Shown here: positions 1 to 64,000 of the stretch, one piece after another
How positions within the stretch are numbered: position 1 is the first letter of the stretch
Layout of the letters: every line of letters begins with the position of its first letter
Assembly (NCBI RefSeq): GCF_001975725.1
Contig: NZ_CP019434.1
Coordinates: forward strand, 372,001 to 436,000
Direction: 5' to 3'
DNA from: Acidihalobacter ferrooxydans
GTDB lineage: Bacteria; Pseudomonadota; Gammaproteobacteria; DSM-5130; Acidihalobacteraceae
Length of the DNA stretch: 64,000 nt
Program-made: the position numbers and the translations under genes
The notes under the pieces: generated by a model
Databases searched by the model: none
Seen by the model: the letters and a program-made list of their open reading frames with translations, nothing else
What the model was told of the DNA's origin: nothing

Positions 1-1306
1 AACCGGACGCGGGGATCAAGAGGTCTGAAATCAGGCCGATGATTACGGGGGCAAAGGCGACGGGGATATAACGCAGCGCATTGCGGATTCCTTCCGCCCG
101 ACCCCAAAGACGCGAATGCATGATGTCCAGGCGTGCTGCATCCAGTGGCGCGGTGGTTGCCCCGAGACTGAACGCGGCGAGGAAAAACAAAGTGATCGCG
201 AGGGGTAAGACGGGCAGTAAAAACGCCGGTAGAAACGTTGCGACGGCGAGAAAAAACGCACTTGCGCTGACCCAGACGCGCGCGGCAATAATGCCGCGGC
301 GCAACAGCCGGTCTGCAAGCCAGCCGCTCAGCAGATTGCCCAGGATGCCGCCACTGCCAGCGACCAGGAATAGCAGACTGGCCGCGCTGGTGCTCAAGTC
401 GAAATGCTGCATGAGGTACAACTCGGCAAAGGTCAGCAAGCCGGTGAAGTAGAAATAACTGGCGGTCGATCCGGTGAGCAGGATGGCATTGGTCCGGATC
501 GTGATGATGTAGCGGGCGGCCTTGAGCCAGGGCCAGTCCGTGGGGTCGTCTTCGATGACGCGATGAGCATGCGGCTCGATGCCGCGGGTTTGAACCAGGG
601 TGTTCACGGCACGCGGCTGCTCCTTGGCGTCTTGTGGGCACACGCTGTTGCGGGCAAGTTCGCCCATCCGGCCACGCGATGGCTCCGGCAGATAGTTCCA
701 GATCAGCCAGGCGGCAATGAAACCGATCCCCGCCAGTTGCCAGAAAGCGGCGTGCCAGGAAAAATAATGTTCCATGATCGTGGCCCATACCACGCCCATG
801 CCGCCGCCGAGCATCTCTCCGCCGACGATCAGGCCGAAGATCCGGCCACGCTGCGAGGGCGAAAAATAATCGCCGGTCAAAGAGGCGACCACCGCTCCGA
901 TGGAAACACCGCTGATGCCGACCACGAGTTGGGCGATAAGCAAATCGAAATAGGTTTGGATAAAACCGCTCCAGGCCATGCCGGCAGACCAGACCAGTGT
1001 CAGCAGAACCAGCAGGGTGACGCGATTCCACCGATCCACCAGGATGCTCACAGGCAGGGCGGCGATGGCGCCCACCAGCGTGGAGACAGTAGCTATGAGG
1101 CCAAAGCTTGCGTTGTTCAGGTGAAGCGATCTTTCGAGGGCATTCGCCATGACGCCCAAGGCGGCCAGATCGGCTGCGGTCAGCCCCAGAACCACGGCCA
1201 TCAACGCAATGATGACATTGCGTTGGGTGAACAGAGTCCCTATTTCGGATATTTCGGACTCAATCCAGTTTTGTAAATTGATGCGCGTGTTTTTGTTTGA
1301 TTCCAT
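1..1306 (-). CDS. MFS transporter (partial, runs off left edge)
   Basis: This is a major facilitator superfamily permease, presumably an inner-membrane transporter of an unidentified small solute. On the minus strand an open frame runs from ATG at 1306 to the window edge without a stop, about 435 codons. It shows repeated hydrophobic helices, the loop-2/3 type signature VDRWNR after the second helix, and a second matching GWLADRLLRRG motif in the C-terminal half. A polar linker around residues 190-240 separates two six-helix halves. The last residues of the protein lie outside the window. The start is supported by the first in-frame ATG followed by a short polar N-terminus. Substrate cannot be told from sequence. 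Confidence 0.88.
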   Translation of the reverse strand, partial: MESNKNTRINLQNWIESEISEIGTLFTQRNVIIALMAVVLGLTAADLAALGVMANALERSLHLNNASFGLIATVSTLVGAIAALPVSILVDRWNRVTLLVLLTLVWSAGMAWSGFIQTYFDLLIAQLVVGISGVSIGAVVASLTGDYFSPSQRGRIFGLIVGGEMLGGGMGVVWATIMEHYFSWHAAFWQLAGIGFIAAWLIWNYLPEPSRGRMGELARNSVCPQDAKEQPRAVNTLVQTRGIEPHAHRVIEDDPTDWPWLKAARYIITIRTNAILLTGSTASYFYFTGLLTFAELYLMQHFDLSTSAASLLFLVAGSGGILGNLLSGWLADRLLRRGIIAARVWVSASAFFLAVATFLPAFLLPVLPLAITLFFLAAFSLGATTAPLDAARLDIMHSRLWGRAEGIRNALRYIPVAFAPVIIGLISDLLIPASG

Positions 1307-1710
1307 CCCGGAGCGTCCCAGCTTGAGCGCCGGCCAAATGCCGGCTTCGCAGGTAATAGGATGGTGAAAAGCGTCCTCAAGTTCCTTTTGTCAGGATCAT
1401 GAGCGCATTGGCATGCCTGATCACATAGACGCCTGGATGATCCATTGGGAGAGACTCCCTTGCTTGATCTTTGCATTCAAATTGCTGGGCATTGAGCACC
1501 TCGCCGAATGGATTATCTGGGATCGGGAATGTGATTCAGGTCCGCCTACGTGCCGGGCAAGCGGATTGCCACGCGGGCATATTCGTTGCGGGATATGCTG
1601 CGCGACCGTGCTGCCCCCGTGCGGTCATGGCAGCGCCCAGTTCGATGCAGGCCGAGTGGTCGAATCAGCGGTGCGCCGCATGAAAGGAGGCGACCCGCTG
1701 TTGGCGTGAT
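1307..1710. other. intergenic, no recognisable gene
   Basis: About 400 bases lie between the MFS transporter start and the end of the alcohol dehydrogenase. A 98-codon open frame on the plus strand (1413-1709) has no recognisable domain and no convincing ribosome site. I see the upstream region of the MFS gene here and nothing else I can support. Confidence 0.5.
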
Positions 1711-2775
1711 TTACTGCGTGGCGGCTTTGAGCGTCGCCATGTCGATCACGAAACGGTACTTCACGTCGCCCTTGACCGTGCGGTCGTACGCGGTGTTGAC
1801 GTTTTTTATGTCGATCATTTCGATGTCGCAGGTAATGCCGTGTTCGCCGCAAAAATCGAGCATTTCCTGCGTTTCAGGCAGTCCGCCGATCAGCGAGCCC
1901 GCGAGGCTGCGACGCTTGCGGATGAGCGGGACGCCGTTGACCCGGGTGAGCGGTTCGACCGAACCGACGATGACCATCGCGCCATCGCGCTTCAGCAGGT
2001 TCATATAGGGGTCGACGTCGTGGCCGACCGGGATCGTATTGAGCAAGAAGTCGAAGCTGTCCTGGGCCGCTTGCATGGCCGCCTCGTCCTTCGAGATCAG
2101 GACTTCGTGGGCGCCGAGCTTTTGCGCGTCGGCGGACTTGCCGGGCGAGGTGGTGATCATGACGACATGCGCACCCATGGCTCGCGCGAATTTCACGCCC
2201 ATGTGTCCGAGGCCGCCCAGTCCAATCACGCCGACTTTCTGTCCAGCGCCTATCTTCCAGTGCCGCAGCGGGGAGTAGGTCGTGATTCCGGCGCACAGCA
2301 AGGGTGCGGACGCAGCCGGATCAAGGTTTTCCGGGATACGCAGCACGAAGTGCTCAGCGACCGTGATCCGATCCGAATAGCCGCCGAGGGTGTGAGTGTG
2401 GGGCGTGCCGCCGATTTTGTCCTCGGAACCATAGGTCCCCGTCCAGCCGTGTTCGCAATACTGCTCCAGGCCGTCGTTGCAGGCCGAACAGGTGCCGCAA
2501 CTGTCGACCAGACAGCCCACGCCGACCAGGTCGCCTGCCTTGAAGCGAGTGACTTCGTTGCCGACGGCAGCCACGCGCCCGACAATTTCGTGACCGGGCA
2601 CAAAGGGGTAATGTGTGTTTCCCCATTCATTGCGTGCGCTATGGATGTCGGAGTGACAGATGCCGCAGTAGAGAATATCGATGGCTACATCCTGCGGACG
2701 CGGTTCGCGACGTTCGAGGTCAAATGGGCCCAGTTCTCCGGTGGCCGAGTGAGTGGCATATCCATGTGCGTGCAT
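1711..2775 (-). CDS. zinc-dependent NAD(P) alcohol/aldehyde dehydrogenase, YahK-like
   Basis: Medium-chain zinc alcohol dehydrogenase of 354 aa, probably a cytosolic aldehyde reductase of the YahK/cinnamyl-alcohol-dehydrogenase type. Catalytic zinc ligands are visible as Cys40 (CGICHSD) and His62-Glu63 (PGHEIVG). The structural zinc site is Cys93, Cys96, Cys99 and Cys107. The Rossmann dinucleotide motif GLGGLGHMG lies near residues 185-193. Length and motif spacing are normal for the family. It is transcribed divergently from an AraC-type regulator at 2990, separated by about 215 bases, a common arrangement in which the regulator controls the dehydrogenase. The physiological aldehyde is unknown. 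Confidence 0.92.
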   Translation of the reverse strand: MHAHGYATHSATGELGPFDLERREPRPQDVAIDILYCGICHSDIHSARNEWGNTHYPFVPGHEIVGRVAAVGNEVTRFKAGDLVGVGCLVDSCGTCSACNDGLEQYCEHGWTGTYGSEDKIGGTPHTHTLGGYSDRITVAEHFVLRIPENLDPAASAPLLCAGITTYSPLRHWKIGAGQKVGVIGLGGLGHMGVKFARAMGAHVVMITTSPGKSADAQKLGAHEVLISKDEAAMQAAQDSFDFLLNTIPVGHDVDPYMNLLKRDGAMVIVGSVEPLTRVNGVPLIRKRRSLAGSLIGGLPETQEMLDFCGEHGITCDIEMIDIKNVNTAYDRTVKGDVKYRFVIDMATLKAATQ

Positions 2776-2989
2776 CGTGATACCTCCAGTGTCGTACGCG
2801 TATTCGAGCTGGCATCCGCGGTGCCGAACACCGCGGGTCAGTCATACCCAATATTGCACAATAATCTTCGATAGGACGGATATGGTAGATCAATCAGCTA
2901 TGATTATTGCCTTATCCGCTGCGTAATGGATTTTTGCGAATGAGCGCGTTACGCTAAAGAACCATTGTGCGGACAGGAAGCGCCTACGG

Positions 2990-3910
2990 ATGGTGGAGCA
3001 ATCAGGATCGGTCGAGTTGATTGAGCAGGATCTTGCGGACTTGAAGGATCGCGTCGCCCAATTGACGCAAGATGGCGAGCAGGCGCCGAGCGCGATTCCA
3101 GCCCTCTCGTTGTATCGCAAAAGCGGACCGACCGAGCCGGTCGGTGGGTTGTACGAGCCGAGCATCTGCATGGTGCTGCAGGGTGCCAAGCGCGTCATGC
3201 TAGGCCGAGATGTCTACGTGTACGATGCGCAGCGTTACCTGATTACGTCGACGCATCTGCCAACCGATTTCCAGATTATCGAAGCCAGCCCGCAAAGACC
3301 CTATCTGGGGCTGAAGCTGGTGCTCGATCTGCGCGAAGTCTCGCAGCTGATGGTGGACAGTCGCCTCCCGGCGCCGCGGTCACGCAAAAGTGGCCGTGGC
3401 ATGGCGATAGGCGTGACTACGGCGCCGCTGATTCAGTCTTTCGTGCGTCTGTTGAGCCTGTTGGATGCGCCGCAGGACTTGCCGATTCTGGCGCCGCTGA
3501 TCCAACGTGAAATCACTTACCGCTTGCTGGTCGGCGATCAGGGGATGCGCTTGCGGCACATCGCATCCATGGGTAGCCAGAGTCATCAGATTGCGCGATC
3601 TATCGAGTGGCTGAAGGAGCACTTCAGGCAGCCGTTGCGCATCGAGTCGCTTTCGCGGCAGTTCGACATGAGTCCCTCCACCTTTCACAATCATTTCCGT
3701 GCGATGACGGCGATGAGTCCGCTACAGTACCAGAAATGGTTGCGGCTCCACGAAGCGCGGCGACTGATGTTGGCGGAGGATCAGGATGCCTCGACGGCGG
3801 CGTTCAATGTCGGCTACGAAAGCCCTTCGCAATTCAGCCGTGAGTACAGTCGATTGTTCGGGGCGCCGCCATTGCGCGACATCGTCAGGTTACGGAATTT
3901 GCCGGCCTGA
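2990..3910 (+). CDS. AraC family transcriptional regulator
   Basis: A 306-aa DNA-binding regulator. Roughly residues 25-180 look like the AraC_N cupin-like ligand domain, with the typical EPSICMVLQGAKRV segment. The last 100 residues hold two helix-turn-helix motifs: SLSRQFDMSPSTFHNHFRA and VGYESPSQFSREYSRLFG. A good ribosome site (GGAAG) sits 8 bases before the ATG. This subfamily is often found divergent from YahK-like dehydrogenases, as here, so regulation of the gene at 1711-2775 is the natural inference. The inducer is not known. Confidence 0.9.
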   Translation: MVEQSGSVELIEQDLADLKDRVAQLTQDGEQAPSAIPALSLYRKSGPTEPVGGLYEPSICMVLQGAKRVMLGRDVYVYDAQRYLITSTHLPTDFQIIEASPQRPYLGLKLVLDLREVSQLMVDSRLPAPRSRKSGRGMAIGVTTAPLIQSFVRLLSLLDAPQDLPILAPLIQREITYRLLVGDQGMRLRHIASMGSQSHQIARSIEWLKEHFRQPLRIESLSRQFDMSPSTFHNHFRAMTAMSPLQYQKWLRLHEARRLMLAEDQDASTAAFNVGYESPSQFSREYSRLFGAPPLRDIVRLRNLPA

Positions 3911-3986
3911 GCCGTGTGGCGATACCGTCACGGTGATGCGCTGCCCGCATTCTTGCGCACCGGCACGAGCGGGCCGGCTCTGTTGC

Positions 3987-4955
3987 TCAATCTACGCAAG
4001 TGAAATCCTCGGCCGGGCCGAGCGGTACGAGGCCGCGCGGGTTCAGTTCGGGATGGCTGGTGTAGTAATGATGCTTGATGTGGTCGAAGTGCACGGTGGC
4101 GGCGACGCCGGGCGTTTCGTATAGACGGCGGGCGTAAGCGCGCAGCTGGGGGTAGTCGATCAGGCGGCACAGATTGCATTTGAAGTGCTCGTGGTAGACG
4201 GCGTCGAAGCGAACGAGGGTGGTGAACAGGCGCCAGTCGGCTTCGTTCGGCGTGGCGCCGAATAGATAGGGTCCGCCGGCTGCGAGGCGTTCTTCGAGCT
4301 TGTTCAAAGTGGCGAACAGGCGGGTGACGGCACCGGCGTGTGCAGTCTGTGTGTCGGCGAAGCCGGCGCGGTAAACGCCGTTGTTGACATTGTCGTAGAC
4401 CTCGGCGTTGAGCCTGTCGATGTCGGCGCGCAACGCTTCGGGGTAGAGGTCGAGATCCGCGCGACCCCAGGCGTCGAAGGCGCTGTTGAGCATGCGGATG
4501 ATCTCGGAGGATTCGTTATTGACGATGGTTTCACGCTCGCGGTCCCACAGCACGGGAACGGTCACGATGCCGCTGTAGTGTGGCTCGGCGCGAGTGTATA
4601 TCTCGTGCATGAAAGCGGCGCCATAGAGCGTATCGCCTGTGGCATCGGGAAAGTCGGTGGCAAAGGACCAGCCTTCGGGACCCATATAGGGATGCACGAC
4701 GGATACCGAGACGACGTCATCCAGCCCTTTCAGTGACCGCACGATCAGGGTGCGATGCGCCCAGGGGCACGCGTGGCTGACATAGAGGTGGTAGCGCCCA
4801 GGCGCGGCGGCGAAGCCGCCTTCGCCGCTCGGGCCGGCGCTGCCGTCGGCGGTGATCCAGTTGCGAAACTGGGAGTCCTTGCGCACGAATTCGCCGTGCT
4901 TGGTTTCGTGGCTCATCCAGTCAGTGCGCAGTTGTCCGTCGATCATCAGGCTCAT
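3987..4955 (-). CDS. yqjG: glutathionyl-hydroquinone reductase (YqjG/xi-class GST)
   Basis: A xi-class glutathione transferase that reduces glutathionyl-hydroquinones using glutathione. The 322-aa product from ATG at 4955 has the diagnostic HACPWAHR motif with catalytic Cys63, the same position as in E. coli YqjG, and the conserved TVPVLWDRERETIVNNESSEI block of the glutathione site. An open frame extends 33 codons further upstream, but those codons overlap the end of doxX and lack family similarity, so I chose the ATG preceded by AGGAAT. It lies 22 bases after a DoxX-family gene, a common partner, so the two are probably co-transcribed. Confidence 0.93.
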   Translation of the reverse strand: MSLMIDGQLRTDWMSHETKHGEFVRKDSQFRNWITADGSAGPSGEGGFAAAPGRYHLYVSHACPWAHRTLIVRSLKGLDDVVSVSVVHPYMGPEGWSFATDFPDATGDTLYGAAFMHEIYTRAEPHYSGIVTVPVLWDRERETIVNNESSEIIRMLNSAFDAWGRADLDLYPEALRADIDRLNAEVYDNVNNGVYRAGFADTQTAHAGAVTRLFATLNKLEERLAAGGPYLFGATPNEADWRLFTTLVRFDAVYHEHFKCNLCRLIDYPQLRAYARRLYETPGVAATVHFDHIKHHYYTSHPELNPRGLVPLGPAEDFTCVD

Positions 4956-4977
4956 GGCGGTATTCCTGAAGGGAGGC

Positions 4978-5346
4978 TTAGCGGCGGTCGAGACTGTAGC
5001 GTCCGGCACCGCTGCCGGACAACACGAAGAGTCCGCCGGCAAAGGCCAGATCACTCATCAGCAGGATTTTTTGCATGCCCTGGCCGATGTCGTGGTGAAA
5101 GATAATGGCGGCGATGATGCTGTAGATGCCCAAAGCCAATGCGGTCAAGCGCACCTGCCAGCCGATCAGAAGCAGAATGCCGCCGCCCATTTCCAGTACG
5201 ATGACCAGAGGCAGCAGGAAAGTGGGCACGCCGTAGGCGGCCATGTAGCCGGCGGTGCCTGCGTAGGCGGTAATCTTGCCCCAAGCGGCGATGACGAAAA
5301 TCTGCGCCAGCAGGAAACGGCCGATCAGGTAGGCGGTGTCACGCAT
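4978..5346 (-). CDS. DoxX family membrane protein
   Basis: Small integral membrane protein of 122 aa with about four hydrophobic helices, typical of the DoxX/YqjF family. These are inner-membrane proteins of poorly defined redox function, often next to YqjG-type hydroquinone reductases, as in this case. Start at ATG 5346 (MRDTAYLIGRFLLAQIF) is chosen over an in-frame upstream extension of 57 codons because family members begin just before the first helix and an AGAGAGCA ribosome site precedes it. Probably first gene of a two-gene operon with the reductase downstream. Confidence 0.87.
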   Translation of the reverse strand: MRDTAYLIGRFLLAQIFVIAAWGKITAYAGTAGYMAAYGVPTFLLPLVIVLEMGGGILLLIGWQVRLTALALGIYSIIAAIIFHHDIGQGMQKILLMSDLAFAGGLFVLSGSGAGRYSLDRR

Positions 5347-5650
5347 GATCTTGCTCTCTGTGGTGTTGGGTTGTGAGAGAGTATCGATGCGTGCGTGGCG
5401 AAGCGGTGCGAAATATTCTGAGGGTAATGTTCGATTGTTTTGAACTTTAGATAATCCATCAGGCGAGGCGCTTGTGCTTGATTTGTGGCTCGACAGATTG
5501 CTTCTGCGCTCGATCATCGCGTAAAGATGCGGCTCGTTGAAGAAATTTCCTGTGAATCCAGTTTTGCGCGATCATGCCCTCGCGGAATGGATTGTCCCGG
5601 TTGAACAGATACCGGCGTCTGCCGGCACCTGTGTCGGGTTCAGGCGAGGT
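5347..5650. other. intergenic between ectC end and doxX start
   Basis: About 300 bases without a gene. It holds the doxX upstream region and, on the minus strand after ectC, a small inverted repeat (GCCGGC / GCCGGT arms, 5611-5626) without a T tract. I see no convincing terminator or other gene. Confidence 0.5.
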
Positions 5651-6058
5651 TCAAGCGGATTTCACCTGTTTTTCTTCCTGCAACAGTGGGTACACGCCGT
5701 CTGCGTCGTGGACCTCGCGACCGGTCAGCGGCGGATCGAACACGCACAGGCATTCGAAATCCTCGATGGCGTGCAAATTGTGCTCTTCGTGTCCGTCGAG
5801 GGTGTACAGCGTGCCCGGTTCGATGGTGTAGGTCTTGCCGTCGGCCAGGCACTCGATTTCGGCCTTGCCTGACAGGCAGTACACGGCTTCGATGTGATTT
5901 TTGTACCAGATGTGCGTGACGGTGCCGGCGTAAAGCACGGTGTGGTTGAGCGAAAAGCCGACGCCGTCGCGGGCTATCAGCAGGCGGTTGCTCTCGAAGG
6001 TGTCGGTGCGGACGGAATTTTCGCCCTGCTTCACTTCGGCCAGGGTTCTGACGATCAT
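5651..6058 (-). CDS. ectC: L-ectoine synthase
   Basis: EctC closes the ring of N-gamma-acetyl-L-2,4-diaminobutyrate to give ectoine, the last step of the compatible-solute pathway. The 135-aa protein is a single cupin domain and aligns along its whole length with the family: MIVRTLAEV start, RDGVGFSLNHTVLYAGT, HIWYKNHIEAVYCLSG and LYTLDGHEEH. It follows ectB by 32 bases and is the last gene of an ectR-ectA-ectB-ectC series. No ectD (hydroxylase) or ask gene follows, so hydroxyectoine is not predicted from this locus. Confidence 0.97.
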   Translation of the reverse strand: MIVRTLAEVKQGENSVRTDTFESNRLLIARDGVGFSLNHTVLYAGTVTHIWYKNHIEAVYCLSGKAEIECLADGKTYTIEPGTLYTLDGHEEHNLHAIEDFECLCVFDPPLTGREVHDADGVYPLLQEEKQVKSA

Positions 6059-6090
6059 GGTGTCTTGCTCCGGTTGAGGGTGGGGCGGGT

Positions 6091-7368
6091 TCAGACCGCG
6101 ATAGCGTAGGCGTCGGGGCGGCCGAGTACGGCTTCGACGCTGCCGTCGATGATTTTCAGGCCTTCGCGCAATTGCTCCTCGCTGATGGTCAGGGCCGGCA
6201 TGTACTTGGCCACCTCGTCATCCGGGCCGGCGGTTTCATGCAGCAGGCCGCGCGCGAAGGCAGCGGCAGACAGCGCACGCGGCAGCGCGGAATCATGGCA
6301 GGCCAGGCCGAGCATCATGCCGCGGCCGCGTACTTCGGTGAAGGCCTTGGGATAACGAGCCACCAGCGTTTCCAGGTGTTCGCGCAGCATGCGCGATCGG
6401 GTGGCGACTTGCGCTTCGAAGTCGCCGTTTTCCCAGAAGCCGAGTGCGGCGGTGGCGGTGACGAAGGCGTGGTTGTTGCCGCGAAAGGTGCCGTTGTGCT
6501 CGCCCGGCTCCCACTGGTCGTGTTCGGGCTTGATCAGAGTCAGGGCGAGCGGCAGGCCGTAGCCGCTGAGCGACTTGGACAGGCAGACGATGTCTGGCTT
6601 GATGCCGGCTTCCTCGAAGCTGAAAAAGCTGCCGGTGCGCCCGCAACCGGCCTGGATGTCGTCGACGATGAGCAGGATGCCGTGGCGTTCGCACAGCGCC
6701 GCCAGGCCTTGCAGCCATTCGGCGCTGGCGACATTGATGCCGCCTTCTGCCTGCACGGTTTCGATGATTGCCGCGGCGGGCAGGTCCATGCCGCTGCCGT
6801 TGTCGGTCAGCAGACGGTCGATGTAGTCCAGGGTGTCGGTGTCGTCGCCGAAATAGTTGTAAAACGGCATGGTGTCGCTGAGCGTCAGCGTGATGCCGGC
6901 GCCGCTGCGCTTGAAGGCGTTGCCGGTGACGGCGAGCGCGCCGAGCGTCATGCCGTGAAAGGCGTTGGTGAACGACATGATCTTGTCGCGTCCGGTGACT
7001 TTGCGCGCCAGTTTGAGCGCGGCCTCGACGGCATTGGTGCCGGTCGGTCCGGGGAACTGCAGGCGGTAATCGAGACCGCGCGGTTCCAGAATCACTTCGT
7101 GGAAGCGCTGCATGAACTCGGCCTTGGCGCGGGTGGCGAGGTCGAGGCCGTGGGTGATGCCGTCGCGCTCGATGTAATCGAGCAGATGCGTCTTCAGGCG
7201 CGGGTGGTTGTGCCCGTAGTTGAGGGCGCCGGCACCGCTGAAGAAATCGAGGTAACGGTGTTCGTCGGCATCGTACAGGTAGCTGCCTTCGGCACGGTCG
7301 AAAACGACGGGAAAGTTGCGGACGTAGCCGCGTACTTCGGATTCATGGCGATCGATGACATTCATCAT
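6091..7368 (-). CDS. ectB: L-2,4-diaminobutyrate:2-oxoglutarate aminotransferase
   Basis: EctB makes 2,4-diaminobutyrate from aspartate semialdehyde using glutamate as amino donor, with pyridoxal phosphate. The 425-aa protein is a class-III aminotransferase. Visible landmarks are the N-terminal VRGYVRNFPVVFDRAEGSYL, the PLP-phosphate region GPTGTNAVEAALKLARK, the Asp motif IVDDIQAGCGRTG, and the Schiff-base lysine in CLSKSLSGYGLPLAL. Length is normal for EctB. It sits between ectA and ectC, and a 67-base gap separates it from ectA. Confidence 0.97.
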   Translation of the reverse strand: MMNVIDRHESEVRGYVRNFPVVFDRAEGSYLYDADEHRYLDFFSGAGALNYGHNHPRLKTHLLDYIERDGITHGLDLATRAKAEFMQRFHEVILEPRGLDYRLQFPGPTGTNAVEAALKLARKVTGRDKIMSFTNAFHGMTLGALAVTGNAFKRSGAGITLTLSDTMPFYNYFGDDTDTLDYIDRLLTDNGSGMDLPAAAIIETVQAEGGINVASAEWLQGLAALCERHGILLIVDDIQAGCGRTGSFFSFEEAGIKPDIVCLSKSLSGYGLPLALTLIKPEHDQWEPGEHNGTFRGNNHAFVTATAALGFWENGDFEAQVATRSRMLREHLETLVARYPKAFTEVRGRGMMLGLACHDSALPRALSAAAFARGLLHETAGPDDEVAKYMPALTISEEQLREGLKIIDGSVEAVLGRPDAYAIAV

Positions 7369-7435
7369 GTTGATGGTCTCCTTGATCGGGGGGAAGAGAG
7401 GATGACGCGGCGTCTGACCGCGTCATGCGGGCAAA

Positions 7436-7972
7436 TCAGATCAGCTGCCGCCGCGGTAGCGCGACGCCTGCCGGGCGGTCCTGCGTCGGGCGTGCACTGA
7501 ACGGGCCGATGCGCAGAGCGGGTTCGTCCTCGTGCGCGGCGGGAAAGAGGTGCGATTCGAAGCCGTCGCTCTCGCGCAGAGGCGCGTGCAGTTCGCGGGC
7601 AATCGATCCGAACAATGCGCGCGAGGCGCGGTTCGACGGACTGACCGTGGCTTCGATGGTGTTGAGGTCGTCGTGGCGGTTGAGCACGGCGTGCAGCAGA
7701 CGTTTGCCAAGGCCGCGGCCGCGTGCCCTGGCGCTGACGCCGACCTGCCAGACGAACCAGGTCTGGGGGCGTTCGGGCAGGCGATAGCCGGTCACGAAGC
7801 CGAGCAGTTGGTCGTCCTGTTCGGCAATCGCACAGGTGTCCGAGAAGTGTGAGCACAGCAGCAGATAAACGTAAGCGGAATTGCGGTCCAGTACGCCGGA
7901 GTTTTCGACCAGGTGCCAGACGCGGGCGCCATCCGCAGCGCGGGGGCGTCTGATTTTCATGGAATTCTTCAT
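7436..7972 (-). CDS. ectA: L-2,4-diaminobutyric acid acetyltransferase
   Basis: EctA acetylates 2,4-diaminobutyrate with acetyl-CoA, the middle step of ectoine synthesis. The 178-aa protein is a GNAT-fold enzyme with the EctA signatures DRNSAYVYLLLCSHF, the acetyl-CoA loop VSARARGRGLGKRLL, and IEATVSPSNRASRALF. Its ATG at 7972 overlaps the ectR stop in an ATGA arrangement, so translational coupling with the regulator is likely. An alternative ATG four codons downstream is possible. Confidence 0.96.
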   Translation of the reverse strand: MKNSMKIRRPRAADGARVWHLVENSGVLDRNSAYVYLLLCSHFSDTCAIAEQDDQLLGFVTGYRLPERPQTWFVWQVGVSARARGRGLGKRLLHAVLNRHDDLNTIEATVSPSNRASRALFGSIARELHAPLRESDGFESHLFPAAHEDEPALRIGPFSARPTQDRPAGVALPRRQLI

Positions 7973-8517
7973 GCGGATTTGAGTTTTTCGGTTTGGGTGG
8001 GCAAGGGCGTGACCGAGCCGGGCGTTGTGTGCGGCGCGTCGGTCAGCGGCGCGCCGCTTAGCACCGGCGCGACATCCAGATCGGCGGCGTCCATCAGACT
8101 GGCGACGCGCTGCAGCGAGGACAGCAGCAGGTTGCGCTCCCAGTCTTCAAGGGCATCGAGGCGCTGGGCAAAGCGTTCTTGCAGCAGCGGTGGGGCGCTG
8201 CGGCAGTGTTTCACGGCCGCAGCGGTGGGGCGCACGAACACGCGGCGTTTGTCCGTTTGCGAACGGATTTTTTCGACTAACCCGCGGCGTTCCAGGCGCT
8301 GAATGATTTCCGTGGCGGTCGCTTTGCTGATGTTGGTGCGTACGGCAATGTCGCCGACGCTGAGTTCGTCGGCGGTCATGAGTTGCTTGAGAATCAGCAG
8401 TTGCGGGCTGGTGAGGCCGTGCGTGCGGGTCAGCTGATGCGAGTGGCTTTCCACGGCATGCATGATCCGGCGCAGCGCGATCATGATGTTGTCGCTGAGG
8501 TCTTTGTTGTCTGACAT
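7969..8517 (-). CDS. ectR: MarR family regulator of ectoine genes (EctR-like)
   Basis: A 182-aa MarR-type winged-helix regulator. The helix-turn-helix and wing segment SVGDIAVRTNISKATATEIIQRLERRGLVEKIRSQTDKR-type core spans roughly residues 58-95; flanking helices would form the dimer interface. EctR regulators of this family repress ectABC in halotolerant methylotrophs, so autorepression together with ectABC is a fair inference. The ATG at 8517 is preferred to a TTG ten codons upstream because the TTG lies inside the predicted promoter. The gene is first in the ect operon and overlaps ectA by four bases. Confidence 0.9.
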   Translation of the reverse strand: MSDNKDLSDNIMIALRRIMHAVESHSHQLTRTHGLTSPQLLILKQLMTADELSVGDIAVRTNISKATATEIIQRLERRGLVEKIRSQTDKRRVFVRPTAAAVKHCRSAPPLLQERFAQRLDALEDWERNLLLSSLQRVASLMDAADLDVAPVLSGAPLTDAPHTTPGSVTPLPTQTEKLKSA

Positions 8518-8520
8518 AGG

Positions 8521-8555
8521 GGGCGAAATATATCGCCCACGAACCAATATGTCAA
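8521..8555 (-). promoter_or_regulatory. ectR promoter with inverted repeat around the -10
   Basis: Reading the minus strand, TTGACA (8550-8555) and TATATT (8527-8532) are separated by exactly 17 bases, a near-consensus sigma-70 promoter. The -10 hexamer is bracketed exactly by GGGCGA (8533-8538 side) and TCGCCC (8521-8526 side), a 6+6+6 inverted repeat suited to a dimeric repressor such as EctR. The ectR ATG begins only 9 bases after the -10, which would leave a leader of a few bases at most. Confidence 0.65.
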
Positions 8556-8754
8556 AAATAGTGCGTCCGCACTGTTTTGGTTCGATGCGGATTATCGGTT
8601 ATTTATCTGTATTTGATGGGTATTTATTCGGAGGCCATGTTATCAGTGTGAAAATTAATGCGCAGACGATCAGAACAATGGTTCGGTTTCGAATAATTTT
8701 GGAATCGAGAGCGTCCCGCCGAGGGCGGGAGCATTCCGGGCGGACGGCTCGCCC

Positions 8755-9627
8755 TCAGGCGCTGGTCGGGTTCGGGGAATCGCAGCGGATGACTTCGACG
8801 GCGACTTCCGGCGCGGCGCTGCCGCCACCATAGATGATGCCCTTGAGTGGCGGGCAATCGGTGTAACGGCGGCCAATGGCGAGCACGATGTGGCCGTCGC
8901 CGGCGATCACGGCATTGGTGGGGTCGAAGCCGAGCCAGTGGCCAGCGGCATTGCGCACTGCGGCCCAGGCGTGCGAGGCGCCGATGGCGGACTGGCCACC
9001 GACGACCGGTTCGACGTAACCGCTGACGTAACGCGCCGGCAGGCCGAGTGCGCGCAGGCAGCCCGTGGCGACGCCGGCGAAGTCCTGACAGACACCGCGG
9101 CGGGTGTCGAGCACGGTTTTCAGCGGCGTGGTCACATCGGTGGCGCCGGTCACGTAGTCGAAGTCGGCGTGAATGCGGCTGTTGAGATCGAGCACGGCTT
9201 CGCCCAGTGGGCGGCCGGGCGGAAAACTGGGGCGCGCGTAGTCGAGCAGGCGGGTGAGCAGTTCGGGGGGGTGCTCGTTGAGCGTGAATTCGTAGCCTTC
9301 GGCATCGCGGGGGCCGGGCAGCGCCTGTTCCCAGGGGGCTTGATTGGCGGTCTGCTGGCGCCAGTCCCCGGCGGTGCAACTGACCGTGAAACGGCTGGTA
9401 AGCGCGAATTGCGTGTGTGCGCCGAGGTGCTCGATGAAGCAGTAGGCGTTGGCGTAGGTGTCGGTGTGCCAGCGCAGGGTGTCGGGCGGCGGGTCGCAGT
9501 GCAGGGCGTATTCGCGCACGGTCTGCGCCGGGGTCTCGCGGGGTTTGAGCCAGGCGAGGTGCAGCGCCCGTTGAGCCGGGGTGGGGTAGAGGTAGCCGGT
9601 GCGGTGGCTGATCTGCCAGTCGGTCAT
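8755..9627 (-). CDS. transglutaminase-like cysteine peptidase family protein
   Basis: A 290-aa protein with a bacterial transglutaminase N-terminal beta domain (about residues 5-80) followed by a transglutaminase core. The catalytic triad is visible as Cys in RRGVCQDFA, His in IGASHAWAAV and Asp in GFDPTNA. It starts by a one-base TGATG overlap with the ATP-grasp/alpha-E gene upstream, so it is the third gene of an operon that begins at 15439. Proteins of this neighbourhood are predicted to act with ATP-grasp ligases on peptide-like substrates, as hydrolase or transferase, but the substrate is unknown. Confidence 0.9.
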   Translation of the reverse strand: MTDWQISHRTGYLYPTPAQRALHLAWLKPRETPAQTVREYALHCDPPPDTLRWHTDTYANAYCFIEHLGAHTQFALTSRFTVSCTAGDWRQQTANQAPWEQALPGPRDAEGYEFTLNEHPPELLTRLLDYARPSFPPGRPLGEAVLDLNSRIHADFDYVTGATDVTTPLKTVLDTRRGVCQDFAGVATGCLRALGLPARYVSGYVEPVVGGQSAIGASHAWAAVRNAAGHWLGFDPTNAVIAGDGHIVLAIGRRYTDCPPLKGIIYGGGSAAPEVAVEVIRCDSPNPTSA

Positions 9628-12083
9628 CAGAGCGTCCGATGCGTGCGCAATTGTGGGTTGAGCGGGAAGTAATGTGCGCTTAATGCGTCGGACAGCGTGT
9701 GCAGTTCGCCGCGCAGCGTGCGGATCAGTTCGCCGGCGGCGGTGGTGCTGGCGATGCGTTGCACGGCGAGCGGCGCGGCGATTGCGCGTACCTGGTCGGC
9801 CCAGTCGGTGCGGGTGGCGATGGGCAGGCCGGGCAGACTCCTGGCGCTGCGCTCCAGGGCGTCGAGCTGGTAGTTGAGCGAGCGAGCGAAGTCCGGTTCA
9901 CGCAGCAGCAGGTCGAGGACGCTGGCCGCCTCCGGGGGCCAGCCGTGGCTTCGGCGGTAGACATCGCCGCCGCCGGAGGCGGCGAGCACGGCTTCGGCCG
10001 AGGCGTCCGCCAGCAGCGGGTCGGCTGTGCTCAGGAACAGGCCGTTGAGCGTGGCGATGAGACTGAGCGTACGCTCCAGGTGCAGGCCGCAGGCGAAGAA
10101 AGCGCCGCCGTCGTGTGGCATCAGGGCTTCGCCGAGCACGCCTTCCAGCGCCCATAGGACGGTCAGGCGAGGCTCGAGTTCTGCCAGTGCCTGTTCGCTC
10201 TCCTCTGGCACCGGGCCGGGATTGAATCGGCGGCTGAGAATGAGCGCGTCGCCGGGCAGGCGATCGCGGATCGCGCCGAGGCTGCCGTCAAGGCCGCGCC
10301 AGTGGCCGGCGAGGCCGACCGGCGCGCTGGCGTTGCCGGCAAGGAGGCCGAGCAAGGCGGTGTGCGGGTGTTGATTGAGGTTGACCGGCATGCCGGCCAG
10401 GGCGCCGAGAGTGAGGAGCAGGCGGTTGCGCAGAGCGGGCGTCTGGTCGCTGTCGACGCGCCAGCTCCAGGCGCGTACGGCACGTGCCAGCGCTTCGGCC
10501 CGGGCGAGGTAACGGCCGATCCAGTACAGGTTGTCGGCAGTGTGCGGCGGGATGAGGGGCGGGCGGTCGCGCAGACGGGTGCGCAGCGCCGGGGTGAGTT
10601 CGGCATCAGGCGCCGCGGGTACCCAGAGATCCTTGCTGGGGCCGCCCTGGCTGCCGCGCGTGTCGGGGCTGTCAGGGCGGGCCGCGGTGCGCACCAGCGC
10701 GCCGGGCATGACGGTGTAGCCCGTGTCGGCGGCGACGGCGAAGCTGCGCAGGACGGCGGCGCGAGGCGCGAGTCCATTTGGGGTGATCACGGGCGCGGTG
10801 GAGTGTACCGCCGGCGCCTGCGCGGCCCAGGCCTCTGGATGCGCGCGGATGCGTGTGAGCAGGGCTTCGCGCGCGGCGGGGGCGAGGGTGCCGGGGAAAA
10901 TGGCCGGGCCGTGTGCGCGGGCGATGGGGCGCACCAGGAGGTTGTCGATGTTGGCCAGGACGTGGGCGAGTCCGCGCGGCTGGCCGCACCACCAGGTGGC
11001 GACTTGCGGGAGCAGCAGTTCCTCGCCCAGCCAGGCGCGGGCCAGAGCGGGCAGGAAGGGCGTCAGGGCGTGGTTTTCGAGCACGCCGCTGCCGAGCGGG
11101 TTGACCACGTGCAGTTGGCCGCAGCGCACCTGTTCGAGCATGCCGGGCACGCCGAGCAGCGAGTCGGGGCGCAGCTCCAGCGGATCGCACCAGTCGGCGT
11201 CGAGGCGCCGCAGCAGGGCGCGCAACGGTGTCCCGCGCGGCATGCGCAGGCTGCCGCCGGCGCTGTTGAGGTCGTCGCCCAGGACCAGGGGGATGCCGAG
11301 GTGGGCGGCGAGCAGGGCTTGATCGAAGTAGGTTTCGTTGTAGGGGCCGGGGGTGAGCATGGCGAGCGCGTCCGCGCTGCCGGCCAGTTGCGTGAGCAGG
11401 CGTTCGAGCGCGTCGACGAACGCGCCGAGACCGGCGGTGCGCATGTCGCGGTACAGGCGCGGCATGGTCTCTGCCATGACGCGACGGTTTTCCAGTGCGT
11501 AGCCGAGGCCGGAAGGCGCCTGGACGCGGTCGCCGAGCACCCACAGGCGCTCGTCGGGGCCGCGGGCGAGGTCGGCGGTGTAAAGCGGCAGGGCTTGCGG
11601 CGTGGGCAGAGGGGCTCCGACAAGCGCGCGCACGTAGCCGGGGTGCCCGAGCACCACGGCGGGTGGCAGCAGGCCGTCGCGCAGGGCGCGCTGCGGGCCG
11701 TAGAGATCGGCCAGCAGCAGGTTGAGCAGGTGGGCGCGCTGTTCGAGACCGCGCGAAACCTGTTCCCATTGCGGGCGGTCGATGAGCAACGGCACGGTGT
11801 CGAGCGCCCAGGGGTGTTCCGGCCCCTGGGGGTTGCCGTAGATGTGGTAGGTGGCTCCGTCCTCGCGCAGGCGGCGCTCGATTTCGCGTTGGCGGCGGCG
11901 CAGTTCGGGCAGGCCGATATGTTCCAGCCGGGTGCACAGCGATTGCCACTGCGGGCGGGCGTTGCCGTCCGCGCCGAGCATTTCGTCCAGGCCGCTGCGA
12001 CGCCGGCGATAGCCGTCGAGCAGGCCGCGCGTCGATGCGGCAGTGGTTGCGGTGGGTTCAGCCATGAAAGGGGCGGCGTTCAA
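9627..12083 (-). CDS. fused circularly permuted ATP-grasp and alpha-E domain protein
   Basis: An 818-aa fusion. Residues about 90-480 resemble the circularly permuted type-2 ATP-grasp ligase, with ALENRRVMAETMPRLY, LTPGPYNETYFDQALLA and the SKDLWV end motif. From about residue 515 the alpha-E helical domain starts with TADNLYWIGRYLARAEALARA. The same two domains occur as separate adjacent genes at 15864-18321, so the window holds both fused and split versions. ATP-grasp members form acyl-phosphate intermediates for amide bond formation; the helical alpha-E partner is of unknown biochemistry. The ATG overlaps the preceding stop (ATGA), indicating coupling. Confidence 0.9.
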   Translation of the reverse strand: MNAAPFMAEPTATTAASTRGLLDGYRRRRSGLDEMLGADGNARPQWQSLCTRLEHIGLPELRRRQREIERRLREDGATYHIYGNPQGPEHPWALDTVPLLIDRPQWEQVSRGLEQRAHLLNLLLADLYGPQRALRDGLLPPAVVLGHPGYVRALVGAPLPTPQALPLYTADLARGPDERLWVLGDRVQAPSGLGYALENRRVMAETMPRLYRDMRTAGLGAFVDALERLLTQLAGSADALAMLTPGPYNETYFDQALLAAHLGIPLVLGDDLNSAGGSLRMPRGTPLRALLRRLDADWCDPLELRPDSLLGVPGMLEQVRCGQLHVVNPLGSGVLENHALTPFLPALARAWLGEELLLPQVATWWCGQPRGLAHVLANIDNLLVRPIARAHGPAIFPGTLAPAAREALLTRIRAHPEAWAAQAPAVHSTAPVITPNGLAPRAAVLRSFAVAADTGYTVMPGALVRTAARPDSPDTRGSQGGPSKDLWVPAAPDAELTPALRTRLRDRPPLIPPHTADNLYWIGRYLARAEALARAVRAWSWRVDSDQTPALRNRLLLTLGALAGMPVNLNQHPHTALLGLLAGNASAPVGLAGHWRGLDGSLGAIRDRLPGDALILSRRFNPGPVPEESEQALAELEPRLTVLWALEGVLGEALMPHDGGAFFACGLHLERTLSLIATLNGLFLSTADPLLADASAEAVLAASGGGDVYRRSHGWPPEAASVLDLLLREPDFARSLNYQLDALERSARSLPGLPIATRTDWADQVRAIAAPLAVQRIASTTAAGELIRTLRGELHTLSDALSAHYFPLNPQLRTHRTL

Positions 12084-15000
12084 CTCCGGCGCAGATCGAG
12101 GGTGTACGGGTAGTCCTGATTCGGCGCCTCGATCGGCGGCGCCATCGGACCCGGTGGCGTGCCTTCGGGGTGGAAGCCGCCAAGGGCGATGCTGGCCGGT
12201 GGCGGGCGCAGCGGGCCTTGCGTGTGGCCGAGCGCGCTGAAGCGGGTGATGCGCCGGCCTTCGGCTTCGAAGGCGTTGACCGGGAAGACGTCATAGCCGC
12301 GTCCGCCGGGATGGGCGACGTGGTAGGTGCAGCCGCCGATGGAGCGGCCGTTCCAGGTGTCGATGAGGTCGAATACCAGCGGTACGTGCACGCCGATGGT
12401 CGGGTGTAGGGCCGAGGGCGGCTGCCAGGCGCGGTAGCGCACGCCGGCGACGCCTTCGCCTTTGACGCCGGTGGCCTTGAGCGGTACGCGGCGTCCGTTG
12501 CAGACCAGCACGTAGCGGTCGCCGGTCAGGCCGCTGACGCGGACCTGCAGGCGTTCGACGGAGGAGTCGACGTAGCGTGCCGTGCCCTGCGAGGAGGCTT
12601 CCTCGCCGAGCACCGGCCAGGGTTCGAGCGCCATGCGCAGTTCGATGCCGATGTCCTTGAGCTGCACCCTTCCGAGCACGGGGAAACGAAACTCCATGAA
12701 CGGATCGAGCCATTCGAGGGCGAACGGGTAGCCGGCCTCGTTAAGTTCGGCGCAGATTCCGCGCAGGTCTTCGTGGACGTAATGCGGCAACATCCAGCGG
12801 TCGTGCAGTTCGGTCCCCCAGCGCACCAGTTTGCCGCGGTACGGCGTGCGCCAGAAGCGGGCGACCAGGGCGCGGATGAGCAGCATCTGCACCAGGGACA
12901 TGCGTGCGTGCGGCGGCATTTCGAAGCCGCGGAACTCGACCAGGCCGAGGCGGCCGGTGGCTGAATCGGGCGAGTAGAGCTTGTCGATGCAGAACTCGGC
13001 GCGGTGGGTGTTGCCGGTGATGTCGACCAGCAGGTTGCGCAGCAGGCGGTCGACCAGCCAGGGCGCGGGCGTTTCGCCCGGCGGGATGCGCGAGAGGGCG
13101 ATTTCGAGTTCGTAGAGGTATTCGTCGCGGCCTTCGTCGACGCGCGGCGCCTGTGAGGTGGGGCCGATGAACAGGCCGGAGAAGCAGTACGAGAGTGCGG
13201 GATGATGCTGCCAGTAGGTGATCAGCGAGGCGAGCAGGTCGGGGCGGCGCAGGAACGGGCTGTCCTCGGGCGTGGCGCCGCCGAGGGTGACGTGGTTGCC
13301 GCCGCCAGTGCCGGTGTGGCGCCCGTCGAGCATGAATTTCTCGGTGCCGAGGCGGGCCAGGCGCGCTTCGGCGTAGAGCTTGAGCGTGGTGTCGACCAGT
13401 TCGTCCCAGTTCGATGCGGGGTGGATGTTGGCTTCGATGACGCCGGGGTCGGGGGTGACGGCGAAGCTTTTGAGGCGCGGGTCACGGGGCGGGGTGTAGC
13501 CCTCGATGACGACCGGCAGCTTGAGCTCGGCCGCGGTGTTTTCGATCGCCGCGAGCAGTTCTGCGTAGTGTTCGAGGTAGTTCAGCGGCGGCATGAAAAG
13601 ATGTACGCAGCCGCCTCGCGCTTCGATGCACAGGGCGGTGTGCGGCACGTCGACGGTGTCGCGCCCGCCATTCGCATCGGCGCTCGGCGGCGGCGCGGCG
13701 GCGGCGAGCAGCTGCGCATAGCGCGTTTCGACCTCGCCGTGGATGTCCGCCGACAGCGGCGGGCGCGGCTCGAAAGTGCTGCGTTCGGGAGTAATGTCGC
13801 GCTCGCGTTCGCTTTTCCAGGGCAGGCTGTCGAGCGGCAGGCGCAGGCCCATGGGCGAGGTGCCGGGCATCAGGAACATGGCGCCACGGCGAAATTCCCA
13901 GGGGGCGCTGCGCCAGGTGTCGCGCCGGGTATCCCAGCTCAGCGGCAGAGCGTAGCCGACCGGTTCGTTCAGGCCGCGCGACAGGGCGAGGGCGAGATCG
14001 GTGCGCCGTTCCGGATGTTTGATGTCGTCGCTCAGCCAGTCGACGTTGGGTGGTTGGCTGGCTTCGCGCCAGAGATGGTAGAGCGGGTCCTCGTAGCCGG
14101 TCACCAGCGCTTTTCTGCCGCCAAGTCCGAGGCGTGCGGCAAGGCCGGCGCCGAAGGCCTGAGCGTCGGCGGCGGTGTGGCCGTAGTCGCGGCCGTCGGC
14201 GGCGAGCAGTTGCGGATTGCGCCACAGGGCGACGCCGTCGGTGCGCCAATAGCAGCCCAGCGCCCAGCGCGGCAGCGGTTCGCCGGGGTACCACTTGCCC
14301 TGGCCGTAGTGCAGCAGCGGCGCTGTCGCGAACGTTCTGGCCATGCGTTGGAAGAGGTCGCCGGCGAGCTTGCGCTTGTGTGCGCCGAGCGCCGCGGTGT
14401 TCCACTGCGCGCCTTCCATGTCGTCGACCGAGACGAAGGTCGGCTCGCCGCCCATGGTCAGGCGCACGTCGCCGGCCTGCAGGTCGGCGTCGACCTTGCG
14501 CCCGAGGGCAAGGATGTCGGCCCAGGCGGCATCGTCGTAGGGTTTGGTGACGCGCGGGTCTTCGTGAAAGCGCGTGACTTCGTTGAAAAACTCGAATTCG
14601 ACCTCACACGGATCGGTGGCGCCGCTGATTGGCGCGGCGCTGGACGGTTTGGGCGTGCAGGCCAGCGGGATGTGGCCCTCGCCGGCAAACAGGCCGGAGG
14701 TCGGGTCGAGACCGACCCAGCCCGCGCCGGGCAGGTAGACCTCGGCCCAGGCGTGCAGGTCGGTGAAGTCGTGGGTGGTGCCTTCGGGGCCTTCGAGCGG
14801 CTTTTCGTCGGCGACCAGCTGCACCAGATAACCGGAGACGAAGCGCGCGGCCAGCCCCAGATGGCGCAGGATCTGTACCAGCAGCCAGGCGCTGTCGCGG
14901 CAGGAGCCGAGTGCGAGTTTGAGCGTTTCTTCGCAGGTCTGGATACCCGGTTCCATGCGCACGACGTAGCCGATGTCCTGCTGCAGGCGCTGATTGATCG

Positions 15001-15439
15001 CGACCAGGAAGTTGACCGTGGCGGTCTTTTTGCGATCCACCCTGGAGAGCCATTCCATCAGCCGCGGACCGCGTTCGCTGATCTCGAAATACGGCCGCAG
15101 CTCGGTGGCCAGTTCGGGGTCGTAGGCGAACGGATACTGCTCGGCGTCGGGTTCGCGGAAGAAGTCGAACGGATTGATCGACACCATGTCGGCGAGCACT
15201 TCGACGTCCACCAGCAGTTCGCGCGCCGGCTCCGGGAAGGTGAGGCGCGCGAGGTAATTGCCGAAGGGGTCCTGCTGCCAGTTGATGTAGTGTTCCTCCG
15301 GCCTGATTTTCAGGGAGTAGGACTCGATGGGCGTACGCGCGTGGGGCGCCGGTCGCAGGCGGATAATATGCGGTGCCAGTTCGACCTTGCGGTCGAAGCG
15401 GTAATGCGTGGTGTGGCGGATCGCTACGCGGATGGCCAT
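12080..15439 (-). CDS. large transglutaminase-like protein with DUF2126 domain
   Basis: A 1119-aa protein, first gene of the minus-strand operon. The N-terminal 290 residues are a transglutaminase-like unit (IRHTTHYRFDRKVELAPHIIRLRP start; Cys in LGSCRDSAWLLVQIL; His in FTDLHAWAEVYLPG; Asp in VGLDPTSG). The remaining 800 residues match the DUF2126 region typical of these proteins, including LTMGGEPTFVSVDDMEG and the HTGTGGGNHVTLGG stretch, which resembles a glutamine-synthetase-like nucleotide site. Size is normal for the family. It is divergent from the second ATP-grasp/alpha-E pair at 15864, across about 420 bases. Confidence 0.93.
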   Translation of the reverse strand: MAIRVAIRHTTHYRFDRKVELAPHIIRLRPAPHARTPIESYSLKIRPEEHYINWQQDPFGNYLARLTFPEPARELLVDVEVLADMVSINPFDFFREPDAEQYPFAYDPELATELRPYFEISERGPRLMEWLSRVDRKKTATVNFLVAINQRLQQDIGYVVRMEPGIQTCEETLKLALGSCRDSAWLLVQILRHLGLAARFVSGYLVQLVADEKPLEGPEGTTHDFTDLHAWAEVYLPGAGWVGLDPTSGLFAGEGHIPLACTPKPSSAAPISGATDPCEVEFEFFNEVTRFHEDPRVTKPYDDAAWADILALGRKVDADLQAGDVRLTMGGEPTFVSVDDMEGAQWNTAALGAHKRKLAGDLFQRMARTFATAPLLHYGQGKWYPGEPLPRWALGCYWRTDGVALWRNPQLLAADGRDYGHTAADAQAFGAGLAARLGLGGRKALVTGYEDPLYHLWREASQPPNVDWLSDDIKHPERRTDLALALSRGLNEPVGYALPLSWDTRRDTWRSAPWEFRRGAMFLMPGTSPMGLRLPLDSLPWKSERERDITPERSTFEPRPPLSADIHGEVETRYAQLLAAAAPPPSADANGGRDTVDVPHTALCIEARGGCVHLFMPPLNYLEHYAELLAAIENTAAELKLPVVIEGYTPPRDPRLKSFAVTPDPGVIEANIHPASNWDELVDTTLKLYAEARLARLGTEKFMLDGRHTGTGGGNHVTLGGATPEDSPFLRRPDLLASLITYWQHHPALSYCFSGLFIGPTSQAPRVDEGRDEYLYELEIALSRIPPGETPAPWLVDRLLRNLLVDITGNTHRAEFCIDKLYSPDSATGRLGLVEFRGFEMPPHARMSLVQMLLIRALVARFWRTPYRGKLVRWGTELHDRWMLPHYVHEDLRGICAELNEAGYPFALEWLDPFMEFRFPVLGRVQLKDIGIELRMALEPWPVLGEEASSQGTARYVDSSVERLQVRVSGLTGDRYVLVCNGRRVPLKATGVKGEGVAGVRYRAWQPPSALHPTIGVHVPLVFDLIDTWNGRSIGGCTYHVAHPGGRGYDVFPVNAFEAEGRRITRFSALGHTQGPLRPPPASIALGGFHPEGTPPGPMAPPIEAPNQDYPYTLDLRRS

Positions 15440-15863
15440 GGGGGTACGTCCTCTTCACAGGGTGATGGCAATCGTACTATCGATTGCGGTCGATCATGCG
15501 AATTTGCCCGAACCGGGCGTAATAACGCTATAGTTTCCCGCAAAAGCCATGCCTGACGCGCAAGGTCGCTCCGATCGCCTGGCAGCGCACATGATTGGTG
15601 CAATTAAAGCCTTTGAGGATGTGATTTGCACCTGCGTGGCGCAGTGGGAGGTGGAGTGCATAGTGTCTGCGGTGGCACGGAGTGTGCTCGCATAGTATGC
15701 ACCCTTTGTGTCAGGGTGTTTGTCACAATCACGGGCGCCTCGAAAAACCGTCACGAACCTGCTCGGGTGCAAAGAGCCGCGCACGAGCACACGGCGCCGC
15801 AATCGGGCAACGCATCCGGTTTTTCGAGCTGCCCGCACCATTTTGTTGAGGAGTGACCAGGGT
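15440..15863. other. divergent intergenic region between the two amidoligase blocks
   Basis: About 420 bases between two divergent operons of the same predicted system. It must hold both promoters. A GAGGAG ribosome site precedes the plus-strand gene. I see no obvious long inverted repeat or coding sequence. Confidence 0.5.
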
Positions 15864-17318
15864 ATGACCATCGATTGGGCGGCTTACGATGACGAAGGGT
15901 GTTACGACGAATTGGTCGGGCCGGGCGGTCAACCCAGGCCGCCGGCAGAGCCACTGTGCCGCTATCTGGGCGGTCTGGAAGAGACCGAACTGACGCGCCA
16001 CCGCGATGCCGCCGAACTGGCGATCCGCACCATGGGCATCACCTTCACGGTGTACTCCGAAGAAGAGGGCTCGATCGATCGCGCGTGGCCGTTCGACATC
16101 GTCCCGCGCATCATTCCGGCGCAGGAATGGCAGCACGTCGAGGCCGGTCTGAAGCAGCGCGTCAAGGCGCTGAATATGTTTATCGACGATATCTACCATC
16201 GCCAGCGCATCCTCAAGGACAAGATCGTTCCGCGCGAGCTGATTCTGGAGTCGCGCGATTTTCGTCCGCAGTGCGTCGGTGCCAAGCCGCCGCTGGGCAT
16301 CTGGGCGCATATCTGCGGCACCGATCTGGTGCGCGACAAGGACGGCACGGTGTACGTGCTCGAAGACAACCTGCGGGTGCCCTCCGGCGTGTCATATATG
16401 CTGGAAAACCGCCAGATCATGAAGCGCGTATTCCCCGAGCTGTTCGCGGAGTCGGTGATTCAGCCGGTGGACGACTATCCCGTGCAGCTTTACGAAACCC
16501 TGGCCGCGCTGTCGCGGCGACGCACCCGGCGCCCGGAGGTGGTCGTGCTGACGCCCGGCATCTTCAACTCTGCCTATTTCGAGCACGCCTATCTGGCGCA
16601 GCAGATGGGCGCCGAGCTGGTCGAAGGGGCGGATCTGGTGGTCGGCGAGGACGACTGCGTCTACATGCGCACCATCGACGGGCTGGCGCAGGTCGACGTG
16701 ATCTACCGTCGCATCGACGACACCTTCCTCGACCCCGAAGCCTTCAACCCGGAATCCGCGCTCGGCGTGCCCGGCCTGATGCGCGCCTGGCGCAAGGGCA
16801 AGGTGGGGTTGGCGAATGCGCCGGGTTCCGGCGTGGCGGACGACAAGGTGGTCTATACCTACGTGCCGGAAATAATCCGTTATTACCTCGACGAAGAACC
16901 GATTCTGCCCAACGTGCCGTCCTATCTGTGCGTGAACAAGACTGACCGCGATTACGTGCTCGCCAATCTCGACAAGCTGGTGGTCAAGCCGGCCAACGAG
17001 TCCGGCGGTTACGGCATGCTCATCGGCCCGGCTGCCAGTGCCAAGGAACGCGAAGCTTTCGCCGAACTCATCAAGAAAAATCCACGCAACTACATGGCCC
17101 AGCCGATGCTCAACCTGTCCACCGCCCCGTGCGTGATCGATCGCCATCTTGAGCCGCGCCATCTTGATCTGCGCCCGTTTATCCTGTCCGGACGGAGCAC
17201 GTATGTGACCACCGGCGGCCTGACCCGTGTGGCCATGCGCAAGGGCTCCATGGTGGTCAATTCCTCCCAGGGCGGAGGCAGCAAAGACACCTGGATCGTC
17301 GACATGGAGGGCCACTGA
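15864..17318 (+). CDS. circularly permuted type-2 ATP-grasp protein
   Basis: A 484-aa predicted ATP-dependent amidoligase. Landmarks are GSIDRAWPFDIVPRII near the start, LEDNLRVPSGVSYMLENR, VVLTPGIFNSAYFEHAYLA, the SALGVPGLMRAWRKG segment, and the C-terminal ESGGYGMLIGP and SQGGGSKDTWIVD nucleotide-binding regions. The ATG at 15864 is preferred to an in-frame upstream ATG because GAGGAG precedes it and homologues begin with a short acidic N-terminus. The alpha-E gene follows after one base, so they form a tight pair. It is a clear paralogue of the ATP-grasp half of the 9627-12083 fusion, and keeps more of the conserved acidic residues. Confidence 0.93.
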   Translation: MTIDWAAYDDEGCYDELVGPGGQPRPPAEPLCRYLGGLEETELTRHRDAAELAIRTMGITFTVYSEEEGSIDRAWPFDIVPRIIPAQEWQHVEAGLKQRVKALNMFIDDIYHRQRILKDKIVPRELILESRDFRPQCVGAKPPLGIWAHICGTDLVRDKDGTVYVLEDNLRVPSGVSYMLENRQIMKRVFPELFAESVIQPVDDYPVQLYETLAALSRRRTRRPEVVVLTPGIFNSAYFEHAYLAQQMGAELVEGADLVVGEDDCVYMRTIDGLAQVDVIYRRIDDTFLDPEAFNPESALGVPGLMRAWRKGKVGLANAPGSGVADDKVVYTYVPEIIRYYLDEEPILPNVPSYLCVNKTDRDYVLANLDKLVVKPANESGGYGMLIGPAASAKEREAFAELIKKNPRNYMAQPMLNLSTAPCVIDRHLEPRHLDLRPFILSGRSTYVTTGGLTRVAMRKGSMVVNSSQGGGSKDTWIVDMEGH

Positions 17319-17319
17319 G

Positions 17320-18321
17320 ATGCTGTCGCGCGTCGCCGAACGAATTTACTGGATGGCCCGCTATGCCGAGCGCGCCGAGAACATCGCCCGCCTGATCAAC
17401 GTCAACACGTTGATGCTGCTCGACTTGCCGCGCGGCGTTACGCTGAGCTGGGACGCGCTGATCGCGATGACCGGGGCCAGCGAAGACTTCGCCGGGCACT
17501 ACAACGAAGCGAACGAGCGCAACGTGGTCAAGTTTCTGGTCGCCGATACGCGCAACCCTGGCTCGCTGCTCAGTTCGCTGGGCAGCGCCCGCGAGAACGC
17601 CCGCACCATTCGCGACATCATTCCGCGTGAAGCCTGGGAAAGCATCAACGAGCTGTATCAGCGCGCGACGACCGAGCTGCCGGTATCGCTGGCTCGCGGC
17701 AAGCGCTACGAGGCGCTGCTTGCGGCAGTCGAAGCGCTCCAGCAAATGAACGGGATTCTGTCCGGCGGCATGCTGCACGACGCTGGCTACGAGTTTTTGC
17801 GTCTCGGACGCAACCTCGAACGTGCCGACATGATCACGCGCAGCATCGACGTGCGCACCGCGGACGTGCTGCCGCCTGAAATGGCCGGACTCGCCGCGCT
17901 GCGCAGTCTGCGCTGGATGAGTCTGCTGCGTTCCCTGTCCGCATACCAGGCCTATCGCCAGCAGGTGCAGGGCGCGGTGAAGCGCGAAGACGTGCTGGAT
18001 TTTCTGTTCAAGAACGCCGAATTCCCGCGCGCCGTGCGCCACTGCGTGGGCGAGGTGTCCGCCGCCATCAGTCGTTTGCCGCGGGCCGAAGAAGCACTGA
18101 CCGTGTGCGCCGCGCTGGACAAACAAATCGCGCGTGCGCGGGTCTGCGGCTATGACGACCCGGGCGTACACCGCTTTGTCGACCGCGTACAAAAAGGGCT
18201 GGGCGACGTGCACGCAGTCGTCGGCGAGACCTGGTTCCTCCATACCCAGCCGACCCGCAAGAAGCGCCGTCGCGCTGCCCGCCCGCGAAGCAAGGCAGAG
18301 TCGCCGGGCGAGCGTGGTTGA
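17320..18321 (+). CDS. alpha-E domain protein
   Basis: A 333-aa all-helical alpha-E domain protein. The diagnostic start MLSRVAERIYWMARYAERAE is present, with further conserved helices (IIPREAWESINELY, GYEFLRLGRNLERADMITR). Alpha-E proteins almost always neighbour the circularly permuted ATP-grasp and transglutaminase genes and probably work with them; their chemistry is not established. The ATG at 17320 follows the ATP-grasp stop by one base. The basic C-terminal tail (KKRRRAARPRSK) is unusual and may bind nucleic acid or acidic polymer, or may simply be disordered. Confidence 0.92.
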   Translation: MLSRVAERIYWMARYAERAENIARLINVNTLMLLDLPRGVTLSWDALIAMTGASEDFAGHYNEANERNVVKFLVADTRNPGSLLSSLGSARENARTIRDIIPREAWESINELYQRATTELPVSLARGKRYEALLAAVEALQQMNGILSGGMLHDAGYEFLRLGRNLERADMITRSIDVRTADVLPPEMAGLAALRSLRWMSLLRSLSAYQAYRQQVQGAVKREDVLDFLFKNAEFPRAVRHCVGEVSAAISRLPRAEEALTVCAALDKQIARARVCGYDDPGVHRFVDRVQKGLGDVHAVVGETWFLHTQPTRKKRRRAARPRSKAESPGERG

Positions 18322-18357
18322 TCGGCGGTGGTTGAGCAGCGGTGGCTGAGCGGCGGC

Positions 18358-18385
18358 TTGCGCTCGGCCCGCGATACGCTATACG
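18358..18385 (+). promoter_or_regulatory. candidate promoter of the ilv leader
   Basis: TTGCGC (18358-18363) and TATACG (18380-18385) are spaced by 16 bases, about 37 bases before the leader-peptide ATG. It is the best sigma-70-like candidate upstream of the attenuator, but the -35 match is weak. Confidence 0.35.
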
Positions 18386-18421
18386 ATCAACCCATGAGTC
18401 GTTCAGGAAACGCATAAACGC

Positions 18422-18514
18422 ATGATCCGAATTCCCGCCCTGCCAGTCCTGCTGGTAAATGTCGTAGTAATGAACGCCGTGGTAGCTCCACGGCGCGGCG
18501 GGTCCATGCGTTAA
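18422..18514 (+). CDS. ilvL: ilvGM leader peptide
   Basis: A 30-codon open frame preceded by AGGAAA. The peptide contains seven Val, three Leu and two Ile, concentrated in the run PVLLVNVVVMNAVV, the regulatory amino acids of the branched-chain pathway. The second half of the frame overlaps a GC hairpin and the antiterminator strand, and an intrinsic terminator follows 28 bases after the stop. This is the classic layout of a translationally controlled attenuator, as in enteric ilvGMEDA, whose leader is also rich in Val, Ile and Leu. The function of the peptide is only to stall the ribosome when charged tRNAs are scarce. Confidence 0.82.
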   Translation: MIRIPALPVLLVNVVVMNAVVAPRRGGSMR

Positions 18515-18577
18515 CGCTCTGAACAAACGAGATTTCACCCAGGACCCCCGCGCCGCAAGGCTCGGGGGTCTTTTTTT
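18475..18577 (+). promoter_or_regulatory. ilvGM transcription attenuator (1:2 hairpin, antiterminator, terminator)
   Basis: Three mutually exclusive pairings are visible. Hairpin 1:2 pairs CGCCGTGG (18475-18482) with CCACGGCG (18488-18495). The antiterminator pairs 18492-18505 (GGCGCGGCGGGTCC) with 18542-18554 (GGACCCCCGCGCC), 13 base pairs with one bulged C. The terminator pairs 18543-18550 with 18563-18570. The antiterminator shares GGCG with hairpin 1:2 and its 3-prime strand with the terminator, so a ribosome stalled on the Val codons would favour readthrough. Confidence 0.8.
18543..18577 (+). terminator. ilvGM leader intrinsic terminator
   Basis: Perfect 8-bp stem GACCCCCG / CGGGGGTC (18543-18550 and 18563-18570) with a 12-base loop, followed directly by seven T residues (18571-18577). 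It lies upstream of ilvG, so it acts as the attenuator terminator. Confidence 0.9.
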
Positions 18578-18683
18578 GCACGTATTGAAACTGGAGATAG
18601 ATCAATGTCCATCGTAGTACGCCTGCTCCCGCTGTTCGCCACCCGCAACCACAACATTGGCCAACCGACTGGAGCACATGATC

Positions 18684-20345
18684 ATGAATGGTGCGCAATA
18701 TCTCGCTGAAACACTGAGCCGACACGGCGTCGAGACGCTGTTCGGTTATCCCGGCGGCGCCATCATGCCGCTTTACGACGCGCTGCTCGACGCCCCTCTG
18801 CGCCACATTCTCACCCGCCACGAACAGGCCGCGGCCTTTGCCGCCAACGGTTACGCCCGCGCCACCGGCAAGCTGTGCGTCTGCCTCGCCACCTCCGGGC
18901 CCGGCGCCACCAACCTGCTCACCGGCGTCGCCGACGCGCTGGCCGACTCCGTGCCTCTGCTGGTCATTACCGGGCAGGTGGCGGGCGGATTGATCGGCAC
19001 CGATGCCTTTCAGGAAGTCGATGTGCTGGGCCTTTCACTCGGTGTCACCAAACACAGTTATCTGGTGCGCGACGCGGCCGAGCTTGCCGACGCCCTGCCG
19101 GAGGCCATTCGTCTGGCCCGCTCCGGTCGACCGGGGCCGGTGTGGATCGACGTGCCCAAGGACGTGCTGCTGGCAGACATGGGTGAGCACACGCCGCCCG
19201 CCGCGCCCCTGTCGCTCGATGCGGCGCCAGCGCCGGAGCCTCGCGCGGTGGCGCGGGCGCGCGAGCTGCTTGCCGCCGCCGAACGGCCGTTGGTCTACGC
19301 CGGCGGCGGCGTAGTGCTGGCCGGGGCGGTCGACGCGCTGCGCCGCTTCTGCGCACGCACGGACATCCCGCTGATCGCCACGCTCAAAGGTCTCGGCGCG
19401 CTGCCCGCGGACGCTCCGCTCAACCTCGGCATGCTCGGCATGCACGGCGCACCCGGCGCCAACCGTGCAGTGCAGGCCTGCGATCTGCTGCTGGTCGCGG
19501 GAGCGCGTTTCGACGACCGCGCCACCGGGTTGCTGGCGCAGTTCGCGCCGCAGGCGAAGGTGATCCACCTGGACGCCGATCCCGCCGAGATTGGCAAGTT
19601 GCGCACGGCGGATGTGGCGCTCTGCGGCGCGATGGCGCCGACGCTGGACGCACTGGGCGCGGCGCGCCCAGCCATCGATGCCTGGCGGCGTCGCTGCGTG
19701 CAATGGCGCGAAACCGGCGGCCACGCGTTGCCGCCGCCGGGCGCGGGCATCGCGCCGCAGCGGCTGTTGCGGGCGCTGGCCGAGGCGGCCGATGAACACA
19801 CCGTGATCGCCTGCGACGTCGGCCAGCATCAGATGTGGGTGGCGCAGCACTACGGGTTTCGCACGCCGCGCCAACACCTGACCAGCGGCGGGCTCGGCGC
19901 CATGGGCTTCGGCCTGCCGGCGGCCATCGGCGCGCAACTGGCCGCGCCGCAGGCGCGGGTCATCAACGTCAGCGGCGACGGCTCGTTCCTGATGAATGTG
20001 CAGGAACTGGCGACGCTCAAGCGCTACGACCTGCCGGTGAAAGTGCTGCTGTTCGACAACCAGTACCTCGGCATGGTGCGCCAGCAGCAGGCGCTGTTCT
20101 ACGCCGGGCGCTACCACTGCGTGGACCTGTCCGACAATCCGGATTTCGTCGAAGTGGCGCATGCCTTCGGTATTCCGGCACTGCGCGCGCAACGGGCCGA
20201 TGAAATCGATGCAGTGGTCGAGGCGCTGCTGGATACGCCGGGGCCGCTGCTGGTGCATGTGCCCATCGCACGCGAAGACAACGTCTGGCCGGTGGTCGCG
20301 CCGGGCCGGGCCAATCACGACATGATCGAGGAGATCCAGGCATGA
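18684..20345 (+). CDS. ilvG: acetolactate synthase II-type large subunit
   Basis: Thiamine-diphosphate enzyme that makes acetolactate or acetohydroxybutyrate, the first common step of Val, Leu and Ile synthesis. The 553-aa protein tracks E. coli IlvG closely: MNGAQYLAE start, [10 protein letters not shown], catalytic Glu47 in [44 protein letters not shown], and the ThDP motif [34 protein letters not shown] 18684 is chosen because GGAG sits 9 bases upstream; an ATG two codons earlier is possible. Its last four bases overlap ilvM. Expression should be governed by the leader attenuator 170 bases upstream. Confidence 0.96.
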
Positions 20346-20596
20346 ATCACGAATTGCAGATTATCGCCCGCCCCCAGACTGGCGCACTGGAGCGCATTCT
20401 GCGCACCTTGCGCGTGCGCGGCTTCGAGGTGCAGCGCATGCACGCGGATTTCGATACCGCGCGCGAACGCTTTCACCTGGGCGTGTGGTTGCAGGGCGAA
20501 CGGGCGCCTGACGTGCTGGAGCGCCAGTTGTTGCGACTGGCCGAGGTCGAGACGGTATTGGCCGTGCACGCCAGCACACGCAGCGCAGCGGTCTGA
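20342..20596 (+). CDS. ilvM: acetolactate synthase II small subunit
   Basis: An 84-aa protein with a single ACT-like domain, the size and type of IlvM, the small subunit that stabilises and activates IlvG. It begins [29 protein letters not shown], aligned with the start of IlvM family proteins. The ATG overlaps the ilvG stop (ATGA), and it ends six bases before a convergent gene, so the operon here is just ilvGM, without ilvE, ilvD or ilvA. Confidence 0.9.
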
Positions 20597-20602
20597 CGCG
20601 CC

Positions 20603-21184
20603 TTATAGCGGCAGCGGCGTATCGGGGCGCACCCTGAACCAGCAGGCGATGCTGGCGCGTTCGCGGCGCGCCGGGGTGACCTCGTGCGGGAAGTTCTCGC
20701 TGAGAAAGCAGACCGCATGACCGGATTCGGGCAGGATTTCGTCGATCAGCCTGCTCTGTGGCGTGTACAGGCGCAGCAGACCACCGTCGGTGCGCCGCCA
20801 GGCGTCGTTCAGATAGATGACCAGACTGACACGACGTGCGTTGTCATCCTGAAAACTGTCGACGTGGCGTTGATAATGCGCCCCGGGCGGATACAGCGCG
20901 TAATGCGCCTCGAAGTCCTCCAGACCGATGAACAGCGTGCGGTTGAGGTGATCGCGCAACGCTTCGAGCTGCACAAAGAGCCTGGCCTGTGCAGGGCTGG
21001 CGCCATCCAGCCACGCGGTCCGGTCGCCGCGAATGTCTGCGCGCAATCGCTGGCGCGGGCCTTTGCCGATGAGCGCCGGGGTGAGCGCATCCTGTTGGTC
21101 GAGCGTGTGCAGTTCGCGGCGCAGCGCGACGGCAAGATCGGCTTCGATAAAAGTGGCAAGCGAGATCCAGCCAACGCTGCACAA
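20603..21184 (-). CDS. 2-oxoglutarate/Fe(II)-dependent oxygenase family protein
   Basis: A 193-aa protein of the prolyl-hydroxylase-like SM-20/P4Hc type. The iron ligands are visible as HxD in QRHVDSFQDD and His in NFPHEVTP, with the conserved Arg of ARRERASIACWF that binds 2-oxoglutarate. Members hydroxylate protein or small-molecule substrates; none can be assigned here. It is convergent with ilvM. The second residue Cys and lack of a clear upstream ribosome site leave the exact start slightly uncertain. Confidence 0.85.
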   Translation of the reverse strand: MCSVGWISLATFIEADLAVALRRELHTLDQQDALTPALIGKGPRQRLRADIRGDRTAWLDGASPAQARLFVQLEALRDHLNRTLFIGLEDFEAHYALYPPGAHYQRHVDSFQDDNARRVSLVIYLNDAWRRTDGGLLRLYTPQSRLIDEILPESGHAVCFLSENFPHEVTPARRERASIACWFRVRPDTPLPL

Positions 21185-21459
21185 GGCATCGGCGATGCGG
21201 GAGGCACGGTTTTCAGTGGACAGGACAGCGGCCCGGAAAGACCACGCAGATGTGGCGACCGGAGTATGCGCCTGTCGAAGCGGATTGTAGAGTCGTGCGC
21301 ACTCAGAATCGTGCAGGAATACACGACCCGACCCAAAGTCCTCGACCTCAAGGTTCGCATAGTGGACAAGGCTGGACGTTGAGTTGGGATTGATAGGGTG
21401 CTAATTTCCCTGTCGTAAGCGTAGGAATTTTGAGCCTGCACTCAGGCGAGGCGGCAGCC

Positions 21460-21690
21460 ATGACCGACAACGTCGAAAATCTGATTTTCGAGCACGCCCG
21501 GATATTGCCGGAATCAACATCGACTCAAAGGAAAACACCACGCGGCTTTGGGCGCATGGAAGTTGCGTTGACGGGGCTGCGGCGGGATATGGTGCTGAGT
21601 GAAGAAGGTGTCGTTGAGCCGGAGCTGCGGATTGATCGGCTCAGCGAGCGTGTGGAACGCATTGAACGGCGGTTGGCATTGGTGGAGTAA
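21460..21690 (+). CDS. small coiled-coil protein, probably internally deleted
   Basis: A 76-codon frame. The start MTDNVENLIFEH and the end IDRLSERVERIERRLALVE look like the two ends of a widespread small coiled-coil protein family of unknown function (usually about 90-100 aa, seen next to similar short genes). The middle (PESTSTQRKTPRGFG) does not fit the heptad pattern expected between them, suggesting replacement or deletion. It opens an accessory, lower-GC stretch. I cannot assign a role. Confidence 0.45.
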   Translation: MTDNVENLIFEHARILPESTSTQRKTPRGFGRMEVALTGLRRDMVLSEEGVVEPELRIDRLSERVERIERRLALVE

Positions 21691-21861
21691 TGTTTGAGGC
21701 GTAAATAGTGGTCAGTCTCCTATTTACATTGCGCGTTTGATCGAGAAGTCTTGGAGGCGGTGTGTTTGAGTTTATTCGGAAGCCCCTCTATCCAAATTTG
21801 CTTTATATCAAACAGTAGGATAGATGATGGCACACGTGATATACACCTACTACGAACTGAT

Positions 21862-21885
21862 ATATACACCTGTACAGGTGTATAT
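21862..21885. repeat. perfect 24-bp palindrome
   Basis: ATATACACCTGT and its exact reverse complement are joined without a spacer. A third half-site-like copy (GATATACACCT) lies just upstream at 21838-21848. It looks like an operator for a dimeric regulator, but no gene starts immediately downstream. Confidence 0.7.
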
Positions 21886-22136
21886 TGCTTGTTGAGTGAG
21901 ATAGAAGGCTGCGCCGTAATTCGGAGGGCATTCAGGCATCTATCTCATTGAGTCTAGGTGGAAAAACTGCGCAAAATCTGATAAATGTGAAGCACAGATT
22001 AAGCGTGGTGCATAACGAGTTGATGCACACACGCAGAATCAGCGCTTCAGGTTTATTCAAGCATTGGCACGTTGTTGCGGGATTTGAGGTAGAGGCTTCG
22101 ACTAACGCACATGTGTACTGCCCGCCTTCTCTCTCC

Positions 22137-22205
22137 CCCAACCACTCACTTGAGCACACTCGTCGCACTACGTGCGTCAAAGTGCTCAGTTCGATCTTGT
22201 TGGGC
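22137..22205 (+). other. attC-like integron recombination structure
   Basis: CCCAAC (22137-22142) pairs with GTTGGG of GTTGGGC (22199-22205, matching the core GTTRRRY). Inside it TGAGCAC (22151-22157) pairs with GTGCTCA (22182-22188), and CGCAC pairs with GTGCG at the tip. This nested imperfect palindrome of about 70 bases resembles an attC site, and an ORF begins 19 bases after the core. The outer box is one base off the RYYYAAC consensus and no integrase is in the window. Confidence 0.35.
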
Positions 22206-22223
22206 GACGAAAGGCTATTTGCT

Positions 22224-22438
22224 ATGAATGCCGAAACTGCTCAGGTCATCGCTGCATATGTCGCAGTCGCCGTGCCGGCCACCGTCGCGATTGCAAACAT
22301 TGCTAAGGTTCTTCTTGAATGGATGCAGCAAGGTCACAAAGTTCGCGAAGCGCAGATCCAACAGAGTCACCAGATCACTACCCACTACCTGGATAAAGCG
22401 CTTGATCCAACAGTTCCTTTAGCGATCAGACATCAGTT
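22224..22438 (+). pseudogene. small membrane-protein ORF truncated by an IS3-family insertion
   Basis: An open frame from ATG 22224 encodes MNAETAQVIAAYVAVAVPA and continues with a hydrophobic helix (residues about 5-30) followed by a polar segment with LLEWMQQGHKVREAQIQQSHQ. It runs directly into the left end of the IS at 22439, after about 71 codons, and continues out of its own sequence into IS DNA. No matching remainder is found beyond the right IS end, so the 3-prime part seems deleted. Function is not recognised. It follows the attC-like structure by 19 bases, as a gene cassette ORF would. Confidence 0.55.
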
Positions 22439-22477
22439 TGAACCGCCCCGGGTATTCCGGAGACTGTTTTGTTTGAG

Positions 22478-23697
<1,220 letters not shown>

Positions 23698-23758
23698 GAC
23701 TCTATCCTCTCAAGAAATAGAGTCTCCGGGAAACCCGGGGCGGTTCACTTCACGAGAT

Positions 23759-24217
23759 TTAAGACGCCTTCTTGGACGCAGACGATGGCGCCTGCACCAC
23801 GATCTTTTGACCAATGTGGAGCGGCACCTTCGCGCTGGCTAAATGATTCCACTTCACCAGTTGTTTGACGGTGTCACCATGTTGATGCGCCAACAGCCAC
23901 AGGGAATCCCCGGCACGAACGGTGACCTTCTTTTGATGTCTCGACGAAGGAGTCATCGCTGGCGGTGTGGTGCTTTGCTTGGTCGATGCGGACGCAGACG
24001 AACTCTGCGAGCCCTGCGTACTTTGACTTTGATAGGGAGCTGGAGTTGGGGTGCTTTGACTTTGGTAGGACTGACTTTGGGAGGGCGGCAGGGTTGGCGC
24101 GCTTTGACCCTGGGAGAACTGACTTTGGTAAGAGGAGGTTCCAGCGATCGCAATGGCTGGAAGGGCGAAGCCCATGGTGAGAAATACGGCAAATAATGAA
24201 CGTTGGTGCTTATGCAT
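23759..24217 (-). CDS. secreted LysM-domain protein
   Basis: A 152-aa exported protein. Residues 1-25 form a signal peptide (hydrophobic core FAVFLTMGFALPAIAIAG). Residues about 26-92 are a low-complexity Gln/Ser/Thr/Pro linker with repeated YQSQS units. A single LysM domain follows at about 96-142 (VRAGDSLWLLAHQHGDTVKQLVKWNHL, ending IGQKIVV), which would bind peptidoglycan. Its 3-prime end lies 11 bases from the IS right end and is complete. It may anchor to the cell wall in the periplasm; no enzymatic domain is present. Confidence 0.82.
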   Translation of the reverse strand: MHKHQRSLFAVFLTMGFALPAIAIAGTSSYQSQFSQGQSAPTLPPSQSQSYQSQSTPTPAPYQSQSTQGSQSSSASASTKQSTTPPAMTPSSRHQKKVTVRAGDSLWLLAHQHGDTVKQLVKWNHLASAKVPLHIGQKIVVQAPSSASKKAS

Positions 24218-24379
24218 CAGCGACCTCCATGTGTGAATGAATCAACGGAGGAAAAACCCTAGCACCCCGATAAAGGCAATCAACAGTGTCGTCTATCAGC
24301 AACATTGAGGCTCATTAAAGTGGACCCCAGATTTCGGACAGCAGTTTAAGCTGTCCGGCAAGGATCTGAGGATTGAGGA

Positions 24380-24679
24380 ATGAGTGAGAGAAAGAAGCGA
24401 AAGGTCTACAGCCCGGAATTCAAAGCCAAGGTAGGCATCGAGGCCCTGAAAGGCATCAAGACAGTCAACGAGATCGGTCAGGAATACGGGGTTCACCCGG
24501 TTCAGGTGGGCCAATGGAAGAAAGCGATCCAGGAGCAGGCGTCGCGCCTGTTCGAGGGCAAACGTGGTCCGAAGCCTGTGGTGGAGCATCAACAGCCGGA
24601 CAAGCTCTACAGCGAGATCGGCAAGCTGAAAATGGAATTGGACTGGCTGAAAAAAAAGTCCGGAATCAGCCTGCCATGA
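24380..24679 (+). CDS. IS3-family transposase OrfA (copy 1)
   Basis: A 99-aa HTH protein starting MSERKKRKVYSPEFKAKVGI, with the DNA-binding helix pair NEIGQEYGVHPVQVGQWKKAI and a C-terminal coiled coil. An A8G run at 24650-24658 in frame as AAA AAA AAG is the classic slippery site of this family, enabling a minus-one shift into orfB. It is identical in sequence to the copy at 47360. Confidence 0.93.
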   Translation: MSERKKRKVYSPEFKAKVGIEALKGIKTVNEIGQEYGVHPVQVGQWKKAIQEQASRLFEGKRGPKPVVEHQQPDKLYSEIGKLKMELDWLKKKSGISLP

Positions 24680-25632
24680 AGCGCCGGCACTGGATAGAAC
24701 CCAACACAGCGATCGCGCTGACCCGCCAATGCGAATTGGCCAGCGTCACCCGGTCAACGGTCTATGCCCAGCACGAACCCAAGGAGGTGGACGAGGCAGA
24801 GCAACGTTTGTGTCGTCTCCTCGACGAGGAATACACCCGCCACCCCTTCTACGGCAGCCGCCGGATGGTGGTCTTCCTGAAGGGAGAAGGCCACCCGGTC
24901 AATCGCAAGCGGGTACAACGCCTCATGCGCTTGATGGGGCTGGCCGCAATGGCGCCAGGCCCTCACACCAGTCAGCCACATCCGCAGCACAAGGTCTATC
25001 CTTATCGGCTAAGGGGTCTTGCCATCACGCGCCCCAATCAGGTCTGGAGCACCGACATCACCTATGTTCGCCTGGCACACGGCTTTGCCTATCTGGTCGC
25101 GGTTATTGACTGGTACAGCCGCAGGGTATTGAGCTGGCGAGTGAGCAACACCCTGGACACAGGCTTCTGCATCGACTGTCTCGAGGAAGCTCTGCGATGC
25201 GATGGCAAACCAGAGATATTCAACAGCGACCCGGGAGCGCAGTTCACCAGCACAGCTTTCACCGATGTCCTCAAGCGCGAAGGGATCCGTATCAGCATGG
25301 ATGGCCGGGGCCGTGCGCTGGACAATATCTTCGTGGAGCGGCTCTGGCGCAGCGTCAAGCATGAGGACATCTATCTCAAGGGATACGACGCCTTGGGAGA
25401 GCTGACGCTCGGGCTGACCGATTACTTCATGTTCTACAACGCAGAGCGCCCCCACCAGTCACTTGCTTACCAGACACCGGATCGGGTCTACCGTACGGGC
25501 CATGGAGGTGGAGCCAAGATCGTAGATAAATTCTCCGGGGAAGGAGATCAAGCAGAAACACATGAAGCAGAAACACATGAAGCACCGGGGCAGCGCCGCA
25601 CAGCTGTGGGTGAGACAGTATCCGCAGCTTAA
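24676..25632 (+). CDS. IS3-family transposase OrfB (copy 1)
   Basis: A 318-aa rve-domain transposase starting MKRRHWIEPNTAIALTR, ATG overlapping the orfA stop. DDE residues are present: Asp in WSTDITYVRLA, Asp in FNSDPGAQFTS, Glu in NIFVERLWRSVK. The residue after the second Asp is Pro (base 25232 is C) where copy 2 and the family consensus have Gln, a change next to the active site that may impair catalysis. The protein ends in a repeated AETHEAETHEA tail. Confidence 0.92.
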   Translation: MKRRHWIEPNTAIALTRQCELASVTRSTVYAQHEPKEVDEAEQRLCRLLDEEYTRHPFYGSRRMVVFLKGEGHPVNRKRVQRLMRLMGLAAMAPGPHTSQPHPQHKVYPYRLRGLAITRPNQVWSTDITYVRLAHGFAYLVAVIDWYSRRVLSWRVSNTLDTGFCIDCLEEALRCDGKPEIFNSDPGAQFTSTAFTDVLKREGIRISMDGRGRALDNIFVERLWRSVKHEDIYLKGYDALGELTLGLTDYFMFYNAERPHQSLAYQTPDRVYRTGHGGGAKIVDKFSGEGDQAETHEAETHEAPGQRRTAVGETVSAA

Positions 25633-25671
25633 ACTCTGGTGGATTTTGTCTTGACTATGGGGTCCACTTTA

Positions 25672-26004
25672 CATCCCGCCGCCTCAATCAGACCCCTTGG
25701 GCTGGCATTCACCAAAGAAATGTTTGCGATTCTGGGTGGCCTAGGAACCTGTCGGACTTGGAGGATCGAAGCGAGGCGAGTGGGGAATGGAGGCCAGTTT
25801 CACGGTCTTTTGAGGACAATAGTGGTTCTATTCGACGAAAAAGAGCGGGGAAATGGACCCATTATCCCATCGTCGCAGCCGATTCTTTCCAAGTCCGGCA
25901 GGCTCCTAGTCTTTTCGTGTTACTAATAATCCTCTTGCTTGATTGCAAGGCCTCTTTTGGTTTCCTGACGAAATTTTAATAAAGACCAGCAATGCCGCCG
26001 GAAT
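25672..26004. other. intergenic repeat-rich region before arsC
   Basis: About 330 bases without a gene. It contains the complete 169-bp MITE at 25741-25909 and, from about 25930 to 25960, a right-end fragment of the ISL3-like MITE family found at 51.6-57 kb (CTTGCTTGATTGCAAG). Confidence 0.6.
25741..25909 (+). mobile_element. MITE, family A, complete copy (169 bp)
   Basis: Terminal inverted repeats of about 21 bp: the left end begins CTAGGAACCTGTCGGACTTG and the right end is the near-perfect inverse (CCAAGTCCGGCAGGCTCC then TAG). There is no coding capacity. The internal segment AGGACAATAGTGGTTCTAT is shared with an inverted copy at 29924-30090. The internal core is probably derived from a larger insertion sequence not present here. 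Confidence 0.75.
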
Positions 26005-26511
26005 TCACTCGTCTGCATCCTGAATGCGACCGATGGCGTCGAGTTCGGATGTCAGTGCCATACGGTTGAGTTTGTCGATAGGTAGGTGGCTGAACAGATC
26101 GATGCGGCGGGTAAGCTGGTGAAACGCTTGGCTCATGGCCTTGTTTCGGGTGGCTTCGTCGCCGGTGAACGCCGCGGGATCAGGGATGCCCCAATGCGCG
26201 GTGATGGGTTGCCCGGGCCAAACGGGGCATTGTTCTCCTGCAACCTTGTCGCAGACGGTAAACACAAAATCCATATGAGGACTGTCTGGCAGCGAAAATT
26301 CATCCCACGATTTGCTGCGCAGGGCCTCCGTCGGCAGTCCGGCACGTTTGATCTGCCCCAAGGCGTCGGCATTCACCTCTCCATCGGGTTGACTGCCAGC
26401 GCTGTAGGCCACAAAACGTCTCTTGCCACGCTTGTTCAGGATGGCCTCGGCCATGATGCTGCGCGCGGAATTGCCGGTGCACAGAAACAGCACGTTGTAG
26501 GTTCTATCCAT
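26005..26511 (-). CDS. arsC: thioredoxin-type arsenate reductase
   Basis: A 168-aa low-molecular-weight-phosphatase-fold arsenate reductase that turns arsenate into arsenite in the cytosol. The P-loop CTGNSARS gives nucleophile Cys11 in a C-X5-R motif. Two further cysteines, Cys87 and Cys95, stand where the thiol relay of the thioredoxin-coupled class is expected. It is the last gene of an arsR-arsI-arsC series on the minus strand, about 100 bases after arsI. No arsB or acr3 efflux pump is visible nearby, so the arsenite produced must be exported by a pump elsewhere. Confidence 0.93.
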   Translation of the reverse strand: MDRTYNVLFLCTGNSARSIMAEAILNKRGKRRFVAYSAGSQPDGEVNADALGQIKRAGLPTEALRSKSWDEFSLPDSPHMDFVFTVCDKVAGEQCPVWPGQPITAHWGIPDPAAFTGDEATRNKAMSQAFHQLTRRIDLFSHLPIDKLNRMALTSELDAIGRIQDADE

Positions 26512-26543
26512 CTCGAAAGCCCTTTATGAAGTTCGGAGAAAGC

Positions 26544-26573
26544 CCGGGCAGTACAAGTCCGGGCAGTACAAGC
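26544..26573. repeat. 15-bp tandem duplication between arsI and arsC
   Basis: CCGGGCAGTACAAGT and CCGGGCAGTACAAGC lie head to tail in the arsI-arsC gap. Probably replication slippage; no function evident. Confidence 0.7.
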
Positions 26574-26611
26574 CCAGATTCGAACCCTAGTACGTTTGCG
26601 TTAAACGTGTG

Positions 26612-27061
26612 TTACGAGCAGCAGCCTTGCTGCACCGGCGTCTTGGGTGCGCAGCAGGCCGCCGCACTTTCCTCCGCAGTATCGGCATCGTTGAAGGTCG
26701 GAATGTCGCTCAGTGAATGAAACCCTTCCCAGGCGACGCCTTGCGGGTCGACGGACCAGTATTTGTTGGAGCGGGCATAACAACAGGCCGCCCCCGATTC
26801 TTCGACGGAGGGCAGATCGGCAGCGGCAAGCCGCGCGTTGAGGTCTGCCAATTCAGTCTCGGATTCCACCTGGAATCCAAGATGATCCAGCCCGGTCTGG
26901 GCGGCGCGCTGAGAGATGGCGAAGTTTACGCGCGGATCGTCCAGCATCCACTTGGCGTAATCGTCTTTGATTACGGTGGGCTCGGCGGCGAACAAGGCGG
27001 TGTAGAAACGGATGCTGTCGTCGAGATCGGCAACGGAAAGGTGAACGTGAAAGCGTTTCAT
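26612..27061 (-). CDS. arsI: ArsI/CadI family glyoxalase-fold metalloenzyme
   Basis: A 149-aa vicinal-oxygen-chelate fold protein. It starts MKRFHVHLSVADLDDSIRFY, with likely metal ligands His5, His60 (GLDHLGF) and Glu112 (AWEGFH). The adjacent pair Cys93-Cys94 (AACCYARSNKYW) matches the vicinal cysteines that bind trivalent organoarsenicals in ArsI C-As lyases. The related CadI proteins are induced by cadmium, so either name is possible. A Cys-rich tail (AAACCAPKTPVQQGCCS) could also bind metal. ATG 27061 overlaps the arsR stop, so the two are translationally coupled. Confidence 0.87.
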   Translation of the reverse strand: MKRFHVHLSVADLDDSIRFYTALFAAEPTVIKDDYAKWMLDDPRVNFAISQRAAQTGLDHLGFQVESETELADLNARLAAADLPSVEESGAACCYARSNKYWSVDPQGVAWEGFHSLSDIPTFNDADTAEESAAACCAPKTPVQQGCCS

Positions 27062-27399
27062 AAGGTGTCTCCAGGTGGGATGGCCGGGTGTGCGCCGGCC
27101 GTGATGTCGCAGCTGCCGCCCTGGCAGCAGTTTTCGGTCAGATAGGCGATCAAGCCATCGATGGCGGTGAAATTTGCCTGGTAATGAATAAACCGCCCTT
27201 GCTGGCGTTTGCGCAGCAGGCCGGCGTGCATCAGCTCCTTGAGGTGAAACGAGAGCGTTGCGGGAGCCAGCCCCAGCGCCGCGCCGAGTCCGCCTGGGGT
27301 CATCCCCGCGTCGCCTGCCACGACCAACCGGCGAAAGATCGCCAGGCGGTTTTCGTGAGCCAGGGCAGACAGTGCGGTGAGGGTGTCTTGCGTATCCAT
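27058..27399 (-). CDS. arsR: ArsR family metalloregulatory repressor
   Basis: A 113-aa winged-helix repressor. The recognition helix region LGLAPATLSFHLKELMHAGLL is clear. Instead of the classical ELCVCDL site, cysteines lie near the C-terminus: Cys91-Cys92 and Cys97 in NCCQGGSC. This is close to the arrangement known for the As(III) sensor of Acidithiobacillus ferrooxidans. No ribosome site precedes the ATG; an inverted-repeat operator lies 8 bases upstream (27407-27428), so the mRNA may be leaderless. It is first in the ars operon and divergent from an aminotransferase gene. Confidence 0.92.
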   Translation of the reverse strand: MDTQDTLTALSALAHENRLAIFRRLVVAGDAGMTPGGLGAALGLAPATLSFHLKELMHAGLLRKRQQGRFIHYQANFTAIDGLIAYLTENCCQGGSCDITAGAHPAIPPGDTL

Positions 27400-27406
27400 G
27401 TTTTAA

Positions 27407-27428
27407 TATTTCCATTATTATGGAAATA
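27407..27428. promoter_or_regulatory. putative ArsR operator
   Basis: Perfect inverted repeat TATTTCCAT - TATT - ATGGAAATA in the 69-base divergent gap between arsR and the aminotransferase. Size, AT-rich arms and position are typical of ArsR operators, and it would cover promoters in both directions. Confidence 0.7.
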
Positions 27429-27468
27429 AAGCAAGATGCCGATTCATCCCAACGCGCAGGACTCACGC

Positions 27469-28677
27469 ATGAGCATCGGAAATTTCGATTTCGACGAACC
27501 CATCGACCGACGCGCAGTGCCGGCGCTCAAGACGCATCCTTTGGTGCTGGGCGCCGATGGGGATCATCTTTTTCCCGCCGGTGTGGCCGACATGGATTTC
27601 AAAGCGCCGCCGCCGGTACTCGACGCGCTGAGCCGCCGCGTGGCGCACGGCGTCTTCGGTTACGAGGCCGCGCCGGACGGTCTCCTGCCGGCGCTGCGCG
27701 ACTGGTTGCGCTCGCGCCACGGATGGGCGGTACCGGCCGAGCAGATTCTGCAGGCGCCAAATGTTCTGAATGCGCTGTCGATGGCGGTCAATCTGTTCAC
27801 CCGCGAGGGCGATGGCATCATCGTACAACCGCCGGTGTTCTTCGATTTTTTCGACATCATTGCCGAAAACAAACGTGCACTCGTGACCCATCCCTTGGTG
27901 CTGGAGGACGGTCGCTACCGGATGGATTTCGAGGCGCTGGAACAACTGGCCGCCGAACCCCGCACGCGCATGCTGTTGCTGTGCAATCCCCATAACCCGG
28001 TTGGTCGGGTGTGGACGCGCGACGAACTCGCCCGGCTGGGCGAGATTTGCCGTGCACACGACGTGCTGGTGGTTGCGGACGAAATACATGCCGATCTCGT
28101 GTTTCCCGGCCATACGTACACACCGTTTGCCGCCGTTTCCGACGCGGATGCCCGGAACAGCATTACCTGTGTGTCGCCGGCCAAAACCTTCAACATCCCT
28201 GCCTGCTCCGCGGCCTTCACGATCATTCCCGACGCGCTGCGGCGCACGAAGTTTCAGGCCGAAAACAGTCGCTTGAACGTGAACAAGAACAATGCCTTCG
28301 CCAGCGTGGCGATGGAGGCGGCGTACCGCGAGGGCGGGCCGTGGCTCGATGCGGTGCTTGATTACATCGGCGGCAATAGCGGCAGCAATCGGGCGCTGGT
28401 CCGCGAGCGGCTTGCGGACGTGCCGGGCGTTGAATTGATCGAACCGGAGGGCACGACGCTGTTGTGGCTCGATTTTCGTGGACTCGGGCTCGACACGGAT
28501 GCGCTGACGCGATTTCTGCGCGAGCGGGCCGGCTGGGCGATCACCCGTGGCGTCGCGTTCGGTGAGCAAGGGCGGGGTTTCGGCCGGCTTAACATCGCGT
28601 GTCCGCGAGCGCAGTTGGCGGCGGCGCTTGACCGCCTGGCGGCAGCGGTGCTGGAGGCGGCGCCGACAGCTTCATAG
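27469..28677 (+). CDS. MalY/PatB family PLP-dependent aminotransferase / C-S lyase
   Basis: A 402-aa fold-type I PLP enzyme of the PatB/MalY branch, expected to act as cystathionine beta-lyase or a related C-S lyase. Signatures are FDFDEPIDRRAVPALKTHPL, the FPAGVADMDFKAPPPV motif, LLCNPHNPVGRVWTRDEL, ADEIHADLVFPGHTYTPF, and the PLP lysine in CVSPAKTFNIPA. ATG 27469 (AGGA 7 bases upstream) fits the family start better than an ATG 11 codons earlier. It is divergent from arsR and shares its operator region, so co-regulation by arsenic is possible but unproven. Confidence 0.9.
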   Translation: MSIGNFDFDEPIDRRAVPALKTHPLVLGADGDHLFPAGVADMDFKAPPPVLDALSRRVAHGVFGYEAAPDGLLPALRDWLRSRHGWAVPAEQILQAPNVLNALSMAVNLFTREGDGIIVQPPVFFDFFDIIAENKRALVTHPLVLEDGRYRMDFEALEQLAAEPRTRMLLLCNPHNPVGRVWTRDELARLGEICRAHDVLVVADEIHADLVFPGHTYTPFAAVSDADARNSITCVSPAKTFNIPACSAAFTIIPDALRRTKFQAENSRLNVNKNNAFASVAMEAAYREGGPWLDAVLDYIGGNSGSNRALVRERLADVPGVELIEPEGTTLLWLDFRGLGLDTDALTRFLRERAGWAITRGVAFGEQGRGFGRLNIACPRAQLAAALDRLAAAVLEAAPTAS

Positions 28678-28694
28678 GCGGGCTGCGCGACGGT

Positions 28695-29921
28695 TCAGGA
28701 GGCCGCGCCGGAAGCTTCGTCCAACAGTTCGATCCAGTGACGGACCGGCAGCGTGCCGCCGGCCTGCAAGTGCAGCTGACAGCCGACGTTGGCGGTGGCG
28801 ATCAGCTCCGGCGCGCCTGCTGCGAGCTTGCTCAGTTTGTCGGCCCGCAGCCGCTGCGCTAATTCCGGTTGGAGGATGGAGTAGGTGCCGGCCGAACCGC
28901 AGCACAGATGCGCATCGCTGACCGGGCTGAGCTCGAAGCCGGCATCGCTCAGGATGCGTTCGACCACGCCGACGATGCGTTGGCCGTGTTGCAGCGTGCA
29001 GGGTGCGTGAAAGGCGATGCGCCGGCCTGCCCCAAGGCCGCTCAGCCCGGACAGATCCTCGGCCGCCAGCACTTCGGCCAGGTCGCGCGCCAGCAAGCTG
29101 ACTCTGGCCGCCTTGTCGGCGTAGGCCGGATCGTGGCGCAGCAGATGTCCGTAATCCTTGACCACCGTGGCGCAGCCGCTGGCGCTGATCACGATGGCCT
29201 CGGCGCCGTCTTCGATGGCCGGCCACCAGGCGTCGATATTGGCGCGCATGTAGTCCAGCGCCTCGTCGCTTGCGGACAGGTGGTGGCTGACCGCGCCACA
29301 GCAGCCTTGCCCGGCCGGGCTCAGCAGGCGGATGCCGAGACGGTCGAGCACGCGCGCGGCCGCGTCGTTCGTGGCCGGGGTTGCGGCGGACTGCACGCAG
29401 CCTTCGAGCGCCAGCAGCGTTCGCGGGTGCGGTCGCTGCGGCCGGGGCCGCACCGGCTGCGCGGGCGGCACCCGGGCGCGCAGCGCGGTGGGCAGCAGCG
29501 GCCGCGCGAGCTGTCCGAGCCGCAGCAGCGGGCCGAACAGACGCGGCCGTGGCAGCACCTTGCGCAGCGCGTAGCGCAGAATGCGTTGACGCCAGGGTCG
29601 CGCGACCTGGCGTTCGATCACCTCGCGGCCGAGGTCGGCCAGGCGACCGTAGCGCACGCCGGAGGGGCAGGTGGTTTCACAGGCGCGACAGCTCAGGCAG
29701 CGGTCGAGATGCAGTTGCGTACTGCGTCCGGCCGGCACGCCCTCGAACACCTGCTTGAGCTGATAGATGCGCCCGCGCGGCCCGTCCAGTTCGTCGCCGA
29801 GCAACTGGTAGGTCGGGCAGGTGGCGGTGCAGAAGCCGCAGTGCACGCAGGCGCGCAAAATGGCGTCGGCCTCCTGGCCCTCGGGTGTATTCAGGAACTG
29901 CTCGGTGAGATGCGTTTGCAT
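28695..29921 (-). CDS. glcF: glycolate oxidase iron-sulfur subunit
   Basis: A 408-aa subunit that passes electrons from the flavin subunits of glycolate oxidase. Two ferredoxin-type clusters are evident: CVHCGFCTATCPTY near residue 26 and CLSCRACETTCPSG near 76. Two CCG domains follow (GQGCCGAVSHH and LCCGSAGTYS), as in heterodisulfide-reductase-like proteins. Length is normal. The region just upstream of its ATG is the end of a MITE (29924-30090), leaving no Shine-Dalgarno sequence, so translation may depend on a structure in the MITE or be reduced. Confidence 0.95.
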   Translation of the reverse strand: MQTHLTEQFLNTPEGQEADAILRACVHCGFCTATCPTYQLLGDELDGPRGRIYQLKQVFEGVPAGRSTQLHLDRCLSCRACETTCPSGVRYGRLADLGREVIERQVARPWRQRILRYALRKVLPRPRLFGPLLRLGQLARPLLPTALRARVPPAQPVRPRPQRPHPRTLLALEGCVQSAATPATNDAAARVLDRLGIRLLSPAGQGCCGAVSHHLSASDEALDYMRANIDAWWPAIEDGAEAIVISASGCATVVKDYGHLLRHDPAYADKAARVSLLARDLAEVLAAEDLSGLSGLGAGRRIAFHAPCTLQHGQRIVGVVERILSDAGFELSPVSDAHLCCGSAGTYSILQPELAQRLRADKLSKLAAGAPELIATANVGCQLHLQAGGTLPVRHWIELLDEASGAAS

Positions 29922-29923
29922 GG

Positions 29924-30090
29924 CTGGGAGCCTGTCGGGCTTGGTAAGAATTTACTGCGGCGATGAGGAATGGGGACATTTTCCCCGTCTTTTTCGTCGA
30001 ATAGAACCACTATTGTCCTCAAAAGACAGGAAAACTGGCCCCACTCCTCACTCGCCTCGCGACAATCCACCAAGTCCGCCAGGCTCCTCG
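29924..30090 (-). mobile_element. MITE, family A, inserted at the glcE/glcF junction (167 bp)
   Basis: An inverted copy of the element at 25741-25909. Ends are CTGGGAGCCTGTCGGGCTTG on the left and the inverse (CCAAGTCCGCCAGGCTCC) on the right. It begins two bases before the glcF ATG and its other end lies inside the glcE frame, supplying the last 13 codons and the stop of glcE. Confidence 0.75.
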
Positions 30091-31151
30091 AGCTCAGGAT
30101 ACAGGCGGCCGGGATTGAGGATGCCGGCTGGATCGAGGGCGGCCTTGAGGCGGCGATGCACGACGGCGAGCGGCGCCGCGAGCGGGTGGAAGCGCGCTGC
30201 GCCCTCGTGACCGCGATACAGCGTGGCGTGGCCGTGGGCCTGCGCAGCGGCGCGGCGGACCGCCTCCGGCGCAGCCGGGCCGGCGTACCAGCGTTGCGCG
30301 CCGCCCCAGTCGAGCAGCCAGCGGCCGGGAAGCTCGGCCAGTGCGGCGGTGGCCGCGACCGACAGGCGCCACAGCGGCGCGTCGTGGCGGAAAAACCCGT
30401 GCCGGTGCTCGCGCAGGTCGTGCCAGAGGGCATCCGCGTCGGCGACGGGTTCTCCGCCGAGGCGTCGCTGTGCTGCGGCGACTGCGGATGCGGCGCCGCT
30501 CAAGCGCAGATACACGCACGCGCCGTCGTGAAACGCGCCGCTCAGCGGGAGCGGTCGCGCCGCCCATTCGTTCATGCGCCGAAGCGCCTCGCCGGCGTCC
30601 ATCTCCTGTGCCAGCGTCAGCTCGGCGGGTGGCCGCGGCAGCACTTTGAGGCTGATGTCGAGCAGCACGCCGAGCGTGCCGTAGCTGCCGGCCATCAGGC
30701 GCGAGAGGTCGTAGCCGGCGACGTTTTTCATGACCTCGCCGCCGAAGCGCAGGATTTCACCGCGACCGTTGACGATGCGCGTGCCGAGCACGAAGTCGCG
30801 CGCGGCGCCGGCATAGGGCCGTCGCGGGCCGGAGAGATTGCAGGCGAGGGTGCCGCCAAGGGTGGCGTCGGCGCCGTAATGGGGCGGCTCGAAGGCCAGC
30901 ATCTGCCGGTGCTCGGCGAGCAGCGCTTCGATCTCGGCCAGCGGGGTGCCGGCGCGCGCGGTGAGCACCAGCTCGACCGGCTCGTAGGCAATGACGCCCC
31001 GATGGCCGGCCACCGCCAGCGTCTCGCCGGTGACCGCGTGGCCGAGAAAGCCTTTGCTGCCCGCGCCCTCGATGCGCAGCGCGGTGCGGGTCTGCGCGGC
31101 TTCGGCCACTTGTGTGGCGAGGCTGTCGCCCAGGTCCTGGTCGCGCGGCAT
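30048..31151 (-). CDS. glcE: glycolate oxidase FAD-binding subunit
   Basis: A 367-aa FAD-binding type-4 subunit working with GlcD and GlcF. It starts MPRDQDLGDSLATQVAEAAQ and shows the FAD region GRRPYAGAARDFVLGTRIVN and AGYDLSRLMAGSYGTLGVLL. The family normally ends at DPAGILNPGRLYPEL; the extra tail EEPGGLGGLSRGE is read from an inserted MITE. The ATG overlaps the glcD stop by one base (TGATG). The enzyme core appears intact. Confidence 0.93.
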   Translation of the reverse strand: MPRDQDLGDSLATQVAEAAQTRTALRIEGAGSKGFLGHAVTGETLAVAGHRGVIAYEPVELVLTARAGTPLAEIEALLAEHRQMLAFEPPHYGADATLGGTLACNLSGPRRPYAGAARDFVLGTRIVNGRGEILRFGGEVMKNVAGYDLSRLMAGSYGTLGVLLDISLKVLPRPPAELTLAQEMDAGEALRRMNEWAARPLPLSGAFHDGACVYLRLSGAASAVAAAQRRLGGEPVADADALWHDLREHRHGFFRHDAPLWRLSVAATAALAELPGRWLLDWGGAQRWYAGPAAPEAVRRAAAQAHGHATLYRGHEGAARFHPLAAPLAVVHRRLKAALDPAGILNPGRLYPELEEPGGLGGLSRGE

Positions 31152-32635
31152 CAGAAACGATCCAGTTCGGGAAACGGCAGGGCGCCGCCGTGTACGTGCA
31201 TCGCGCCCAGTTCGGCGCAGCGGTGCAGCGTGGGCACGGCCTTGCCCGGATTGAGCAGGCCCTCGGTGTCGAAGGCGTGCTTGACGGCGTGAAACTGGCT
31301 CAGCTCGGCGCGGTCGAACTGCACGCACATCGAGTCGAGTTTCTCGACGCCGACGCCGTGCTCGCCGGTGATGGTGCCGCCGACCTCGACGCACAGTTGC
31401 AGAATGCGCGCACCGAATTCCTCGGTGCGCGCCAGCTCGCCGGGCGTATTGGCGTCGTACAGGATCAGCGGGTGGAGATTGCCGTCGCCGGCGTGGAACA
31501 CGTTGGCCACGCGCAGGCCGTACTCGGCGCTGAGGCTGGCGATGCCGGCCAGCACTTCGGGCAGGCGGCGGCGCGGAATGGTGCCGTCCATGCAGTAGTA
31601 ATCGGGCGACAGGCGACCGACCGCGGGAAACGCCGCCTTGCGCCCCTGCCACAATAATTGGCGCTCGGCTGCGTCGCGTGCGGTGCGAATTTGCGTGGCG
31701 CCGGCGCGGGTGAGCAGGTCGTGTACTTGCAGCAGGTGTTCGGATACTTCCTCGTTGGTGCCGTCGACCTCGCACAGCAGGATGGCCGCCGCGTCGGGCG
31801 GGTAGCCGGCATGCACGAAGGCTTCGGCCGCTGCGATGGCGAAGCCGTCCATCATTTCCAGCCCCGCCGGCACGATGCCGGCGGCGATGATGTCGCCCAC
31901 CGCGCGCCCGGCCGCGGGTACCTCGTCGAACGCGGCCATCACCACCTGCGCGCGTTCCGGCACCGGCAGCAAGCGTACGGTGACCTCGACGATCACGCCG
32001 AGCATGCCCTCGGAGCCGTGCAGCAGCGCGAGCAGATCATAGCCGGCCGAATCCAGCGCCGCGCTGCCGATACTGAGGCGTTCGCCCTCGATGGTGACGA
32101 CTTCGAGGGCGATCACGTTGTGCACGGTGAGGCCGTACTTGAGGCAGTGCACGCCGCCGGAATTTTCGGCCACGTTGCCGCCGATGCTGCAGGCGATTTG
32201 CGAGGACGGATCGGGCGCGTAATACAGCCCGTGCGGGCGTGCCGCCTCGCTGATGGCGAGGTTGCGCACGCCCGGCTGTACCCGCGCCGTGCGCGCCAGC
32301 GGGTCGAGCGCGAGAATCCGGTTGAAGCGCGCCAGCGACAGCAGCACGCCTTCGTCCAGTGGCAGCGCGCCGCCGGATAGCCCGGTGCCTGCGCCGCGCG
32401 CCACCACCGGGATGCCGTGGCGATGGCAGAGCTTGAGGATGGCCTGCACCTGGGCGATGGTCTCGGGCAGGGCGACCGCGCCGGGCAGGCGCCGGTAGGC
32501 GGTCAGCCCGTCGCATTCGTAGGGGCGCAGTTCCTCTTCGTGGATCAGTAACGCGCCCGGTCGGGGCAGGATCGCGCGCAGTTCGGCGAGCAGTGCCGCG
32601 TCCATGCGGCCACGGCGGCGGGCCGGTTCATTCAT
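31151..32635 (-). CDS. glcD: glycolate oxidase subunit GlcD
   Basis: A 494-aa catalytic flavoprotein that oxidises glycolate to glyoxylate. FAD-binding signatures are PVVARGAGTGLSGGALPLDEGVLL and PDPSSQIACSIGGNVAENSGGVHCLKYG. The C-terminal domain ends GGTITGEHGVGVEKLDSM and HAFDTEGLLNPGKAVPT. ATG 32635 is chosen because AGGAG lies 9 bases upstream; an open frame continues 19 codons further without similarity. It is first gene of glcD-glcE-glcF. In a carbon-fixing bacterium this enzyme would salvage phosphoglycolate, though autotrophy is not shown in this window. Confidence 0.96.
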   Translation of the reverse strand: MNEPARRRGRMDAALLAELRAILPRPGALLIHEEELRPYECDGLTAYRRLPGAVALPETIAQVQAILKLCHRHGIPVVARGAGTGLSGGALPLDEGVLLSLARFNRILALDPLARTARVQPGVRNLAISEAARPHGLYYAPDPSSQIACSIGGNVAENSGGVHCLKYGLTVHNVIALEVVTIEGERLSIGSAALDSAGYDLLALLHGSEGMLGVIVEVTVRLLPVPERAQVVMAAFDEVPAAGRAVGDIIAAGIVPAGLEMMDGFAIAAAEAFVHAGYPPDAAAILLCEVDGTNEEVSEHLLQVHDLLTRAGATQIRTARDAAERQLLWQGRKAAFPAVGRLSPDYYCMDGTIPRRRLPEVLAGIASLSAEYGLRVANVFHAGDGNLHPLILYDANTPGELARTEEFGARILQLCVEVGGTITGEHGVGVEKLDSMCVQFDRAELSQFHAVKHAFDTEGLLNPGKAVPTLHRCAELGAMHVHGGALPFPELDRF

Positions 32636-32815
32636 CGCGTTATGCTCCTGTCGGCGTTGCGTCATGATGGGCTCTGTTCGGGGTGCGCTCACCGATAAAG
32701 ATAGCGTATTCGGCGGTGCACCCGGCGCCGGCCGTTAGCGGCATGCGCCGCCGCGCGGTGTCGCCGTATGCCGCGTGCAGGGTCCGGGGTAATAGACGGC
32801 GTCCGTCGCGCAGGG

Positions 32816-33553
32816 TCATATGCCTGTGCTGAACAGTTTCGCCGCCATGCCCAGCGCGGCGACCGCGACGGCGACCTTGATCCAGCGCGCGCCGCCCTGC
32901 AGGGCCAGATGCGTGGCGACCCAGGCGCCGAGGATGGTGCCGCTGCCCACGGCGAGCCCGAGCCGCCAGTCGACCTTGCCCAGCCACCAGAACACCAGCA
33001 GCGCCGGCAGCATATAAATCAATACCACGAAGACCTTGTGTACGTTGGCTCGGACGAGATCCGTGCCGAGCAGGCTGCGCAGCGCTGCCAGGAACAGAAA
33101 GCCGACACCGATCTGGATGAAGCCGCCGTAAAAGCCGATCCCGAGCATCGCCGGATAGATCAACCAGCGCCCGCGCGTCCAGCCGCCCGTATCGAATAGA
33201 CGCTGCGGCAGAAACAGCGTCAGCGTACTCAGGATCAGCACCCCGACCAGCACCAGCCGCAACGCCGCATCGCTGATCGAAGCACCGTACCAGGCGCCGA
33301 GCACGCTGCCCGGCAGGGTCCAGAGCGCAAGCCGCAGACTCAGCCGCGCGTCGGTCAGGCCGCTCTGGCGATAGCGCCCCACGGCGGTCAGGTTCTGCAG
33401 CACGATGGCGATGCGGTTGGTGCCGTTCGCGACGGTCGGGTCGAGCCCGGCGAAAATCAGCACGGGTACGGTGAGCATGGAGCCGCCGCCGGCGAGCACG
33501 TTCAGCATGCCCGCCAGAGCGCCAACGCCGAACAGCAGCGCTATCGTGGCCAT
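32816..33553 (-). CDS. TauE/SafE family sulfite exporter-like membrane protein
   Basis: A 245-aa membrane protein with about eight helices in two repeats. The N-terminal repeat motif GVGALAGMLNVLAGGGSMLTVPVLIFAG and the second-half GIGFYGGFIQIGVGFLFLAALRSL are typical of the TauE/SafE/YfcA family, which exports sulfite or small organosulfonates. Its ATG directly follows the stop of mug, making a three-gene series with a receiver-domain protein. The substrate cannot be deduced. Confidence 0.9.
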   Translation of the reverse strand: MATIALLFGVGALAGMLNVLAGGGSMLTVPVLIFAGLDPTVANGTNRIAIVLQNLTAVGRYRQSGLTDARLSLRLALWTLPGSVLGAWYGASISDAALRLVLVGVLILSTLTLFLPQRLFDTGGWTRGRWLIYPAMLGIGFYGGFIQIGVGFLFLAALRSLLGTDLVRANVHKVFVVLIYMLPALLVFWWLGKVDWRLGLAVGSGTILGAWVATHLALQGGARWIKVAVAVAALGMAAKLFSTGI

Positions 33554-34123
33554 TCAGCGAGTGCCTTCCAGCGCTGCCAGATAGTGCGCCAGGGCCCGGT
33601 AATGCGCCGTCAGGTCGGCGCGCGAGAACGCGGCATTCGCCGGGCTCGGATTGGGCGTCACGAATACCGGCGCGCCGGCCAGCCGTTCGGGTTGCAGACC
33701 CCAGTCGGCCGCAGGCTGCAAGCGGCGCGCATGGTGCAGGAAATGACCCCAGGCGACACGGCCGTGAAACCACAGCAGGCGGGGGGCATACCGCGCGAGC
33801 CGCGCTTCCAGCGCCGCTGCGCCGGCCCGGTAATCGGCGGCGCGCAGCTCGCCGGCGCCGCGCGTCGGCCGCTTGACCAGATCGGTAAAGCCGATGCGAT
33901 GCACCTCGAACAGGCGCCGCATCGCCTCCGGCCCGGGCGTCAGGTGTTCGCGCACCAGTTCGCTGGCGTTGAGCGCCGCCCAGAAACGGTTGCGCGGATT
34001 GGCGAAGTAGAAACCGGCGGCGACCGAGGGCAAGGACGGGTTGAGCCCGACCGACACCAGCCGCAGGCCGGGGGCGAGCAGGTCGGGCAGGGTGTGCGTG
34101 GTCAGTCGCGTATCTGAAGCCAC
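33554..34123 (-). CDS. mug: G:T/U mismatch-specific DNA glycosylase (Mug/TDG family)
   Basis: A 189-aa uracil-DNA-glycosylase-superfamily enzyme that removes uracil or ethenocytosine opposite guanine. The family motifs are visible: motif 1 VSVGLNPSLPSVAAGFYFA near residue 22, with the Asn of GLNPS as catalytic residue, the FTDLVKRPT segment, and motif 2 VTPNPSPANAAFS. Its start overlaps the end of the receiver-domain gene by 22 bases. That overlap suggests coupling but the functional link is unclear. Confidence 0.92.
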   Translation of the reverse strand: MASDTRLTTHTLPDLLAPGLRLVSVGLNPSLPSVAAGFYFANPRNRFWAALNASELVREHLTPGPEAMRRLFEVHRIGFTDLVKRPTRGAGELRAADYRAGAAALEARLARYAPRLLWFHGRVAWGHFLHHARRLQPAADWGLQPERLAGAPVFVTPNPSPANAAFSRADLTAHYRALAHYLAALEGTR

Positions 34124-34542
34124 AGCACATGGCCGTCTTTATCGATGGGTTTCTTGGGGATGAGGTAGTCGCTGCGGTGCAGCACGCCGAGTACGAAGCG
34201 GTTGACGGTGAAGCCCACCCTGCTGTCCAGCGCCGTGGTGGCCGTGGCCACGCGGCCGCGGAAATTGCAGCGCCGCGCCTTGCGCAGCACCTTGAGGCCG
34301 GCCAGTTCGGTTTCCATGGAGATGTCGGTGACCACGGCATCGAAATCCGCGCCGTGGCGTTCGAGCAGCGCCATGCCTTCGGCCGCCGTGCGCGCGCGCT
34401 GGACCTGGGCGCCGCGCGCAGTCAGGTCGGCGGTCAGCCGTTGGGCATAGAAATCGTTGTCGTCGACGACGAGCACGTGTTTGAAGGCGGGGGATTGCCC
34501 CACGGCGAGGCCGAACCAGCGGCTCGGGCGATCTGCACTCAC
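34102..34542 (-). CDS. stand-alone response regulator receiver domain protein
   Basis: A 146-aa CheY-like receiver with no output domain. Conserved residues are Asp27-Asp28 (VLVVDDND), phosphoacceptor Asp73 (VVTDIS), Thr in ATATTA near 101, and Lys130 or Lys131 in LIPKKPID. An extra 20-residue N-terminus precedes the domain, and the alpha-4 region is unusual. No sensor kinase is nearby. Its 3-prime end overlaps mug. It could act as a phosphate sink or by protein contact. Confidence 0.82.
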   Translation of the reverse strand: MSADRPSRWFGLAVGQSPAFKHVLVVDDNDFYAQRLTADLTARGAQVQRARTAAEGMALLERHGADFDAVVTDISMETELAGLKVLRKARRCNFRGRVATATTALDSRVGFTVNRFVLGVLHRSDYLIPKKPIDKDGHVLWLQIRD

Positions 34543-34698
34543 GTGGAAACACCTCGGGGTGGCAAAGGCGCGTGTTGTACCCCTGCGGCGACGGGCGTGT
34601 CAAACTGGCGCGGATCGTGCTCGTGCGGGTTCTCGAAGGACGCCGGTCGGGTTATCCTGCCGTGCAACTATCCGATGATCGGCGGGGCCGGCGCACGC

Positions 34699-36087
34699 AT
34701 GACAAGCAATGACAACAACGAAGGGCGCGTTCTGATGCCCTGGGAACGCACCTTCGAGCGTATTCTGACTCCGTTCGAGGAGTTTATTCACAACCAGACC
34801 ACCGGTGGCATTTTGCTGCTCAGTGCGGCAGTGATCGCGCTGATTGTCGCCAATTCCCCGCTGGGCGATGCCTATCAGCATATTCTGCATGCCAAGCTCG
34901 GCTTCCATATCGGCGCCTGGTCACTCAGCCTGAGCCTGCATCACTGGATCAACGACGGTCTGATGACCTTGTTTTTCTTCCTCGTCGGGTTGGAGATCAA
35001 GCGCGAACTGCTGGTCGGAGAACTGTCCGACTTGCGCCAGGCGGCAATGCCGGCCATCGCTGCGCTCGGCGGCATGCTGGTGCCGGCCGGACTGTACGTG
35101 CTGCTCACGCCGGCGGGTCCGGCGGCCAGCGGCTGGGGTATCCCGATGGCGACCGACATCGCCTTCGCGGTCAGCGCGCTGGTCATTCTCGGCCGGCGTA
35201 TCCCGTCCGGCCTGATGGCCTTCCTGGTTGCCCTGGCCATTGTCGATGACCTCGGCGCGGTGGCGGTGATCGCCGTGTTCTACACCAACGAGGTCAATCT
35301 CATCATGCTCGGCGTGTCCGTCGGCCTGTTTGCGTTGATGGTGGTGTTCAATCTCGGCGGTATCCGGCATCCGCTGCCCTATTTCATCGTCGGCACGCTG
35401 CTGTGGCTGGCCATGCTGCAATCGGGTATTCACGCCACCATCGCCGGCGTGCTCATGGCGCTGGCCATTCCCTCCACGCCCGAGTACGACCCGCCGCGCT
35501 TCTCGCGCACCATTGCCGACCTGATGAAACGCTTCGATTCGAGCCACCGCGAGGATCGCAACATCCTTGCCAACCAGACCCAGTTCTCGGTGCTCGCCGC
35601 GATCGAGACCAACGCACGCCACGCCGCCACGCCGCTGCAACGCCTCGAACACGGTCTGCACCACCCTGTCGGTCTCATCATCATGCCGATCTTCGCGCTC
35701 GCCAATGCCGGCATTCCGCTCGGGTTGGACCAACTCGCCGCCGCGCTGCACTCGCCGATCACTCTCGGCGTCGCCGCCGGGCTGGTGCTCGGCAAGCTCA
35801 TCGGCGTCGTCGGGTTCACCTGGCTGGCCGTGCGCCTCGGCGTGGGCAGACTGCCCGTCGGGACGAACTTCCGTCACATCGTCGGCGTCGGCCTGCTCGC
35901 CGGCATCGGCTTCACCATGTCCATTTTCATTTCCGAACTGGCCTTCGTCGGCAATGAGCAGGCTTTGGTCTACGCTAAGTCGGGCATTCTGGTCGCCTCG
36001 CTGGTGGCCGGCATCGGCGGCTACCTGTGGCTGCGCCTGCTCGTGCCCGCGCCGGCGCATGCCGCGCCAAACCCCACCGCTCACTGA
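34699..36087 (+). CDS. nhaA: Na+/H+ antiporter NhaA
   Basis: A 462-aa inner-membrane antiporter exchanging internal Na+ for external protons. About 12 helices are visible. The ion-binding aspartate pair is in FLVALAIVDDLGAVAVIAVFYT, preceded by GIPMATDIAFAVSALVILG, and the C-terminal half has GVGLLAGIGFTMSIFISELAF. It is longer than the E. coli protein (388 aa) by a cytoplasmic insertion with DSSHREDRNILANQTQFSVL, as in many NhaA of this subtype. The start is uncertain between ATG 34699, 34675 and a later ATG at MPWERTFERI. It fits a halotolerant organism that also makes ectoine. Confidence 0.94.
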   Translation: MTSNDNNEGRVLMPWERTFERILTPFEEFIHNQTTGGILLLSAAVIALIVANSPLGDAYQHILHAKLGFHIGAWSLSLSLHHWINDGLMTLFFFLVGLEIKRELLVGELSDLRQAAMPAIAALGGMLVPAGLYVLLTPAGPAASGWGIPMATDIAFAVSALVILGRRIPSGLMAFLVALAIVDDLGAVAVIAVFYTNEVNLIMLGVSVGLFALMVVFNLGGIRHPLPYFIVGTLLWLAMLQSGIHATIAGVLMALAIPSTPEYDPPRFSRTIADLMKRFDSSHREDRNILANQTQFSVLAAIETNARHAATPLQRLEHGLHHPVGLIIMPIFALANAGIPLGLDQLAAALHSPITLGVAAGLVLGKLIGVVGFTWLAVRLGVGRLPVGTNFRHIVGVGLLAGIGFTMSIFISELAFVGNEQALVYAKSGILVASLVAGIGGYLWLRLLVPAPAHAAPNPTAH

Positions 36088-36104
36088 TTGAGGAGGAAGC
36101 TCTG

Positions 36105-36683
36105 ATGGCTCGCACTGAATCCACCATGCTCGAACTCGGCACCCCCGCGCCCGACTTCAGCCTGCCCGACGTGATCAGCGGAACCACCGTATCGCTGGCC
36201 GACTTCGCCGGCAAGCCGCTACTGGTCGCCTTCATCTGCGTGCACTGCCCCTATGTGCAGCTCATCCGCCACGAATTCGCGCGTTACGCCCGCGAATACA
36301 TGCCCAAGGGGCTGGCCGTGGTCGGCATCCAGTCCAACGACATCGCCAGCCATCCCGAGGACGGCCCGGACAGCATGCGCGACGATGCCCGCCGTTTTCG
36401 CTACGGCTTCCCCTACCTGCTGGACGAAAAGCAGGACGTCGCCAAGGCCTACTTCGCCGCCTGCACGCCGGATCTTTTCCTGTTCGACGCCGACCACCGG
36501 CTTTACTACCGCGGCGAATTTGACGCCTCGCGCCCCGGCAGCGACGTGCCCGTGACCGGCAATGAACTGCGCGCCGCCACCGATGCCTTGCTCGCAGGCC
36601 ACCCCGCGCCTGCCGAGCAGCGGCCGAGCATGGGCTGCAACATCAAGTGGAAGCCCGGCAACGAACCGGCGTATTACGGCTGA
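36105..36683 (+). CDS. peroxiredoxin-like thioredoxin-fold protein (PRX_like1)
   Basis: A 192-aa AhpC/TSA-type thioredoxin-fold protein. It begins with the typical LGTPAPDFSLPDV and carries the redox motif CVHCPYVQLIRHEF, a variant of the CNHCPYV motif of the PRX_like1 group. The C-terminal SMGCNIKWKPGNEP is also characteristic of that group. A strong AGGAGGAAG ribosome site precedes the ATG. It follows nhaA by 17 bases and may be co-transcribed. The reductant and oxidised substrate are not known. Confidence 0.9.
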   Translation: MARTESTMLELGTPAPDFSLPDVISGTTVSLADFAGKPLLVAFICVHCPYVQLIRHEFARYAREYMPKGLAVVGIQSNDIASHPEDGPDSMRDDARRFRYGFPYLLDEKQDVAKAYFAACTPDLFLFDADHRLYYRGEFDASRPGSDVPVTGNELRAATDALLAGHPAPAEQRPSMGCNIKWKPGNEPAYYG

Positions 36684-36704
36684 TCGGGCTCATTCAGCCG
36701 ATAT

Positions 36705-36795
36705 ATTCTGGCGGATCGAGGCGATGCACATGGGCCATGAACCCGTCGTTCCATCGTCGCAGCCGTTTTTTTCCAGACCCTACAGGCTCTTGGGG
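36705..36795 (+). repeat. degenerate, internally deleted MITE family A copy
   Basis: The stretch CCATCGTCGCAGCCG at 36751-36765 followed by TTTTTTCCAGACCCTACAGG matches the right end of the element at 25741-25909, and GGCGGATCGAGGCGATG matches its left part; the middle is missing. It lies between the PRX-like gene and sppA. Confidence 0.5.
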
Positions 36796-36836
36796 TAAAC
36801 TAGCGCGACTGCCCTGTTGCCACGGAACCTACCCGC

Positions 36837-38666
36837 ATGCGTATTCTGCTTCTTCCCTTTATCTGGCTCGGCCGCGTGTTGCACTGGCTGCGCGTCGGTG
36901 TGCTCAACCTGCTGACGCTGGCGGTGCTGGCGTTTATCGCCATCGGTCTGATCGCCAAGTCCCCGCATCACGTCGCGGTGCCTTCGAAAGCCGCGCTGGT
37001 GCTCGCGCCGAACGGGCCGCTGCTCTATGTTCGTAGCCAGTCCTGGGAACAGCGCCTGTTCGACGATCTCAATCAGCGCAAGCCCTCGGGCGTGCTGGTG
37101 CGGCACATGGTCGAGGCCATCGATCGCGCCGCGACCGACCCGCGCATCCACCTGCTCGAACTCAATCTGAGCGACTTCGGCGGCGGCAGCATTACCCAAC
37201 TCGACACCGTCGCCCGCGCCCTGCAACGTTTCCGGGCGAGTGGTAAGCCGATCTACGCCTATGCCCCGGCGTATACCCAGGGCAGTTATTTGCTGGCCGC
37301 GCAGGCCAATCACATTTATATGCCCTCGCTGGGCATGGCTCTGATCGGTGGGTTCACCGCCGACCATCTCTATTTCAAGGGACTGCTCGACAAGCTCGGC
37401 GTCACCGTCTACGCCTTTCGCAAGGGCAAATACAAATCCGCCGTCGAACCGCTGACGCGCACCGACATGTCCGCCGCCGCGCAGACCGAGAACGAAGCCT
37501 GGCTTTCCGAGTGGTGGAAGACCTATGTCGACACCGTCGCCAAGGGACGCAAGCTGCCTGCTGCGCACATCTCCGCCTATGCCGACAATCTGTCGCAACT
37601 GATTACCGCCAGCGGCGGTAACGGCGCCGAACTGGCGCTCAAACAGGGCTTGATCACCCACATCGGCAACGAACGCAGTTTCAAGCGCGCGATCGCCGCC
37701 AAGCTGCAGCAGCCGGTGCGCAAGCTGCACAGCATTGATCTGGACCGCTACCTTGCCGCCACGCAGCGCACGTCCTCCGCGAAGGACATCATCGCAGTGG
37801 TGCCGATCGATGGTGCGCTGATGCCCGGCAGTCAGGACAATCCCGGCACCGTCGCCGCGACGCTCACCGTGGACCAGATCGACCGGCTGGTCCACGACAA
37901 AAACGTCAAGGCCGTGGTGCTTCAGGTCAACAGCCCTGGCGGCAGCGTGGATGCCGCCGAAGCCATCCGCGAGGCCGTGCTGCGGTTGCGCAAGGCCGGC
38001 AAGCCGGTGGTGGTGTCGATGGGCACGCTGGGCGCTTCGGGCGCATACTGGCTGTCCACCGCTGCTGATCGCATCTACGCCCATCCGACCACCCTGGCCG
38101 CCGACATCGGCGTGTTCGCCCTGTTCCCGAACTATGCCGGCACACTCGCCAAACTCGGCATCGGTTACTCGGGTGTCGCCACCACACCCAGCGCGGGCGC
38201 CCTTTCACCCTATGCGCCACTCACGCCGACCACCCGAAAGGCGATGCAGGCCGTGGTCGACCATCTCTACGGGCGTTTCGTCAAGCTCGTGGCCCATGCG
38301 CGGCACCTGTCGCTGGCGCAAGCCGGGAAAGTGGCTCAGGGACGCGCCTGGAGCGGTGTGGACGCCCGGCGTCTGGGGCTGGTCGACGGACTGGGCGGGA
38401 TGCGCGAAGCGCTGGCGGAAACCGTCAAGCTGGCGAAACTGAAGACCGGCGCGTATCGCGTGGATTACCTGCCGGAGCCGCGCGGTTCGCATCCGTTCGC
38501 GCTGGCCCGGCACGTCGCGATGCTCAGCCTGCGCGAGGCGCTGCTGCCGGCCGGTCTCGACACGCCGCCGGTGAGCGAAGGTCTGGCACAGATGCGGCTG
38601 TTGCTTGACCACGCACAGCCCTACGGCCTGTTCGCCTATCTGCCCGTCGCGCCGCGCATTCGCTGA
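36837..38666 (+). CDS. sppA: signal peptide peptidase SppA, 67K type
   Basis: A 609-aa inner-membrane serine protease that degrades cleaved signal peptides. An N-terminal membrane anchor (LLNLLTLAVLAFIAIGLIA region, residues about 15-40) is followed by two tandem peptidase_S49 domains. The catalytic Lys is in the first domain (FRKGKYKSAVEPLTRTDMS) and the nucleophile Ser in the second (SMGTLGASGAYWLSTAAD), the dyad arrangement of the E. coli 67-kDa enzyme. Length matches. It is monocistronic here, with a degenerate MITE just upstream. Confidence 0.95.
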   Translation: MRILLLPFIWLGRVLHWLRVGVLNLLTLAVLAFIAIGLIAKSPHHVAVPSKAALVLAPNGPLLYVRSQSWEQRLFDDLNQRKPSGVLVRHMVEAIDRAATDPRIHLLELNLSDFGGGSITQLDTVARALQRFRASGKPIYAYAPAYTQGSYLLAAQANHIYMPSLGMALIGGFTADHLYFKGLLDKLGVTVYAFRKGKYKSAVEPLTRTDMSAAAQTENEAWLSEWWKTYVDTVAKGRKLPAAHISAYADNLSQLITASGGNGAELALKQGLITHIGNERSFKRAIAAKLQQPVRKLHSIDLDRYLAATQRTSSAKDIIAVVPIDGALMPGSQDNPGTVAATLTVDQIDRLVHDKNVKAVVLQVNSPGGSVDAAEAIREAVLRLRKAGKPVVVSMGTLGASGAYWLSTAADRIYAHPTTLAADIGVFALFPNYAGTLAKLGIGYSGVATTPSAGALSPYAPLTPTTRKAMQAVVDHLYGRFVKLVAHARHLSLAQAGKVAQGRAWSGVDARRLGLVDGLGGMREALAETVKLAKLKTGAYRVDYLPEPRGSHPFALARHVAMLSLREALLPAGLDTPPVSEGLAQMRLLLDHAQPYGLFAYLPVAPRIR

Positions 38667-38712
38667 ACCGGGCGGTGAAAAGATCTTGCCGTCCGTGCCG
38701 GGACTGCCTTAG

Positions 38713-38757
38713 CCCGGATGTTTCACAACTACCGCTGATAGTTGTGCAATATCCGGG
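38713..38757. repeat. 45-bp imperfect palindrome (short member of repeat family C)
   Basis: CCCGGAT (38713-38719) pairs with ATCCGGG (38751-38757), and ACAACTA pairs with TAGTTGT inside. The arms resemble the ends of the MITE at 45876-46026. It directly abuts the stop codon of the small ORF at 38758-38916 and may act as its 3-prime hairpin, but has no T tract. Confidence 0.65.
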
Positions 38758-38916
38758 TCAGGCTTCGGGCTTGTCTTTGTTCGTCGGCGTGGCAACCTCT
38801 GGCGTATCGCATTGCTTTTTTCGGCACGCGCCGCAGAATCGTGTGAACGCGATGAATAGCCCCACCGCAACAACCCAGATAAGTACGGTGAGACCGGCCA
38901 GCACAAGTTCGGACAT
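38758..38916 (-). CDS. small single-span membrane protein with cysteine motif
   Basis: A 52-aa frame starting MSELVLAGLTVLIWVVAVGL. It has one hydrophobic helix (residues about 4-25) followed by a polar tail with three cysteines in FCGACRKKQC and a charged end NKDKPEA. A G-rich stretch ending GGGGGGAA lies 7 bases before the ATG. Codon use is consistent with real coding and the frame fills an otherwise empty gap between sppA and ndh. I do not recognise a family. The CxxC-like pair could bind metal or form a disulfide. Confidence 0.5.
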   Translation of the reverse strand: MSELVLAGLTVLIWVVAVGLFIAFTRFCGACRKKQCDTPEVATPTNKDKPEA

Positions 38917-39179
38917 GAGCGATTCCCCCCCCATCGGCGCGTGCTGGACTCTGGTGGCAGTAGTTGCGGTGGATACGCGAGTGCTTCATGCCTCATGCGT
39001 CGCCCATGTGCTGCGCCGGAATTTCCTGCGCCAGAATTTCCTGCGCCGGAATTTCTTGAGCGAGAATCCGCAAAAACGCCGAAACAATGGCAAAACGCGG
39101 CAGTGTGTTCGTCGTGTGGCCCTGCGCCGCGCAGTGCCGCGTCAATCGAGCATAGTCGGTGCAGCCCGATTTGCCAGCT
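38917..39179. repeat. gap with three 15-bp tandem repeats
   Basis: Non-coding. At 39012-39056 three head-to-tail copies of TGCGCCGGAATTTCC (second copy with A for G, last copy ending in T) are present. Nothing else is recognised. Confidence 0.6.
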
Positions 39180-40493
39180 TCAGTGCAGCTTGATTTCCGG
39201 ATTGACGCTGCGGCGCAGGAGGTTGGCGAGCGTCAGCGCGAGTGTACGCAGCCAGCCGTGCAGGGCGACCTGATGCATTTTGTGCAGACTCAGATACACC
39301 ACTCGCGCAACGAAGCCGGAGATCCACACGCTGCCGGTCAGTGAACCCATCAGGCTGCCGACGGTGCTGTAGTGCCCGAGCGTGACCAGCGAGCCATAGT
39401 CGCGGTAGACGTATGTGCCGATGTCCTCGCGTCCGCGCAAGCGGCGCTCGATGGCGCGGGCCACGAAGCTGGCCTGTTGGTGCGCCGTCTGCGCACGCGG
39501 TGGCACGCGGCGTCCTTCGGCGTCGGGCGGGAAGTCGGCGCAGTCGCCGATGGCGAAAATGCTGTCGTCGAGCGTGGTCAGCAGGTTGCGCCGTACGGCC
39601 AGTTGGTGGTTGCGGTTGGTTTCCAGGCCGTCGAGATTGTCCAGGCAGTCCGGCGCGCGGATGCCGGCCGCCCAGACCTTGATTGCAGCGGGCATGAATT
39701 CGCCGTCGGCAGTGTGGATGCCTTCGCGGGTGACTTCGGTGACGCGTTTGTCGACGTGTACTCGCACCCCCAGACCTTCGAGTTCGGCGGTCACGTCGCG
39801 GCTGAGGCGTTCCGGCAGGGCGGGCAGAATGCGCGAGCCGGCCTCGAACAGCGACAGGTGTACACGGTGCTCGGGATCGAGTTCGTCGAAGCCGTATTGG
39901 GTTAGCTGACGGGCGACATGGTGCATTTGCGCGGCGAGTTCGACGCCGGTGGCGCCGCCGCCGACGATGACGACCTCCAGCGCATCGCCGGTGGCGCCGG
40001 GTTTGTGGGTGCCGGCGCGCAAGAGTGCTTCGAGCAGACGGTGCTGAAAATGCTGTGCCTCGGGCAGGCTGTCGAGAAACCAGCAATGCTCCGCGACGCC
40101 CGGGGTGTGGAAGTCGTTGGAGACGCTGCCGACCGCGATGACCAGGGTGTCGTAGGCAAAATCGCGGCGCGGGATGAGTTCTTCACCGGCCTCGTTGAGA
40201 TTGGGGGCGAGCCAGACGCGCCGTTGCGTGCGGTCGATGCTTTCCAGGCTGCCGATGCGGAAGTTCATGTGATGCCGGCGCGCGTGCCCGAGCAGGGTGA
40301 TCGCATGCTCGGCGGGATCGAGCGTGCCGGCGGCGACTTCATGCAGCAGGGGTTTCCATAAATGGGTGCGTTGCGCGTCGATCAGCGTGATCGAGGCGCG
40401 TTTGCGCTTGCCGAGGCGATTGCCGAGACGGGTCGCCAGTTCCAGTCCGGCGGCGCCGCCGCCGACGATGACGATGCGGTGGGGTGTGGACAT
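39180..40493 (-). CDS. ndh: type II NADH dehydrogenase
   Basis: A 437-aa membrane-associated FAD enzyme that transfers electrons from NADH to quinone without proton pumping. The FAD-binding motif VIVGGGAAGLELATRLG is at the N-terminus, and the NADH-binding motif VIVGGGATGVELAAQM near residue 170. A third FAD motif, IFAIGDCADFP, is near 320. The C-terminal amphipathic region (LHKMHQVALHGWLRTLALTLANLLRR) would anchor the protein to the membrane. Length and motifs are normal. Confidence 0.95.
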   Translation of the reverse strand: MSTPHRIVIVGGGAAGLELATRLGNRLGKRKRASITLIDAQRTHLWKPLLHEVAAGTLDPAEHAITLLGHARRHHMNFRIGSLESIDRTQRRVWLAPNLNEAGEELIPRRDFAYDTLVIAVGSVSNDFHTPGVAEHCWFLDSLPEAQHFQHRLLEALLRAGTHKPGATGDALEVVIVGGGATGVELAAQMHHVARQLTQYGFDELDPEHRVHLSLFEAGSRILPALPERLSRDVTAELEGLGVRVHVDKRVTEVTREGIHTADGEFMPAAIKVWAAGIRAPDCLDNLDGLETNRNHQLAVRRNLLTTLDDSIFAIGDCADFPPDAEGRRVPPRAQTAHQQASFVARAIERRLRGREDIGTYVYRDYGSLVTLGHYSTVGSLMGSLTGSVWISGFVARVVYLSLHKMHQVALHGWLRTLALTLANLLRRSVNPEIKLH

Positions 40494-40703
40494 AGGGCAG
40501 GCTCTTGTGGGAGGTCAGGGTTGCATGTGCGGCCGGATTTAACAAGGCTGTTGTTGTCTGCTCATGTGACACGACTGAGCGTCAAAAAACGGGCTCTGGT
40601 GCTTTTGTGCGCTGTAAACTGCGGTTTTTAGCTCGACAATCCTTCTCTCACGCTGGGTTGAACGTATATCAAAAGCCTTGTTAACCGGTGCTGGAGCGGG
40701 CTT

Positions 40704-41327
40704 TCAGTCGTCGAGCACGCGTTCCAGGGCCGCTTTGACGGCAGGCTCGGCACCGGGTCCGTACTGCGTCCGGCCGGGTACGAACGTGTCGGTGAAGGCA
40801 TAGTCGAAGACCAGGTCCTGCACGCCGAGTGATCCGAACAGACGGCTTTCGGCGCAGTAGTCGTCGGCGTGCGGGATCAGCGTCGGCCAGCCATCGGGGC
40901 CGGGCTCCAGCGCCGGGCCGAAGAACACCGCGCCGGGTTTGTTCTTGAGCCGCATCGCGCAGGTGCCGGCGGTGACGCCGGACATCGGGAGGAAGTCGAT
41001 GGTGCGGGTCAGCTTGTTGCGCTTGCTGTCCAGAGTGATGTCGATGGTGCCGGCGATGGCCGCCGCCTCGGGTTCGCTGGAAATGCTCTCGGCGCCGCTT
41101 GCCGTACGCCAGCGGTCGAGGTCGCGCGCGCCGCGTGCGCTGGGCAGGAAGATATAGCGCAGCGGCGCGACGGCTTGCAGCGCGTCGAGCAGCGCGGCGT
41201 CGAAGGGCGGGGTGTTGACCAGCACGCCTTCGGCCTTTTTGTCGGCGATGTAATAGACCGCCGGGGCGGGTACGGTGCTCAAATAGTAGAGGGTGCGGTC
41301 ACGCAGGCTCACGAGTTCTTGCAGCAT
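40704..41327 (-). CDS. MBL-fold-like protein lacking the metal-binding motif
   Basis: A 207-aa protein of unknown function. The pattern of strands (VYYIADKKAEGVLVNTPPFDAALLDAL followed by VAPLRYIFLPS) resembles metallo-beta-lactamase-fold proteins, but the HxHxDH metal motif is replaced by SARGARDLDRW, so the usual di-metal site is absent. Gene is on the minus strand, about 210 bases from ndh and 146 bases from plsC, likely monocistronic. I am confident it is a real gene from length and codon use, not about the fold. Confidence 0.6.
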   Translation of the reverse strand: MLQELVSLRDRTLYYLSTVPAPAVYYIADKKAEGVLVNTPPFDAALLDALQAVAPLRYIFLPSARGARDLDRWRTASGAESISSEPEAAAIAGTIDITLDSKRNKLTRTIDFLPMSGVTAGTCAMRLKNKPGAVFFGPALEPGPDGWPTLIPHADDYCAESRLFGSLGVQDLVFDYAFTDTFVPGRTQYGPGAEPAVKAALERVLDD

Positions 41328-41403
41328 TGGAGTGTCTCCTGATGGTCAGGCGAGTGCGGGAGATGCCCTGTTCGACAATGACGCAGTTTACCGGAGTCAT
41401 CAA

Positions 41404-41470
41404 GTCCGGATGCTTCATAAACCCGGACAAGGGAGAGCGAGCAGACGCTTTCGAGCGCCGCATGCGGCGC
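41404..41470. repeat. two inverted repeats after plsC
   Basis: GCGCCGCATGCGGCGC (41455-41470) is a perfect 16-bp palindrome three bases past the plsC stop. GTCCGG (41404-41409) and CCGGAC (41423-41428) form a second hairpin whose loop sequence ATGCTTCATAA matches repeat family C. Neither has a T tract, but together they may end the glyQ operon transcript. Confidence 0.5.
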
Positions 41471-41473
41471 CGT

Positions 41474-42196
41474 TCAGTCGTCGATCAGCGTTTCGAGTTC
41501 GGCGGTGCGCGCCTTGATCCAGGCCTCGGCTTCGGCGTTGATGGCCTCGGCACTGCGGCCCTGGGTTTCGATGGGCGGGCCGATGGAAACGGTCACCGTG
41601 CCGGGGTAGAGAGGCAGGCTTTTGCGCGGCCAGCACAGCCCGGCGTTGTGGGCGACCGGGACGATGGGCACGCCGGTGTGCGCGGCTAGGCGCGCGGCGC
41701 CGGTCTTGAAGCGCTTGTGTTCACCGACTGCGGCCCGTGTGCCTTCGGGGAAGATGACGATCCAGATGCCGCGGCGCAGACGGTCGCCGCCCTGCTCGAT
41801 GAGTTGCTGGCCGGCCTGCTGACCTTTCGAGCGGTCGATCGCAATCGGTTCGATCATGCGCAGACCCCAGCCAAGCAGCGGCATGCGCAGGAGTTCGCGC
41901 TTGAGCACCCAGGTCTGAGGCGGAAAGATCGACTGGAACGCAAAGGTTTCCCATCCGGATTGATGTTTGGACATGATGATGGAGGCGCGCGGCGGGATGT
42001 TTTCCTGGCCCTCGACGCGGTAGCGGATGCCGCACAGCGGGCCGAGCAGCCAGACCACGAAACGCGTCCACAGGGTGATGAAGCGATAACGCGGCATAAA
42101 GCCCGTAACCGGCCACAGCAGCAGGCCGCCGATAACGAAGGGCAGGGTGGCCACGGCGGCGATGATGGCCCACAGCCAGGCGCGCAAGCGGTTCAT
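41474..42196 (-). CDS. plsC: 1-acyl-sn-glycerol-3-phosphate acyltransferase
   Basis: A 240-aa lysophosphatidic acid acyltransferase of the inner membrane, making phosphatidic acid. An N-terminal helix (LWAIIAAVATLPFVIGGLLLW) anchors it. The acyltransferase motif 1 reads SKHQSGWETFAF (HX4E rather than HX4D, a common variant) and motif 3 is FPEGTRAAVGEH. It is the last of four overlapping genes, glyQ-glyS-gmhB-plsC, with an ATGA overlap with gmhB. This neighbourhood is common in gammaproteobacteria. Confidence 0.93.
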   Translation of the reverse strand: MNRLRAWLWAIIAAVATLPFVIGGLLLWPVTGFMPRYRFITLWTRFVVWLLGPLCGIRYRVEGQENIPPRASIIMSKHQSGWETFAFQSIFPPQTWVLKRELLRMPLLGWGLRMIEPIAIDRSKGQQAGQQLIEQGGDRLRRGIWIVIFPEGTRAAVGEHKRFKTGAARLAAHTGVPIVPVAHNAGLCWPRKSLPLYPGTVTVSIGPPIETQGRSAEAINAEAEAWIKARTAELETLIDD

Positions 42197-42738
42197 GCGG
42201 GTGACTCGGCGGTGAGCGTGGCGGCGACCTGGGCGAGATCGTCGAACACTGGCAGACTTGCAGGCAGCATGCCCGCCGCGAGGGTGCGTTCGCCCTTGCC
42301 GGTGCGCACGAGCATCGGCTGCGCATCGACCAGCAGGGCGGCTTCGATGTCGCGCAGGGAGTCGCCGACGGCGGGCACGCCGGTGAGGTCGGCGTCATAG
42401 CGGCGTGCGATCTGCGTGAACAGGCCGGCGTCGGGCTTGCGGCAGTCGCAGCCGTCGTCCGGCCCGTGGGGGCAGAAGAATACGGCGTCGATATGGCCGC
42501 CGTGCCGGGCCAGCAGACGGTGCATTTTTTGGTGTATGGCAGCGAGCGTTGCGATGTCGAACAGCCCCCGTGCGATGCCGGATTGATTGGTGGCCACGGT
42601 GACAGTGTAGCCGGCCTCGTTGAGCCGGGCGATGGCTTCCAGGCTGCCGGGCAGCGGCTCCCATTCGTCCGGCGACTTGATGTACGCATCCGAGTCGCGG
42701 TTGATGACGCCGTCGCGGTCGAGCACGATCAGTTTCAT
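42193..42738 (-). CDS. gmhB: D-glycero-beta-D-manno-heptose 1,7-bisphosphate 7-phosphatase
   Basis: A 181-aa HAD-superfamily phosphatase of the lipopolysaccharide heptose pathway. The catalytic motif is DRDGVIN near residue 8. Motif II is VATNQSGIARGLF. The structural zinc loop is CPHGPDDGCDCRKP. Motif III and IV residues lie in KPDAGLFTQIA and AVGDSLRDIEAA. Length is normal. It overlaps glyS by an ATGA junction. Confidence 0.95.
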   Translation of the reverse strand: MKLIVLDRDGVINRDSDAYIKSPDEWEPLPGSLEAIARLNEAGYTVTVATNQSGIARGLFDIATLAAIHQKMHRLLARHGGHIDAVFFCPHGPDDGCDCRKPDAGLFTQIARRYDADLTGVPAVGDSLRDIEAALLVDAQPMLVRTGKGERTLAAGMLPASLPVFDDLAQVAATLTAESPA

Positions 42739-44813
42739 GGCTGTAGCCGGCCGAGGTCGGCAGTGCGCAGGAACAGGGCGGCCAGCCGGCGCAGCAGGGC
42801 GAGGCGGTTGCGGCGCAGCGCGGCGTCGTCGGTCATCACCATGACGTCGTCGAAGAATGCATCGACCGGCTCGCGCAGCGCGGCCAGGCGGGTCAGCGCG
42901 GGCGTGTGGCGTCCGTCTTCGAAGAGTGCTTCGACATCGTGCTCGGCCGCGACCAGCGCCGTGAGCAGCGCGCGTTCGGCGTCTGCCGCGAGCGCCGCCT
43001 CGTCGACTTCGCCGCTGGCTTCGTCGCCGGCCTGGCGCAGCAGGTTGCCGATGCGTTTGTTGGCGGCGGCCAGGCTCGCGGCGGCCGGCAGCGCGCGGAA
43101 AGCCTGCACGGCCTGTACGCGGCGGTCGAGGTCGGTCAGGCGGGTCGGGCGACAGGCGAGCACGGCGTCGACCACGTCGGCGGGAATGCCGCGCTCGGCG
43201 TAATAGCCGGTCAGGCGCTCCATGATGTAGTCGAAGACCTCGTCGACCGCCGGCTCGGTATCGACGCGATCGGCCAGGCCCTTGGCGGCCAGCAGGAGCA
43301 GCTCGTGCAGGTTCAGGTCGAGATTGCGCTCGATCAGGATGCGCACCACGCCGAGCGCGGCGCGACGCAGCGCGAACGGGTCTTTGGTGCCGCTGGGGCG
43401 CTGGCCGATGGCGAAGATGCCGATCAGGGTGTCGAGCTTGTCGGCCAGCGCGAGCGCTTCGCTGATCGGCCCGGCAGGCAGGGCGTCGCCGGCATGGGCG
43501 GGGCGGTACTGGTCTGCGATGGCCTGCGCAACGGCCTGCGGCTCGCCATCGTTGAGCGCGTAATAGCGGCCCATGGTGCCTTGCAGTTCAGGGAACTCGA
43601 AGACCATGCTGGTGACCAGATCACACTTGGACAGTTCGCCGGCGCGGTAGCCGCGCTGCGGGTCGGCGCCGAGGCGTTCGGTGATGGCCGCGGCCAGCGT
43701 GGCGAGGCGGTCGCTCTTGTGCAGCAGGGTGCCGAGCTGGTGTTGGAACACCATGCCGCGCAAGGCGCTGAGGCGCGCGGCGAGCGGCTGGCGGCGGTCC
43801 TGCTGCCAGAAGAATTCGGCATCCTGCAGGCGTGGGCGGATCACGCGTTCATTGCCGGTGCGGATCTGCGTGGGGTCGCGGCTTTCGATATTGGCGACGG
43901 TAATGAAGCGCGCCATCAGGCGTTCCTGGGCGTCGAGCACCGGGAAGTAGCGCTGGTTGTCCCGCATGGTGGTGATCAGCGCTTCCTGCGGCACATCGAG
44001 AAACCGCGGATCGAAGCTGCCGGCGATGGCGACCGGCCATTCGACCAGCGCGGTGACTTCGTCGAGCAGGTCTGCGTCGAGCATCGCCTGTCCGCCAAGT
44101 TCGCCTGCCAGCGTCTCGACCTGGGTCTTGATCGCGGCGCGCCGCCGGTCGAAGTCGGGCAGCACGTAGCCCTCGGTCTCCAGCAGCGCAGCGTAGGCGG
44201 CGGGCGCTTCAACCGTGAGCGGAGCGGGGTGGTGGGCGCGGTGACCGCGCGTTTCGCGGCCGCTTTTCACGCCCAGAACTTCGGCCTCGATCACGGTATC
44301 GCCGAGCAGTAGCACCAGCCAGTGAACCGGACGCACGAATTCGGCGGAACCCGCGCCCCAGCGCATGCGCTTGGCGATGGGCAGCTTGCCGAGCGCGGCG
44401 GTGAGAATCTCCGGCAGCAGGGCGGCGGTGGCGCGGCCCGCCTCGTGAAGGTACGCGCACAGCCAGGTGCCCTTGTCGGTTTCCAGGTGTTCGAGCGCAT
44501 CGACGTCCAGGCCCACCGAGCGGGCGAAGCCAGCAGCGGCTTTGGTGGGCTTGCCATCGGCGTCGAAGGCCGCGGCGAGCGCAGGGCCGCGGCGTTCGAT
44601 GCGCCGGTCCGGCTGGGTCAGTGGCACCCGTTCGAGATGCACCGCAAGACGCCGTGGCGTCGCATAGACGTGGCGTGCGCCAGCGGGTACGCCTGCGGCC
44701 TCCAGCCGCGTGGCGATTTGCGTGGCCAGCGCGTCGGCCAGCGCGCGCAGCGAACCCGGCGGCAGTTCCTCGGTGCCAAGTTCGATCAGCAGATCGGCGC
44801 GAGCGTCAGTCAT
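42735..44813 (-). CDS. glyS: glycine--tRNA ligase beta subunit
   Basis: The 692-aa beta subunit of the heterotetrameric glycyl-tRNA synthetase. It begins [23 protein letters not shown], typical of GlyS, and contains the HGHR-like HD-associated helices ([27 protein letters not shown]) and a C-terminal anticodon-binding DALR-like domain. Length matches the family (about 690 aa). It overlaps glyQ by eight bases and gmhB by four. Essential for protein synthesis. Confidence 0.97.
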
Positions 44814-45726
44814 GAGGCACCTCCTGCGCAGCGTTCAGCATCGGAAACCCGAGTGACTCGCGGGCGCCGTAGTAGCTTTCGGCAATGCCGCGCGCGAGGG
44901 TGCGCACACGCAGAATGTAGCGCTGGCGTTCGGTCACGGAAATGGCCTGGCGGGCATCGAGCAGGTTGAAGGTATGCGAGGCCTTGAGCATCTGCTCGTA
45001 GGCCGGCAGCGGCAGGCCGGTTTCGATCAGCCGCGAGCTTTGCGCCTCGCAGGTGTCGAACCAGCCGAACAGCGCCTCGATGTCGGCCTGCTCGAAGTTG
45101 TAACGTGATTGCTCGACTTCGTTCTGGTGGAACACGTCGCCGTAGGTCACGGTGCCCTGCGGGCCGCGCGTCCAGACGAGGTCGTACACGCTTTCTACGT
45201 CCTGCAAGTACATCGCGATGCGTTCCAGGCCGTAGGTCAGTTCGCCGGTCACCGGGCTGCAGTCAAGGCCGCCGACCTGCTGGAAGTACGTGAACTGGGT
45301 GACTTCCATGCCGTTCAGCCAAATTTCCCAGCCGAGCCCCCAGGCCCCCAGCGTGGGCGATTCCCAGTTGTCCTCGACAAAGCGGATGTCGTGCACCAGT
45401 GGGTCCAGGCCCAGTGCGGCCAGCGAGCCGAGGTACAGCGCCTGAATGTCATCCGGCGACGGCTTGAGCACGACCTGAAACTGGTAATAGTGCTGCAGGC
45501 GATTCGGGTTCTCGCCGTAGCGACCGTCGGTCGGGCGGCGCGAGGGCTGCACGTAGGCGGCGCGCCAGGGCTCCGGGCCGATCGCGCGCAAGAAGGTGGC
45601 GGAATGGAAAGTACCCGCGCCGACCTCCATGTCGTAAGGCTGGAGCACCACACAGCCGTGCTGGCTCCAGTACTCCTGCAACGTACGGATAAGGTTCTGG
45701 AAGGTGGAAACGTCGTATTGGCTCAT
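44806..45726 (-). CDS. glyQ: glycine--tRNA ligase alpha subunit
   Basis: The 306-aa catalytic alpha subunit of glycyl-tRNA synthetase, class IIc. It begins with the family [18 protein letters not shown] segment and shows [20 protein letters not shown]-type motif 2 and [20 protein letters not shown]. The sequence is highly conserved. First gene of the operon; about 435 bases separate it from a divergent outer-membrane protein gene and hold a MITE. Confidence 0.98.
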
Positions 45727-46161
45727 AGCCCTGGGTCGCTGAAACGGTCGTTGATGCGATCAAACGCGGCGCGGCAGTATAACCCGCAGGGGCAAACCTC
45801 TCCATGCATGCGGCGGGACGTCTATCGGCGGGCAAGGGCAGCGGGCTCAATGTGCGAATACTTTTCGTGCCTGATTTAACCCGCATATTTCACAACGACC
45901 ACCGATCTCCAGGTCCCGACTCCACGAGGGGTATGTCCTCAGTCGGTCGGAATCACCGATACGCCGCACCTTCTGTGGCCCCTTGTGCGCCCCTATCCGA
46001 CACTCGTTATGAAGCATCCGGGTTAAGTGAAATGAGGCGGGATACCTGCGCTCTGCAAACCGGCAACGATTGAGTTCCGCCCCTCATTTCGCATGCTATA
46101 TTAACCATTCCTTACATAAGGCTACCTTGAAGTCTCTCATAAACATGGAGAAATTCTAATA
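45727..46161. other. intergenic region holding a MITE
   Basis: About 435 bases between divergent glyQ and the outer-membrane protein gene. The MITE of family C occupies 45876-46026. Each side keeps 130-150 bases for promoters. No gene is seen. Confidence 0.6.
45876..46026. mobile_element. MITE, family C (151 bp)
   Basis: Left end TTAACCCGCATATTTCACAA and right end the inverse of TTAACCCGGATGCTTCATAA; about 20 of the first 23 bases match as terminal inverted repeats. It has no coding capacity. Shorter hairpins with the same arm sequence occur at 38713-38757 and 41404-41428. Confidence 0.7.
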
Positions 46162-46863
46162 ATGAATACCATCACAAGAAAAACCGCGCTTCTTTTCGCC
46201 TTGCTTGGGGCGGCAGGAGCCGCTCATGCCAGCGTGCCAGGCGGTCTGACTTATGGTCTTGGTCTGCAAGCCGGCACCCTGGGCTTCGGTCCCGATCTCA
46301 ATATCGGCGTCAATAAAAATTTTGGATTTGACCTGGGCTTGAACGCGTACAATTACAATAAAAACATGACGCAAAACGACATTAAGTATAATTTTAATGT
46401 CAAGTTGAACACGGTCCATTTATTGGCTAACTATTATCCCTTCGGTGGTATTTTTCATTTGACTGCCGGCGTGGTCGCCAATGGAAACAAGTTTTCCGGG
46501 GATGCCCAACCTTCAAATGGCAGCGGCTCAAATAGCGAGACCTACTCGATCAATGGAACGACATACACGGCACAGCAAGTGGGTACGCTGCATGGTTCGA
46601 TCAAATTTCCCGGTACTGCGTATTATGCGGGCATAGGCTGGGGGCTCTCCTACTCGCCGCAAAGTCATTGGGGATTCAATTTCGATCTGGGTGGACTCTA
46701 TCAGGGAAAACCGACCGTGGCGCTGAGCAGTAGCGGAGGCACTGAATCCAACAGCCCGACATTGCAGAAAAATATTGCCGAGCAGCAAGCGAAAACGCAG
46801 AAGGATCTGAACAATTTCCGCTGGTGGCCGGTCCTGAGAATTGGCGCGTACTACAGGTTTTAA
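46162..46863 (+). CDS. outer-membrane beta-barrel protein, unknown function
   Basis: A 233-aa exported protein. A signal peptide (residues 1-23, cleavage after AGAAHA) is followed by alternating strands rich in Gly, Asn and aromatic residues (LTYGLGLQAGTLGFGPDLNIGV), ending WPVLRIGAYYRF with the terminal Phe typical of outer-membrane barrels. Homologues of this look are small OmpW/OprF-like barrels. Its composition is AT-richer and Asn-richer than its neighbours. Role unknown; passive channel or surface protein are options. Confidence 0.75.
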   Translation: MNTITRKTALLFALLGAAGAAHASVPGGLTYGLGLQAGTLGFGPDLNIGVNKNFGFDLGLNAYNYNKNMTQNDIKYNFNVKLNTVHLLANYYPFGGIFHLTAGVVANGNKFSGDAQPSNGSGSNSETYSINGTTYTAQQVGTLHGSIKFPGTAYYAGIGWGLSYSPQSHWGFNFDLGGLYQGKPTVALSSSGGTESNSPTLQKNIAEQQAKTQKDLNNFRWWPVLRIGAYYRF

Positions 46864-47295
46864 TCCGGAAATTCCATGAGGCGGGGCGCTGATTACGCCG
46901 AGATTTGGATTCACAGGAAAAATTTTGAGCGTGCGATATAGTTGGTGCATGTGCAAGGGAAGAAAGTTTTCTGTGAATTCAAAGATAAAGCAAGGGCGCC
47001 TCTTCAAATGGATTATGTTGGTTTAACTTGATGAACCAGGATGAGGCTGCGGCTTTCTGTCCCGTCAACTTGTAGGTTGGGCCTCGCGCAGCGAGGCCCA
47101 ACTGTTTTGAGTCGGTCCTGGCCCGGTGTGGCGGGGTTTCCTCTGGTGATCCAACTTGCGGGGGCGTTGGTCCGGCTGTTCTGTGGTGCAGAAGCAGGGC
47201 GACAGCCTAATGTCTATGTCCTTAACTCGTCACGCAATCTGCTGTAATTACTTGCAAAGTTGAACATTCCAAACCGTGCAGCGCGTTTCATAGAG
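46864..47295. other. intergenic region with a strong hairpin
   Basis: About 430 bases. A perfect 12-bp stem with a 3-base loop lies at 47076-47102 (arm GTTGGGCCTCGC), followed by TGTTTT, and could be a terminator. No gene is visible. The second IS3-family copy begins at 47296. Confidence 0.55.
47076..47106 (+). terminator. perfect hairpin, possible terminator
   Basis: GTTGGGCCTCGC, loop GCA, GCGAGGCCCAAC, then TGTTTT. It is 210 bases past the outer-membrane protein stop, so it may end that transcript or be a repeat element. Confidence 0.5.
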
Positions 47296-47359
47296 TAAAG
47301 TGGACCCCAGATTTCGGACAGCAGTTTAAGCTGTCCGGCAAGGATCTGAGGATTGAGGA

Positions 47360-47659
47360 ATGAGTGAGAGAAAGAAGCGAAAGGTCTACAGCCCGGAATT
47401 CAAAGCCAAGGTAGGCATCGAGGCCCTGAAAGGCATCAAGACAGTCAACGAGATCGGTCAGGAATACGGGGTTCACCCGGTTCAGGTGGGCCAATGGAAG
47501 AAAGCGATCCAGGAGCAGGCGTCGCGCCTGTTCGAGGGCAAACGTGGTCCGAAGCCTGTGGTGGAGCATCAACAGCCGGACAAGCTCTACAGCGAGATCG
47601 GCAAGCTGAAAATGGAATTGGACTGGCTGAAAAAAAAGTCCGGAATCAGCCTGCCATGA
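47360..47659 (+). CDS. IS3-family transposase OrfA (copy 2)
   Basis: A 99-aa HTH subunit identical to copy 1 at 24380-24679, including the A8G slippery run at 47630-47638. Provides the DNA-binding part of the OrfAB fusion made by minus-one frameshifting. Confidence 0.93.
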   Translation: MSERKKRKVYSPEFKAKVGIEALKGIKTVNEIGQEYGVHPVQVGQWKKAIQEQASRLFEGKRGPKPVVEHQQPDKLYSEIGKLKMELDWLKKKSGISLP

Positions 47660-48612
47660 AGCGCCGGCACTGGATAGAACCCAACACAGCGATCGCGCTG
47701 ACCCGCCAATGCGAATTGGCCAGCGTCACCCGGTCAACGGTCTATGCCCAGCACGAACCCAAGGAGGTGGACGAGGCAGAGCAACGTTTGTGTCGTCTCC
47801 TCGACGAGGAATACCCCCGCCAGCCCTTCTACGGCAGCCGCCGGAGGGTGGTCTTCCTGAAGGGAGAAGGCCACCCGGTCAATCGCAAGCGGGTACAACG
47901 CCTCATGCGCTTGGTGGGGCTGGCCGCAATGGCGCCAGGCCCTCACACCAGTCAGCCACATCCGCAGCACAAGGTCTATCCTTATCGGCTAAGGGGTCTT
48001 GCCATCACGCGCCCCAATCAGGTCTGGAGCACCGACATCACCTATGTTCGCCTGGCACACGGCTTTGCCTATCTGGTCGCGGTTATTGACTGGTACAGCC
48101 GCAGGGTATTGAGCTGGCGAGTGAGCAACACCCTGGACACAGGCTTCTGCATCGACTGTCTCGAGGAAGCTCTGCGATGCGATGGCAAACCAGAGATATT
48201 CAACAGCGACCAGGGAGCGCAGTTCACCAGCACAGCTTTCACCGATGTCCTCAAGCGCGAAGGGATCCGTATCAGCATGGATGGCCGGGGCCGTGCGCTG
48301 GACAATATCTTCGTGGAGCGGCTCTGGCGCAGCGTCAAGCATGAGGACATCTATCTCAAGGGATACGACGCCTTGGGAGAGCTGACGCTCGGGCTGACCG
48401 ATTACTTCATGTTCTACAACGCAGAGCGCCCCCACCAGTCACTTGCTTACCAGACACCGGATCGGGTCTACCGTACGGGCCATGGAGGTGGAGCCAAGAT
48501 CGTAGATAAATTCTCCGGGGAAGGAGATCAAGCAGAAACACATGAAGCAGAAACACATGAAGCACCGGGGCAGCGCCGCACAGCTGTGGGTGAGACAGTA
48601 TCCGCAGCTTAA
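47656..48612 (+). CDS. IS3-family transposase OrfB (copy 2)
   Basis: A 318-aa rve-domain transposase. DDE residues match copy 1, and the second Asp is in the consensus FNSDQGAQFTS. Relative to copy 1 it has Pro for Thr and Gln for His in EEYPRQPFYGSRR, Arg for Met just after, and Val for Met in RLMRLVGL. The Arg in SRRRVVF replaces a hydrophobic residue in the conserved YGSRRM motif, so activity may be reduced. Confidence 0.92.
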   Translation: MKRRHWIEPNTAIALTRQCELASVTRSTVYAQHEPKEVDEAEQRLCRLLDEEYPRQPFYGSRRRVVFLKGEGHPVNRKRVQRLMRLVGLAAMAPGPHTSQPHPQHKVYPYRLRGLAITRPNQVWSTDITYVRLAHGFAYLVAVIDWYSRRVLSWRVSNTLDTGFCIDCLEEALRCDGKPEIFNSDQGAQFTSTAFTDVLKREGIRISMDGRGRALDNIFVERLWRSVKHEDIYLKGYDALGELTLGLTDYFMFYNAERPHQSLAYQTPDRVYRTGHGGGAKIVDKFSGEGDQAETHEAETHEAPGQRRTAVGETVSAA

Positions 48613-48814
48613 ACTCTGGTGGATTTTGTCTTGACTATGGGGTCCACTTTAGAGCGCGCGCAACGATCGCTGCCGATCAGCTCTTTTGCTGAAGGTCATT
48701 TCAAAAAATCTATCTGTCCATAGCAAAGAAATGCTGGCATCACCTCCTTTCTTTAGCGAGCCCGTTTATCCGTGGCCAGATTGATAGGGCTTTTACGGGC
48801 GGCTTGGGCGCGGG

Positions 48815-49474
48815 TCAATCCACTGGAATCACGTAAAACAGCACGGCAAGGAAGTGAAGCATGCTGCCGAGTAGCACGAAGACGTGCCAGATGGCGTGGT
48901 GATAGGGTAGGCGTCTCCAGCCATAGAACAGTGTGCCCGAGGTGTAGGCCAGGCCTCCAGCGATCAGCAGCGCGATACCACCCGGTGCGACCGAGGCGAG
49001 CAGCGGCTTGATCGCGATTACCACAGCCCAGCCCAGCGCAATGTAGAGTGCTACGGCGAGCCCGCGCCGTTGCCGTAGCGACGTTGCCAGCAACAGGCCG
49101 AGCGCCGCCAGCGTCCATGTAATGCCGAGCAGGCTCCAACCCCAGGGGCCGTATAGATTGATCAGCGCGAATGGGGTGTAGCTGCCGGCAATGAGGATGA
49201 AAATCGAGGCATGATCGACGTGGCGGAGGATGCTCTTGAGGCGGGGTTGCGGCACGGCGTGATAGAACGTCGAGGCGCCGTACATGAGGATCAGGCTGGC
49301 ACCGTAAATACTGACCGCAACGACGTGGCGTACACCGTGCCGCGCGGCCAGTACGTCGAGCAGGATGAGTCCCGCGATGGCCAGCGTGAGGCCGATGCCG
49401 TGAGTCAAGGTATTGGCAATTTCCTCTCCAGCCCCGTAGCGAGCGGGTTCATCGGATTCTTGCGCGGTGCTCAT
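48815..49474 (-). CDS. hemolysin III family membrane protein
   Basis: A 219-aa seven-helix membrane protein of the HlyIII/PAQR group. Conserved features are EEIANTLTHGIGL at the start, YGASLILMYGASTFYHAV with the Ser and His of the predicted metal site, RHVDHASIFILIAGSYTPF, and the C-terminal HAIWHVFVLLGSMLHFLAVL with two more His. ATG 49474 with AGGAAC upstream is chosen; an open frame extends 63 codons further without similarity. Hemolytic activity is not implied; the cellular role is unclear. Confidence 0.9.
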   Translation of the reverse strand: MSTAQESDEPARYGAGEEIANTLTHGIGLTLAIAGLILLDVLAARHGVRHVVAVSIYGASLILMYGASTFYHAVPQPRLKSILRHVDHASIFILIAGSYTPFALINLYGPWGWSLLGITWTLAALGLLLATSLRQRRGLAVALYIALGWAVVIAIKPLLASVAPGGIALLIAGGLAYTSGTLFYGWRRLPYHHAIWHVFVLLGSMLHFLAVLFYVIPVD

Positions 49475-49685
49475 GTGGTTGTTCCTTGAGGCGCGTCGGT
49501 GAGCGCCTGTTCGTGTATGCCGAGGCGATGATGCCCGCATCCGCTCAGTGCGGCGCGCGATGCAATCATGCATGGAAATGTAAATCTTTGTTGTCACACA
49601 TTGTCTAATGTGTTCAGGCATAGCAGCATGACGCGGTATCGGCTGTAACTGCCGATGCTTCATTCATTATCAGGGCTTACATGTT

Positions 49686-50330
49686 ATGCAAGCGTTGCAC
49701 GATTCTCTTCAAATGCTCGACGTCGGTGGGCCGTTGATCTGGCCGCTGCTGGCGCTGGCGGTGATCATGGTCGCGATTATGCTCGACAAAGCGTATGTCT
49801 ACTGGCGCTACACGCGGCCACCGACCGCGCTGCGCCATTTGCTGGCCGATTCCGAGGTGAGTTGGAACGAGCTTGACCACTTTGCCGCGACCAGCGATCC
49901 GCAACATCATTATGTACGGTTTTTGCGCGTTATCCTGAAGAACCGCCAGCGCCCGGCCTGGTGGACGGAATCGCGTGCCGGCGACGAGGCGCTGCTGATC
50001 CAGCATGCGCTGGGGCGCGGGCTGTGGGTGCTTGAAACCATTGTCACCGCCGCGCCCTTGCTCGGTCTGCTTGGCACGATCTACGGCATGATGCATGCGT
50101 TCAGCCTGTTTGGTGCGCATGGACTGGTCGACCCGAAAGGCGTGACATCGGGGGTGGCGACGGCCTTGATCGCGACCGCGCTCGGTCTGATCGTGGCGTT
50201 GATCGCGCTGTTCGGGTTTAACTATTTCTCGCGCCTGCAGTCCCGCACGATGGACGACCTGGAGCGCGCCGGTACCCGTCTGCTCGACCGCGCGCGGCTG
50301 GAGGCTGGCGCGGAAGGAGCGGGCGTATGA
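49686..50330 (+). CDS. exbB: ExbB/TolQ/MotA-type proton channel
   Basis: A 214-aa inner-membrane proton-channel subunit. Three helices: residues about 16-36 (WPLLALAVIMVAIMLDKAYVY), about 115-138 (IVTAAPLLGLLGTIYGMMHAF) and about 155-180 (VATALIATALGLIVALIAL). The LGLLGTIYGMMHAF and GLIVALIALFGFNYF segments are family signatures. It is first of an exbB-exbD-tonB series with four-base overlaps, which energises outer-membrane receptors. Confidence 0.93.
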   Translation: MQALHDSLQMLDVGGPLIWPLLALAVIMVAIMLDKAYVYWRYTRPPTALRHLLADSEVSWNELDHFAATSDPQHHYVRFLRVILKNRQRPAWWTESRAGDEALLIQHALGRGLWVLETIVTAAPLLGLLGTIYGMMHAFSLFGAHGLVDPKGVTSGVATALIATALGLIVALIALFGFNYFSRLQSRTMDDLERAGTRLLDRARLEAGAEGAGV

Positions 50331-50725
50331 AACTGCCCCGATCGCGCCAGTCCAGACGCGGACGCATCGAGATCATCCCGATGATCGATGTGATGTTCTT
50401 CCTGCTGGCCACGTTCATGCTGGCCTCGCTGTCGTTGCAGAATCTGCATTCACTGCCGGTCAATCTGCCCGAAGGCAAGACCTCGACAGCGCAGCCTCGG
50501 GCGCCGGTGACGCTGACGGTGACGAAAAATGACCACATTTACCTCGACAAGCGCGAGGTGACCCTGACCGAGTTGACGCCCACGCTCAAGACCATGCTCA
50601 AGGGCGGCAAGTCGGTGATCGTGGCGGCGGACCGGGCCTCGCGCAACGGCGTGCTGGTGGAAGCCATGCTGGCGGCTCGGCAGGCCGGCGTGCAGCATTT
50701 CCTGATCGCTGTGCGCCAACCGTGA
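50327..50725 (+). CDS. exbD: ExbD/TolR family proton-channel subunit
   Basis: A 132-aa protein with one N-terminal helix (IIPMIDVMFFLLATFMLASL) carrying the essential membrane Asp in MIDVMF, and a periplasmic domain ending AARQAGVQHFLIAV. ATG overlaps the exbB stop (ATGA). Family length is normal. Confidence 0.93.
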   Translation: MKLPRSRQSRRGRIEIIPMIDVMFFLLATFMLASLSLQNLHSLPVNLPEGKTSTAQPRAPVTLTVTKNDHIYLDKREVTLTELTPTLKTMLKGGKSVIVAADRASRNGVLVEAMLAARQAGVQHFLIAVRQP

Positions 50726-51588
50726 GTGCTCGGGTGCTGGGCGCGCCGCTGCCGCCGGACGATCCGCGACGACGCCTGGTCTGGGTGGTGCCGGCGGCAG
50801 TGCTGCTGGTGCTGCTGGTGCTCTTCCTGAGCGCGTATGGCTTGCACCCGCAGACGCAGAAGACACACTCGCTGCCGCCGGTAGACGCACAGATTTATGA
50901 GTTGCCGGCGCAGCAAGGCAGCGCGCCCGCAAAACCGACCCGGCAAGTGGCCCCGCGCGCTCCCGCCAAACCCGCTGCGCGCCCCGTTCCCAAGGTGAAT
51001 CCACCGCCGGCGGTTGCCCACACCGCACCCAAGGTGACTGCACCTAAGGCTCCGGCATTGCCCGCGCCCAGGATCACGACGCCTCCGGCGCATGCTCCGC
51101 AAGCAGCGATTAGCGTGCCAAAACCGAAAGTACACCACCCTGCGCCACCACGTCCGGCGGTGGCCAAACCTTCGCCAGCGAAGCGACCTCTGAACTGGGC
51201 GACCTTGAGTTCGCAGATGAACTCAGTGGCTTCGTCAGTCATCAGTCATTCGCAATTCGCGCAAATCCATGATCCGCATACCCTGGTCGCGCGCTATTAC
51301 ATAGAGGCCGTTCTCGAGAAACTCCAGCGGATTGGTGACATGGTCTATACCGGCCGTCAGGTGGGCACCGTGGCAGTGCGCCTGATCATCGGCTCAGACG
51401 GTTCCGTGCAAGTGCTCGAACTCAGTCCGCAAGGCGGCGTGGTCGGCCTGGAAGCCGTCGCGCGTCAGATCGTCGATCTGTCGGCGCCATTCTCGCCGTT
51501 TCCCAAGGAATTGCTAAAAAATACGACCAAGCTAAAGCTGACGGTGAATATGCAGTTTCTCGGTTTTCATAGTGTGAATGCGTATTAG
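50722..51588 (+). CDS. tonB: TonB energy transducer
   Basis: A 288-aa TonB. It starts at GTG 50722 overlapping the exbD stop (GTGA), since no ATG precedes the helix. The anchor helix is VVPAAVLLVLLVLFLSAYG. A Pro/Ala/Lys-rich periplasmic spacer follows (residues about 65-155), and the C-terminal TonB domain includes VGTVAVRLIIGSDGSVQVLELSPQGG and FSPFPKELLK. Downstream an inverted repeat overlaps the stop codon. Confidence 0.9.
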   Translation: MSARVLGAPLPPDDPRRRLVWVVPAAVLLVLLVLFLSAYGLHPQTQKTHSLPPVDAQIYELPAQQGSAPAKPTRQVAPRAPAKPAARPVPKVNPPPAVAHTAPKVTAPKAPALPAPRITTPPAHAPQAAISVPKPKVHHPAPPRPAVAKPSPAKRPLNWATLSSQMNSVASSVISHSQFAQIHDPHTLVARYYIEAVLEKLQRIGDMVYTGRQVGTVAVRLIIGSDGSVQVLELSPQGGVVGLEAVARQIVDLSAPFSPFPKELLKNTTKLKLTVNMQFLGFHSVNAY

Positions 51589-51660
51589 CCCGGACGGCTA
51601 ATGTCTGAGCTCGTCAGCGTTTGAGGCAACCAGCGTCTGCTTTTGCAGCAGTAAAACAAG

Positions 51661-51760
51661 AAAAACCTGGGTCAGGTTGTGCAGTTCTTCATGATTCTGA
51701 GTGATCTGACCATTTCGTTACGCCAACGATCTGCTTGCTTGATTGCAAGACTCCATTTTG
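51661..51760 (+). repeat. ISL3-like MITE repeat R1
   Basis: First of six directly oriented copies. Contains the shared core CTGACCATTTCGTTACGCC and ends CTTGCTTGATTGCAAGAC. The left end (GGTCAGGTTGTGCAG) is the imperfect inverse of the right. It lies between tonB and a lipoprotein gene. Confidence 0.75.
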
Positions 51761-51866
51761 CATTGCCAAACCTTGAAAAAGGCTGAGCGGGCGGAAATCT
51801 TGCAAACTTATAGCGCAAATGCTGTTATTCACTATAGACTAATGAAAAATTGGGGACGCTCGTCAA

Positions 51867-52364
51867 ATGTTTAACTTCTATTTAGGTAAGAATGAAAAAA
51901 ATGGCGGTTTCCTGGTCGTTTGTGCCCTGACTTTGTTTGCTCTGTCGGGCTGTGCAACGATAGTTCAGCAACCTTCCTCGTCACCGGATAGAGCAATGCC
52001 GGGAGTTATCCAGCAGGAACGCGCGCATCGTGTCGCGATGTATATGCGAGAGGTTGACGGTATCTTGGGCCACTCATTGCGCATTCAGCGCGTGCAAGAC
52101 GAAGCCGCCAAGATGAAAGAAGCGGGCCATCCAGTGCCGCTTTCGACTGGATGGTGCGATGCCGTTGCGGTAGTCAGATACGACGGCAAGGTGGTCGGGG
52201 TGCGCGATACACAGTGCGCCAGCCAGGAATTGGAAAGCGAGATGCGGCGGGCCATTATGAACGCCTCGCCCTTGCCGCCACCTCCGCTGATCGACCATAA
52301 GGAAGCCTATGTGTACGTTCGGCTATATGCGCCTGTGGCGACGCCGGGAGTGGATGGTAATTGA
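51867..52364 (+). CDS. lipoprotein with TolA/TonB-C-like domain
   Basis: A 165-aa predicted lipoprotein. A hydrophobic segment FLVVCALTLFAL is followed by the lipobox LSGC, with modifiable Cys29. The C-terminal half (CDAVAVVRYDGKVVGVRDTQ through LESEMRRAIMNASPLPPPPL to YVYVRLYAP) looks like the small alpha/beta domain of TolA or TonB C-termini, where a cleft binds partner peptides. It lies 280 bases past tonB but is bounded by MITE repeats on both sides, so it may be acquired rather than part of the exb operon. Confidence 0.65.
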   Translation: MFNFYLGKNEKNGGFLVVCALTLFALSGCATIVQQPSSSPDRAMPGVIQQERAHRVAMYMREVDGILGHSLRIQRVQDEAAKMKEAGHPVPLSTGWCDAVAVVRYDGKVVGVRDTQCASQELESEMRRAIMNASPLPPPPLIDHKEAYVYVRLYAPVATPGVDGN

Positions 52365-52439
52365 GTGATGGCGAGCTCAATACGTTAGACATCGTGGGGT
52401 GACGATGCCGGAGTGATTCCACCCAGGAATTGGGGAGCG

Positions 52440-52668
52440 CGCTACGGTGGTGGCATCCTTGCCCTCAGTGACGAAGACCATCTTGCGTTTGCTGGCATCG
52501 GCGGCCAGGGTCAGGTAGCGATGGCCACGCCGGTAGGACGTTTCGTCGATAGCCAGCGCGCTGATGTCCGATTGGTCCCCGCTTCGGCCACGGCCCGCTC
52601 GACGTAGCGCGAGCAGAGGGCATGCACCCGGTACCAGGATTTGCCCACCGTGCGTGCGACGGCGAAGA
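52440..52668 (-). pseudogene. ISL3-family transposase fragment with frameshift
   Basis: Two overlapping frames on the minus strand together read ARTVGKSWYRVHALCSRYVE and then DISALAIDETSYRRGHRYLT followed by FVTEGKDATTV, matching the middle of ISL3-family transposases, including the first catalytic Asp in AIDETSY. N- and C-terminal parts are absent and a frameshift joins the pieces. It abuts repeat R2. Non-functional. Confidence 0.75.
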
Positions 52669-52771
52669 AAATATGAGATCGGGTCGTGCACTCCTTCGTG
52701 TTTATGAGTGATCTGACCATTTCGTTATGCCAATGACCTACTTGCTTGATTGCAAGACCCGACCCCGTTTC
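52669..52771 (+). repeat. ISL3-like MITE repeat R2
   Basis: Directly repeated copy with core CTGACCATTTCGTTATGCC; left arm GAGATCGGGTCGTGCA, right arm TTGCAAGACCCGACCCC as its imperfect inverse. It sits 24 bases before the AT-rich gene at 52796. Confidence 0.8.
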
Positions 52772-52795
52772 CAATACATGTTAGAGGCAAATTAA

Positions 52796-53698
52796 ATGAC
52801 AGACCCGAAAGGAATTATTGTAAGCCATACTATAGAAAGAGCAGGAACTAATCTTTCTATTTCAGGTGGTATAGATCCTGCGATTCTGAAAAAGCATTTA
52901 CTATATTGGGATTCTATCGTATACCCAATAGTGAATGGATTTGGACCCAATCTTAATGTGCTTCCAGATTTGGCGTATCTAGAGTCGGAAGGTATATTAC
53001 GTTTAGAAAATGTAACAATTAATCCTGTTGGCATTATCCCCGGTTGTACAAATGAAAACAATGTAGTTCCAATGCAATTCATGCCTGACTTATTAGCTTA
53101 TGGTCAGATACAATTAGCTAAAGAAAAATTAACACGTGAAGAAATATGGAACATTGCACAAGTTGGCGAAGCGTTAAGTTTCTCGTCACAAAACAACAAT
53201 AATAAAATCATCTTTGAACTAAGATTGCTTGAGGGGCTGCCCGTTCCAGATCCAGACGTGTCATTTGATGATGTAGTCAATTTTAGAATTTCACATGCGA
53301 ATGAGCTCAATAACTTACGAAAGGCGCTCGAGAATTTTAGAACTAAAATTATAGAGTCATCAGAGCCTGAACGTACATTAGTTATATTAAAACAAGAGTT
53401 ATATGATTCAATATTAAATATTGAATCCTCATTGAGAAAGCATAAAATTAAACACTTTTTTGATGCTTTGAGTGTTTATCTGAATGTTTCAACAAACCAA
53501 TTAGCAACAATGTCTCTAGGAGCATTTTTTGCCCATTACGCCGGGATGCCGAGGGATTTAGGCGCCATTGCTGGTATGGGTTTTAATGCTATCTTGAAAT
53601 CAGTAGAAAGAGAGGTCAGAGGTGCTGGAATGTTACCAAAAGAAATTAACGACTATATGTATTTATATACTGCTAAAAAACATCGAATTATTAAATGA
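52796..53698 (+). CDS. AT-rich horizontally acquired protein, DUF6236-like (tentative)
   Basis: A 300-aa predicted soluble protein. The start MTDPKGIIVSHTIERAGTNL with GGIDPAILKKHLLYWDSIVY recalls the DUF6236 family, whose members open with a GIDP-like motif and LLYWD, but this is from memory and tentative. The middle is helical and Glu/Lys/Asn-rich. Composition is strikingly AT-rich compared with the high-GC neighbours, with many Ile, Asn and Lys codons ending in A or T. Repeats R2 and R3 flank it at 24 and 12 bases in direct orientation, so it looks like cargo of a mobile unit. Function unknown. Confidence 0.75.
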   Translation: MTDPKGIIVSHTIERAGTNLSISGGIDPAILKKHLLYWDSIVYPIVNGFGPNLNVLPDLAYLESEGILRLENVTINPVGIIPGCTNENNVVPMQFMPDLLAYGQIQLAKEKLTREEIWNIAQVGEALSFSSQNNNNKIIFELRLLEGLPVPDPDVSFDDVVNFRISHANELNNLRKALENFRTKIIESSEPERTLVILKQELYDSILNIESSLRKHKIKHFFDALSVYLNVSTNQLATMSLGAFFAHYAGMPRDLGAIAGMGFNAILKSVEREVRGAGMLPKEINDYMYLYTAKKHRIIK

Positions 53699-53710
53699 AA
53701 GCTCTAAGCC

Positions 53711-53816
53711 CAAAACATGGGGTCTGGTCGTGCAATCCCTTGCGATTTCGAGTGGCCTGACCATTTCGTTACGCCAACGATCCATTTGCTTGATTGCAAG
53801 ACCCGATCTCATTTTA
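53711..53816 (+). repeat. ISL3-like MITE repeat R3
   Basis: Best preserved copy, 106 bp. Left arm ATGGGGTCTGGTCGTGCAAT and right arm (inverse of ATGAGATCGGGTCTTGCAAT) form imperfect terminal inverted repeats. Core CTGACCATTTCGTTACGCC present. It lies between the AT-rich gene and amylosucrase. Confidence 0.85.
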
Positions 53817-53913
53817 CTCCCCCCCTTGGGAAGTTGAAGGTGTCGGCGGCCGCCATCCCTGCGGCCAGGTCTTCGGTGGGGGGGCTAATAGGTGAGACAG
53901 CAGTGGGTGGGCC

Positions 53914-55878
<1,965 letters not shown>

Positions 55879-55882
55879 GGAA

Positions 55883-56098
55883 TCAAACCTTGTCGGCGCT
55901 ATGCCACTGATCGACAAAAGGTCGGTAGAAGTCTGGGTTGGTGGTGGCGCTGCGCTGGCCGACCACTGCCGAGGCGAACGATTGGGCCCGCCCCAGGATT
56001 TGTTCCAGCGGCCAGCCGCGCGCCAGACCGAGTAACAGCACCGAGTCGAAGGCGTCACCGGCACCGACCGTGTCGACCACCGCCACCGGCGAGCGTTT
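55883..56098 (-). pseudogene. C-terminal fragment of PfkB-family sugar kinase (fructokinase-like)
   Basis: Only about 70 residues remain: VVDTVGAGDAFDSVLLLGLA, the catalytic GAGDAF motif of PfkB/ribokinase-type kinases, then the C-terminal helices to WHSADKV. The N-terminal roughly 230 residues are gone, and the break coincides with repeat R4, whose left arm is also missing. Its stop is four bases from the amylosucrase ATG, so it was probably the fructokinase of a sucrose operon. Non-functional. Confidence 0.8.
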
Positions 56099-56180
56099 CT
56101 GAGTGGTCTGGCCATTTCGTTATACATATGTTAGCACTTTCCTGTCCCTTGCTTGATTGCAAGACCCAACCTCATTTTCG
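56096..56180 (+). repeat. ISL3-like MITE repeat R4 (left arm missing)
   Basis: Contains GGCCATTTCGTTA then an extra segment TACATATGTTAGCACTTTCC, and the intact right end CTTGCTTGATTGCAAGACCC. Its left boundary runs into the kinase fragment. Confidence 0.75.
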
Positions 56181-56266
56181 CGCGTTGGCTGCACATCTAT
56201 TCGCCGGGAACTTGGTGCGGGTGTCGCCCGCATAAGGTTTATTGCGCTGATTCGGGAGGAAGAGGT

Positions 56267-56908
56267 GTGCCGGAAGCGGGAAACATACTGGCCTTTGGTG
56301 CCATTGCCTTGGGTATCGTGCTTACGCCCGGTCCGAACATGGTCTACCTGATATCGAGGTCGATCTGTCAGGGATGGCGAGCAGGCCTGTTTTCGCTGTT
56401 CGGCGTGGCGCTCGGATTCGTTTTCTACATGCTATGTGCTGCGTTCGGCATCACGGCGTTGTTGATGACCGTACCGCTGGCCTACGACGCACTGCGCTTT
56501 GCCGGGGCGCTCTATCTGCTTTATCTGGCGTGGCAGGCGGTAAAGCCTGGCGGGAACTCGCCATTTCAGGTCATGGAGCTACCGGTAGACGTCCATCGCA
56601 AGCTGTTCCTGATGGGGTTTCTCACCAACGTGCTGAATCCGAAGATTGCGGTGCTGTATCTCTCGCTGCTGCCGCAATTCATCGACCCGCATACCGGCAG
56701 CGTGCTGGCGCAGTCGCTAGTGCTGGGCTTCGAACAGATCGCGATCAGTCTGACGGTGAATACGGCAATCGTGCTCATGGCCGGCAGCGTGGCAACGTTT
56801 CTGGCAACGCGGCCGGTCTGGCTGGCGACGCAGCGCTGGCTGATGGGTGGAGTGCTTACTGCCTTGGCAGTGCGGCTGACGTTCGAGGGTGCGCGGCAAC
56901 AGTCATAA
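56267..56908 (+). CDS. LysE/RhtB family exporter
   Basis: A 213-aa membrane exporter of amino acids or related metabolites. It begins at GTG 56267, preceded by GGAGGAAGAGG; no ATG is available nearby. Signatures: GIVLTPGPNMVYLISRSICQG, LYLLYLAWQAVKPG, FLTNVLNPKIAVLYLSLLPQF. About six helices. It sits between repeats R4 and R5, R5 starting just two bases after the stop, so it may be another gene carried in the MITE-punctuated island. Confidence 0.9.
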   Translation: MPEAGNILAFGAIALGIVLTPGPNMVYLISRSICQGWRAGLFSLFGVALGFVFYMLCAAFGITALLMTVPLAYDALRFAGALYLLYLAWQAVKPGGNSPFQVMELPVDVHRKLFLMGFLTNVLNPKIAVLYLSLLPQFIDPHTGSVLAQSLVLGFEQIAISLTVNTAIVLMAGSVATFLATRPVWLATQRWLMGGVLTALAVRLTFEGARQQS

Positions 56909-56910
56909 GG

Positions 56911-56989
56911 AAAAATGGGGCCGTACAATCCTTCGCGATTCTGATTGGTCTGACCATTTCGTTACGCCAACGATCCGATCCTATTTTCC
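56911..56989 (+). repeat. ISL3-like MITE repeat R5 (right end shortened)
   Basis: Left arm ATGGGGCCGTACAATCC and core CTGACCATTTCGTTACGCC are present; the CTTGCTTGATTGCAAGAC end is missing and the sequence runs CGATCCGATCCTATTTTCC instead. Confidence 0.75.
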
Positions 56990-57042
56990 ATTTTCTTGCT
57001 TTTTCTTGTTGTGGAGATGGCTAGAGACTCTTCCTTACCCGA

Positions 57043-57549
57043 TTAGGTGGCACGTTCCATTGCCATAGGAAATTCGATTTCATGGCCATCCTCCAAGATC
57101 GGCGCGCCACATTGCTCAAAACCCTGCCGAGCATAGAATTTGCGTGCTGTGACAGTGCTCAACGCCGTGAGACGTAGTATTCCCCATAGATGAGCCTTGC
57201 GTACCAAGGCGTCCAGAATGGCGCGCCCAACACCTTGACCCAAGTACTCCGGAACAACATAGCAAAGAAGAATTTCGCCAGCTTTGCTCAGGCACCCCAC
57301 GCCTGCAACCACTTCGATACTTGGGACCCTAGCGATGACGAAATACGTATCAGGACTTTGGATCCATTGAGCAACATTTGCCGGCGTCTTGTTTTTCAAC
57401 CAGTCTTCGAGAAAACCTGAGATTTCAACATAATCGGGACCGCATACCTCCGAGATGGAACGTCTCAGTACTTCACAAGCGGCGGAGGCATCGTCCAATT
57501 CGGCCTGTGCGACTTCGATTGCCAATTTGCTCTGCATGCGGGACACCAT
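57043..57549 (-). CDS. GNAT family N-acetyltransferase
   Basis: A 168-aa acetyltransferase. The acetyl-CoA-binding motif is LLCYVVPEYLGQGVGRAILDALVRKA (motif A, Q/RxxGxG/A as LGQGVGRA) followed by ARKFYARQGFEQCG. The substrate amine is unknown. An alternative start at the fifth codon (MQSKLAIEV) is possible. It is on the minus strand between the island and rnd. Confidence 0.85.
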   Translation of the reverse strand: MVSRMQSKLAIEVAQAELDDASAACEVLRRSISEVCGPDYVEISGFLEDWLKNKTPANVAQWIQSPDTYFVIARVPSIEVVAGVGCLSKAGEILLCYVVPEYLGQGVGRAILDALVRKAHLWGILRLTALSTVTARKFYARQGFEQCGAPILEDGHEIEFPMAMERAT

Positions 57550-57591
57550 TGCGAATCAACTATCTGGGATAAAGACGCCAGTCGTGCTGGC

Positions 57592-58773
57592 TCAACGGTC
57601 TTCCAGGCGGACATGGCCATCGGCGATGCGCAGGCCCCGTTCACCTCGGCAGACCGCGCGCAGTGTGTCGCCAACCAGGCGTGCGCGCCAACCCTGAAAG
57701 ACCGGCAGGTTTTCTTCGCCGATGACGATGCGCTCGATCTCACGGCGTGTGGCGAGCATGGCGACGCCGATGCGATGGCGTTCGGCTTCGATGCGCAGGG
57801 TTGCCATGAGCAGGTCGGCCAGTGCTTCCTGCTCAGGTGAGAGTACGAGGCGGCTGGCCGGTTGCGGACATTCGTTTGCGGGCCGTGCGCGGGCGCGGGC
57901 CACGGTTTCCAGCAGGATTTGTCCGTGGCGTTCAAGTACGCGTTCGGGCATGCCGCGGATACGGCTCAGGGCGGACGTGTCGCGCGGCATACGCCGGGCG
58001 ATATCGAGCAATACGTCGTCGGCGAGGATCCAGCGGCGCGGTCGGTCGGCCTGTTGCGCCACGTCCTCGCGCCAGGCCGCCAATGCCTGCGCTATGCACA
58101 GCTGGCTGCCGTGCAGATGCTGAATGCCCCGCAGCCGCTTCCACTGCGACTGGGGATCGATGCTGTAGGTGGCCGGTGCGCTGAGTCGTTCGAAGTCGTC
58201 CTGTAGCCAGTCGCTGCGGCCGAGCGCATCGAGTTGATCGCGCTGCGCCATGAAGATTTCGCCAAGGTAGCGCACGTCATCGGCGGCATAGCGGATCTGT
58301 TCGGGGTCGAGTGGGCGCTTTGTCCAGTCGGTGCGGGCATGTCCCTTGTCGAGTTCGATGCCGAGTCGATCGGCGACCAGACGACCGTAGCCGATCTGTT
58401 CGCCCGTGCCGAGCAGGGCGGCCGCGATCTGGGTGTCGAAAACCGGTTGCGGGACGGTGCCGAATAACTGGTAGAGAATTTCCAGGTCCTGGTGCGCGGC
58501 GTGCAGCACTTTGAGCGTGCCGGTTGCCATGAGAATGTCGCGCAGGGGCTCCAGGTCCGGTAGCGTCAGGGGGTCGATGCAGGCCACGAGGTCAGGCGTG
58601 GCGACCTGAATCAGACAGAGGCGGGCGCGATAGGTGCGTTCGCGGATGAACTCGGTGTCAAGCGCAAGCCACGGGCTGGTTTGCAGGCGTGCGCAGAGCG
58701 CGGCGAGTGCCTCGGGGGCGTCGATATAAAGATCGTCGGCACTGTCGCGGCGCATGGCACGGTGATCACTCAT
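57592..58773 (-). CDS. rnd: ribonuclease D
   Basis: A 393-aa 3-prime exoribonuclease that trims tRNA precursors. The DEDDy catalytic motifs are present: Exo I LALDTEFIRERTY, Exo II VLHAAHQDLEILY and Exo III IRYAADDVRYLGEI. Two HRDC-like helical domains follow. ATG 58773 (MSDHRAMRRDSADDLYIDAP) overlaps the stop of the DUF1244 gene by four bases, and an upstream open frame shows no similarity. Length is normal for RNase D. Confidence 0.94.
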   Translation of the reverse strand: MSDHRAMRRDSADDLYIDAPEALAALCARLQTSPWLALDTEFIRERTYRARLCLIQVATPDLVACIDPLTLPDLEPLRDILMATGTLKVLHAAHQDLEILYQLFGTVPQPVFDTQIAAALLGTGEQIGYGRLVADRLGIELDKGHARTDWTKRPLDPEQIRYAADDVRYLGEIFMAQRDQLDALGRSDWLQDDFERLSAPATYSIDPQSQWKRLRGIQHLHGSQLCIAQALAAWREDVAQQADRPRRWILADDVLLDIARRMPRDTSALSRIRGMPERVLERHGQILLETVARARARPANECPQPASRLVLSPEQEALADLLMATLRIEAERHRIGVAMLATRREIERIVIGEENLPVFQGWRARLVGDTLRAVCRGERGLRIADGHVRLEDR

Positions 58774-59066
58774 GTGTCCGGCCTTGTGTTGGCGAACGCG
58801 GCCTGCTGGGCCGGCGTGGCCTCGCGCTGATAGCGCGCCTTCCATTCGGCGTAGGGCATGCCGTAGATGATTTCGCGGGCGGTGGCGTCGTCGATATCGA
58901 GCCCGTGCTCCGAGGCGGCGGCGCGGTACCATTTGGAGAGGCAGTTGCGGCAGAAACCGGCGAGATTCATCAGGTCGATGTTCTGCACGTCGGTGCGTTC
59001 GCGCAGGTGCTCAAGCAGGCGGCGCAGCACGGCGGCCTCGATTTCAGTGCGGATAGGGTCGTTCAT
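58770..59066 (-). CDS. DUF1244 family protein
   Basis: A 98-aa protein of the DUF1244 family. The conserved core is DLMNLAGFCRNCLSKWYRAA with the CxxC pair, then GMPYAEWKARYQ. Function unknown; the cysteines may bind metal. It lies 15 bases after mreD and overlaps rnd (ATGA), so it is probably in the mre-rnd transcription unit. Confidence 0.92.
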   Translation of the reverse strand: MNDPIRTEIEAAVLRRLLEHLRERTDVQNIDLMNLAGFCRNCLSKWYRAAASEHGLDIDDATAREIIYGMPYAEWKARYQREATPAQQAAFANTRPDT

Positions 59067-59080
59067 GGTCGATCCTCAAG

Positions 59081-59569
59081 TCAGTCGCTCATGCGCAGTT
59101 TGCGGCGGTAACCGCGCAGCAAGACGAAAATGGCCGGCCAGAGCAGGATGTCGATGCCGAGGGGGTACCAGTAGGCCCAGGTACCCGGGGCGTGGCCGGT
59201 GATGCCGTACACCCATAGCATGAGTAGGCGGTAGATGAACAGTATGAGTCCGACGCTGATGGCCTGCTGCCAGGGGTGATGCACGCGCACGCGCTGATGC
59301 ATGCGGATGGTCAGATAGGCCAGAACAGTGAGCGCAATGGCGTGCTGGCCGAGCAGGGTGCCGGTCAGCGCGTCCAGCAGCAGGCCGACAACCCAGGCGC
59401 TGCCGGGGCCGAAGCGGCGGGGCAGGGCCATGCTCCAGTAGATGATGAACAGCGCGACCCAGTCCGGGCGGAGGTCGATCAGCGATTGCGGTAGCGTGAA
59501 GATGGTCAGCGCCATCGCCACGATGAGGCTGACCCAGATGCCGAGATAGGTGGCGGGTCCGCGGCTCAT
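59081..59569 (-). CDS. mreD: rod shape-determining protein MreD
   Basis: A 162-aa integral membrane protein of the elongasome. Five or six helices, with the family sequence RPDWVALFIIYWSMALPRRFG and GLLLDALTGTLLGQHAIAL typical of MreD. ATG 59569 overlaps the mreC stop (ATGA). Upstream in-frame extension lacks similarity. Confidence 0.93.
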   Translation of the reverse strand: MSRGPATYLGIWVSLIVAMALTIFTLPQSLIDLRPDWVALFIIYWSMALPRRFGPGSAWVVGLLLDALTGTLLGQHAIALTVLAYLTIRMHQRVRVHHPWQQAISVGLILFIYRLLMLWVYGITGHAPGTWAYWYPLGIDILLWPAIFVLLRGYRRKLRMSD

Positions 59570-60441
59570 GGCTTGCTTGCGTTGGGTTGGGCTGCGGCGG
59601 GGGCGGCGCGATCTGAAGCATTCGTGTTCCAGATCAGCAGAACTTCGCGATAACGTCCGAGTGCTGCCGCGGGTGTGCAGGCGATCTGGGAGAAGGGATC
59701 GCCGGGCGTGCGCACGATCGCGGACACGGTGCAAACCGGATAGTCAGCCGGGAATCGCCCGCCGAGCCCCGAGGTGACGATACGGTCACCTACGCGGATG
59801 TCGGCCGTGTTGGCAGCGCTGCGCAGTTTCAGTTCATCCGTCTGCCCGATCCCGACCGCCAGCAGACGCAAGCCGCTGCGCAGGTCGATCACCGGCACCG
59901 CGCTGCCGGGATCGGAAATCAGCAGGACTTCGGAGCTGAATGGCCCGACCTGAATGATCTGGCCCAGCAGGCCGTTGGCGTCGATGACCGGCTGGCCCAC
60001 GTAGGCGCCGTCCTGTTTGCCCTGGTTGATGACGATGCGCTGGGTGTACGGCGCCAGATCGATGGAGAGCAGACGGGCGACCTTGACCCGCGATTGGGTA
60101 TGTTTGGAGGCGTTCAGCAGTTGGCGCAAGCGGGCGTTTTCCGCGAGGATGGCGGCGTATTTCTGTTGCCCGGCGGCGAGTAGCAGATTTTGCCGGCGCA
60201 AGGCCTGATTTTCGGTGAGCAGACGTTGATGCGATTCGAGTTGGACGCTCATCCAGGCGACGAGGCGTTCCGGTTGCACGACGAGCGCGCGCACCGGGGC
60301 GACGGCGTATTCGAGGTAATAACGGGCCTGGTGCAGCGCGCTGTAGCGCTGATCCGCGGTCATCAGTGCCACCGATAGCAGCACCAGGATTAACGTTTTT
60401 ACATGCAGCGCCGGCCCAGTGTTGAAGAGTGGCTGCTTGAT
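59566..60441 (-). CDS. mreC: rod shape-determining protein MreC, apparent ATC start
   Basis: A 291-aa cell-shape protein with an N-terminal membrane helix (LILVLLSVALMTA), a coiled coil (ENQALRRQNLLLAAGQQ), and the beta-barrel MreC core (VTSGLGGRFPADYPVCTVS). Homology to the MreC start (E. coli begins MKPIFSRGPSL) extends to IKQPLFNTGPALHVKTL, whose first codon is ATC at 60441, with GGAAGGGAG 7 bases before it. No ATG, GTG or TTG exists at that point. The next canonical start, GTG 60384, would remove the cytoplasmic N-terminus. A rare ATC start or a base change is likely. Confidence 0.85.
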   Translation of the reverse strand: MKQPLFNTGPALHVKTLILVLLSVALMTADQRYSALHQARYYLEYAVAPVRALVVQPERLVAWMSVQLESHQRLLTENQALRRQNLLLAAGQQKYAAILAENARLRQLLNASKHTQSRVKVARLLSIDLAPYTQRIVINQGKQDGAYVGQPVIDANGLLGQIIQVGPFSSEVLLISDPGSAVPVIDLRSGLRLLAVGIGQTDELKLRSAANTADIRVGDRIVTSGLGGRFPADYPVCTVSAIVRTPGDPFSQIACTPAAALGRYREVLLIWNTNASDRAAPAAAQPNASKP

Positions 60442-60513
60442 GGTCTTGCTCCCTTCCGGCGGCGAGGACAGCGCCGCGCGATCAGTCTGACGAGCGCTGC
60501 TCGCCCGCCGGAC

Positions 60514-61632
<1,119 letters not shown>

Positions 61633-61683
61633 TTAGTTTTTCGCGCTTGCTACCAACCTTTCCGTTTCGTGAGGATTTTGCGC

Positions 61684-61971
61684 ATGTCGCTCGGTTCCGA
61701 CGAGGTCGTCCGTATCGCTCATCTGGCCCGGCTCGCCTTGCAGCCAGAGGCTGTCGACGGCTATGCCCGCGACCTGTCATCCATTCTGGCTTTCGTCGAG
61801 CAGCTTGAGGCGGTCGATACACAGGGCGTTCAGCCCATGGCGCATCCGCAGGATGCGACGCAGCGCCTGCGTGCCGATGAGGTGACTGAAACCAACCAAC
61901 GCGAGCGTTTCCAGCAGCTTGCGCCGCAGGCCGAGGCCGGGCTTTATCGGGTGCCCAAGGTGATCGAGTAA
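61684..61971 (+). CDS. gatC: Asp-tRNA(Asn)/Glu-tRNA(Gln) amidotransferase subunit C
   Basis: A 95-aa subunit that bridges GatA and GatB in the transamidosome, which corrects Glu-tRNA(Gln) or Asp-tRNA(Asn). Family core: VVRIAHLARLALQPEAVDGYARDLSSILAFVEQL, ending AGLYRVPKVIE. First gene of the gatCAB operon. Confidence 0.96.
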   Translation: MSLGSDEVVRIAHLARLALQPEAVDGYARDLSSILAFVEQLEAVDTQGVQPMAHPQDATQRLRADEVTETNQRERFQQLAPQAEAGLYRVPKVIE

Positions 61972-62030
61972 GTTTGAGACCTGCGCAGTTTCAGCCGCAT
62001 CGTCGACAATGACATTCACGGAATACGAGC

Positions 62031-63485
62031 ATGAATCACAAGACCCTCGCAGAGTTGTCCGCCGCATTGCGCGACGGACAGATCAGTAGCCGCGCGCTGA
62101 CCGAGCATTTCCTTGCCCGTATCCGCGCACTGAACGGTGCTTTGAACGCGGTCATCACCGTCACTGAAGAGCAGGCGCTGGCACAGGCCGACGCCGCCGA
62201 CGCGCGCATCGCCGCCGGTGAAGCCGGCCCGTTGACCGGCATTCCGTTGCTGCACAAGGATCTGTTCTGCACCGACGGTGTGCGTACTTCCTGCGGTTCG
62301 CGCATGCTGGACAATTTCGCCGCGCCATACGATGCCGGCGTGGTCGAGCGTCTGCGCGAGGCCGGCATGGTGATGCTCGGCAAGACCAATATGGATGAGT
62401 TCGCCATGGGCTCCTCCAACGAAAACAGTTTTTATGGCCCGGTGCGTAATCCGTGGGACACCGAGCGCGTACCCGGCGGTTCCTCGGGTGGTTCGGCGGC
62501 GGCTGTTGCCGCGCGCCTAGCGCCGGCCGCGACCGGTACCGACACCGGCGGCTCGATCCGCCAGCCGGCAGCGCTGACCGGCGTCACCGGCATCAAGCCG
62601 ACCTATGGCCGGGTGTCGCGCTGGGGCATGGTGGCCTTCGCTTCCAGTCTCGACCAGGGCGGTGTGTTTGCCCGCACGGCGGAGGATTGCGCGTTGGTGC
62701 TGGGCGCAATGGCCGGTTTCGATCCGCGTGACTCGACCAGTATCGAGCGCGAGGTGCCGGATTACGCCGCGGGCCTGAATGCGGACCTCGACGGCCTACG
62801 CATCGGTCTGCCCAGGGAGTACTTCGGCGAAGGGCTGGATGCGGGCATTGCCGCGGCGGTTGAGGCGGCGACGGATACGTTCAGGGCGCTCGGCGCCGAG
62901 GTCAGGGAAATCAGCTTGCCGAACACGCATCTGGCCGTGCCGGCGTACTATGTCGTCGCGCCCGCGGAGTGTTCGTCGAACCTGTCGCGCTTCGATGGCG
63001 TGCGCTACGGCTATCGCTGCGAGCATCCGAAGGATTTGACCGATCTCTACGAGCGCTCGCGGGGCGAGGGTTTCGGGCCCGAGGTGCAGCGGCGTATCAT
63101 GGTCGGCACTTACGCCTTGTCGGCCGGTTACTACGACGCCTACTACCTCAAGGCGCAGCGTGTGCGCCGCCTGATCAGCGGAGATTTCAGCAGCGCTTTC
63201 GCGGACGTCGATCTGATTCTGGGGCCGACGACTCCGGGCACGGCTTTCCGCATCGGCGAGAAGTCCGATGATCCGGTGAGCATGTATTTGTCCGATATCT
63301 ACACCGTCGCGGTGAACCTCGCCGGCCTGCCGGGCATGTCCGTGCCGGCCGGATTCGTGGAGGGCCTGCCGGTCGGTTTGCAGATCATCGGCAACTATTT
63401 CGAGGAAGGGCGCATGCTCAATGCCGCGCACCGCTTCCAGCAGGCCACCGATTGGCACACTCGCGCCCCGCGCGGTTTTGAGTAA
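62031..63485 (+). CDS. gatA: Asp-tRNA(Asn)/Glu-tRNA(Gln) amidotransferase subunit A
   Basis: A 484-aa amidase that releases ammonia from glutamine for the amidotransferase. The amidase signature is [31 protein letters not shown], with Lys in [13 protein letters not shown], Ser in GSSGGSAA and nucleophile Ser in DTGGSIRQP. Length is normal. It lies 59 bases after gatC. Confidence 0.97.
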
Positions 63486-63504
63486 ACAACTCAGGTACGA
63501 CGTG

Positions 63505-64000
63505 ATGGAATGGGAAGTCGTCATCGGGCTGGAAATCCACGCCCAGCTCGCCACCCGCAGCAAGATCTTCTCCGGCGCGGCCACGGCCTACGGCGCCGCG
63601 CCAAACACGCAGGCCTGCGCCATCGATCTGGGCATGCCCGGCGTGCTGCCGGTGCTCAACGCCGAAGCCGTGCGCATGGCCGCCAAGTTCGGCCTGGCGA
63701 TCGGCGCCACCGTGGCCGAACGCTCGGTGTTCGCGCGCAAGAATTACTTCTATCCCGATCTGCCCAAGGGCTATCAGATTTCGCAGTACGAACTGCCCGT
63801 GGTCAGCCAGGGCACGCTGGACATCGAGCTGGAGGACGGCACGACGAAGACCATCGGCGTAACCCGTGCGCACCTCGAAGAGGACGCCGGCAAGTCGCTG
63901 CATGAGGAATTTGCCAACGCCACCGGCATCGATCTCAACCGCGCCGGCACGCCGCTGCTGGAGATTGTCTCTGAGCCGGACATGCGTTCGGCCAAGGAAG
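63505..64000 (+). CDS. gatB: Asp-tRNA(Asn)/Glu-tRNA(Gln) amidotransferase subunit B (partial)
   Basis: The first 165 codons of GatB, which phosphorylates the Glu or Asp on the tRNA and transfers ammonia. It starts [20 protein letters not shown] and includes [19 protein letters not shown] and [12 protein letters not shown]. Runs off the right edge. A GTG one codon before is an alternative start. Confidence 0.95.

Follow-up and report, generated by a model that had tools for sequence, protein, structure and literature searches.

The ilvGM Operon and Its Leader Peptide

We analysed a 64,000-nucleotide stretch of the Acidihalobacter ferrooxydans genome (hereafter, the window) and found that its two-gene ilvGM operon is very probably controlled by a canonical ribosome-mediated transcription attenuator. 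The parts of the attenuator are present, they exclude one another, and they are conserved in other bacteria; from these observations we infer that the leader is transcribed, that ribosomes stall on it, and that the operon responds to amino acids.

The first gene, ilvG (18684–20345, plus strand), encodes the large subunit of acetolactate synthase II (NF006524, 816.7 bits, cut-off 738). Its start is the ATG at 18684, at the conserved MNGA (MNGAQ), and a further in-frame ATG is found at 18678. The second gene (20342–20596, plus strand) overlaps ilvG at an ATGA and encodes an ilvM-like small subunit with an ACT domain, which scored above the cut-off for PF13710 (51.6 bits) and below the cut-off of 68 for NF008362 (55.8 bits, E 3.2e-15). 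These matches agree with the first-pass annotation, which had placed an attenuator before a two-gene ilvGM operon.

The leader peptide ORF (18422–18514, plus strand) precedes ilvG and translates into the 30 amino acids MIRIPALPVLLVNVVVMNAVVAPRRGGSMR. It contains the seven Val codons that had been reported (18446, 18455, 18461, 18464, 18467, 18479, and 18482), together with three Leu and two Ile codons, and branched-chain amino acids (BCAA) account for 12 of its 30 residues. The leader ATG has a poor Shine-Dalgarno sequence, an AGGA about 13 nt away. A sigma-70 promoter scan upstream of the leader gave no match; a poor TTGCGC-N16-TATACG can be recognised there by eye. A seven-codon ORF, MSRSGNA (18394–18417), ends 4 nt 5' of the leader ATG and was not seen in the related locus L032. 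Because the leader's own Shine-Dalgarno sequence is weak, translational coupling of this ORF to the leader is conceivable.

Alternative RNA Structures of the Leader

Folding placed a 1:2 hairpin at 18475–18495 (plus strand; 18475–18482 paired with 18488–18495), which is expected to form when no ribosome stalls. Antiterminator strand 2 (18492–18505, plus strand) codes for the Arg-Gly-Gly part of the leader and forms with strand 3 (18542–18554) a duplex of 13 bp with one bulged C. The energy of this 2:3 duplex was −33.1 kcal/mol, compared with −17.9 ± 3.0 kcal/mol in dinucleotide shuffles of the leader, and none of 2000 shuffles was as good. Strand 3 is also the 5' arm of the intrinsic terminator (18541–18577, plus strand), a 3:4 hairpin with a GCAA loop, whose stem starts at 18541 (−26.4 kcal/mol) and whose tail, TTTTTTT, occupies 18571–18577. 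A generic terminator scan did not pick up this terminator. The 1:2 and 2:3 helices share 18492–18495, and the 2:3 and 3:4 helices share 18542–18554. The first-pass annotation had described a 1:2 hairpin, a 13-bp antiterminator with one bulge, and a terminator with seven T residues, overlapping in a mutually exclusive way, and all of this is borne out by the folds and duplex energies. It had also proposed folding the RNA as a check, and the entire attenuator region folded with z = −3.7 against shuffles.

Ribosome stalling was simulated by removing from the fold the RNA under a ribosome halted at each codon (to about 14 nt past the A-site codon). When the ribosome was halted at GTA 18464 or GTG 18479, the 2:3 antiterminator was the best structure, even with the complete terminator included. 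The 1:2 hairpin and the 3:4 terminator stayed best for a halt at 18458 or 18461, and a halt at GTA 18482 covered part of strand 2 and brought the terminator back. Switching of the fold by stall position in this way is the textbook pattern of attenuation. On these computations, the antiterminator is predicted to exclude the terminator and to be chosen by stalling at BCAA codons.

The proposed mechanism is as follows. RNA polymerase would make the leader RNA while a ribosome translates the leader peptide. If valyl-tRNA (or leucyl- or isoleucyl-tRNA) were scarce, the ribosome would halt at the Val codons at about 18461–18482 and block strand 1; strand 2 would then pair with strand 3, the terminator would not form, and ilvGM would be transcribed. 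If BCAA were plentiful, the ribosome would pass, the 1:2 hairpin would form, and the 3:4 hairpin would terminate transcription at about 18577, turning ilvGM off. Read-through transcripts would carry, across the ilvG start, a second BCAA-rich ORF that may add a layer of control at translation.

A Second BCAA-Rich ORF at the ilvG Start

This second ORF (uORF2; 18605–18709, plus strand) is absent from the first-pass annotation. It encodes 34 amino acids between the terminator and ilvG, is preceded by a Shine-Dalgarno-like GGAG, and runs out of frame across the ilvG start, its stop lying 26 nt past the ATG. Counterparts, beginning MYCLIGVPVVPVVVDAPRHNQ... and MHSLIDVPVVPLVVDAPRRSQ..., were found in the two closest IlvG loci (L032 and L036), whose IlvG proteins are 65–66% identical. 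The window and these two loci share an ATG ORF that is preceded by a Shine-Dalgarno sequence, has 6–8 BCAA in residues 2–14, and takes the same relative frame over the ilvG start. An ORF of this kind turned up in 0.02% of the shuffled intervals made for the window and in 0 of 5000 for the two counterparts. It was absent from all 303 control gene starts and present at three of 51 ilvG loci, which fall in two lineages, leaving 0 of 48 others. Class- and phylum-level IlvG searches and one genome-contig scan revealed no carriers beyond genomes G088 and G211. The criteria of these tests were chosen after the ORF had been seen; even so, its occurrence in two lineages whose DNA has diverged argues for uORF2 being a real feature.

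It may be explained that uORF2 is translated constitutively and is coupled to ilvG, either by unfolding the ribosome site or by shielding from Rho, without any sensing of amino acids; its BCAA content would then stem from duplication of the leader or drift from it. We give this explanation a real but less than even chance. It is favoured by enteric loci that have a small ORF without BCAA enrichment at the equivalent place (ilvX-like, MNNSTKFCFSIFRTGN in E. albertii). A small ORF in Photobacterium, MLEIPPIQLSATHEQGKGEQR, ends on the ilvG start. With a ribosome on uORF2, opening the ilvG ribosome site was predicted to cost about 6 instead of 10.5 kcal/mol in the window, and 11–16 instead of 19 kcal/mol for the counterpart in G088. 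The cost dropped wherever the ribosome sat on uORF2, as constitutive coupling would predict, and folding gave no stall-specific unmasking of the site at BCAA codons. However, the BCAA enrichment is far above chance in both lineages, and a stop 26–35 nt past the ilvG ATG is poorly placed for reinitiation.

Alternatively, ilvGM could be under two BCAA sensors in series, the attenuator and then uORF2, which would tune ilvG translation by stalling. With plentiful BCAA, ribosomes would traverse uORF2 and the ilvG start and hinder initiation; with scarce BCAA, they would stall at uORF2 codons 3–10, over 40 nt 5' of the ilvG start, and the ilvG ribosome site would be kept open. The presence of the overlapping ORF in all three loci, its rarity in shuffles, control starts and other ilvG loci, and the lower opening cost in the window speak for such tuning. 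Against it stand the post hoc criteria, the restriction to two lineages, the lack of specificity of the opening cost for BCAA codons, and the fact that uORF2 is missing at most ilvG attenuators. Moreover, comparison of G088 with G211 in the non-overlapping part of the ORF showed, by eye, eight substitutions, one of them in a BCAA codon (Val to Leu). Because all eight change the amino acid, the comparison gives no hint that purifying selection acts on the uORF2 peptide. We give serial sensing, too, a real but less than even chance. To our knowledge, no bacterial ilv operon is known to have an overlapping second BCAA sensor, and a literature search of partial coverage turned up no published account in which a second BCAA ORF overlaps ilvG. 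If uORF2 does sense BCAA, it would provide an uncomplicated natural example of transcriptional and translational amino-acid sensing stacked on one gene.

Conservation and Distribution of the Attenuator

IlvG-type loci were collected from whole genomes and GTDB contigs. A BCAA-rich leader and a terminator precede ilvG in enterics, Serratia, Xenorhabdus, Photobacterium, Vibrio, Thalassotalea, Alishewanella, Rheinheimera, Aliagarivorans, Marinobacter, the genus of G088 and G211, and Aeromonas caviae. As a class, the attenuator is known and widespread in Gammaproteobacteria. The ilvG of A. caviae, which gave the best DNA match in the plasmid collection, comes with the attenuator and without the second ORF. 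An A. caviae sequence of 4.94 Mb with an ilvG attenuator (L154, NZ_AP026896.1) is filed as a plasmid and looks chromosomal.

Across ilvG loci, the terminator has the form ACCCCCGC-xxx-GNAA-xxx-CGGGGGT-Tn, with variants. Strand 2 in many of them is a CGCGGGGG-like segment coding for Arg-Gly-Gly or Cys-Gly of the leader, as in the window, and an RGG/CGA-like leader motif is common to the window and many other ilvG leaders. The 2:3 pairing was equalled by no more than 2% of shuffles in 14 of the 22 ilvG loci tested. How well the antiterminator is formed varies between loci: in the closest relative, G088, the 2:3 helix is no stronger than in shuffles. RNAalifold predicted the terminator from 20 loci, with compensatory changes in six of 12 pairs. 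The alignment of relatives that the first-pass annotation had suggested thus speaks for its proposal, both in this covariation and in the BCAA-rich leaders that occupy an equivalent position at many gammaproteobacterial ilvG loci.

We then used a covariance model, R1, built from 18 ilvG leader loci with the window left out. R1 matched the window at 18467–18574 (59.1 bits, E 7.2e-13, or 3.9e-11 genome-wide), and no second strong match was found over the whole window genome. An origin of the leader-like ORF and hairpins as fortuitous GC-rich sequence, with ilvGM regulated otherwise, can be rejected as extremely improbable: the region is GC-rich and has no promoter match upstream, but the shuffle tests on the fold and the antiterminator, and recognition by a model from other species (E 7e-13), speak against chance.

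Further R1 matches, at 26–40 bits, lay over 1 kb upstream of ilvG in six loci (L002, L033, L034, L119, L123, and L124), in front of another gene (L002:234–346, L033:146–256, and L119:297–409). By our reading, the gene between the distant attenuator and ilvG in these loci would be ilvC.

The Rfam family RF02744 covers the ilvG leaders of Escherichia albertii and Serratia marcescens at 152–174 bits (L046:2691–2981 and L052:2683–2985). In the window, it matched the terminator part only (17.8 bits, E 0.003) and did not reach the gathering threshold of 88 bits, so that the element is not filed under this enteric-specific family. The founder of RF02744, rev_39, is listed as the 5'UTR of Pectobacterium ilvG, from RNA-seq with an RT-PCR check (PMC4710047). 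Because RF02744 covers enteric ilvG leaders and has an ilvG 5'UTR as founder, the window element belongs to a known kind. RF02744, entered as "Rev39 5'UTR", amounts to the ilvG attenuator of enterics, a fact obscured by its name and scope. It takes in the narrow enteric part of an ilvG attenuator that is spread far more broadly through Gammaproteobacteria and that a better model such as R1 can find.

Matches to ctRNA_p42d, isrD, and similar Rfam entries look like generic terminator matches and were set aside. Elsewhere in the window, an IS3-type insertion sequence (22478–23697, minus strand) carries an ALIL frameshifting pseudoknot at 23303–23419 (RF01497, 99.6 bits).

Origin of the ilvGM Operon

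The window genome has one strong IlvG. A genome of the same genus (G001) and three of the same family have an IlvI-type paralogue only (43–44% identity), and R1 found no match of weight in these four relatives (best E 0.07 or worse). The ATP-grasp and Alpha-E genes upstream are kept in all four, where Alpha-E is not followed by ilvGM. The G+C content of ilvG is up to 0.73, above that of the surroundings. Because the four genomes have neither ilvGM nor the attenuator, the two were probably acquired together; acquisition of an ilvGM block that brought its attenuator along is the most economical inference. Finding the attenuator here extends the range of a well-understood switch to a lineage in which no other sampled member has one. 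The first-pass annotation had regarded it as noteworthy in this lineage; this holds within the family, where the four relatives lack ilvG and the attenuator, and does not hold for Gammaproteobacteria, where attenuators are widespread and enterics have an Rfam entry. A 2OG-Fe(II) oxygenase gene (20606–21184, minus strand), convergent with ilvGM, is absent from the four same-family genomes and may have arrived together with the operon.

Comparison with Known Systems

Vitreschak et al. (2004) have reportedly surveyed proteobacterial attenuators comparatively. The window shares with the ilvGMEDA attenuator (ilvL) of E. coli and Serratia, represented by RF02744, a BCAA-rich leader of about 30 amino acids before ilvG, a GC-rich, Gly-containing leader end that serves as strand 2, and the terminator form given above. 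However, its leader is dominated by Val with few Ile, its score is below the RF02744 gathering threshold, its operon consists of ilvG and ilvM only and is followed by the convergent oxygenase gene, and a second BCAA ORF stands in place of ilvX. Attenuation of ilvGMEDA and ilvBN has long been known (PMC1183508, a source that also refers to the survey of Vitreschak et al.).

The six loci with a distant attenuator resemble the window in matching R1 and differ in gene order, the attenuator not being adjacent to ilvG. In Corynebacterium and others, a BCAA-rich uORF before ilvB has been put forward as controlling acetolactate synthase genes through attenuation, according to the available part of that report (PMC10272879). 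The ilvB-II, ilvB-OMG, and ilvB motifs treated in that part differ from the window in lineage, RNA structure, and gene (ilvB), and no second overlapping ORF is described there. Two leader ORFs before one gene, ermB, are known from ermBL and ermBL2, which act by translational attenuation; as far as the available part of the source goes (PMC8274638), this arrangement resembles that of the window, but erythromycin is sensed instead of amino acids.

The ilvG attenuator of Marinobacter (L039 and L102) differs from that of the window in that about 27 nt separate the end of its terminator from ilvG, which leaves no room for a second ORF. Both have a leader with a run rich in Val and a terminator of the same family, and the 2:3 pairing of Marinobacter, at −34 to −37 kcal/mol, is about as strong as that of the window.
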